Shown here: piece after piece, positions 1 to 33,651 of the stretch
Layout: every line of letters begins with the position of its first letter
Numbering within the stretch: position 1 is the stretch's first letter
NCBI GenBank assembly: GCA_030917925.1
Contig: JAUPTV010000095.1
Span: forward strand, 1 to 33,651
Reading direction: 5' to 3'
From: Pseudomonadota bacterium
GTDB lineage: Bacteria > Pseudomonadota > Gammaproteobacteria > Competibacterales > Competibacteraceae
Length of the DNA stretch: 33,651 bases
Position numbers and translations under genes: made by a program
The notes under the pieces: generated by a model
What the model was told of the DNA's origin: nothing
The model's database searches: none
The model's input: the letters and a program-made list of their open reading frames with translations, nothing else

Positions 1-150
1 AGTCCTTTTTGCCAAAGGTGTCAATCGGCCCAATTGCCTCCGGGTTTCTCGGTGATAACCCGGAATCAAGGCTAACGTAGCGTGCCATGATCCAATAGGG
101 ATTTGGGGAGTACAGCTACAAGCCTCACCCTTCAGGGCGGGGTAATTGAC
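1..150 (+). mobile_element. Right end of an IS200/IS605-type (TnpB-class) element, partial
   Basis: Seen: an imperfect hairpin (stem 123-130 with 135-142, loop TTCA) is followed by TAA and then TTGAC at 146-150. This is the layout of IS200/IS605 right ends, where a subterminal hairpin precedes a short cleavage tetra- or pentanucleotide. In ISDra2 that right cleavage site is TTGAC. Protein homology of the neighbouring minus-strand gene stops exactly at 151, which independently marks the junction. The element continues past the left edge, so neither its left end nor any tnpA/tnpB gene can be seen. All three plus-strand frames here close within about 75 bases with no recognisable transposase residues. 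It could be a full element, a tnpB-only copy or a non-coding derivative. Confidence 0.7.
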
Positions 151-166
151 CCGTAACCCCGGATGA
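100..166 (+). ncRNA. Possible 3' end of a TnpB omegaRNA plus guide
   Basis: Known: TnpB elements of the IS605 group produce an omegaRNA whose scaffold ends at the element's right end and whose guide is copied from the flanking DNA. If this element encodes TnpB, the hairpin at 123-142 would be the scaffold terminus, and bases from 151 onward (about 16-20 nt) would be the guide. That guide would match the interrupted gene. Only the 3' part lies in the window, and its transcription is inferred, not seen. The left boundary given here is arbitrary. Confidence 0.3.
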
Positions 167-582
167 CCAGCGACCACCTCATGCCACGCGCCATAAGGCA
201 ACGCCACCACCCGCTCCCGGATCACCTGCAACACCCGCTCGATCAGCGCCCGATCACGGGTAAATCCCACCTCCAGCGCATCCTCCAGCACCATCGGCAA
301 TAGCGCCGCTGACGCCTCACTGCACAGAATCGGCCCCGTGAAACCCGCCGCTAACAGATAGGGAATCCGCCCAATGTGGTCAATATGCACATGCGTCACA
401 ATCAGTGCGGTGATCTGATCCACTGGAAAAGTTACCGCCAACTGCGCGGCCCCGGCCCCATCCGCCGAGATTTCTGCGCCCTGGAACAATCCGCAATCGA
501 TCAACACCGACCGGCCATTGGCCAGAGTCAGTTCATGGCAAGAACCAGTTACGCCATTGACAGCGCCGTGATGTTTTAACAT
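151..582 (-). pseudogene. Truncated MBL-fold / beta-CASP RNase-like gene (5' part only)
   Basis: The translation from ATG 582 begins MLKHHGAVNGVTG and continues with SCHEL, VLIDCGLFQGAE and THVHIDHIGRIPYLLAAG. These are the N-terminal signatures of metallo-beta-lactamase RNA-processing exonucleases (YSH1/CPSF73-like), including the zinc-binding HxHxDH motif. A GGGAGA ribosome site lies about 3 bases upstream of the start. After about 144 codons, at VVAGHPGLR, homology ends where the IS right end begins. The frame stays open to the window edge but then reads antisense IS sequence. The expected GHILGSA motif, the beta-CASP domain and the C-terminal zinc ligands are absent. An intact protein of this family has roughly 450-550 residues, so the gene is almost certainly inactivated unless the element excises. 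The remaining 3' half should lie beyond the left edge. Confidence 0.75.
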
Positions 583-781
583 AAATCTCCCGGCAAAAAG
601 GATGACCATGACACGGAAAAATCCGCACCATCGGCGTCATAGACGAAAATCGGTTAAGTCGTTGCCATGCGAATCAGAATCCAGAGCAAGGCTGCGCTGA
701 TCGCCAGATTTTGACATAGGCCAGCCTGTCAAAAGTTATCGCTGTTAAAAAGCTAATGGCGGGATTCGTGGTTGATAAGAT

Positions 782-858
782 TGGTGGCTACGGGTGGACT
801 TGAACCACCGACACCGGCATTATGAGTGCCGTGCTCTAACCAACTGAGCTACGTAGCC
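782..858 (-). tRNA. tRNA-Met (CAT anticodon), elongator type
   Basis: The minus strand folds as a full tRNA. The acceptor is GGCTACG paired with CGTAGCC, the D arm contains AGCTCAGTTGGTTAGAGC, and the anticodon stem CGGCA/TGCCG carries the loop CTCATAA with anticodon CAT. The T arm contains GGTTCAAGTCC and the 3' CCA is encoded. The GGCTACG acceptor with a paired first base matches proteobacterial elongator tRNA-Met rather than initiator tRNA, whose position 1-72 pair is mismatched. A tRNA-Ile2 (lysidine-modified CAT) is the alternative, but the body resembles E. coli metT. Confidence 0.95.
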
Positions 859-889
859 ATTGAAAGGCGGGGGGATTTGAAGAAGGGCG

Positions 890-918
890 ATTATTCCGAT
901 TTATGGGTGGCCTGTCAA
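890..918 (-). promoter_or_regulatory. Sigma-70 promoter of tRNA-Met with GC-rich discriminator
   Basis: On the minus strand a perfect -35 TTGACA (918-913) is separated by exactly 17 bases from the -10 hexamer AATAAT (895-890). The bases just after the -10 are CGCCC, a GC-rich discriminator typical of stable-RNA promoters under stringent control. Transcription would start near 883, about 25 bases before the tRNA 5' end at 858. The promoter fits tightly between the tRNA and the stop of the upstream GH94 gene. Confidence 0.75.
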
Positions 919-922
919 TAGC

Positions 923-3900
923 TCATGCGCCCGTTCCACCATTCTCGACGGCCCCCCCCAGCGTCACCAGCACCTGATGAACCAGCCCATCCCGGAACAG
1001 CGGGATATGGGCCGCGCCATATTCAATGCGCCCAGGGTGGTCATCAATCTCCACCGCTGTCACCCGTTGCGCCGCGCCATCGGGATTGCGCACTTCAATC
1101 TCATAAGTCGCCTCGCCCTCCGGCAGGCGGTAGCGCAGGCGGAAACCCGGCCATGCGTCGGGAATGCAGGGACGCAACCGCAAGGCATGGCTCTCTACCA
1201 GTTCCAGGCCGAGAATGGATTCCAGCGTCACGCGCAACAACCAGCCCGCCGACCCGGTGTAGCCGCTCCAGCCGCCGCGTCCTACATGCGGCGCGATGCC
1301 ATAAATATCCGCAGCGACCGAGAACGGTTCCAGCCGATACACCGCGACCGCTTCCGGAGTCCGGGCGCGGCTGACCGGATTGAGCTGCTCCAGCAACCGC
1401 ACCGCCAGACCGCGCCGACCCAATTCCGCCAGCGCCCGCACCACCCACAGCGCCGCATGGGTGTACTGACCACCATTCTCCCGCACTCCGGCCACATAAC
1501 CCTTGATATAGCCCGGATCATGGGGCGTATTCGCAAACGGCGGCGTCAATAACCGGATTAGCCCGCTCTCCTCGTCAATCAGTCGCCGCTCAACCGCATC
1601 CAGCGCCGCTTCTGCCCTGGCCCAGGGCGCAGCTTTGGAGATCACCGCCCACGCCTGCGCCAAGGCGTCGATCTGACATTCATCGCTGGCGCTGGAACCC
1701 AGCACCGTGCCATCGTCATACCAGGCGCGGCAATACCATTCGCCATCCCAGCTCTGTTCATTCAGCGCCGTCGCCAGATGACTGCGAAATGCCGCATAAC
1801 GCCGCGCCCGGTTATAGTCGCCGTGCTGACCGCAGACCGGAATAAAATCGCCGAGAATCGCGTACAAAAAGAATCCCATCCAGACGCTCTCACCCCGGCC
1901 TTCCCGCCCGACCCGATTCATCCCGTCATTCCAGTCGCCGGTTCCCATCAAGGGCAAACCGTGCGCACCCTGCGTCAATGAGCGATCCAGCGCCCGGCAA
2001 CAATGTTCATACACCGTCGCTGTCTCGCCCGAATCCTCCGGGGTCAGAAACACCTCATCTTCGCCCGCTGCCAATGCCCGTGCCTGCACAAAGCGCACCG
2101 GTTCCCCGAACAGGCTCCAGTCGCCGGTGGCGTGACCATAGAACGTCGCCAGATACGGCAGCCACAGCAAATCATCGCTGAAGCGGGTGCGCAGACCGCA
2201 ACCGAGCGGTTCAGGATGCCACCAGTGCAAAACATCGCCTTCGGTGAACTGATGTCCGGCATGGAGCAACAACTGCTGCCGGGTCAGTTCCGGATCGTAG
2301 TAAACCAGAGCGGCGGCGTCCTGTAACTGATCGCGGAATCCGAACGCGCCACCGGACTGATAGAACGCCGACCGCGCCCACAGCCGGCAACCCAGGGTTT
2401 GATAAGCCGCCCAACCGTTCATCATCACGTCGAGTTCCGGCAGGGGGGTTTCAATCTGCACCGCCCCCAGCCAGTTCCGCCAGAAGTTCTGCACTTCCGC
2501 CAGCGCCCCGTTGACCGCCCCGGCTTCGCTATAGCGGTTGATCAACCGGCGGGCGCTATCCTGACTGTCCGCCTCGCCCAGCAGGAACGCCCGTTCGAGG
2601 GTTGCGCCGGGTTCTAGCCGCAAGGTGACTTGCAGGGCGAAACAAGGATCAAGGCCCGCGCCCACGCGCCCATCCAGCACCGGGTGGCGGACCAGCGCAG
2701 CGGGCCGGGCGGGACTGCCCAGTGGCCCGATAAACGTGGCGCGGTCGCCGCTGATATGGAGAGGAACACTGTCCACCGGGGAAGCGGCAGCAAAAGCGAT
2801 TCGTCCGGCAAATGCCCGGTTCCGGTTTTCAGCCAGCAACGCCCCGGAAGCCGCATCCTGCTCAATAACCAGGTCGCCCAGCGCCAGTCGGGCATAGCTG
2901 AACAGGGACAGACGGCGCGGCTGATTTCCAAGGTTGCGCAAGCGAATCAGGGCGATCTTGACCGGTTCCTCCCGCGCCGCGAACAGGCAGACCTCCTGTT
3001 CCAGCCCCTGGCTGATCTGGCGATAGCGGCTGTAACCGAACCCGTGACGCACTTCATAAGGCACAGCTTGCGGAACGGGTCCCGGCGTCAGCGACCAGAA
3101 TCGACTCTGATCTTCATCGCGCAGATACAGGGCTTCACTATGCGGATCGAGAATCGGGTCGTTATACCAGGGCGTCAGCCGGTTCTCGCGGCTGTTCTGA
3201 CTCCAGGTGTAACCGGCACCGGTCTCGCTGGCGAGAAAGCCGAACTGGGGATTGGCGATCACGTTGACCCAGGGTTGCGGGGGCAACTTCAAGCGACCGC
3301 TGGCGCACGGGGTCAGCCGCAATACATATTCGCGGCCATCCGCGCTGAATCCGCCATAACCGTTCCAGAATTGCAGGGGTTCAGGAGCCGAGATTTCCCC
3401 TTGACTACTCCCGTCACCCGTTAGCGGGGAGGGAGACGCCGCAAGGTTCCCCGCCAGGGGGGAGGGCGTTTGAGATGTCCCCTCCTCAACGGGAGAGGAC
3501 ATTGAGGGGAGGGGAACATAGCGCCTGACCGCATTCAAAGCCGTTTCCCGATCCGCCGTCGCGCCCAGCAGAAACGTCGCCTGCGCCTCGCCATCCACCG
3601 CCAGTTCTACGACTCGCCGCAAACTGACCATCGGGTCCAGCACATTGCCGACCGTGCCGGACAAGGGTTCCGTGGTAACCAGCGCTTGCGGTTCCGCCAG
3701 TGAGTAGCTACGGCCAATAAATCGGGCGCGATCCGTTTCACAACTGACATCCTCTCCCATCAACGCATGAACCAGCCAACAGGTAGGTTCTTCCGGTGTG
3801 CGGGGGCGGCGTCGCGCTAACAACGCGCCCGACTCCGCCACCCATTCGGTTTGCACAAACAGCTTGGAAAAAGCTGGATGTGCCGCATGAGCCGCCCAGT

Positions 3901-4327
3901 CGTTCAGCGCCACTTCGGCGTAACTGGTCAATTCAATACGCCGGGGCCGGCCACTGTGATTGCGCAACGTGACCCGCCGCACTTCCAGATCCGCATCCGG
4001 GGCGATGCACACCTCCAAACGGGCTTCAATGCCGTCATCCACCCGCTGGAATTCAGCGTGGTCCGCCATGAACCGGGCGGCGTACTGTTCCGGAATTTTC
4101 CGGGTCGGCTGCTGGCCCAGTGACCAGAATGCGCCGCTATCAAGATCACGCAGATACAGGAAAAATCCCTCGCCCTGTTCCACCGGATCAGCATTCCAGC
4201 GGGTCAGTGCCACGCCGTTCCACACCGCATAGCCAGCGCCGGCCGCGGTCAAAAGCAGCGCATAGCCGCCACGGGCGAACACATGACCGTCAACGGCTCG
4301 GGCGTGTTGAATCAGGTCGGCGTGCAT
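923..4327 (-). CDS. GH94 family phosphorylase, NdvB C-terminal-like (probable beta-glucan oligosaccharide phosphorylase)
   Basis: A protein of about 1134 residues with two tandem GH94 N-terminal beta-sandwich (GT36-type) units and an alpha/alpha barrel. The two units contain matching blocks: FFLYLRDLDSGAFWSL near 56-71 matches ALYLRDEDQSRFWSL near 400-414, and FLLGATADRE near 253 matches FLLGEADSQD near 582. The barrel holds the catalytic GTGDWNDGMNRVG motif near 796-808, with the general-acid Asp in DWND, and FGFRDQLQD near 663. GH94 enzymes phosphorolyse beta-glucosidic bonds to sugar-1-phosphate. Domain order and motifs are closest to the C-terminal part of cyclic beta-1,2-glucan synthase, and length matches stand-alone 1,2-beta-oligoglucan phosphorylases, but linkage specificity is inferred. 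No signal peptide is seen, so it is cytoplasmic. ATG 4327 follows GGAGG by 7 bases and is preferred over the in-frame TTG at 4330. It is the last gene of the carbohydrate block. Residues about 272-312 are repeat-derived. Confidence 0.85.
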   Translation of the reverse strand: MHADLIQHARAVDGHVFARGGYALLLTAAGAGYAVWNGVALTRWNADPVEQGEGFFLYLRDLDSGAFWSLGQQPTRKIPEQYAARFMADHAEFQRVDDGIEARLEVCIAPDADLEVRRVTLRNHSGRPRRIELTSYAEVALNDWAAHAAHPAFSKLFVQTEWVAESGALLARRRPRTPEEPTCWLVHALMGEDVSCETDRARFIGRSYSLAEPQALVTTEPLSGTVGNVLDPMVSLRRVVELAVDGEAQATFLLGATADRETALNAVRRYVPLPSMSSPVEEGTSQTPSPLAGNLAASPSPLTGDGSSQGEISAPEPLQFWNGYGGFSADGREYVLRLTPCASGRLKLPPQPWVNVIANPQFGFLASETGAGYTWSQNSRENRLTPWYNDPILDPHSEALYLRDEDQSRFWSLTPGPVPQAVPYEVRHGFGYSRYRQISQGLEQEVCLFAAREEPVKIALIRLRNLGNQPRRLSLFSYARLALGDLVIEQDAASGALLAENRNRAFAGRIAFAAASPVDSVPLHISGDRATFIGPLGSPARPAALVRHPVLDGRVGAGLDPCFALQVTLRLEPGATLERAFLLGEADSQDSARRLINRYSEAGAVNGALAEVQNFWRNWLGAVQIETPLPELDVMMNGWAAYQTLGCRLWARSAFYQSGGAFGFRDQLQDAAALVYYDPELTRQQLLLHAGHQFTEGDVLHWWHPEPLGCGLRTRFSDDLLWLPYLATFYGHATGDWSLFGEPVRFVQARALAAGEDEVFLTPEDSGETATVYEHCCRALDRSLTQGAHGLPLMGTGDWNDGMNRVGREGRGESVWMGFFLYAILGDFIPVCGQHGDYNRARRYAAFRSHLATALNEQSWDGEWYCRAWYDDGTVLGSSASDECQIDALAQAWAVISKAAPWARAEAALDAVERRLIDEESGLIRLLTPPFANTPHDPGYIKGYVAGVRENGGQYTHAALWVVRALAELGRRGLAVRLLEQLNPVSRARTPEAVAVYRLEPFSVAADIYGIAPHVGRGGWSGYTGSAGWLLRVTLESILGLELVESHALRLRPCIPDAWPGFRLRYRLPEGEATYEIEVRNPDGAAQRVTAVEIDDHPGRIEYGAAHIPLFRDGLVHQVLVTLGGAVENGGTGA
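3396..3515. repeat. GC-rich palindromic repeat inserted in frame inside the GH94 gene
   Basis: This stretch holds inverted C-run/G-run blocks. Bases 3479-3489 (CCCCTCCTCAA) face 3503-3515 (TTGAGGGGAGGGG), and a second set of runs spans 3400-3470. It encodes a low-complexity Ser/Pro/Gly segment containing TPSPLAG and SPSPLTGDG, between the first and second GT36-type units, where a short linker would be expected. The composition and the SPLTG-like peptides match dispersed intergenic palindromes of the proteobacterial CCCCTCCCC type. The reading frame is preserved. Confidence 0.6.
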
Positions 4328-4446
4328 CAAGAATCCTCCAGCAGGTGAAATTTCTCTATACAGTGTAGCTTCATCGCACAGAATAACCTTGATTGTTGAC
4401 CTTTAGCCTTTATAGCCTTTCTCGATGATCACCGGATTTCCGGATT

Positions 4447-4482
4447 CCCCTCCTTGAGTAAGGAGGGGTGGCGCGAAGCGCC
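4447..4482. repeat. Double-hairpin dispersed repeat between the two glycan genes
   Basis: Two adjacent perfect hairpins are visible. CCCCTCCTT (4447-4455) pairs with AAGGAGGGG (4460-4468) around GAGT, and GGCGC (4470-4474) pairs with GCGCC (4478-4482) around GAA. The sequence continues as GGGGTGGTTCGG. It lies in the 206-base gap between the secreted glycosidase-like gene and the GH94 gene. Repeats of this pattern are common between bacterial genes. It may stabilise the 3' end of the upstream message or attenuate read-through; there is no T-run, so it is not a classical terminator. Confidence 0.6.
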
Positions 4483-4533
4483 GGGGTGGTTCGGAATGTC
4501 GGCTACTCAGGTTAAAACACGATAACCCCACGC

Positions 4534-7500
4534 CTAATAACGCAACTCCACCTCGGCCGGGAACCGGTCAACCCGTACCGTTTTTGCGGTCAACGCCGTC
4601 GCGGACTGCCCATTGATGACCACCTCGCGCACCGGTCGATCCAGTGGGGAATGCAGGAGAATACCGCCCGCCGGCACCGCGACATCGCCCGACAGGCGCA
4701 CACGCAACGTATTCGGTCCGGCCATCGCCATCTGGTAGTTCAGCGTGCCGTGCCAGGTCGGCATCCGCTTGATCGCAACACCCTCGCGACTTTCCACCCA
4801 GGCGGCCGGCAGACCCGCACCAATGACCAGCGCCTGCGTCGCTTCTTCCTCATACACAAAGAGACTGCGGACCGCCCGGATAAAATCGGAACTCACCCAG
4901 GTATGGGGCATGTCGCCGATAAATCGCGGCATCCGTGGATTGCGCCAGACCACTTCCGCCCAGTGATTCCAGGCGCGTGGTCGTTGCCCCTCCAGGAAGA
5001 ACGCCATCGCTTCCAACGCCTCATCGCGACGACCCAGCCGGATCAATGCGCCCACCGACCGCCATTCATAGGGGGTATACGCTTCCCAGGTTGCTTTCGC
5101 CTGCCGCTCACGGAAAAAGTCCAGATAGCGATCAAAGGTCCGATTCAGCGCCGGTTGCGGCAAGCGGCCCAGTTCGCCGCCGGGATCGAGCGCAACCGTG
5201 GTGGAGGTCGGGTCAAAGTCGCCCAGTTCAACCGCGCCGGGAATAAAGTCGATTTGATGCACCTTCAGCGTTTCCGCAATCGAGGCGTACAAATCCTGGG
5301 CGAAGGCGTCGCGCAAGACCGTCATCCGGGCAATTTCCGGCGCTTCGTCGAGAATCACCGCCATAGCAGCGGCGTCTTTCAGACCGCGCAGGATGAAGAA
5401 ATTATCCCAGTAGGAATGTTGCGGCTGGCTGGCGTAGCCTTCATGGCTGATTGACTCTGGGACCAGGCCACGATAGGCCTGATACTTTGCGTCATCAGCA
5501 TATTTGCCGGTGGAGCGTTGTTGGCGCAGGGTCTCAATGTAGCCCACCGCCTTGACGACGTAGGGCCACATCTCGCGCAGAAAACCGACATCGCGGGTGT
5601 AGCGGTAGTACTCCATCGCTGCGTAAATCAGTTGGCCATGGCTGTCATGTTCCACAGTCGGGTCCGCGCCGCGCCCGTCCACACAACAGGGTACTTTGCC
5701 ATCCGGGAACTGGTGGGGCGCGAACCATTGCAGAAACTGCCGCGCCTCTTCGGTAAAACCCATGCTCAACAGCGCCGAAGAGGTCAATGCGCCGTCGCGA
5801 ATCCAGGACCGGGCATAGGCGCGGGAACCGGGCTGAATCGCCGGGCCATTGCGGTTAATCAGAATGTACGCCAGATTGCTTTTAAGACTGTCGGCCAGGT
5901 GACGCGCCTCCTGCGGCAGCTCCAGACTGGCGCGATCCAGCCGCGCTGCCCATTCCCTTTGCGTCTTTTCCAGCAACCGGTTCACCTGAGCAGCAGCGTC
6001 CGCTTCAGGCAGGATGGGCGCATCATTGCCAACCGCGTGGAAGGGTGTGCGCAAATAGACGTCGCGGGCTTCACCGGGGCGCAAATCCCAGCCGTACTCC
6101 AGAACCCCGGCGGCGTAGCCGAAGGTATCCTGCTCGACCAGCTCTCGTTGCGGCAACCGGCCATTGATCAGATCATCGGTGAGCGCGCCCTGATCGAAAG
6201 CAGCGGCGCGGAAGCGATCCGGCGTGGTCAGTACCGCAATTTTTTTGCCCGCCGGTTCGACGTGCAGCCGTCGGTTGGCGTAATTGAGCTGGCGGATGGG
6301 CGCGACGCCGGTGGCGCTGTTCAAACCTTGCCAGGGCGGGCTGACCTGGAAAGGCCGCACGGTCAGAAACAAGGCGATATGGCGGGTTTCATCGCTCAGG
6401 TTTTCAATCCGGTAGCGTGTATACAGCGCCGATTCCCCGGCCTTGCCCGCAGCGAAAGCGGTGACGGCGAACCAGAAGTGTTCCAGTTCCCAGCGCACGG
6501 TTGGAATCGGCAGATGGCCCTCCGCCAAACTCTGGACCGGTTCCACATCCGCCCAAGTGATTAACTGGCCATTGGTAAACAGGAACGGTTCCACGGTGAA
6601 GCCGCCCTTGCCGACTTCCACTGCGCCATCTTCATTCAGCAGCGCCTCCTGGCTGTCGCCGGGAACTCCAACGACCGTCCAGTAACTCTGTTCGCCCTGG
6701 AGATAGCGGGGATACAAGCCGCGTCGGGCGTCGCGGGCGACCGTTTCAAAAAAACGGTTGGGCGAGGCGGAAAATTCATAGGATTGAATGGCGACATAGC
6801 GAATGGCATAGCCGCGTCCCCGGCTGCTGCGCTCCAGATTCAGCCGAAGGTAGCGGGATTCCGCATCGTACAGATACAGATAATCGCGCTGGCCGTTGCC
6901 GCCATTGACCGTGTACAGCGTCCGCCAGCGTTCGCCATCGTCGGAAGCCTGCACCTGATAATCAATGGCGTAATCGTCAGCGTCCCAGTCGAGAATCAGC
7001 CCGCCATATTCACGGGGCCGAACGAAATCCAGCAATAACCACTGCTTTTCCGCCAGTTCACCGCTGCGCCAGGAGGTGTTGGCATCGGTATTCAGCGCCG
7101 CGGCGGGCGGATGGCCATGCACCTCGGTCGAAGCGGTCGCCAGCGGATTGAACGTCGCGGTTTCCAGCGGTTCACGTTCTTCCAGGGTAAGGTTGTCGAT
7201 CCAGACCGACCCCTTGCCCAGGACGCTGGCGGAAATGGCGAATTCGATCTCGGTCAGTGGTTCCACCGCGCCGCCCGGCCCCCAGGCCAGTTGAAGATGG
7301 CGCTTTTTGACCGTGACCGGCTGCCAGTCGGCGGGGAAATCCAGATCACGCTGTTTGGCCCACCACACATTCTGCCGGGCGTCGATCAGTTTGAATTCCA
7401 TATCGCTGCGTGGCCCCTGACCACGCATGGCGTAGCGAAACACAAAATTTTCCGGCAAGCGCATCCGAAAGGTTTTACGGGCGATGACGAAGCTCGCACC

Positions 7501-7743
7501 TTCCTGAAACTCGAAATCCAGCCGCATGGCCCGGCGACCATCCAGCCCCATATCCTGAGCAATTTCCAGCCGGGCACCGGACGAGACAGCGGCGCTCCAG
7601 CCGCTCAAGTTCTCGAAATCGTCCAGTAAAATGGTTTTCGGGGAGGTCACTGGCACTTCGGGCGGCGCGGCAGGCAGAGTGGAGGGCAGCATCAGCAGCA
7701 AGATCGTGAGGAAAAGGCTTGAGAAAACGTGGCGAGGTATCAT
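4534..7743 (-). CDS. Secreted multidomain protein: F5/8 type C (discoidin) domain plus six-hairpin glycosidase-like barrel
   Basis: A 1069-residue protein with a signal peptide (hydrophobic 6-23, likely cut after Ala25). It is followed by a beta-sandwich (about 38-190, starting LLDDFENLSGW, CBM-like) and an F5/8 type C-like domain (about 205-322, with NTDANTSWRSG and YQVQASDDGERWRTL). A beta-rich region (330-600), an (alpha/alpha) barrel (about 615-960) and a short beta C-terminus complete it. Barrel motifs are RSWIRDGALTSSALL (Asp650), VEHDSHGQLIYAAMEYYR (Glu698, Asp700) and YTPYEWRSVGALIRLG, which resemble inverting six-hairpin glycosidases. The catalytic pair and substrate are not proven. 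Position next to a sugar ABC importer and a GH94 phosphorylase suggests periplasmic or surface trimming of a glucan for uptake. The ribosome site before ATG 7743 is weak. A non-catalytic carbohydrate-binding role remains possible. Confidence 0.7.
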   Translation of the reverse strand: MIPRHVFSSLFLTILLLMLPSTLPAAPPEVPVTSPKTILLDDFENLSGWSAAVSSGARLEIAQDMGLDGRRAMRLDFEFQEGASFVIARKTFRMRLPENFVFRYAMRGQGPRSDMEFKLIDARQNVWWAKQRDLDFPADWQPVTVKKRHLQLAWGPGGAVEPLTEIEFAISASVLGKGSVWIDNLTLEEREPLETATFNPLATASTEVHGHPPAAALNTDANTSWRSGELAEKQWLLLDFVRPREYGGLILDWDADDYAIDYQVQASDDGERWRTLYTVNGGNGQRDYLYLYDAESRYLRLNLERSSRGRGYAIRYVAIQSYEFSASPNRFFETVARDARRGLYPRYLQGEQSYWTVVGVPGDSQEALLNEDGAVEVGKGGFTVEPFLFTNGQLITWADVEPVQSLAEGHLPIPTVRWELEHFWFAVTAFAAGKAGESALYTRYRIENLSDETRHIALFLTVRPFQVSPPWQGLNSATGVAPIRQLNYANRRLHVEPAGKKIAVLTTPDRFRAAAFDQGALTDDLINGRLPQRELVEQDTFGYAAGVLEYGWDLRPGEARDVYLRTPFHAVGNDAPILPEADAAAQVNRLLEKTQREWAARLDRASLELPQEARHLADSLKSNLAYILINRNGPAIQPGSRAYARSWIRDGALTSSALLSMGFTEEARQFLQWFAPHQFPDGKVPCCVDGRGADPTVEHDSHGQLIYAAMEYYRYTRDVGFLREMWPYVVKAVGYIETLRQQRSTGKYADDAKYQAYRGLVPESISHEGYASQPQHSYWDNFFILRGLKDAAAMAVILDEAPEIARMTVLRDAFAQDLYASIAETLKVHQIDFIPGAVELGDFDPTSTTVALDPGGELGRLPQPALNRTFDRYLDFFRERQAKATWEAYTPYEWRSVGALIRLGRRDEALEAMAFFLEGQRPRAWNHWAEVVWRNPRMPRFIGDMPHTWVSSDFIRAVRSLFVYEEEATQALVIGAGLPAAWVESREGVAIKRMPTWHGTLNYQMAMAGPNTLRVRLSGDVAVPAGGILLHSPLDRPVREVVINGQSATALTAKTVRVDRFPAEVELRY

Positions 7744-7765
7744 CAGCGGCTCGATCAGGTAGAAG

Positions 7766-8185
7766 TCAGGAATTTATCCCTTGATATGGAAACAAGTCCA
7801 ATTGAATCCATAGTTTTCTTGCTGCTATTTGTGATGTGCTATTTATTTTCAAAAGAGCAATTGTTACTTTACCAGTCAGTGTTTTTCCGATAATCATGCC
7901 CGTTTCCATTTCAACTTGGAAGTGGCTATGCCACTGATCCTGTCTAGGGTTAAATATCTGTGCTTCAAGACCAGAATCAGGTTCTACACCAACAATATTA
8001 GCGCCTTTATGAAGGTTGCAAGAACGGCAAGCCAGCGCCAGGTTATACTCAGCATCAATGCCTCCCTGCTTTAGTGGAATGATGTGTTCAACCTCAAGAG
8101 GAAAATTGAAAACTAATTCAGGCGCATGACAATATTCGCAACGGTGATCTGCTCTTAGGCTCACTATCAGGTAAAAGTGATTCAT
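7766..8185 (-). CDS. HNH endonuclease-domain protein
   Basis: A 139-residue protein with a complete HNH/zinc core. CEYC (Cys16, Cys19) is followed by LEVEHIIPLKQGG (Glu33-His34), NLALACRSCN (Asn48, Cys53, Cys56) and His59. HNH domains cut DNA through a beta-beta-alpha metal fold. The C-terminus ends WIQLDLFPYQG, a tail I recognise from many cyanobacterial and gammaproteobacterial relatives with no assigned role. The start overlaps the stop of the upstream 120-residue gene (ATGA), so the pair is translationally coupled. Both genes are richer in A/T than their neighbours and split a sugar-transport operon, suggesting acquisition. Whether it belongs to a toxin-antitoxin, defence or homing system cannot be told from sequence. 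Confidence 0.85.
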   Translation of the reverse strand: MNHFYLIVSLRADHRCEYCHAPELVFNFPLEVEHIIPLKQGGIDAEYNLALACRSCNLHKGANIVGVEPDSGLEAQIFNPRQDQWHSHFQVEMETGMIIGKTLTGKVTIALLKINSTSQIAARKLWIQLDLFPYQGINS

Positions 8186-8544
8186 AATTTCATTGATGCC
8201 ATCATGGAAATTGATCTTAATGTCGCAGCATGTAATTCACTTTCAATAAGTTTTTCGAGTTCAAGTTGCAGATTTTCTGGAAAATTTTTTCCTTGGTCCC
8301 GTGCGGTCCGCCAAAGGGCCATTAATTCAGCCAGCCGATTTCTTTGCTGGTCAGTGAAAAACTGATCAGGGTGAAAATCCCGAATAAATAATAAGGCGCT
8401 AAAATCATTTTCACCCAATTGCTCAGTGAGCGCATCCAATGCTTGGCCTGCAGTTTTTCCAGTAAATTGTTGATTACCAACAACCGCACAATAAGCTTTA
8501 TCTCCGTGATTATTTAATACCGGTAAAATTGCGATAGTAGTCAT
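8182..8544 (-). CDS. Conserved hypothetical protein paired with HNH nuclease
   Basis: 120 residues with no enzyme motif that I recognise. Residues about 3-40 look like a short beta-alpha unit (AILPVLNNHGDKAYCAVVG, then TAGQALDALTEQL). The remainder is helical and charged, with FHPDQFFTDQQRNRLAELMA and LELEKLIESELHAATLRS. An AAGGGG ribosome site precedes ATG 8544, which lies four bases beyond the permease stop. It overlaps the HNH gene by 4 bases, so the two are made together. It is soluble with no signal peptide. By context it could be a partner, inhibitor or specificity factor of the nuclease; this is inference only. Confidence 0.75.
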   Translation of the reverse strand: MTTIAILPVLNNHGDKAYCAVVGNQQFTGKTAGQALDALTEQLGENDFSALLFIRDFHPDQFFTDQQRNRLAELMALWRTARDQGKNFPENLQLELEKLIESELHAATLRSISMMASMKL

Positions 8545-8548
8545 TGTA

Positions 8549-9382
8549 TTACCCCTTCATCCCGCCGAGCATAATCCCGGCAATGTAGTACTTCTGCAAC
8601 ACGACAAACAACAGCATGACCGGCAACACGGTCAGCACCGAACCCGCCATCATCATTTCCGTATCCTGCACATGTTCACCCAATAAATTAGCCAGGGCCA
8701 CGGGCAGGGTGTACAGCGAACTGTCCGTCAGGACAATCAGCGGCCACATAAAATCATTCCACGCACCCATGAAGGTAAAAATCGCCAGCGTGACCAGAAT
8801 GGGGCGACACAGCGGCAACACCAGCGACCAGTAAATCCGGAACTCGCCTGCGCCGTCCATCCGCGCCGCATCTAGCAGACTATCCGGGATCGCCAGCAGA
8901 TATTGGCGAATCAGGAAAATGCCGAAGATGCTGGCCATGCCGGGAACAATCACCCCCCAGTAAGTGTTGATCAACCCAAATTGTTTGAGTAACAGGAACA
9001 GCGGCAGCATCGCCACTTGGGCCGGAATCACCAGCGCCCCCAGCAAGCCCTGAAACAGCGGATCACGGCCCTGGAACCGGAACTTGGCGAAGGCATAGCC
9101 GGCCATCGAATTGATGAATAACGAAATCGCTGTCACTGCCCCGGCCAACAGTGCGCTGTTCAACAGATACCGCGCCAGATCCAGCCGGGTGAACAGCGCC
9201 GTGTAATGCTCAAATGTGACCGTACTCGGCCACAGGCGCGGCGGGACGCTGTTCGCTTCGCCGGACGGCATCAGCGAGGCGGCGATCATCCACCACAGCG
9301 GCGTCAGCGTCAGCAGCAGACCGAATATCAGCAGTCCGTACAACGCCAGCGCCGGGAAAAAGGAACGCATAAAGCGGTTCAT
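8549..9382 (-). CDS. Carbohydrate ABC transporter permease, MalG type
   Basis: 277 residues with six predicted membrane helices. The N-terminus reads ALYGLLIFGLLLTLTPLWWM, followed by a periplasmic loop with PSGEANSVPPRLWPST, as usual for MalG-family (CUT1) permeases. The cytoplasmic EAA loop that docks on the ATPase is present as DAARMDGAGEFRIYWSLVLP. The C-terminal KYYIAGIMLGGMKG is the family ending. I chose ATG 9382 rather than an upstream start at 9481 because it gives the normal family length and overlaps the previous permease stop in an ATGA junction. It works with the permease at 9379-10272 and the binding lipoprotein at 10269-11576. Confidence 0.93.
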   Translation of the reverse strand: MNRFMRSFFPALALYGLLIFGLLLTLTPLWWMIAASLMPSGEANSVPPRLWPSTVTFEHYTALFTRLDLARYLLNSALLAGAVTAISLFINSMAGYAFAKFRFQGRDPLFQGLLGALVIPAQVAMLPLFLLLKQFGLINTYWGVIVPGMASIFGIFLIRQYLLAIPDSLLDAARMDGAGEFRIYWSLVLPLCRPILVTLAIFTFMGAWNDFMWPLIVLTDSSLYTLPVALANLLGEHVQDTEMMMAGSVLTVLPVMLLFVVLQKYYIAGIMLGGMKG

Positions 9383-10272
9383 GACGACGCTCTCCGGCGT
9401 AATTTTAATTGCAGCACCGTCCCGGCCAGAATCAACACAAACAGAATAAACGCCGCCGCCGAAGCGTAGCCCATGTTCCACCAGCGGAAGCCTTCCTCAT
9501 ACATTAGCAGCACGATGCTCAAAGTTCGGTTCGCGGGACCGCCCTGGGTCATCACATAGGGTTCAGCGAAGACCTGAAAATAGCCAATCATGGTCATTAA
9601 CGCCACGAACAGGAACGTCGGTCCCAGCAGGGGCAGGGTGATATGCCGGAACTGCGCCCAGGCTTGAGCGCCGTCAATCCGCGCCGCTTCGTAGAGTTGC
9701 GGCGGAATATTCTGTAAACCGGCGATAAAAATGATCATGTTGAAGCCGAAATTCTTCCACACCGCCATCAGAATAATCGCCGGCATCGCCCAATCAGGGT
9801 CGCCCAGCCAGTCTATCGGTTCAATGCCCGCCAGGCTCAACCCGTAATTCAGCAACCCATAACGGGGATGGTAGAGATAGCGCCAGACTACGGCTACCGC
9901 CACCAGCGTGGTCACCACGGGCAGAAAGAACGCAGTGCGGAACAGACCGGGAAAGCGGGTTAGCCGGGCATTGACCAGCAGCGCTGCGCCCAAGGACACG
10001 GCGACGGATAGCGGGCCGCCGAGAATAACGAAATAGAAGGTATTGCCGATTGCCGTCCAGAACAGCGGACTTTGCAGCAAGTGCAGATAGTTATTGAAGC
10101 CGACAAAGCGCAGCCGGTTGAGATCGCCCAGGGCGTAAATATCGAAATCAGTGAAGCTCAACAACAGTGCCGCCAATACCGGCAAGAAGAAGAACACCGC
10201 AATCAGCAGCAATGCCGGGGTTAGAAACACCCAGGCGCTAAAAGCCGCATGACGCTCCAAACCATTCATCAT
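9379..10272 (-). CDS. Carbohydrate ABC transporter permease, MalF/UgpA type
   Basis: 297 residues, six membrane helices, with AFSAWVFLTPALLLIAVFFF as the first helix. The EAA motif is YEAARIDGAQAWAQFRHITL, followed by the LLGPTFLFVALMTMIGYFQV helix and VMTQGGPANRT, all standard for CUT1 permeases such as MalF, UgpA and LacF. Its ATG at 10272 overlaps the stop of the binding-protein gene and its end overlaps the start of the second permease, so all three are translated as one unit. No ATP-binding subunit is encoded nearby. A shared MsmX/MalK-like ATPase encoded elsewhere would be needed. A palindromic repeat lies only 6 bases upstream of its start. Confidence 0.93.
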   Translation of the reverse strand: MMNGLERHAAFSAWVFLTPALLLIAVFFFLPVLAALLLSFTDFDIYALGDLNRLRFVGFNNYLHLLQSPLFWTAIGNTFYFVILGGPLSVAVSLGAALLVNARLTRFPGLFRTAFFLPVVTTLVAVAVVWRYLYHPRYGLLNYGLSLAGIEPIDWLGDPDWAMPAIILMAVWKNFGFNMIIFIAGLQNIPPQLYEAARIDGAQAWAQFRHITLPLLGPTFLFVALMTMIGYFQVFAEPYVMTQGGPANRTLSIVLLMYEEGFRWWNMGYASAAAFILFVLILAGTVLQLKLRRRASS

Positions 10273-11576
10273 CGCTGTCCCTCACCCTCTGGGAGAGGGG
10301 CCGGGGGTGAGGGCGGCTGTTCCCGCTCCAGCAACCACCGCCGCTTTTCCAGAATACGATCCACCTCCCGATCCAGCGCCGCCAGCGCTTCATCCACACT
10401 CATTTGCTGACGCGCCGTCATTTCTGCGTAATACGTCAAACGACTGGCAATCCGTTCCCATTCGGGAATCGGCGGGGTCGCCTGAACATTTTGCAATTGC
10501 TGGCGAAACGCCTGGGCATAACGGTTGCCCGCCAATGCCGGAATCTTCCAGGCCGATTGCCGGGCAGGCAGGTCGCCGGTGATTTGATAAAACTGCGCCT
10601 GCTGTTCCGGTTCAGCCAAATACTCCAGCAACTTCCAGGCGGCGTCCTGACGCGGCGACGTGCGACTGAGCGCGAGACTGGCCCCGCCCGCCAGCGATGC
10701 GCCCGGTAACGGCGCGGTCATCCACTGATCCTGCAAACCTGCCGGCAACCGCCGCCGAAATTCGCCAATATTCCACGGTCCGGTGATATAAACCGCGAAA
10801 TAACCGTTGGCAAATTCCTGATAAAGATTAGCCATCTGGGTATTGCTCATCGGCGGTGCTAATTCCTCGGCAAACAGGCTTAAATAAAACCGGAATGCTT
10901 CCTTGAAGCGGGGATTCTGGAAGTCGCCATATTGATCCCGATCCCGCAACAGCGTTGCGCCGCGTTGCAGGGCGAGAATTACCAGAAACTGCCATTCATT
11001 GACCGGCAACAAGATGGCGTAACGCTCCGTCTCGTCCAGCGTCTTCAACCGGGCCATGGCTTGTAACCAGTCGTCCCAGGTCGTCGGCGGCTCGGGGTAG
11101 CCCACCGCTTTCAGCAAATCGCTCCGATAAAAAAAGAGTCGCGTATCGACATACCAGGGCAACGCCCAGGTCTGACCATTCAGCCGGTTAGTGGCGAGAA
11201 TGCCGGGGAAATAGTCATTGACGGCGGCGGCGGGCCAGCCTTGCAGCCGCGCATCCAGCGGTTCCAGCGCTCGCAGCGCCACAAATTCGGGAATCCAGGT
11301 ATTACCGAGCTGGAACACGTCAGGCATGGCGTCGCCGGCATAAGCAGTCAGCAATTTTTCATGCGCGGCGCTCCAGGGAATTTGTTGGACCCGCACCCGG
11401 ATACCCGGATGGCGGCGCTCAAACTCCGGCAACAGCGCCTTGACCTGCTCGCCTTCCTGGCCCATCGCCCAGAATTCCACCACCACCGGTTGATCGCTGG
11501 GCGCATGACAACCAATCAGCCCCACAGCAGCGAAAATAATGAGCAGCAAGCAATGGCGGATAGTGAGCGTGCGCAT
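10269..11576 (-). CDS. Sugar ABC transporter substrate-binding lipoprotein (solute-binding family 1)
   Basis: 435 residues from ATG 11576. The N-terminus is a type II signal peptide with lipobox LIGC (lipidated Cys23), so the mature protein is membrane-anchored in the periplasm. Family 1 (MalE-like) features follow: VVVEFWAMGQEGEQVKALLP, FERRHPGIRVRVQQIPW, the DVFQLGNTW hinge segment, and GYFAVYITGPWNIGEFRR. The start at Met23 of the longer open frame is chosen because it places the charged signal peptide at the N-terminus, although no strong ribosome site precedes it. The last 18 or so residues come from the palindromic repeat. The neighbouring GH94 and glycosidase-like genes suggest it binds beta-linked gluco-oligosaccharides; the ligand is not determined. 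Confidence 0.9.
   Translation of the reverse strand: MRTLTIRHCLLLIIFAAVGLIGCHAPSDQPVVVEFWAMGQEGEQVKALLPEFERRHPGIRVRVQQIPWSAAHEKLLTAYAGDAMPDVFQLGNTWIPEFVALRALEPLDARLQGWPAAAVNDYFPGILATNRLNGQTWALPWYVDTRLFFYRSDLLKAVGYPEPPTTWDDWLQAMARLKTLDETERYAILLPVNEWQFLVILALQRGATLLRDRDQYGDFQNPRFKEAFRFYLSLFAEELAPPMSNTQMANLYQEFANGYFAVYITGPWNIGEFRRRLPAGLQDQWMTAPLPGASLAGGASLALSRTSPRQDAAWKLLEYLAEPEQQAQFYQITGDLPARQSAWKIPALAGNRYAQAFRQQLQNVQATPPIPEWERIASRLTYYAEMTARQQMSVDEALAALDREVDRILEKRRWLLEREQPPSPPAPLPEGEGQR
10279..10313. repeat. Palindromic repeat at the binding-protein/permease junction
   Basis: CCCTCACCC (10279-10287) and GGGTGAGGG (10305-10313) are exact inverted copies flanking an inner CTCT/AGAG palindrome, giving a stable stem-loop. 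On the minus strand it encodes the last codons of the binding protein (tail with PPSPPAPLPEGEG), which do not look like solute-binding-protein sequence. This is a common dispersed repeat type in proteobacterial genomes. It ends 6 bases before the permease start at 10272. Confidence 0.7.
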
Positions 11577-11673
11577 GGAGAGCCGTGAATGGGCGGGAGA
11601 AGCGAGGCACCGATCAATGCCGATCAGCGCTGGAAAGGTCAACCAGAATTGTATATTGAATTGACAGGGGCGG

Positions 11674-13281
11674 TTAGTTTCCCGGTGGAATTTGTTGAAT
11701 CAGCAATAATCCCATCTGCTCAAGCCCGTCCACCGAAGCCGTTCCCGGCACCATCCCCGACTGGAATCCCGCCGCGATAAACCGTTCCAGTTGCGCCGGG
11801 TCGCGGGAAAAGACATGCACCGGGACTTCCCAGGAAATCTCCCGGCCCCCGACAATCGCCGGCGGTTGATGATCGCCGATGACCAGCAGCAGCGCATTCG
11901 ATGGCGCATAGTCGCGTAAGTAGCCGCCCAACACGGCCAGGTTGTACCGAACGCTTTCTCGGTAAGCCGTGGCCAGCGCCGCCCCATCCAGCCGTTCCGC
12001 CAGTTTCACCTCTGCCACTGCTGCGCCCTCTCCCGCAGGAACCTCAATATCGTCCCAGTTCGGCTGATAGGGCGGCAGGGGCGCAAAAGGCGCGTGACTG
12101 TTGATCGTCGGGAAAAAGAGGAAGATCGGTGGTCGGTCAGTCTGCGCCAGTTCAGTACGATGAACCTGGTACAGGCTGTACTGATCAGGAATCGTCCACC
12201 AGCCATAAGCCGGGCCGTGATAGTCCAAACGCTCGGCGTTATATATCTCGGTGAATCCATAGAACTGTCCTTCCGGCCACGGATAGCGCAACCCCGGCAT
12301 CACCGCCAGGGTCCGATAGCCCGCCTCAGCAAAGCGGTGCGCCAGCGTCCGGCGGTCCGAAACCAGCAAATCCCGATAGTCGCCCTGATCGGCGATGCGC
12401 AAACCCGACAGCAGGCTGGAATGCGCCAGCCAGGACTGGCCGCCAAATGTGCTGGACTTCACCCGCGCCGAGGCCATCCGCCAACCCGCCGATTCCAGCG
12501 TCCGTCCCAGCGCCGCAAATTCTCCGGCCAACGGTTCGGCAAACCGGGGATCATCGAAAACCAGCGCCCCGTAGGACTCAAAAAAAATCACGAAAACATC
12601 ACCCGGTTTCCGGTCACTCCGGCTCAGAATCGGCAACGGCGGCGCAGCGGCGATCCATCCCTGATGGCGGAACACCGTCGCCTCCAGCGCCAACTGAATT
12701 TGCTCGACGAATACCGGCGTGACCGGCAAGGCAAATGCGCGTTCAGCAGGCAGGCGCTCACTCCACCGGCCAGCGCCATAAAGCGTCAGCAACCCCACCG
12801 CCAGTACGCCCAATCCACGTCGCAGCCTGGGCTGATCCAGCGCCGCCAGCACCATTTGCAACGCCCAGCGCAAAGCCACGGTCAAAATTCCCAGCAGAAC
12901 CAGCAGCGCCAAACTGCCGAGTGCCAGTTGCCAAGCGGCCACGCTGTCCATCAACATCGCCGCGACTGCCGGAAGATGCTGGCTGTCCCAGTACAGATGG
13001 ACTGAACGCCCCAGCAAGGCGGGCGCCGTCACATCGACATACCGGCCCAGCGCCAGGAGCATCACCCCGCTGAGCAGCAGATTTCGCCTCCAGCGCTCAG
13101 GCGTCCTACGGCAAACGACCACCAGCGCCAACAGCAGCACTAACAGGTCCAGCGACAGTTCCGGGACCCAATGCACCCCGGCGGTCGGCCAGCGATTCTG
13201 GAAAGTCAGTACGGAATTCAGCAGCGCCAGCGCCAGCGCCAGTCGAAAACCGTTTATAATAAATCTCGACAGGCGTTTCAT
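11674..13281 (-). CDS. Membrane sulfatase / LTA synthase-superfamily phosphotransferase-like protein
   Basis: 535 residues from ATG 13281. The first 190 residues hold about five membrane helices, and the rest is an extracytoplasmic alkaline-phosphatase-fold domain. Metal and active-site elements seen are FFESYGAL (Glu235), KSSTFGGQSWLAHSSLLSG (candidate nucleophile Thr278), FPTINSHAPF (His396) and LVIGDHQPP (Asp470-His471). This superfamily includes lipoteichoic acid synthases, OpgB-type phosphoglycerol transferases that decorate periplasmic glucans, and EptA-like ethanolamine transferases. OpgB-like modification of glucans would suit the adjacent glucan genes, but that link is inference. ATG 13281 is preferred over 13332 because MKRLSRFIINGF is a typical membrane N-terminus. 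It may share transcription with the binding-protein gene 97 bases downstream. Confidence 0.75.
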   Translation of the reverse strand: MKRLSRFIINGFRLALALALLNSVLTFQNRWPTAGVHWVPELSLDLLVLLLALVVVCRRTPERWRRNLLLSGVMLLALGRYVDVTAPALLGRSVHLYWDSQHLPAVAAMLMDSVAAWQLALGSLALLVLLGILTVALRWALQMVLAALDQPRLRRGLGVLAVGLLTLYGAGRWSERLPAERAFALPVTPVFVEQIQLALEATVFRHQGWIAAAPPLPILSRSDRKPGDVFVIFFESYGALVFDDPRFAEPLAGEFAALGRTLESAGWRMASARVKSSTFGGQSWLAHSSLLSGLRIADQGDYRDLLVSDRRTLAHRFAEAGYRTLAVMPGLRYPWPEGQFYGFTEIYNAERLDYHGPAYGWWTIPDQYSLYQVHRTELAQTDRPPIFLFFPTINSHAPFAPLPPYQPNWDDIEVPAGEGAAVAEVKLAERLDGAALATAYRESVRYNLAVLGGYLRDYAPSNALLLVIGDHQPPAIVGGREISWEVPVHVFSRDPAQLERFIAAGFQSGMVPGTASVDGLEQMGLLLIQQIPPGN

Positions 13282-13368
13282 AGGGACAGGGAGATTCAGG
13301 GAGTTGGTGAGTGGTAGAGCCTGTCGCTGCATACTGCAACCCGACCCCGACGACAGGAGGCGAACTCG

Positions 13369-13776
13369 ATGAGCCAGTTAGACAAAGAAGCATCAGCCAT
13401 CCCGACTGAGAACGATGTTCATCAGACCGGACGTCAGCCCAGCGAAGACATGCAGCGCTGTCTCGACGAGGTCGTCGCGGTGCTGCGCAAATACCCGGTC
13501 GGCGTCACGCTCTGTCTGGCCAGCGACCAGGAATCAGTGCTGCTCTACCGCATTCCCGAATGGTGCGCGGTATCGCTGAGCGACAACGGGCCGGAAGTCA
13601 ATGCAGACCCGTTATGGGAAACCGACGACCTGGAACAGTTGCTGGTTCGCACCTACCAGATGTCCAGCGCTCTGCGCACTATGAATGAACGCATGTCCAG
13701 CGAATCAGCGCAGTTGGATGATTTTGTCCAGAGCCTGGGTCAGCACCTCCTGGATCCTGACCGCAAGGCGCATTAA
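13369..13776 (+). CDS. Hypothetical protein, 135 aa
   Basis: I do not recognise this family. A perfect AGGAGG ribosome site stands 8 bases before ATG 13369. The product is acidic and soluble with no signal peptide or membrane segment. The middle (about 25-75) looks like an alpha/beta unit: MQRCLDEVVAVLRKYPVGVTL, then ESVLLYRIPEWCAVSLSD. The last third is helical and charged (MSSALRTMNERMSSESAQLD). It is transcribed divergently from the membrane transferase and ends 7 bases from the stop of the convergent Sel1 gene. A regulatory or adaptor role is possible, with no direct evidence. Confidence 0.8.
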   Translation: MSQLDKEASAIPTENDVHQTGRQPSEDMQRCLDEVVAVLRKYPVGVTLCLASDQESVLLYRIPEWCAVSLSDNGPEVNADPLWETDDLEQLLVRTYQMSSALRTMNERMSSESAQLDDFVQSLGQHLLDPDRKAH

Positions 13777-13783
13777 CAGCATT

Positions 13784-15862
13784 TCAGTTCCGGGCATTAG
13801 CCATCCGCCATTTCTGCGCTAACTGTCGAGCCTCCGCCCGCTGTTCTTCACCCAGCCGGTTCGAGATCGATTCCAGCGACTGCATCGCCCCCAGATAGCC
13901 GTTGGACACTGCCAGGTCCAGCCATAGATACGCCTTGACCCGATCCAGCGCCACCCCACGCCCATTACTGTAAAACATGCCCAGTCCATATTGCGCCAAT
14001 GGTAGATTGCTGTTGGCCGCTTTCTCAAACCAGTCAAAGGCTTGCCGGTTATCACCGGGGACGCCGCGGTCGGTAGCATACAGTACGCCCAGCAGCACCT
14101 GAGCCAGCGCTACATTTTGCTCAGCCGCCTTGCGATACCATTCAGCCGCTTGCGCCTCGTTGCGGGGCAAGCCACCCCGACCATCGGCATACATCAATCC
14201 CAGATTTAACTGCGCCGCCGCCAATCCCCGGTTGGCGGCTTTCCGCAACCAGATTACCGCCTGCTGATCGTCACGCGGTGCTCCCCGTCCGGTCGCGTAA
14301 AACAGCCCGACATTGAATTCCGACTCGGCGTCGCCCTGTTTGGCCGCTTCCTGGAACCAGCGCAGCGCCTGGCGTTCGTCCTGCGACACCCCGACGCCTT
14401 TGGCATACATTTTTGCCAATTGCGCCTGACTGGCGGTATGACCCTGCTCGGCGGCTTTGCGATACCACTCCACTGCTTGCCGTTCGTTCTGACTGTCCGC
14501 GCCCTGCCGGGCATGGTGCACGCCCAGGTTATATTGCGCCTCAGCAATCCCCTGTTCCGCAGCCTGGCGCAACCAGTTTAATCCCGTCCGCTCATCACGC
14601 GTCACGCCGCGCCCGGCCAGATAACGTTCGGACAGGCGTAATTGCGCCTCAGCGCTACCGCCCGCCGCCGCTCGCTCCAGCAATTGAATGCCCTTGGCTT
14701 CATCCAGGGCAATGCCACGACCCTCCAGATACCGACGGGACAACTCCAGTTGCGCCAGAGGTAGATCCTGGTCAGCGGCCCGCCGAAGCCAGAACAGCGC
14801 CTGGCGTTCGTCCCCAGCGATGCCAAGACCTTCGGCGTACATCCGCCCCAGCGAGTACTGCGCCATTGGCAAATTCCGATCAGCCGCCATGCGATACCAG
14901 CGCACCGCTTCGCTATCATTACGGGCGACGCCCTGCCCTTCGGCGTACATCCGTCCGATGTTGAGTTCAGCCAGACCCAAACCTTGTTCCGCCGCCTTGC
15001 GGAACCAGCGAAACGCCTCTTGATCATCACGGCCCACGCCACGCCCGCTCAGATACCGCACTGCCAGATTGTACTGGGCCTCGGCATTACCCTGTTCCGC
15101 CGCCTGGCGGTACCACTGCGTCGCATCCTGATCATTGACCGCGGTGCCACGACCTGCCGCAAGCATGGAACCCAGCGCCAACTGGGCGCTGGCGTTGCCT
15201 TGCTGAGCAGCCTGCTGATACCAGCGTACCGCTTCCTTATCGTCGCGGGAGACGCCGCGCCCGCTGGCATAATAGTTTCCCAACTCGGCTTGAGCCGCCG
15301 CGTAGCCCTGTTCAGCGGACCTGCGATACCATTGTGCGGCTTCAATATCACTCTGCTTTTGGCCTCGACCGTTGGCATACTGCGTCGCCAGAGTATATTG
15401 AGCTTCGGGATTGCCCCGCTCCGCTGATTTGACCAACCAGAAGGACGCCTCTTTTTCACTGGGGGCGGCCTGTGGGTTGTTGGCGTACAAAATGCCCAGA
15501 TGAAACTGCGCGTCGGCGTTGCCCTGCATGGCCGCCCGCCGCAGCCATTCGGTCGCGGTACGCTGGTTTTTCGCCACGCCCTGACCCTGCAAATACATCA
15601 GGCCGATCATGGTCTGCGCCCGAGGATCGCCCTGTTTGGCCCAGGCCAGATACTCACGGAACGCTGTGGCATAATCCCCGCGCTGATACGCTTCGGCAGC
15701 GCTGTTGGCCGCCGCCTCGGGCGCTCCTGGACGCACGTCGCCATAGTGCCAGACGCCCTGGGCATCCTGCCACTTCTTGACCATCGAATCCGTCGGCGGG
15801 TCTGCCGCCTGGACAACGCCAGCCCATAGCACGGCCATCCACCATAACGCTCTTTTACGCAT
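13784..15862 (-). CDS. Secreted Sel1-like repeat protein with N-terminal DUF4124-like segment
   Basis: 692 residues from the third of three consecutive ATGs. AGGAG abuts the first ATG, so the third (15862) has the best spacing, about 6 bases. A signal peptide (ALWWMAVLWAGVVQAA) is followed by a DUF4124-like stretch (KKWQDAQGVWHYGDVRPG). Sixteen 36-residue Sel1 units of the pattern A-AQ-LG-Y--GRGV--D---A--W-RKAAEQG follow, then a degenerate seventeenth ending SLESISNRLGEEQ. Sel1 solenoids are protein-binding scaffolds in periplasmic signalling and envelope assembly. Unit 2 (ANNPQAAPSEKEA) and unit 11 (HHARQGADSQNE) deviate in the glycine turn. The partner is unknown. Confidence 0.9.
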   Translation of the reverse strand: MRKRALWWMAVLWAGVVQAADPPTDSMVKKWQDAQGVWHYGDVRPGAPEAAANSAAEAYQRGDYATAFREYLAWAKQGDPRAQTMIGLMYLQGQGVAKNQRTATEWLRRAAMQGNADAQFHLGILYANNPQAAPSEKEASFWLVKSAERGNPEAQYTLATQYANGRGQKQSDIEAAQWYRRSAEQGYAAAQAELGNYYASGRGVSRDDKEAVRWYQQAAQQGNASAQLALGSMLAAGRGTAVNDQDATQWYRQAAEQGNAEAQYNLAVRYLSGRGVGRDDQEAFRWFRKAAEQGLGLAELNIGRMYAEGQGVARNDSEAVRWYRMAADRNLPMAQYSLGRMYAEGLGIAGDERQALFWLRRAADQDLPLAQLELSRRYLEGRGIALDEAKGIQLLERAAAGGSAEAQLRLSERYLAGRGVTRDERTGLNWLRQAAEQGIAEAQYNLGVHHARQGADSQNERQAVEWYRKAAEQGHTASQAQLAKMYAKGVGVSQDERQALRWFQEAAKQGDAESEFNVGLFYATGRGAPRDDQQAVIWLRKAANRGLAAAQLNLGLMYADGRGGLPRNEAQAAEWYRKAAEQNVALAQVLLGVLYATDRGVPGDNRQAFDWFEKAANSNLPLAQYGLGMFYSNGRGVALDRVKAYLWLDLAVSNGYLGAMQSLESISNRLGEEQRAEARQLAQKWRMANARN

Positions 15863-15971
15863 CATCATCTCCTCTCCATTGAGAATTTTTTAAATTGTTG
15901 TTCGCCAAGACCCTCTCATCGACGGCCAATGGCCAGACTTTTGATGAAAACCACTGGACAATTCAGTACGC

Positions 15972-15977
15972 TATAAT
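15972..15977 (+). promoter_or_regulatory. -10 element upstream of the TerD operon
   Basis: A perfect TATAAT lies 36 bases before the first TerD-family start, in the 151-base gap divergent from the Sel1 gene. A TGGACA is present upstream but only 11 bases away, too close to serve as its -35. The region 17 bases upstream does not match consensus, so activator help or another sigma contact would be needed. The downstream ribosome site is GAGGA, about 8 bases before ATG 16014. Confidence 0.4.
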
Positions 15978-16013
15978 CCAACTTTTAACCCCATCACTAT
16001 GAGGACATGATGA

Positions 16014-16616
16014 ATGGCTATCAATCTACAAAAAGGGCAGCGCATTAGCCTGACGAAAGAAGCCGGACGCGGCTTGGCCCGGGTTGTTATGGGTCTGGGC
16101 TGGGGCATGAAGCAGGTCCAGAGCAAGGGCTTTCTGGGCTTCGGCGGCGGAACCCGCCAAGAATCGGTCGATCTGGACGCCTCGTGCCTGCTGTTCGATA
16201 CCAGTGGCAATTTAGCCGACACTGTGTGGTTTCGACAACTGAAAAGTCATTGTGGCTCTATTCACCATAGCGGTGATGATCGTTCCGGCGGCGGCGAAGA
16301 AGGCGCGGACAATGAACGGATCAGCATTGATCTAAGTCAGGTGCCGGCGACGGTCCAAACCTTGATTTTCACCGTCAACAGCTTCAGTGGTGAAAGTTTC
16401 GCCGGGATTCCCAACGCCTTTTGCCGACTGGTCGATGATGCGACGGGCAGCGAGATTGCCCGATTCGACCTGTCCCTGGAAGCTGGCAATCATACGGGGT
16501 TGGTGATGACCAAGCTCTATCGCCATGACAATGAGTGGAAGATGCAGGCCATTGGTGAATCTGCCGAGGGCCGTACTTTCCATGATCTATTGCCGGCGCT
16601 GCGTCCTTATCTGTAG
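16014..16616 (+). CDS. TerD-family stress protein
   Basis: 200 residues with the TerD beta-sandwich signature. It opens INLQKGQRISLTKEAG, then VDLDASCLLFDTSGNL (about 52-67) and the calcium-binding acidic loop GDDRSGGGEEGADNERISID (about 87-106). SQVPATVQTLIFTVNSFSG follows. TerD-family proteins (TerD, TerE, TerZ) bind calcium and sit at the inner membrane in tellurite, phage and general stress tolerance. It is cytoplasmic with no signal peptide. It is followed after 14 bases by a second, larger TerD-family gene, indicating an operon. The usual terB, terC, ATP-grasp or phosphoribosyl genes of large ter clusters are not in this window. Confidence 0.92.
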   Translation: MAINLQKGQRISLTKEAGRGLARVVMGLGWGMKQVQSKGFLGFGGGTRQESVDLDASCLLFDTSGNLADTVWFRQLKSHCGSIHHSGDDRSGGGEEGADNERISIDLSQVPATVQTLIFTVNSFSGESFAGIPNAFCRLVDDATGSEIARFDLSLEAGNHTGLVMTKLYRHDNEWKMQAIGESAEGRTFHDLLPALRPYL

Positions 16617-16630
16617 ACCGGGGACTCGTC

Positions 16631-17863
16631 ATGGATTTGCAGCCTGGCCAAAATATTTCCATTAGCAAACAGAGTCCGGCACCGGCGGCGGTCGAGATGA
16701 CCTTGACTTGGGAACCGGCCAACGCCCCGCTGACTCTCGATTCCAGCGCCTTTGTCCTGAATGCGCAGGGCAAAGTGCGCGGCGACGACGATTTCATCTT
16801 CTACAACCAGTTGAGCCTGCCCGGCGGTGGCGTCCAGCGCGCCAGCGATGGGCGCAGTTTCACCGTCGCTTTCGCCAAAGTCCCGGCCGGTATCGAACGG
16901 ATCGTCATGGCTCTGACTATTGACCAAGGGCAGCAGCGCGGACAATCATTCGGCCAGTTGAGTCAGGTGCGGGCCGAACTCCGTGATGCAGCCAGCAAGA
17001 CGCCACTGGCGGCCTTTCCACTGGCGACCAAGATGATGCCGGAAACGGCGCTGATCGTCGGTGAATTTTATCTGCGTAATGGCGAATGGAAATTCCGGGC
17101 TGTCGGCCAGGGGTTCGTCGGCGGTTTAGGACCCTTGGCGCGGCAATATGGCGTGGATGTCGCCGATGATCCCGAGGTCGCCGCACCGCCGCCTGTTCCC
17201 GCTCCACGTCCGGCGACGCCTCCGGTTCCAGCGACTCCCGCCGCGCCGATCCGGCTGGAAAAGATCACCCTGGATAAAAAGGGCAGCAGCATCTCGCTGG
17301 AGAAGAAAGGCCAGGGCTTTGAGGAACTGGTCATCAATCTCAACTGGAATCAGGGCGGAAGCGGCGGCAAAGGCTTTTTTGGCCGACTGACTGGCGGCGG
17401 CAAGATCGATCTGGATCTGGGCTGTCTGTTCAAAATGAGCGATGGGCGACCCGGCGCGGTGCAGGCACTGGGCGAGAGTTTTGGCAGTCTGCAACAGCCG
17501 CCCTATATCCAGCTCATGGGTGACGACCGCAGTGGTGCCAGCGCCCAGGGCGAATTCCTGCGCATCAACGGTCGTCAATGGCAGCAACTGGAGCGGATCG
17601 TGGTGTTTGCCCTGATCTACGAAGGCGCTCCTAACTGGTCAGCGACTGATGCGGTGGTGACGATTCAAACCCCAAATCAGCCGACCCTGGAAATCCGTCT
17701 GGACAGTCATCAAAGCGATCAGCGTATGTGTGCGCTGGTGATGCTGGAAAATCAGGGCGGCAACATCAAAGTCACCAAGCTCGTTGAATATTTCCGGGAC
17801 CATCGCCTGCTGGATCAGGCCTATGGTTTTGGCCTGCGCTGGGTCGCTGGGTCCAAGGACTAG
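16631..17863 (+). CDS. Two-domain TerD/TerA-family protein
   Basis: 410 residues. The first TerD-like domain (about 1-178) holds LTLDSSAFVLNAQGKVRGDD and DFIFYNQ. Its calcium loop is degenerate: where GDxxxGxGxGDxE is expected it reads GVQRASDGRSFTVAF. A Pro/Ala linker (about 181-206) joins a second domain (about 208-410) with SSISLEKKGQGFEELVINLN, GKIDLDLGCLFKMSDG and MGDDRSGASAQGEFLRI, which resembles TerA. So a TerD-type and a TerA-type domain are fused. By family it would act with the preceding TerD protein in a membrane-associated stress complex. The stop at 17861-17863 lies immediately before the MetF-like gene, implying co-translation. Confidence 0.88.
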   Translation: MDLQPGQNISISKQSPAPAAVEMTLTWEPANAPLTLDSSAFVLNAQGKVRGDDDFIFYNQLSLPGGGVQRASDGRSFTVAFAKVPAGIERIVMALTIDQGQQRGQSFGQLSQVRAELRDAASKTPLAAFPLATKMMPETALIVGEFYLRNGEWKFRAVGQGFVGGLGPLARQYGVDVADDPEVAAPPPVPAPRPATPPVPATPAAPIRLEKITLDKKGSSISLEKKGQGFEELVINLNWNQGGSGGKGFFGRLTGGGKIDLDLGCLFKMSDGRPGAVQALGESFGSLQQPPYIQLMGDDRSGASAQGEFLRINGRQWQQLERIVVFALIYEGAPNWSATDAVVTIQTPNQPTLEIRLDSHQSDQRMCALVMLENQGGNIKVTKLVEYFRDHRLLDQAYGFGLRWVAGSKD

Positions 17864-17866
17864 GTG

Positions 17867-18712
17867 ATGAATTCACCGACAAATTTCAGTTGTGAATTCT
17901 TCCCCCCCGTCACCGCCGAAGGTCTGGGCAAACTGCAGGCCGCTCGCCAACAGTTATTGGCGCTGCGTCCGGCCTATTTCTCGGTCACCTACGGCGCGGG
18001 GGGGTCTACCCGCGACCGAACGGTAGAAATTGTGCTGGATACCCAGGCCCATAGCGGCGTTCCTGCTGCACCGCATCTCACCTGCATTGCCGCGACCCGG
18101 GACAGTATCCGCGAATTGCTGAACCACTATAAGGCGCACGGCATCCGCCGCATTGTCGCCCTGCGCGGCGATATGCCCTCCGGGATGCGCGATCCGGGCG
18201 AGTTCCGCTATGCCAATGAGTTGGTCAGTTTTATCCGGGCGGAATTCGGTGATTACTTTTATCTGGAAGTCGCTGCTTACCCTGAATATCACCCACAGGC
18301 TCCCAGTCCGGAAAAAGATTTGGAGAATTTTCAGCGCAAGGTTGAAGCCGGGGCCAGCAGCGCCATTACCCAGTATTTCTACAATCCCGACGCCTATTTC
18401 CGCTTTGTCGACCGCTGCGCCGGTCTGGGTATTAACCTTCCCATTGTGCCGGGCATCATGCCAATTACCAATTTCACCCAACTCGCACGGTTCTCCGACG
18501 CCTGCGGCGCGGAAATCCCCCGCTGGATTCGCAAGACGCTGGAAAGCTTTGGCGACGACCGCGAGGCTATTCGCGCCTTTGGTCTGGATGTGGTCAGTGA
18601 GTTGTGCCGGAAATTGCTGGAGGGCGGCGCGCCCGGCCTGCACTTCTACACGATGAATCAGGCGGGACTGATCCTGACTCTTGGCGAACGGCTGGGACTG
18701 ATCGCCCGATAG
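17867..18712 (+). CDS. metF: Methylenetetrahydrofolate reductase [NAD(P)H]
   Basis: 281 residues, close to the 290-300 of MetF. Family blocks in order are SCEFFPPVTAEGL (with the conserved catalytic Glu), YFSVTYGAGGSTRDRT, APHLTCIAATRDS, IRRIVALRGDMPSG, EVAAYPEYHPQAPS, ITQYFYNPDAYFRFVDRC, PGIMPITNFTQL and LHFYTMNQAGL. The enzyme uses FAD to reduce 5,10-methylene-THF to 5-methyl-THF for methionine synthesis. An in-frame GTG at 17864 abuts the previous stop. ATG 17867 is preferred because AAGGA lies 7 bases upstream. It follows the TerD-type genes without a gap, an unusual partnership with no functional link that I know of. A hairpin terminator lies 27 bases downstream. Confidence 0.93.
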   Translation: MNSPTNFSCEFFPPVTAEGLGKLQAARQQLLALRPAYFSVTYGAGGSTRDRTVEIVLDTQAHSGVPAAPHLTCIAATRDSIRELLNHYKAHGIRRIVALRGDMPSGMRDPGEFRYANELVSFIRAEFGDYFYLEVAAYPEYHPQAPSPEKDLENFQRKVEAGASSAITQYFYNPDAYFRFVDRCAGLGINLPIVPGIMPITNFTQLARFSDACGAEIPRWIRKTLESFGDDREAIRAFGLDVVSELCRKLLEGGAPGLHFYTMNQAGLILTLGERLGLIAR

Positions 18713-18738
18713 CCGATTTTCCGAATTGCAGAAACCAG

Positions 18739-18764
18739 AACGCCCCTCCAATGGGAAGGGCGTT
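18739..18764. terminator. Bidirectional hairpin between metF and the FlgO-like gene
   Basis: AACGCCC (18739-18745) pairs with GGGCGTT (18758-18764), with a further partial TCC/GGA pairing inside. It sits between the converging metF stop (18712) and the stop of the minus-strand lipoprotein gene (18790). No long T-run follows on either strand, so termination strength is uncertain. Confidence 0.5.
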
Positions 18765-18789
18765 GCTGAACATCAAAGCAGCGCTGAAT

Positions 18790-19353
18790 TTACTGAGAGG
18801 CAATCAGCGCCTTGGCGTCCGGCCCGAGGGGCAACACATAATCGTAGGAGGCCAGCACCAGATTATCGGTGGCGCGAATCAGCCGGGCGTTGACAAACAC
18901 CGACTGCCGTCCGACCGCATAGGTTCCGGCAATCACCGCCGCCGCGTTATGCGACTGACTGAGTTCCTTGACCGAACGCGACAGGGCGAACTCCCCGGAG
19001 CCTTCCTTGACGAAGATGTTGTTGCGCATCTTGATCTCGATCACCGTAAAGTTCTGCTGGGCGAACCGGGAGCCGATCTGATCGCCGATCACCCGCCCCA
19101 AGCCAGAGGACGTCTCGAGATTATTGATATCCACAAAGGTTGCCGACAACAACGGTTCACGCCGTTCCCGGAGCCAGGGGGTCCGCATGAGCAGCGCATC
19201 GGCCGCCTGGTAACTCTGGTCGATCAGGTTAGCGTCCTGAATGATCGGCCGGATGGGTATGTCATCCGCCGAAGACGCACACCCATGCAAAGTGACCACA
19301 CTCAACGCAGCTAACAGCGCCAGCCCGGCGCGCGGGATCGAGTTCCCATTCAT
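18790..19353 (-). CDS. FlgO-family outer-membrane lipoprotein
   Basis: 187 residues with a lipobox LHGC (Cys25). The FlgO domain is clear: ATFVDINNLETSSGLGRVIG, QIGSRFAQQNFTVIEIKMRN, IFVKEGSGEFALSRSVKEL, and AAAVIAGTYAVGRQSVFVNARLIRATDNLVLASYDYVLPLG (blocks quoted separately). In Vibrio, FlgO is an outer-membrane lipoprotein needed for flagellar motility, but the domain also occurs without flagella. No flagellar gene is in this window, so a general envelope role is at least as likely. The start overlaps the end of the upstream lipoprotein gene by 4 bases, making a two-gene operon. Confidence 0.85.
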   Translation of the reverse strand: MNGNSIPRAGLALLAALSVVTLHGCASSADDIPIRPIIQDANLIDQSYQAADALLMRTPWLRERREPLLSATFVDINNLETSSGLGRVIGDQIGSRFAQQNFTVIEIKMRNNIFVKEGSGEFALSRSVKELSQSHNAAAVIAGTYAVGRQSVFVNARLIRATDNLVLASYDYVLPLGPDAKALIASQ

Positions 19354-20021
19354 GGGCCAACAACCTCCACAATGCGGGTCGTGACCGGAGCGGGTCCGCT
19401 GGCCAGATACTGCCCGACATTGTTGTCGCTGATGTAGTAGATATCCCGTAACCGGGCGACATAACGGTCACCGCTCATGACGGAAGTGGTGACGATAATT
19501 TCATTGTTCGGGTTGTCTGTGATGTAGCCAGTAGCGACATCCATCCCCACTGCGCCCGCCATCCACGCCGCCGTGGAACTTTCATGCGCGATGTTGTGCA
19601 AGACAAACACGCTGCCCGCCAGTGCGGTAAACAAGCCCGGCATAGGCCGGATAAAACCACGATCCTTGTGCGATACGACTTGCACATCATAAATCAGCGG
19701 CAATCCGCTAGCCGGGTTTTCGGTCAGGCTGAAACCCCGTTCCATCAGGTGCGTGATCAACAGATTGTGGAAGGCTTCGCCAAAATCGCTGTTATATTTT
19801 GGCTGCTGGACATACAGGGAGACCGCACGCCCCTGTTCTCCGGAACCAATCAGCGCACCCTGCAGCCGATTGGCAACATCCTCAGTCAGTACATCCCAGT
19901 GATGCGCAGCTTGCATCTTTTTCTGGAACGATATGGGGTAAGTCGTGGCCATGGGTATTTGGGACATACAGGCCCCCAAACCCAGGCAGAGGACAATAAG
20001 AGGGGCATACGAGATTTTCAT
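19350..20021 (-). CDS. Hypothetical lipoprotein partnered with FlgO-like protein
   Basis: 223 residues from ATG 20021, chosen because GGGAGA stands about 7 bases upstream and the encoded N-terminus MKISYAPLIVLCLGLGAC is a lipoprotein signal with Cys18 lipidated. A longer frame starting at 20063 would bury this signal. The mature part has the blocks DVLTEDVANRLQGALIG and AVSLYVQQPKYNSDFGEAFH, a short hydrophobic stretch (FTALAGSVFVLHNI), and NEIIVTTSVMSGDRYVARL. The family is one I know only as occurring beside FlgO-like genes. Shared operon and localisation suggest an outer-membrane complex. Confidence 0.8.
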   Translation of the reverse strand: MKISYAPLIVLCLGLGACMSQIPMATTYPISFQKKMQAAHHWDVLTEDVANRLQGALIGSGEQGRAVSLYVQQPKYNSDFGEAFHNLLITHLMERGFSLTENPASGLPLIYDVQVVSHKDRGFIRPMPGLFTALAGSVFVLHNIAHESSTAAWMAGAVGMDVATGYITDNPNNEIIVTTSVMSGDRYVARLRDIYYISDNNVGQYLASGPAPVTTRIVEVVGP

Positions 20022-20211
20022 GGAGTTTCTCCCTCGATTTTTTGTATCCGTTATTGGCGGCAACCGCTAAATTTTAGCCGGTTATACCACTGGTTCCAGC
20101 CCTTGACAACAAAGTTTCTCTCCGTCTGTTCCAGGATCCGGAAAAACGGTGTCGGATCGGCTGATTTTCAGCGGAAACAAGCGATTAACTTTCCCGTTCA
20201 ATACATTACAA

Positions 20212-20259
20212 ACACATCATATTGTGGGTTGACCGAATTAAAAACACACTATATAGTCA
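20212..20259 (+). promoter_or_regulatory. Paired NrdR boxes over the nrdJ promoter
   Basis: Two NrdR-like boxes are visible. Box 1 core CATCATATTG (20215-20224) matches 8 of 10 positions of CWATATATWG. Box 2 core CACTATATAG (20247-20256) matches 9 of 10. Their centres are 32 bases apart, about three helical turns, the spacing typical of cooperative NrdR binding. Box 2 covers the -10 element and box 1 sits just upstream of the -35. NrdR is the ATP/dATP-sensing repressor of ribonucleotide reductase genes, which fits the gene that follows. Confidence 0.8.
20229..20257 (+). promoter_or_regulatory. Sigma-70 promoter for nrdJa-nrdJb
   Basis: TTGACC (20229-20234) and TATAGT (20252-20257) are separated by exactly 17 bases, each matching five of six consensus positions. 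Transcription should begin near 20264 and leave a leader of about 60 bases. A short hairpin (CAACCG 20258-20263 with CGGTTG 20270-20275) lies at the predicted start site. The leader is too short for a cobalamin riboswitch. Confidence 0.75.
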
Positions 20260-20325
20260 ACCGCCCAGTCGGTTGTCGAGCCTGGCTGCTGCCTATCAAC
20301 CCTGCTAAATGAACTCCCCGGAAAG

Positions 20326-22485
20326 ATGAAGACCGCGCACCTGCAACCCGCTGACCGTCCGATTACCGCCGCTGACGTGCCGATGCAACCCGCTTCCTGG
20401 GATATCTGGGATACCAAATACCGGTTGAAGGCCAAGGACGGGCGACCGCTTGATGAAACCATTGACAGTACGTTCCAGCGGGTCGCACGGGCGCTGGCCG
20501 AGGTCGAGGCGACTCCGGAATTGCGCCAACACTGGTATGAGCAATTTTTGTGGGCGCTGCGCCATGGGGCGATTCCCGCCGGACGCATCATCTCCAACGC
20601 CGGTGCCTGGGATCACAAACCGGCGACCTCGACCATCAACTGCACAGTGTCCGGCACGATTCAGGACTCCATGGACGACATCCTGCGCAAGGTGCATGAA
20701 GCGGGACTGACGCTCAAAGCGGGCTGTGGCATCGGTTATTCCTTTTCCACGCTGCGCCCGCGTGGCGCTTATGTGTCCGGGGCCGGGGCCTATACCTCCG
20801 GGCCACTGTCGTTCATGGATATTTACGACAAAATGTGTTTTACCGTGTCCTCAGCGGGCGGTCGGCGGGGCGCACAGATGGGCACCTTTGATGTCGGTCA
20901 TCCCGATGTTCTGGAATTCATCCGCGCCAAGCGCGAGGCTGGCCGATTACGGCAATTCAATCTGTCGCTACTGATCACCCGTGAATTTATGGAAGCGGTC
21001 AAACAGGATCAGGAGTGGCGACTGGCGTTCCCGATCATGGCCCAGGAAGCCGGACAGGATCAGATTGATCTCCAGGACGTCACGCAGGTTATCTGGCGCG
21101 AGTGGCCCACGACGCAGGGTCTAATCGTCAATGACTGTGGCCAGGTCGCCTGCAAGATTTATCGAACCATTCGCGCCCGGCGGTTGTGGGACGTCATCAT
21201 GTCCTCGACTTACGATTATGCGGAACCGGGATTCATTTTGATTGATGAAGTCAACGAAATGAATAACAACTGGTTTTGTGAAGATATATACGCATCAAAT
21301 CCGTGCGGTGAACAGATGCTCCCCCCTTACGGCAGTTGTTTGCTCGGTTCAGTCAACCTGACGCAGTTTGTCCAGGATCCGTTTACGGAAAAAGCCCGCT
21401 TTGACTGGGAAACTTACCGGGCCGTCATTGCGATCTTTACCCGGATGCTGGACAACGTGGTGGAAATCAACGGTCTGCCCCTGGAGCAGCAGCGCCGGGA
21501 AATTGTCAGCAAACGTCGTCACGGTATGGGCTATCTGGGTCTCGGCTCCGCGCTGACCCTGCTCCGGATGCAATACGGCTCACCCGAATCCTTGGCTTTC
21601 ACGGAAGACGTCAGCCGGGAAATGGCGCTGACCGGCTGGCAGGTCGCTTTGGAACTCGCCCGGGAAAAAGGGCCGGCACCACTGCTTGAACAGGACTTTA
21701 CGATCACCGCCGATCTGCTGCGCAAGCGTCCCGAAATGGCCTGTGACGGCCTCCGGGAAGGGGATTGCGTCAAGGGCAAGGTGTTGCACGCCCGCTATAG
21801 CCGCTACATGCAGCGCCTGGCTGAAGTCGCTCCGCAACTGGTCGCTGATTTGGCCGAAACCGGTGCCCGGTTCACCCATCACACCTCGATTGCCCCGACT
21901 GGCACCATCGCGTTGTCGCTGGGCAACAACGTCAGCAATGGGATTGAACCCAGTTTCGCCCATCACTATTTCCGTAATCTGATCCGCCCTGGTAAAAAAA
22001 CCAAGGAGAAAGTTGACGTTTTCTCCTTTGAACTGCTGGCTTACCGGCATCTCATCAATCCCCAGGCTATCGCGAATGCGGGAACCCCGGAACAGCAACT
22101 CCCGGACTATTTCATCAGCGCCGATAATGTCAGTCCGAAAAAGCATGTTGATATTCAGGCGGCGGCGCAGAAATGGGTGGATTCCAGCATCTCCAAGACC
22201 GCCAATGTCCCCACGGACTTCCCTTATGAAGAGTTCAAGAATATTTACCTCTACGCTTACGAAAAGGGCTTGAAAGGCTGTACGACGTTCCGCTTTAACC
22301 CTGGCGCTTTCCAGGGCGTGCTGGTCAAGGAACAGGATCTGGCCAATACCCGTTATCGGTTCGTCCTGGAGGATGGCTCGGAAGTTGAGATTCAGGGCAA
22401 CGAAGATATCGAATACGACGGTGAAACGCATAGCGCAGCTAACTTATTTGACGCCCTGAAAGAAGGGTATTATGGGAAGTGTTAA
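20326..22485 (+). CDS. nrdJa: Adenosylcobalamin-dependent (class II) ribonucleotide reductase, large piece
   Basis: 719 residues. Catalytic residues are in place: NPCGEQMLP carries Asn325, thiyl Cys327 and Glu329, and the redox pair is Cys106 (STINCTVSG) and Cys338 (YGSCLLGSVNL). The Cys327-Cys338 spacing of 11 equals that of Lactobacillus class II enzyme Cys408-Cys419. SIAPTGTIALSLGNNVSNGIEP is the family phosphate-binding segment. It converts ribonucleotides to deoxyribonucleotides with B12 and needs no oxygen. The chain ends DALKEGYYGKC and lacks the C-terminal CxxC-type reductant arm, which is instead supplied by the next gene, 24 bases downstream. This is the split nrdJa/nrdJb layout known in Pseudomonas aeruginosa. 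A GGAAAG ribosome site precedes ATG 20326. An NrdR-box promoter lies upstream. Confidence 0.95.
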   Translation: MKTAHLQPADRPITAADVPMQPASWDIWDTKYRLKAKDGRPLDETIDSTFQRVARALAEVEATPELRQHWYEQFLWALRHGAIPAGRIISNAGAWDHKPATSTINCTVSGTIQDSMDDILRKVHEAGLTLKAGCGIGYSFSTLRPRGAYVSGAGAYTSGPLSFMDIYDKMCFTVSSAGGRRGAQMGTFDVGHPDVLEFIRAKREAGRLRQFNLSLLITREFMEAVKQDQEWRLAFPIMAQEAGQDQIDLQDVTQVIWREWPTTQGLIVNDCGQVACKIYRTIRARRLWDVIMSSTYDYAEPGFILIDEVNEMNNNWFCEDIYASNPCGEQMLPPYGSCLLGSVNLTQFVQDPFTEKARFDWETYRAVIAIFTRMLDNVVEINGLPLEQQRREIVSKRRHGMGYLGLGSALTLLRMQYGSPESLAFTEDVSREMALTGWQVALELAREKGPAPLLEQDFTITADLLRKRPEMACDGLREGDCVKGKVLHARYSRYMQRLAEVAPQLVADLAETGARFTHHTSIAPTGTIALSLGNNVSNGIEPSFAHHYFRNLIRPGKKTKEKVDVFSFELLAYRHLINPQAIANAGTPEQQLPDYFISADNVSPKKHVDIQAAAQKWVDSSISKTANVPTDFPYEEFKNIYLYAYEKGLKGCTTFRFNPGAFQGVLVKEQDLANTRYRFVLEDGSEVEIQGNEDIEYDGETHSAANLFDALKEGYYGKC

Positions 22486-22509
22486 ACCCGTGCTCCCCGG
22501 AGGCCCGCC

Positions 22510-23181
22510 ATGACCCTCAAAATTGATAAAAAGATCGTGAGCTTCAGCGTCGTCAAGCCTGAGATCAAGATCGATCCCGTGATCGCCGTGCAGCAGATGC
22601 ATGAAAACCTGGAGCGGCCCGATGTACTGCCGGGTGCCACCTACAAGGTGAAAACGCCGCTGTCGGATCACGCGCTGTATATCACGATCAACGACATCGT
22701 GCTGAATCCCGGCACCCCGGATGAAACCCGGCGTCCCTTCGAGATTTTCATTAACTCCAAGGCGATGGAACATTTCCAGTGGATCGTCGCGCTGACCCGT
22801 ATCATTTCCGCCGTGTTCCGCAAGGGCGGCGATGTGACCTTCCTGGTGGAAGAATTGCGCTCGGTGTTCGATCCCAAGGGCGGCTACTTCAAAAAGGGCG
22901 GCAAATACATGCCGTCGCTGGTCGCAGAAATTGGCGACGTGATTGAATCGCACCTGCGGGCCATTGGCCTGCTAACGGAAGATGGTCCTGACGCTCATCA
23001 GCGCAAACTGATTGATGAACATCGCGCCAAGTACGAAATGAGTATGAAAGCCGTTGAAGAGGCCGGGGTCAGCGCTTTTCCTCCCGAAGCTACCCTCTGC
23101 GACAAGTGCCAGACCAAGGCCGTGATTGTCATGGATGGCTGCCTGACTTGTCTGAACTGCGGCGATTCCAAGTGTTCCTGA
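22510..23181 (+). CDS. nrdJb: Class II ribonucleotide reductase, small C-terminal piece (TSCPD domain and Cys-rich tail)
   Basis: 223 residues. The TSCPD-like domain (about 40-130) includes DETRRPFEIFINSKAMEHF and RIISAVFRKGGDVTFLVEEL. The tail (about 197-222) holds six cysteines: CDKC (197, 200), CLTC (211, 214), then Cys217 and Cys222 in CGDSKC. In one-piece class II reductases such a tail binds zinc and carries the thiol pair that re-reduces the active site. Here it is a separate protein, as in P. aeruginosa NrdJb, where both parts are required. A strong GGAGG precedes ATG 22510 by 7 bases and the gene follows nrdJa in the same operon. In draft annotations it is often labelled only as hypothetical or TSCPD-domain protein. 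Confidence 0.92.
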   Translation: MTLKIDKKIVSFSVVKPEIKIDPVIAVQQMHENLERPDVLPGATYKVKTPLSDHALYITINDIVLNPGTPDETRRPFEIFINSKAMEHFQWIVALTRIISAVFRKGGDVTFLVEELRSVFDPKGGYFKKGGKYMPSLVAEIGDVIESHLRAIGLLTEDGPDAHQRKLIDEHRAKYEMSMKAVEEAGVSAFPPEATLCDKCQTKAVIVMDGCLTCLNCGDSKCS

Positions 23182-23239
23182 ATCGTGGCCATCGCCCGAC
23201 TTTTTCCTGCACTTTCCTAATACTCCCCGAGATCGCGCC

Positions 23240-24241
23240 ATGCCACTATTGCCCGATGCGATGACTGTTATTGAAATCACCGAACCCGGTGGTCCCGAAA
23301 AGCTGGCGGTCAGCCGCCGTCCCTTACCGCAGCCCGCGTCCGGTGAAGTCCTGATTCGGGTGGATACCGCCGGCGTCAACCGGCCCGACTGTCTGCAACG
23401 TCAGGGGGGCTATCCGCCGCCGCCGGGTGCTTCCGACATTCCGGGTCTGGAAGTGGCCGGAACGATTGTCGCGCTGGGCGAAGGGGTTACTGAATGGCAA
23501 ATCGGCGACGAAGTCTGTGCGCTGCTCACCGGGGGCGGTTATGCCGAATACTGCGTAGCCCCTGCTCCGCAATGCCTGCCGATTCCCGCCGGCTTGAACC
23601 TGCAACAGGCGGCGGCCTTGCCGGAAACATTCTTTACCGTCTGGAGCAACGTGTTTGACCGGGCGCGGTTGCAACCGGGCGAAATCTTGCTCGTGCATGG
23701 CGGAACCAGCGGCATTGGCGTGACGGCGATTCAACTGGCCAGAGCACTGGGTTCGCGGGTCTTCACCACCGTTGGCGGTGCCGAGAAAGCGCAGTTCTGT
23801 CTGGATCTGGGGGCGGAGCGGGCGATTAACTATCGGGAAGAAGATTTCGTAAAAGTGGTCAAGGAAGCCACGAACAACCGGGGGGCCAATGTCATTCTGG
23901 ATATGGTCGGCGGCGACTATGTGCAACGCAATCTGAGCGCACTGGCGGTGGAAGGCCGGTTGGCGTTCATTGCTTTCCTGCGCGGTGCCAAGGTGGAACT
24001 GAATCTGGCTCCGGTGATGATGAAGCGCCTGACCATCACCGGCTCTACGTTACGCGCCCGGCCGGTTGCCGATAAGGCTCCTATCGCTCAAGCCCTGCAA
24101 AAAACCGTCTGGCCGTTGCTGATCAACGGAAACGTTAAACCGATCATCGACCATGTTTTCCCGCTGACTGAAGCGGTTGCCGCTCACGCGCTGATGGAAT
24201 CCAATCGCCATATCGGCAAGATTCTGCTCAAGGTGGCCTGA
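23240..24241 (+). CDS. NAD(P)H quinone oxidoreductase, PIG3 family (zinc-less MDR)
   Basis: 333 residues of the medium-chain dehydrogenase/reductase superfamily. The GroES-like half contains GEVLIRVDTAGVNRPD, CLQRQGGYPPPPGASDIPGL and GDEVCALLTGGGYAEYC. The Rossmann half contains ILLVHGGTSGIGVTAIQLAR (NADPH-binding), GAERAINYREEDF and VILDMVGGDYVQRNL. The GRLAFIAFLRGAKVELNL segment and the absence of the structural zinc cysteine cluster match TP53I3/PIG3-type quinone reductases. It reduces quinones or enones with NADPH. It lies 58 bases after nrdJb and is followed by an intrinsic terminator, so it may share the nrdJ transcript, though a functional tie is not evident. The ribosome site is weak. 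Confidence 0.92.
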   Translation: MPLLPDAMTVIEITEPGGPEKLAVSRRPLPQPASGEVLIRVDTAGVNRPDCLQRQGGYPPPPGASDIPGLEVAGTIVALGEGVTEWQIGDEVCALLTGGGYAEYCVAPAPQCLPIPAGLNLQQAAALPETFFTVWSNVFDRARLQPGEILLVHGGTSGIGVTAIQLARALGSRVFTTVGGAEKAQFCLDLGAERAINYREEDFVKVVKEATNNRGANVILDMVGGDYVQRNLSALAVEGRLAFIAFLRGAKVELNLAPVMMKRLTITGSTLRARPVADKAPIAQALQKTVWPLLINGNVKPIIDHVFPLTEAVAAHALMESNRHIGKILLKVA

Positions 24242-24279
24242 CCTGACGCACACCGCGTAACCCTCAAGCCTGATCCTTC

Positions 24280-24309
24280 ATCCCTCGCCATGCGGGGGAT
24301 TTTTTATTT
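24280..24309 (+). terminator. Intrinsic terminator after the quinone oxidoreductase gene
   Basis: ATCCCTCGC (24280-24288) pairs with GCGGGGGAT (24292-24300) around a three-base loop CAT, with one T-G wobble. It is followed directly by TTTTTATTT. This is a standard Rho-independent terminator for plus-strand transcription, ending the nrdJa-nrdJb-oxidoreductase unit 39 bases after the last stop. Confidence 0.85.
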
Positions 24310-24371
24310 GTGAATTCTGCATTGCAGCAAAAAAATCGTCTATCATCATTAAAACGATCAAAAGAATTTTG

Positions 24372-24485
24372 ATGAGTCGTGCAGAAATCCTCTTCAAATC
24401 CTTTGATCAACTAGAATCATTATTGAGATGGTCTGATCGTGTCCAGTCTGCCTGTGACACTTTGCTCAAAAAGATCAGTCAATAA
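24372..24485 (+). CDS. Possible micro-ORF, 37 aa
   Basis: The frame reads MSRAEILFKSFDQLESLLRW then SDRVQSACDTLLKKISQ and stops. The predicted product is an amphipathic helix. No proper ribosome site precedes the ATG and the DNA here is A/T-rich. It lies between a terminator and the better-supported 57-residue gene, 70 bases downstream. It could be a leader, a remnant or chance. Confidence 0.25.
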   Translation: MSRAEILFKSFDQLESLLRWSDRVQSACDTLLKKISQ

Positions 24486-24555
24486 AGATAAAAAAATACG
24501 GCTTTGCGGGGCGCTGCGCCTGCAAGCGCTTGATACAGGTTGAGAGGTTAAAACT

Positions 24556-24729
24556 ATGCGTGGTCAACGTAAATTTGGCCATCCGTTCGTCTGGTTTGAA
24601 GACGGCGGATGGTGGTTCAAAGTATTCGGCGAATCCTTCGGCCCCTATCGGGATTTGGCTGATGCTCGTTACCAATTACTGGTCATTGAGGGACTCCGCC
24701 AACAACTTCGCGAAGCTATTGCCTGTTAG
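24556..24729 (+). CDS. Small hypothetical protein, 57 aa
   Basis: A GAGAGG ribosome site precedes ATG 24556 by about 8 bases. The product is MRGQRKFGHPFVWFEDGGW, then WFKVFGESFGPYRDLADARY, then a helical end LLVIEGLRQQLREAIAC. The aromatic beta-hairpin pattern ending in GPYRDLADA resembles small domains with a W-x-G-PF-S-EA motif seen in many uncharacterised bacterial proteins. Composition and codon use look coding, unlike the A/T-rich DNA just upstream. It converges on pssA, with only 21 bases between the stops. Function is unknown. Confidence 0.6.
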   Translation: MRGQRKFGHPFVWFEDGGWWFKVFGESFGPYRDLADARYQLLVIEGLRQQLREAIAC

Positions 24730-24750
24730 TGGACGGGAGGGATCGAATCG

Positions 24751-25551
24751 TTATTTGTCAGGCAGATCGCTCAGTCCCTGGGCGCGGCGGCGCGCGCGTT
24801 GCCGCAAGCGGGCCAGATACATCACCGGACCGGACAGGCCATAGAGCAGAAAGCCGATAAACAACACTTTCGCGGGATCAATAGAAATGATGACCAGCGT
24901 GAGCACCACCAGCATTGCCGAAATGAAGGGCACCCGGCCGCGCAGGTTGATCTGCTTGAAGCTGAAGTACAGGATGTTGCTGAACATCAGCCCGCCAGCG
25001 CCAATGATAATGACCAGCGCGGGCCAGAGCGCTTGTTGACCGGTCAGGCCCAGATCGGTGCAGAACCAGACTAATCCGGCCACGATGGCCGCCGCTGAAG
25101 GACTGGGCAGACCGATAAAATAGCGCTTATCAGTATGGCCAATTTGCACATTGAAGCGGGCCAGTCGCAGCGCCGCCATGACCGTGTAGAAGAAAGCCGC
25201 CAGCCAGCCGAGTTTGGACAGGAATGATCCCATGTCGGCCATGGAACCGAGCGCCCATTCATACATGATCAACGACGGGGCCAGGCCGAAAGATACCAGG
25301 TCCGACAGGCTGTCGTACTGTGCGCCGAATTCGCTTTCCGTATGCGTCATCCGGGCGACCCGCCCATCCAGTCCATCCAGCACCATCGCGATGAACACCG
25401 CAATCGCTGCTGCCTCGAAACGACCGCGCAGCGCGGCGATAATGGCGTAGAAACCGCAGAACAGGGCGGCCGTGGTGAACAGATTGGGTAACAAATAAAC
25501 GCCGCGCGAACGACGGGTTTCAGGGACATCCGGAATCATGGGCTTTACCAT
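24751..25551 (-). CDS. pssA: CDP-diacylglycerol-serine O-phosphatidyltransferase
   Basis: 266 residues of the CDP-alcohol phosphatidyltransferase family. The motif D-G-x2-A-R-x8-G-x3-D-x3-D is complete (Asp62, Gly63, Ala66, Arg67, Gly76, Asp80, Asp84). About seven membrane helices follow from LLPNLFTTAALFCGFYAII, and the family block ALRLARFN and GLPSPSAAA are present. It makes phosphatidylserine, the precursor of phosphatidylethanolamine, at the inner membrane. It is the integral membrane subclass II enzyme, unlike the soluble E. coli PssA. It follows ilvC by 57 bases on the same strand, an arrangement common in beta- and gammaproteobacteria, so it probably shares the ilv transcript. Confidence 0.94.
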   Translation of the reverse strand: MVKPMIPDVPETRRSRGVYLLPNLFTTAALFCGFYAIIAALRGRFEAAAIAVFIAMVLDGLDGRVARMTHTESEFGAQYDSLSDLVSFGLAPSLIMYEWALGSMADMGSFLSKLGWLAAFFYTVMAALRLARFNVQIGHTDKRYFIGLPSPSAAAIVAGLVWFCTDLGLTGQQALWPALVIIIGAGGLMFSNILYFSFKQINLRGRVPFISAMLVVLTLVIISIDPAKVLFIGFLLYGLSGPVMYLARLRQRARRRAQGLSDLPDK

Positions 25552-25608
25552 CAGGCGCCAAAGACCGGACCAGGCTTAGCGCCATATCCGGCCTTTTAGG
25601 GGTACTGC

Positions 25609-26637
<1,029 letters not shown>

Positions 26638-27240
26638 TCAGGTTGGCTGGCTGGCAGCGCTCAGTAAAAAATCCAATGCGCCGAAGAGTTCCGGCAGATC
26701 ATCGATGGAAAAGCTTTCCCGGTTTTTGGTAAATAACGCCTCAATCAACTGGCCAAATTCCCAGTATTTGCCATCAGTGACGATGCCATAAACGGTCGTT
26801 GTGGCTTTACCGTTCAGTTTCTGCATGGCCACCAGCTCGGCTAGACATTGCGCCCAACCTTGTTCGAAATCACTCTTTTTGGCTTCCACCACCGCAAGCA
26901 ATGGTAATTCCAGGACGGTTTTGCCTAATGGTGAACGCTTGGCGAACAGATAATCCGGCGTTCCGCTCAGTTTTTCGTCATAGCTGATCGGTTTTTGAAT
27001 CCACAACGTAATTTCTGCTGCACGGTTTTTATAAACTTCGCGTAAAATCGGGAAAATGAGCAATTCACAGCGGGCGGCTTCTGAAGAAAAAGCATCCATC
27101 GTCCTGATGTTGAAGTTGAATTCAGTGAAAAAACTATCGGTTGGGACAATCAATTTTTTTTCGATGAAAGTCCCTTCATCATATTTGATCTGATATTCCT
27201 GTTGCACTTGAGACAGGGTTTTGTAATCACTAAAAGACAT
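26638..27240 (-). CDS. PD-(D/E)XK nuclease-fold-like hypothetical protein
   Basis: 200 residues. The segment SGTPDYLFAKRSPLGK then LPLLAVVEAKKSDFEQGWAQ gives the PD...ExK arrangement (Pro95-Asp96, Glu119, Lys121) of restriction-endonuclease-like folds, with a helix after the ExK strand as usual. An acidic helix before it (MDAFSSEAARCELLIFPILR) could supply the first Glu. No specificity domain is seen. Relatives are scattered in cyanobacteria and gammaproteobacteria with no known role. It sits between ilvH and ilvC, is A/T-richer than both and has a poor ribosome site, all suggesting recent insertion. Nuclease activity is predicted from motif only. Confidence 0.7.
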   Translation of the reverse strand: MSFSDYKTLSQVQQEYQIKYDEGTFIEKKLIVPTDSFFTEFNFNIRTMDAFSSEAARCELLIFPILREVYKNRAAEITLWIQKPISYDEKLSGTPDYLFAKRSPLGKTVLELPLLAVVEAKKSDFEQGWAQCLAELVAMQKLNGKATTTVYGIVTDGKYWEFGQLIEALFTKNRESFSIDDLPELFGALDFLLSAASQPT

Positions 27241-27328
27241 GGTTTTTCAAGTTTGAATAGAGGTTCCTCATCAGACTGCCCCAGCATTTCTGCCAGGGTA
27301 GCCTGGATTTAAGACGCTAACCGGATAT

Positions 27329-27835
27329 TCAGACGTGCAGCGCTTTTTGGCCACGCGCAATGCCGGTCGTCCCGGAGCGCACCACTTCCAGAATGGCGTC
27401 CTTCTCAATCGCATTCAGAAAGTTATTCAGCTTCTCGCTGCGCCCAGTCAGCTCAATCGTGTAGGTTGCATCGGTGACATCAAGGATATGGCCATCAAAA
27501 ATCTCGGCCAGCCGGTGGATCTCGGCCCGCTGCTCACCGCCGGTCGCCTTGGTCTTGACCAGCATCAACTCGCGTTCAATGGCGTCGGTTTCAGTCAGGT
27601 CAATCAGCTTGACCACATCGATCAGCTTGTTGAGCTGCTTGACAATCTGCTCGATGATCTGCTCATTCCCCGACGTGACCAGCGTGAGCCGCGACAGGGT
27701 CGGGTCATCGGTCGGCGCGACCGTCAGGCTCTCAATGTTGTAGCCCCGCGCCGAGAACAGATTGGCCACCCGCGACAGTGCGCCGGACTCGTTTTCCATC
27801 AAAATGGAAATGATATGACGATTGCTATTGTTCAC
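27329..27835 (-). CDS. ilvH: Acetolactate synthase small (regulatory) subunit
   Basis: 168 residues. The N-terminal ACT domain reads RHIISILMENESGALSRVAN then LFSARGYNIESLTVAPTDDP, which forms the valine-binding site. The C-terminal domain contains AEIFDGHILDVTDATYTIEL and FLNAIEKDAILEVVRSGTTG. It confers feedback inhibition by valine and boosts the large subunit. Its start overlaps the stop of the large-subunit gene by 4 bases, so the two are translationally coupled. Confidence 0.96.
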   Translation of the reverse strand: MNNSNRHIISILMENESGALSRVANLFSARGYNIESLTVAPTDDPTLSRLTLVTSGNEQIIEQIVKQLNKLIDVVKLIDLTETDAIERELMLVKTKATGGEQRAEIHRLAEIFDGHILDVTDATYTIELTGRSEKLNNFLNAIEKDAILEVVRSGTTGIARGQKALHV

Positions 27836-29577
27836 ACCAACACCATCCCTTCTTCATGAGTCGAAACCATATCATCGCGCTCGGCCAGCAGCATTTCATT
27901 CTGGCCACCCCCCGCGGGGATCATTGGGAAAACGTTCTCCTCGGGATCGGTGATGAAGTCCAGGAACACCGTCCGATCCTTCATCGCAAACGCCTCGCGT
28001 AACGCCCCTTCCACATCGCCCGGCTTCTCGATCTTCATACCGACATGACCATAGGCTTCGGCCAGCATGACGAAATTCGGCAGCGCCTCGAAGTACGTCA
28101 TGGAGTAGCGCTTTTGGTAGAAGAACTCCTGCCATTGCCGCACCATGCCGAGGTAGCCGTTATTCAGATTGATGATTTTGACCGGCGTGTTGTACTGCTT
28201 CATGGTCGCCAGTTCCTGCAACATCATCTGAATGCTGCCATCGCCGGTAATGCAGGCCACATCCTGATCCGGGAAGGCGAACTTGGCACCCATCGCCGCT
28301 GGCAGGCCGAATCCCATGGTGCCGAGACCGCCCGAGTTGATCCATTGCCGGGGCCGGTCAAACAGATAGTACTGCGCCGCCCACATCTGATGCTGGCCGA
28401 CATCGGAGGTGATGATCGCCTGACCTTTAGTGACCTCATACAGCTTTTCCACCACGAACTGCGGCTTGATGACTTCGGTGCTGGGCTTGTAGCGCAGGGA
28501 TTCCATCTTCCGCCATTCGTTGATCTGCCGCCACCAGTCGGCCAGCGCTTCGCTATCCGGCTTGAGCTTTTCATCGCGGATAACGTTGATCATGGCGCGC
28601 AGCACGTTTGGCACCGAACCGACAATCGGGATGTCCACCTTGACGTTCTTGGAAATCGACGAAGGGTCAATATCGACATGAACAATGCGGGCGGTCGGGC
28701 AGAATTTTTCGAGTTTGCCCGTGACCCGATCATCAAAGCGTGCGCCGATGGCGATCAGCGTATCGCACTCATGCATGGCCATGTTGGCTTCATAGGTGCC
28801 ATGCATACCCAACATCCCGATAAACTGCTTATCGGTCGCCGGATACGCACCCAGCCCCATCAGGGTATTGGTAATCGGGTAGCCCAGCAGTTGCGTCAGT
28901 TCCACCAGTTCCGCCGAGCCGTCGCTCAGCACCACCCCGCCGCCAGTGTAGAGCATGGGCCGCTTGGCCGACAGGATCATGTCCACGGCCTTGCGAATTT
29001 GCCCGGCATGGCCCTTCACAGTCGGACTATAGGAGCGCAGCTTGACCTTCTTCGGATAGTGATAGTCGGTCTTGGTAATGGTGATGTCTTTGGGCAGGTC
29101 CACCAGCACCGGACCGGGGCGGCCGGTCATGGCGATGTAGAAAGCCTTTTTAACGGTCTCGGCTAACAGGCGGACATCCTTGACCAGGAAATTATGCTTG
29201 ACGCAGGGCAGGGTGATGCCGACCGTATCGACTTCCTGGAAGGCGTCATTGCCGATCAGGGCGGTAGGCACCTGGCCGGAAAAGATGACCATGGGCACGG
29301 AATCCATGTAGGCCGTGGCAATGCCCGTCACCGCATTAGTGACGCCGGGGCCGGACGTCACCAGCACTACACCGGGCTTGCCACTGGCGCGGGAATAGCC
29401 ATCGGCGGCATGAACTGCGCCTTGCTCATGGCGCACCAGAATGTGCTTGACGGCCTCCTGCTTGTAGAGTTCATCGTAAATATGCAGGACGGAGCCGCCC
29501 GGATAACCAAACAGATATTCCACGCCTTCATCCTTGAGGCAACGGACCAGAATTTCAGCACCAGTAATCGGTTCCAC
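27832..29577 (-). CDS. ilvI: Acetolactate synthase large (catalytic) subunit
   Basis: 581 residues, thiamine-diphosphate dependent. Glu51 in RHEQGAVHAADGYSRASGK is the proton-relay residue. FSGQVPTALIGNDAFQEVD, the FAD-region GARFDDRVTGKLEKF, and the ThDP/Mg motif GDGSIQMMLQELATMKQYN ending in NLNNGYLGMVRQWQE are all present. It condenses two pyruvates, or pyruvate and 2-oxobutyrate. The start is GTG at 29577, with GAGGA about 9 bases upstream and no in-frame ATG before it. It is the first gene of the ilvI-ilvH-X-ilvC-pssA run. I found no branched-chain-rich leader peptide upstream, so classical attenuation is not supported. Confidence 0.96.
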   Translation of the reverse strand: MEPITGAEILVRCLKDEGVEYLFGYPGGSVLHIYDELYKQEAVKHILVRHEQGAVHAADGYSRASGKPGVVLVTSGPGVTNAVTGIATAYMDSVPMVIFSGQVPTALIGNDAFQEVDTVGITLPCVKHNFLVKDVRLLAETVKKAFYIAMTGRPGPVLVDLPKDITITKTDYHYPKKVKLRSYSPTVKGHAGQIRKAVDMILSAKRPMLYTGGGVVLSDGSAELVELTQLLGYPITNTLMGLGAYPATDKQFIGMLGMHGTYEANMAMHECDTLIAIGARFDDRVTGKLEKFCPTARIVHVDIDPSSISKNVKVDIPIVGSVPNVLRAMINVIRDEKLKPDSEALADWWRQINEWRKMESLRYKPSTEVIKPQFVVEKLYEVTKGQAIITSDVGQHQMWAAQYYLFDRPRQWINSGGLGTMGFGLPAAMGAKFAFPDQDVACITGDGSIQMMLQELATMKQYNTPVKIINLNNGYLGMVRQWQEFFYQKRYSMTYFEALPNFVMLAEAYGHVGMKIEKPGDVEGALREAFAMKDRTVFLDFITDPEENVFPMIPAGGGQNEMLLAERDDMVSTHEEGMVLV

Positions 29578-29858
29578 GATGGGAGTTCCTCGTCAGCAAA
29601 ACAGGTTGAACAGGGTACACCAGCAAGACAAATCCTCGTTGAAGCACCGGGTTTCATGATCGGTCCATCAGTAGCCTGGCCGGGGCCATGGCAGGCGGGA
29701 TTGCCGCCGCACGGCAGGGGTAGCGCCCGGCGAGCGCAACCGGTCATAAAAATCGCCAGCACACGCCAAGCGCGGGTCTTGCGAACCGGCTATACTACAC
29801 AACTTTATTTTCCAGCAAAATCCCGCTCTCAAGAGAAAGGCTGAACTGGGGAGGTTTT
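29578..29858. other. Divergent intergenic region between ilvI and the DUF4124 gene
   Basis: 281 bases serve two divergent transcripts. For the plus strand a TATACT (29791-29796) could be a -10, 63 bases before ATG 29859, without a good -35. For the minus strand I see no convincing sigma-70 pair, leader peptide or terminator hairpin. A GC-rich stretch around 29680-29740 has no clear secondary structure. Nothing else is identifiable. Confidence 0.5.
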
Positions 29859-30326
29859 ATGTTGAAACGAACGCTGTTGTGCATTCTGCTGGCCGGGAGC
29901 TGCGGATTGATGACCGCCGCCCAGGCTCAGCAATTAATTTACAAGTGGACTGACGAGCAGGGTCAGCCCAAGTACTCCGAATTGCCGCCGCCGGGTGGCA
30001 TCCCCTACGAAACGGTGCGCAAATCAGGTGGTGTAGCGCCAGGTGCTGAGACTAAGGATTTGGCCAAGGAACAGGAGGAACTGGCCCGTAAACTGGCTGA
30101 GGAGGAAGCCAAGACCCAGGAGGAGCAGGAGCAGGCGCAGAAAGAAGTCCAGGATGCGCGGGCCAGGAATTGCGAAATCGCCCGGAAGAATGTCGAGGTG
30201 CTACAGGGAGATCGTCCGGTGGTGCGGCCCGACGCCAAGGGCAACAAGGTGACGCTGGACGCCCAGCAGCGCGAGGCCGAGTTGCAAAAGGCCAGAAAAG
30301 ACCTCGATTATTTCTGCAACCCCTGA
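29859..30326 (+). CDS. Periplasmic DUF4124-domain protein with coiled coil
   Basis: 155 residues. A signal peptide (hydrophobic LLCILLAGSCGLMTAAQA, cut before QQ) precedes a DUF4124 domain (about 26-55) with the typical IYKWTDEQGQPKYSELPPPG. A highly charged helix follows (about 65-105, repeated EE and QE, coiled coil), and a C-terminal helix ends YFCNP with a conserved-looking Cys. DUF4124 proteins are small periplasmic proteins of unknown role, widespread in gammaproteobacteria. GGGGAGG lies 5 bases before ATG 29859. proS starts 24 bases downstream, so they are likely cotranscribed. Confidence 0.9.
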   Translation: MLKRTLLCILLAGSCGLMTAAQAQQLIYKWTDEQGQPKYSELPPPGGIPYETVRKSGGVAPGAETKDLAKEQEELARKLAEEEAKTQEEQEQAQKEVQDARARNCEIARKNVEVLQGDRPVVRPDAKGNKVTLDAQQREAELQKARKDLDYFCNP

Positions 30327-30350
30327 TTTCTCACTGCCTAGAGCCGATTC

Positions 30351-32063
30351 ATGCGCCTATCTCGTTTTCCGCTGTTCACCGTCAAGGAAACCCCGGCTGA
30401 CGCCGAGGTGGTCAGTCATCAACTTATGCTGCGGGCCGGGCTGATCCGCAAGCTCGCCGCCGGCATTTACACCTGGTTGCCGCTGGGTCTGCGCGTGTTG
30501 CGCAAGGTCGAAGCGGTGGTGCGGGAAGAAATGAACCGCACCGGCGCACTGGAATTATTCATGCCGGCGGTGCAACCGGCGGAGTTGTGGCAGGAATCGG
30601 GCCGCTGGCAGAAATATGGCCCGGAGTTGCTGCGCATCAAGGATCGCCATGACCGCGATTTCTGCTTCGGACCCACGCACGAGGAGGTCATCACCGACCT
30701 GTTCCGCCGCGAGATCAAGAGCTACAAGCAGTTACCGATCAATTACTACCAGATTCAGACCAAATTTCGCGACGAGGTGCGGCCACGCTTCGGAGTCATG
30801 CGGGCACGGGAATTTTTGATGAAGGATGCCTATTCATTTCATCTGGATCAGGCGTCCTTGCAAGAGACCTATGAAGCGATGTACGAGGCTTATTCCCGGA
30901 TTTTCACCCGGTTGGGCCTGACCTTCCGTCCGGTGCTGGCGGATACCGGCAGCATCGGCGGCGCCCATTCTCATGAGTTCCATGTCCTGGCTGAATCGGG
31001 TGAAGACGCCATCGCCTTTTCCACCGGCAGCGACTATGCCGCTAATGTAGAAATGGCCGAAGCTCTGGCTCCCGTGGGTGAATGTCCTGCACCCGGTGAA
31101 GCATTGACCCGCGTTCACACGCCAGGGGTCAAAACCATTGAGGAACTCTGCGCCTTTTTGAAGATTGCTGCCGAGCGAACCGTGAAAGCGGTCGTGGTCG
31201 ATGGCGAAGAGGGGAAGCCGGTCCTGCTACTGGTGCGCGGCGATCATGAAGTGAATCCCGTTAAAGCCGCCAAACTGCCGCAGGTGCGGGAACCGCTGGC
31301 CTTCGCCAGTCCCGAAGCGATCCGCATAGCGTTCGGTGCCAGTCCCGGTTCACTGGGTGCGGTCGGCTTTGACGGCGTGGTGATTGCGGATCGGACAGTG
31401 GCGAAAATGGCGGATTTCGTCACCGGGGCGAATGAAGATAACTGGCATTTAACCGGGGTGAACTGGGGCCGCGATTGTCCCGAGCCGTTGGTCGCTGACC
31501 TGCGCAGCGTAGTCACTGGCGATCCCAGTCCGGACGGGCAGGGGACGCTGGCGATTGCGCGGGGTATTGAAGTCGGTCATGTCTTTCAACTGGGCTGCAA
31601 ATACAGCGCGGCGTTGAAAGCCGAGGTGTTGGGCGAGGATGGCCAGCCGACGACCGTGACCATGGGCTGCTATGGCATTGGCGTATCGCGGGTGGTGGCG
31701 TCGGCGATTGAGCAGAACCATGACGAGCGCGGCATTATCTGGCCAGCGGCGATGGCCCCGTTTCAGGTCGCCGTGCTGCCGATAGGCGCGAGTCGTTCCG
31801 CAGCGGTGCGGGAAGCGGCAGAGGCGCTGTATCAGGAATTGCTGGCGGCAGGGATGGAGGCGTTGCTGGATGATCGCGACGCCCGGCCCGGCGTGATGTT
31901 TGCGGATATGGAGTTGATCGGCATTCCGCATCGGGTCGTGATCAGCGAGCGCAATCTGACAGCGGGGCAAGTCGAGTACCGTGGTCGCCGCGATGCGGAG
32001 AGTACTCAAGTGGCGCGGCAGGGACTGCTGGACTGGCTAAGAGGTTTGTTAAAAACTAACTGA
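30351..32063 (+). CDS. proS: Prolyl-tRNA synthetase (bacterial type with editing insertion)
   Basis: 570 residues, the standard bacterial length. Class II motif 1 lies around [20 protein letters not shown]. Motif 2 is in [20 protein letters not shown] and motif 3 in [35 protein letters not shown] is the family ATP/proline region. The YbaK-like editing insertion spans about 225-395 and contains [20 protein letters not shown], with a conserved Lys for Ala-tRNA(Pro) hydrolysis. The C-terminal anticodon-binding domain begins near FQVAVLPIG. It charges tRNA-Pro in the cytoplasm. The ribosome site is modest (AGAG). A self-complementary hairpin lies 20 bases after the stop. Confidence 0.97.
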
Positions 32064-32082
32064 TTGATTAGCAAAGCAGTGG

Positions 32083-32101
32083 AGCCGGCTTCCAGCCGGC
32101 T
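32083..32101. repeat. AGCCGGCT inverted-repeat hairpin between convergent genes
   Basis: Two copies of the self-complementary octamer AGCCGGCT (32083-32090 and 32094-32101) flank TCC, giving an 8-bp perfect stem with a three-base loop. It lies between the converging ends of proS (32063) and the protease gene (32136). No T-run follows, so it may be a dispersed GGAAGCCGGCTTCC-type repeat doubling as a bidirectional barrier. Confidence 0.6.
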
Positions 32102-32135
32102 TAAACCCTCTGGAAGCAGGTTTCACATTAAAAAA

Positions 32136-33536
32136 TTATTCCTTTTCAGGAATATTCAGCGCCAGGAACAGTGCACCATTGTCGCGTTTAATTAACACCG
32201 GGACTGGGCGACCGGCAGGCAATTGTTTGGCCTGTTCCGCGAATTGCGCTGGATCGTTAATCTCGACGTTGTTGAGGCGGACAATGATGTCGCCGGCGCG
32301 AATGCCCGCGTTGGCTGCCGGTCCTTCACTGACCTCTTTCACCCAGACGCCCTTCGTACCCTCTTGCCGCTGATCAGCGGGGAGTTCCGTCACCGACAGG
32401 CCCAGCCGACCCCGCGATGGCGGGACTGCAATGGCTTTCTCCTGTTTGGCGTCTTCGGGCAATTCTTCCAGCTTGATGGTCAACGTCTGCTCTTTGCCCT
32501 CACGAACCAGGATCAGCGGGATGCTGGCACCGGGCCGGATGCGACCCACCAGCGGCGGCAATTCGCGGGATTGATTGATTGATTGGCCATTAAAACTAAC
32601 GATGATGTCGCCGACCTGGATACCTGCCGTTTGCGCCGGACTGTCAGGCAGCACCTGACCGACCAGTGCGCCGCGCGGTTTGTCGAGATTGAAGGACTGG
32701 GCTAGTTCGGGCGTTACTTCCTGAATCAGTACGCCCAACCAGCCGCGACTGACTTTACCGCCGGTTTTGAGCTGATCAACAACGTCCATGGCCACGTCAA
32801 TCGGCACGGCGAACGAGAGACCTTGATAGCCCCCGGAACGGCTGTAAATCTGGGAATTGACGCCAATGACTTCGCCATCGAGATTGAACAATGGACCGCC
32901 GGAGTTGCCGGGATTGACGGCGGCGTCGGTCTGGATAAAGGGCACATAATTATCGCTGGGCAAGCTGCGGCCCACCGCACTGATAATGCCCTGTGTCGCG
33001 CTGCGCTCGAAACCAAAGGGCGAGCCAATGGCCAGCACCCATTGTCCGACCTTGACTTTGCTGATATCGCCGATTTTGACCGTGGGCAGAGGCTTGTCCG
33101 CTTTCACTTTGAGGACGGCGATGTCACTGCGACTGTCCTTGCCGATGACTTGCGCCGGAAATTCGGTCCGGTCGTTCAGACCGACAATAATGCTGTCCAT
33201 GTCTTCAACAACATGGGCGTTAGTAACGATATAGCCGTCTGGAGAAATGATAAACCCTGATCCGACTGAAGATTTCGGCTGCGCTTGCAGTTCGGGCATC
33301 TGCTCGAAGAATTTTTTGAAGTAGTCATGGAAGGGGGTATTTTCAGGAATCTGCGGGTGGCCGCGCCAGGAACGTTCCTTCTCTTTGGGTTCCGATTTGG
33401 TATTGATGCTGACCACTGCCGGGCTGTGTTGATCAACCAGGGTGACGAAGTCAGGATAGTTGTCTGCCGAAGCGGAAGCCGCCCAGAACAGAGCCAGGGC
33501 GGCGATCAGCCAGAAAGGCTGTTTCAATTGTGGCAT
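32136..33536 (-). CDS. Periplasmic Do-type serine endoprotease (DegP/DegQ/MucD family)
   Basis: 466 residues. A signal peptide (LIAALALFWAASASA) precedes a trypsin-like domain with the triad His108 (TNAHVV), Asp138 (SRSDIAVLK) and Ser212 (NPGNSGGPL), with the oxyanion loop intact. Two PDZ domains follow: PDZ1 about 255-355 (GWLGVLIQEV, AGIQVGDIIVSFNG) and PDZ2 about 375-460 (AGIRAGDIIVRLNN). The LA loop (about 47-88, containing PFHDYFKKFFEQMP) is DegQ/MucD-like, shorter than in E. coli DegP. It degrades or holds misfolded envelope proteins. GGGAGA lies 6 bases before ATG 33536. It is monocistronic here, converging on proS. Confidence 0.95.
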   Translation of the reverse strand: MPQLKQPFWLIAALALFWAASASADNYPDFVTLVDQHSPAVVSINTKSEPKEKERSWRGHPQIPENTPFHDYFKKFFEQMPELQAQPKSSVGSGFIISPDGYIVTNAHVVEDMDSIIVGLNDRTEFPAQVIGKDSRSDIAVLKVKADKPLPTVKIGDISKVKVGQWVLAIGSPFGFERSATQGIISAVGRSLPSDNYVPFIQTDAAVNPGNSGGPLFNLDGEVIGVNSQIYSRSGGYQGLSFAVPIDVAMDVVDQLKTGGKVSRGWLGVLIQEVTPELAQSFNLDKPRGALVGQVLPDSPAQTAGIQVGDIIVSFNGQSINQSRELPPLVGRIRPGASIPLILVREGKEQTLTIKLEELPEDAKQEKAIAVPPSRGRLGLSVTELPADQRQEGTKGVWVKEVSEGPAANAGIRAGDIIVRLNNVEINDPAQFAEQAKQLPAGRPVPVLIKRDNGALFLALNIPEKE

Positions 33537-33651
33537 GGGGATTCTCCCGGAGTATTGTGCAAATAGAAGAAAGTGGCTGAAAAAACCATAGGGTTAGCGG
33601 GGATTGACCATCATGCGCCGGCTTGGTTCGTCTATCATTCCATTCATCCCG
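33537..33651. other. Upstream region of the Do-type protease, to window edge
   Basis: 115 bases containing the ribosome site and presumably the promoter of the protease gene. I looked for a sigma-E promoter (GGAACTT with a TCTGA-like -10) and found only a partial GAACCA on the minus strand without a matching -10. No other gene end is recognisable before the edge. Confidence 0.4.

What the first reader, a model, noticed from the sequence alone, without database searches (positions are those of the whole stretch)
7766..8544. Overlapping HNH nuclease and small partner lodged in a sugar-transport operon
The pair is translationally coupled (ATGA), A/T-richer than its surroundings and starts four bases after a permease stop. 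It thus borrows the operon's transcription. The partner has no known domain. I recognise the same pairing from cyanobacteria and gammaproteobacteria, suggesting a mobile two-gene module of unknown purpose.
Basis: partly seen in the sequence, partly recalled or inferred. Interest (0 to 1): 0.55.

Follow-up and report, generated by a model that had tools for sequence, protein, structure and literature searches.

The report
Predicted HNH toxin–antitoxin module
Two tiny overlapping genes dropped into a sugar-uptake operon belong to a widespread, closely paired gene family that looks like an undescribed poison-and-antidote module, whose poison is a small nuclease shaped like the PtuB effector of known anti-phage systems.

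Summary
Window 7766-8544 (-) holds a 120-aa protein and a 139-aa HNH nuclease overlapping by ATGA, at 39.8% GC against 58-61% in the flanks, 4 nt after a sugar-permease stop. In four relatives, one of the same genus, the permease is followed directly by the next gene, so this is an insertion.

The pair is an old, cognate unit. In 80 genome loci a class-A or class-D partner lies directly upstream in 74. In 18 cyanobacterial genomes 74 of 75 complete HNH genes have such a partner. Partners share a C-terminal helical hairpin related to YnzC/UPF0291 but carry about 11 different N-terminal parts, a few weakly resembling antitoxin domains. Partner class tracks the HNH tree (10 changes, the minimum). 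Broken HNH with kept partner outnumbers the reverse 12 to 1. The HNH model resembles retron/Septu PtuB over its length, yet no PtuA lies beside the window pair.

Best reading (0.66): a horizontally moving type II toxin-antitoxin-like module with a PtuB-like nuclease toxin and a modular hairpin antitoxin. Toxicity, neutralisation and target are untested. The searches listed found no report of this pair.

The parts
8182..8544 (-). partner gene, class A, 120 aa: predicted antitoxin
   Evidence: ORF; class-A homologues directly upstream of the HNH in 68 of 80 loci, one of them (L132) truncated; AF2 model pLDDT 80.9, pTM 0.56
8377..8544 (-). partner residues 1-56: class-A N-terminal b-b-b-a domain, dsRBD/HicB-like by weak structural similarity only
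   Evidence: 2yzt at rank 24, E 1.3; that 2yzt is HicB-like is recalled; dsRBDs at Z about 5-6
8194..8361 (-). partner residues 62-117: C-terminal helical hairpin shared with the other partner classes, YnzC/UPF0291-like
   Evidence: helices 65-83 and 90-117; 3bhp heads the VIA list, Z 6.9, rmsd 1.9 A, 52 residues; class-D profile finds YnzC chains at E 2e-4 to 9e-4 over 26-28 columns; class A against the main pool of other classes, hhalign 93.75% over 44 columns
7766..8185 (-). HNH nuclease gene, 139 aa: predicted toxin
   Evidence: PF01844 48.8 bits; AF2 pLDDT 90.4, pTM 0.85; PtuB fold matches
8000..8140 (-). HNH/zinc core, residues 16-62 (C16, C19, E33-H34, N48, C53, C56, N57)
   Evidence: invariant or nearly invariant columns of 47 sequences
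7787..7978 (-). C-terminal part, residues 70-133 (FxPRxxxWxxHF and beyond), covered by the PtuB structural alignment
   Evidence: alignments; Foldseek alignments of 138-140 columns
8182..8185 (-). ATGA overlap: partner stop / HNH start
8545..8548 (-). 4-nt spacer after the permease stop; the TATAAT leader found in 36 of 66 relatives is absent
8549..9481 (-). host gene: ABC sugar permease (PF00528), upstream flank
   Evidence: relatives
4534..7743 (-). host gene: F5/8 type C and amylo-alpha-1,6-glucosidase-like protein, downstream flank
   Evidence: follows the permease without insert in L003, L012, L015, L017

Best explanation
A horizontally moving, type II toxin-antitoxin-like module. Gene 1 (partner) is the predicted antitoxin: its conserved YnzC-like C-terminal hairpin is inferred to grip and silence the nuclease, while its class-specific N-terminal part serves regulation, dimerisation or sensing. 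Gene 2 is the predicted toxin, a PtuB-like HNH nuclease that would cut tRNA or DNA when freed. ATGA coupling makes the antitoxin first and in step with the toxin. This copy most likely came from a cyanobacterium-like donor, landed behind the permease without the leader seen in many relatives, and is probably expressed by read-through of the sugar operon. Shown: anatomy, insertion, near-obligatory cognate pairing, shared hairpin, class/HNH co-divergence, asymmetric decay, PtuB-like fold of the model. Inferred: toxicity, neutralisation, target, donor, read-through.
For: Partner directly upstream in 74 of 80 loci (68 class A, 6 class D). In 18 cyanobacterial genomes, an overlapping sample, 74 of 75 complete HNH genes have one (71 of 72, three more); random points in the same loci have such an ORF end in 1038 of 3600 cases, and all 71 fall in the two partner homology pools. 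HNH broken with partner kept 12, reverse 1; sign test p = 0.003. Eleven N-terminal classes need 10 changes on the HNH tree, the minimum, against a shuffled mean of 45.8. Sub-threshold N-terminal hits include RelB-like E 0.0035, FitA-like RHH E 0.017, Phd/YefM E 0.073. Both genes under purifying selection, dN/dS 0.07-0.36 in 8 pairs. 110 homology clusters among 125 neighbour ORFs. PtuB match prob 1.00, TMq 0.56-0.63; PADLOC PtuB model E 2.4e-10. PtuAB toxicity and tRNA-Tyr loss are published (PMC11555353, PMC13096335; passages).
Against: No toxicity or binding result exists. Class A, the window's own, shows no recognised DNA-binding domain, so autoregulation is unsupported for it. The RHH, RelB and Phd hits are below Pfam cutoffs, and unrelated families appear in the same lists at similar E-values, such as LINES_N at 0.0019. 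Foldseek E for PtuB is 5.5e-3 with rmsd 4.7-6.4 A and nothing below 1e-3. In the retron-Eco7 paper PtuB alone did not arrest growth; PtuA was needed. Of five mycobacterial HNH proteins overexpressed in one paper, only one was lethal (PMC9416677, passages). Class A is one copy in 16 of 18 genomes, which would also suit a host role. One complete HNH lacks a partner (L110/L210). Class A against the Phd-like class directly was not significant (4%). Some frameshifts may be sequencing errors in draft genomes.
Confidence: 0.66

Rival explanations
1. A minimal anti-phage (abortive-infection) module: a PtuB-like effector held inactive by a partner that senses infection, with no classical antitoxin turnover or autoregulation. 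It overlaps in part with the best explanation.
For: Model similar over its length to retron Ec78/Eco7 and Septu PtuB; PADLOC PtuB models match, best 38.7 bits, E 2.4e-10; the many N-terminal classes could be sensors.
Against: No ATPase or other defence gene directly beside the window pair; neighbours elsewhere share almost nothing, although enrichment of defence genes near the pair was not tested.
Confidence: 0.17
2. A selfish homing-type element: the partner's N-terminal part guides the HNH to DNA sites and breaks there spread the roughly 0.8-kb unit.
For: Between copies in different contexts the shared DNA is little more than the two genes, about 20-50 nt before the start to 0-20 nt after the stop (many though not all pairs); several HNH relatives per genome; decay of the nuclease.
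Against: Neighbouring genes are unrelated; class A is mostly one copy per genome; purifying selection on both genes; the partner outlives the HNH. Target sites and terminal repeats were not searched for systematically.
Confidence: 0.1
3. A host-serving nuclease plus chaperone or regulator (repair, RNA processing) with no toxicity.
For: Low dN/dS and class A in 18 of 18 genomes searched, although those genomes were chosen because they hold a class-A HNH.
Against: Patchy outside cyanobacteria: the class-A partner was found in 1 of 299 genomes of the window's phylum, the window's own; insertion in an operon; many decayed copies.
Confidence: 0.07

Closest known systems
Type II toxin-antitoxin modules (RelB/Phd/CopG/HicB antitoxins)
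   Same: two small coupled genes, partner first, modular partner with varying N-terminal part, patchy spread, partner outlives the nuclease
   Different: HNH/PtuB-like nuclease as toxin and YnzC-like hairpin as presumed neutraliser; no experimental proof; N-terminal likenesses are below curated cutoffs
Septu / retron Ec78 (Eco7) PtuB
   Same: overall fold of the HNH protein model
   Different: no PtuA ATPase beside the window pair; 139 aa against chains of 205-234 residues; paired with a hairpin protein
YnzC / UPF0291 / DUF896
   Same: helical hairpin by sequence (class-D profile) and by structure (class-A model)
   Different: here the hairpin has N-terminal additions and an HNH gene behind it; below Pfam's cutoff
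IscB / Cas9 HNH domains
   Same: closest HNH core by sequence in the NCBIfam and PDB searches
   Different: a 139-aa protein without the rest of IscB; 42.6 bits against an IscB cutoff of 175

Membership tests
Type II toxin-antitoxin module | two small adjacent co-directional genes, antitoxin usually first | tested here: met
Type II toxin-antitoxin module | toxin harmful when expressed alone | not testable with these tools
   experiment needed
Type II toxin-antitoxin module | antitoxin protein binds and neutralises the toxin | not testable with these tools
   two-chain folding was not available
Type II toxin-antitoxin module | antitoxin with DNA-binding, autoregulatory domain | tested here: inconclusive
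   sub-threshold RHH and RelB/Phd hits in some classes; none in the window's class
Type II toxin-antitoxin module | toxin rarely persists without its antitoxin | tested here: met
   1 of 75 complete HNH without upstream partner; 12 broken HNH with kept partner
Septu (PtuAB) / retron type I-A | PtuB-like HNH fold | tested here: met
   prob 1.00, TMq 0.56-0.63, E 5.5e-3, rmsd 4.7-6.4 A
Septu (PtuAB) / retron type I-A | PtuA ATPase gene alongside | tested here: not met
   the window pair's neighbours are an ABC permease and a glycosidase-like gene
IscB | curated NCBIfam cutoff for the whole protein | tested here: not met
   42.6 of 175 bits, matching profile positions 189-240 of 314 only
UPF0291/DUF896 (YnzC) | Pfam gathering score | tested here: not met
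   13.4 and 13.0 bits against 24.2 in the L056 and L057 partners, no hit in the window's
UPF0291/DUF896 (YnzC) | two-helix hairpin with detectable sequence kinship | tested here: met
   (sequence kinship shown with class D, structure with class A)
HicB-like antitoxin | HicB N-terminal fold or Pfam HicB match | tested here: inconclusive
   no Pfam HicB hit; b-b-b-a topology, weak 2yzt and dsRBD matches

The most novel reading that the evidence does not exclude
A large superfamily of toxin-antitoxin modules whose toxin is a stand-alone PtuB-type RNase or DNase, possibly tRNA-cutting, and whose antitoxin is a YnzC-like hairpin carried on about ten alternative N-terminal parts. Septu and retron I-A effectors would have recruited their PtuB from this pool, swapping the hairpin antitoxin for PtuA.
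Probability: 0.25. Interest if true: 0.82.

Novelty: new variant of a known kind. Interest (0 to 1): 0.6.

Why it matters
If confirmed it adds a toxin-antitoxin family, present in several phyla and in multiple copies in the cyanobacterial genomes examined, whose antitoxin none of Pfam, NCBIfam, PHROGs and PADLOC recognises. It would give a job to a YnzC-type hairpin (YnzC's own function is, as I recall, unknown), show antitoxin modularity in an unusually clean form (one shared hairpin, many N-terminal parts, each class tied to its nuclease lineage), and offer a simple ATPase-free model for how PtuB-type effectors of Septu and retrons can be restrained.

Tried and rejected
Partner searches of phages and viral contigs found nothing; the HNH in viral contigs gave one weak hit, 43% over residues 11-59. 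The partner in plasmids gave one record. Considered and dropped: IscB fragment; Septu membership (no PtuA beside the pair); homing element as first choice; the fused ORF in L060 as proof of interaction (its partner part is cut short, so it looks decayed). PDB sequence search with the class-A profile gave unrelated-looking hits, the best at E 3.6e-5 to a trioxododecanoyl-CoA synthase fusion chain over profile positions 51-116, not pursued. Foldseek with the partner gave no match below E 0.001. No report of this pair was seen in the listings of searches (open-access library only), nor in the passages read from PMC4853749, PMC9416677, PMC10440598, PMC11555353, PMC13096335, PMC11980606, PMC8163844, PMC3482391 and PMC6562991.

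Rows dropped: the tree used 67 of 72 complete HNH rows; L157, L179, L181 and L214 had partners that my class patterns did not label (three look like members of existing classes), and L210 has no partner. The patterns were written after seeing the sequences. Three complete HNH genes first left out of the 93 listed matches (E up to 1.5e-20) were read later and are not in the tree. The tree used 60 loci plus the window. Two of 13 incomplete HNH loci with a nearby ORF of 60 aa or more (L230, L236) were not counted as kept partners because the ORF is a fragment. One search's sign test was run on 12 against 1.

Full report
Observation. The window carries, on the - strand, a solute-binding protein (10269-11642), permease 1 (9379-10272), permease 2 (8549-9481), partner (8182-8544), HNH (7766-8185) and a glycosidase-like gene (4534-7743). 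Partner and HNH overlap by ATGA, the partner starts 4 nt after the permease stop, and 22 nt separate the HNH stop from the next start. Module GC is 39.8% against 57.9% and 60.8% in the flanks; GC3 is 0.29 and 0.34 against 0.67-0.74.

It is an insertion. The window is contig C54 of a 4.2-Mb genome. A contig of another genome of the same family (G317:C104, 18,800 bases) agrees in length and content with CAIRMO010000104, titled Candidatus Competibacteraceae, so the family is taken to be that one. Twenty permease loci were examined, 15 of them close relatives from other genomes (L003-L017), several cut short by contig ends; only the window's own holds the pair. In four (L003 of the same genus, L012, L015, L017) the glycosidase-like gene follows the permease directly. 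The partner occurs once in its own genome and in 1 of 299 genomes drawn from the phylum, the window's own. In the joint partner-HNH tree (midpoint-rooted) the window falls in a set of 39 rows with support 100/97: 36 cyanobacterial rows, the window, and the proteobacterial L073 and L081. Its place inside that set is unresolved. With the low GC this suggests a cyanobacterium-like donor (inference).

The pair is near-obligatory. A scan of genome contigs with the class-A HNH gave 154 relatives, of which the best 80 loci were kept. Directly upstream, 68 have a class-A partner (67 by pattern plus L099, which the pattern missed; L132 is truncated) and 6 have a class-D partner. L138 and L147 have another small ORF. 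The remaining four are L110 (no partner), L137 (partner truncated, HNH frameshifted), L139 (contig edge) and L142 (inserted element between partner and HNH). The exact 4-nt overlap occurs in 47 of 67. Eight of nine cyanobacterial plasmid loci that I opened also show a small ORF directly before the HNH; in L069 a transposase takes its place.

Family breadth. Eighteen cyanobacterial genomes, chosen because they hold a class-A HNH, each gave 6-36 matches to the HNH profile, which include IscB and other HNH genes. Of the 93 listed matches down to E 1.5e-20, 90 loci were read first (30 given, 60 fetched): 72 HNH genes are complete and 71 of those have an upstream ORF of at least 60 aa. The three left out were read later and all have one, making 74 of 75. 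The exception, L210, is the same locus as L110. The ORF criterion alone is lenient: 1038 of 3600 random points pass it; but all 71 ORFs belong to the two homology pools of partners. Of 18 incomplete HNH genes, 11 keep a full-length-looking partner nearby (L194, L200, L207, L211, L213, L225, L228, L229, L231, L232, L237), all 11 in the pools, and L235's partner lies intact beyond an inserted element. That gives 12 against 1 for the reverse (p = 0.003). The search was by HNH, so loci that lost only the partner were easier to find than loci that lost the HNH. Class A occurs as 21 partner copies in the 18 genomes, one copy in 16 of them.

The partner is modular. The 162 upstream proteins form two blastp clusters, class A (87 with the window) and the rest (72), with three left over. 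Profile comparison joins class A to the main pool (64 of the 72) at 93.75% over 44 C-terminal columns, and that pool to the Phd-like class (8) at 96.2%; class A to the Phd-like class directly is not significant, 4.1%. By my own patterns there are 11 N-terminal classes, with 7 of 85 proteins unlabelled. Some sub-threshold Pfam hits fall on RelB-like, Phd/YefM and FitA-like RHH antitoxins, beside unrelated families of similar E-value; none of 21 partners tested reached a Pfam cutoff. On a tree of 67 HNH proteins the 11 labels need 10 changes, the minimum; shuffles average 45.8. Each nuclease lineage therefore keeps its own partner class.

Structures. The HNH model (pLDDT 90.4) matches retron Ec78/Eco7 PtuB first (prob 1.00, TMq 0.56-0.63, 138-140 alignment columns, rmsd 4.7-6.4 A, E 5.5e-3) and Septu PtuB seventh (TMq 0.61). 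The partner model (pLDDT 80.9, pTM 0.56) is a b-b-b-a domain plus a two-helix hairpin. YnzC of B. subtilis heads the structural list for the hairpin (Z 6.9, rmsd 1.9 A, 52 residues), although unrelated helical proteins follow at Z about 6. Independently, a profile of six class-D partners finds the three YnzC chains first among PDB sequences, E 2e-4 to 9e-4, over 26-28 columns.

Mobility and expression. Many pairs of copies in different contexts share only the two genes plus roughly 20-50 nt before and 0-20 nt after them; other pairs share longer flanks, as among the Nostoc loci L076, L083, L089 and L129 downstream. The 125 neighbour ORFs of the class-A loci fall in 110 clusters. A TATAAT lies 27-40 nt before the start codon in 36 of 66 class-A loci, against 1.5 in shuffles and 0 of 66 in two windows farther upstream; the window copy has none. 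So just over half of the copies appear to carry a promoter element, whereas this one probably relies on the operon (inference). dN/dS is 0.07-0.36 over both genes in eight pairs.

Mechanism. Near-obligatory order and coupling, cognate locking, varied N-terminal parts, preferential loss of the nuclease and horizontal spread are together the signature of a toxin-antitoxin module. The target can only be guessed from PtuB. Retron-Eco7 PtuA plus PtuB, not either alone, arrest growth and deplete tRNA-Tyr; the authors leave open whether they cut it directly, and find that the related retron-Eco4 likely does not target tRNA (PMC11555353, passages). A Septu system cuts tRNA-Tyr in the variable loop, and its defence needs H75 and N91 of PtuB (PMC13096335, passages). 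The first paper also cites a Septu that acts on nicked DNA. HNH-fold RNases are reported among B. subtilis toxins (PMC6562991, passage), and one of five mycobacterial HNH proteins tested was lethal when overproduced and cleaves DNA (PMC9416677, passages).

Known or new. NetFlax reports a PtuB-like HNH node (D51) linked to D29; the passage I saw does not mention a hairpin partner (PMC10440598, passages). None of searches listed a report of this pair; subscription papers and supplements were not searched. I rate it a new variant of a known kind (toxin-antitoxin) with a new toxin/antitoxin combination, pending experiment.

Noticed in passing
window 26638-27240 (-): A second AT-rich gene (200 aa, about 44% GC in the profile window) sits between acetolactate synthase small subunit and ketol-acid reductoisomerase genes; no Pfam match. 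7 of 25 genomes searched (the window's own included, with 5 matches) hold relatives of it. It looks like another lodged gene.
   Followed up: partly
G309 contigs C328, C294, C320, C195, C256 (L054-L058): One genome of the window's family holds five HNH modules with partners of four classes (A, B, C, D).
   Followed up: partly
L142; G366:C1 7626708-7629020: An element with a TnpB-like ORF (likeness recalled, not searched) lies between an intact class-A partner and a truncated HNH, a natural separation of the pair.
   Followed up: partly
L022 3986-4189 and 4239-5015: On a Gloeothece plasmid a 67-aa protein like the window partner's C-terminal half (41.9% over residues 56-117) stands just before a class-B pair, perhaps a remnant of an older module.
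   Followed up: no
window 24000-24900: Another local GC dip (about 0.48) between coding regions; one 104-aa ORF is listed there, not examined.
   Followed up: no
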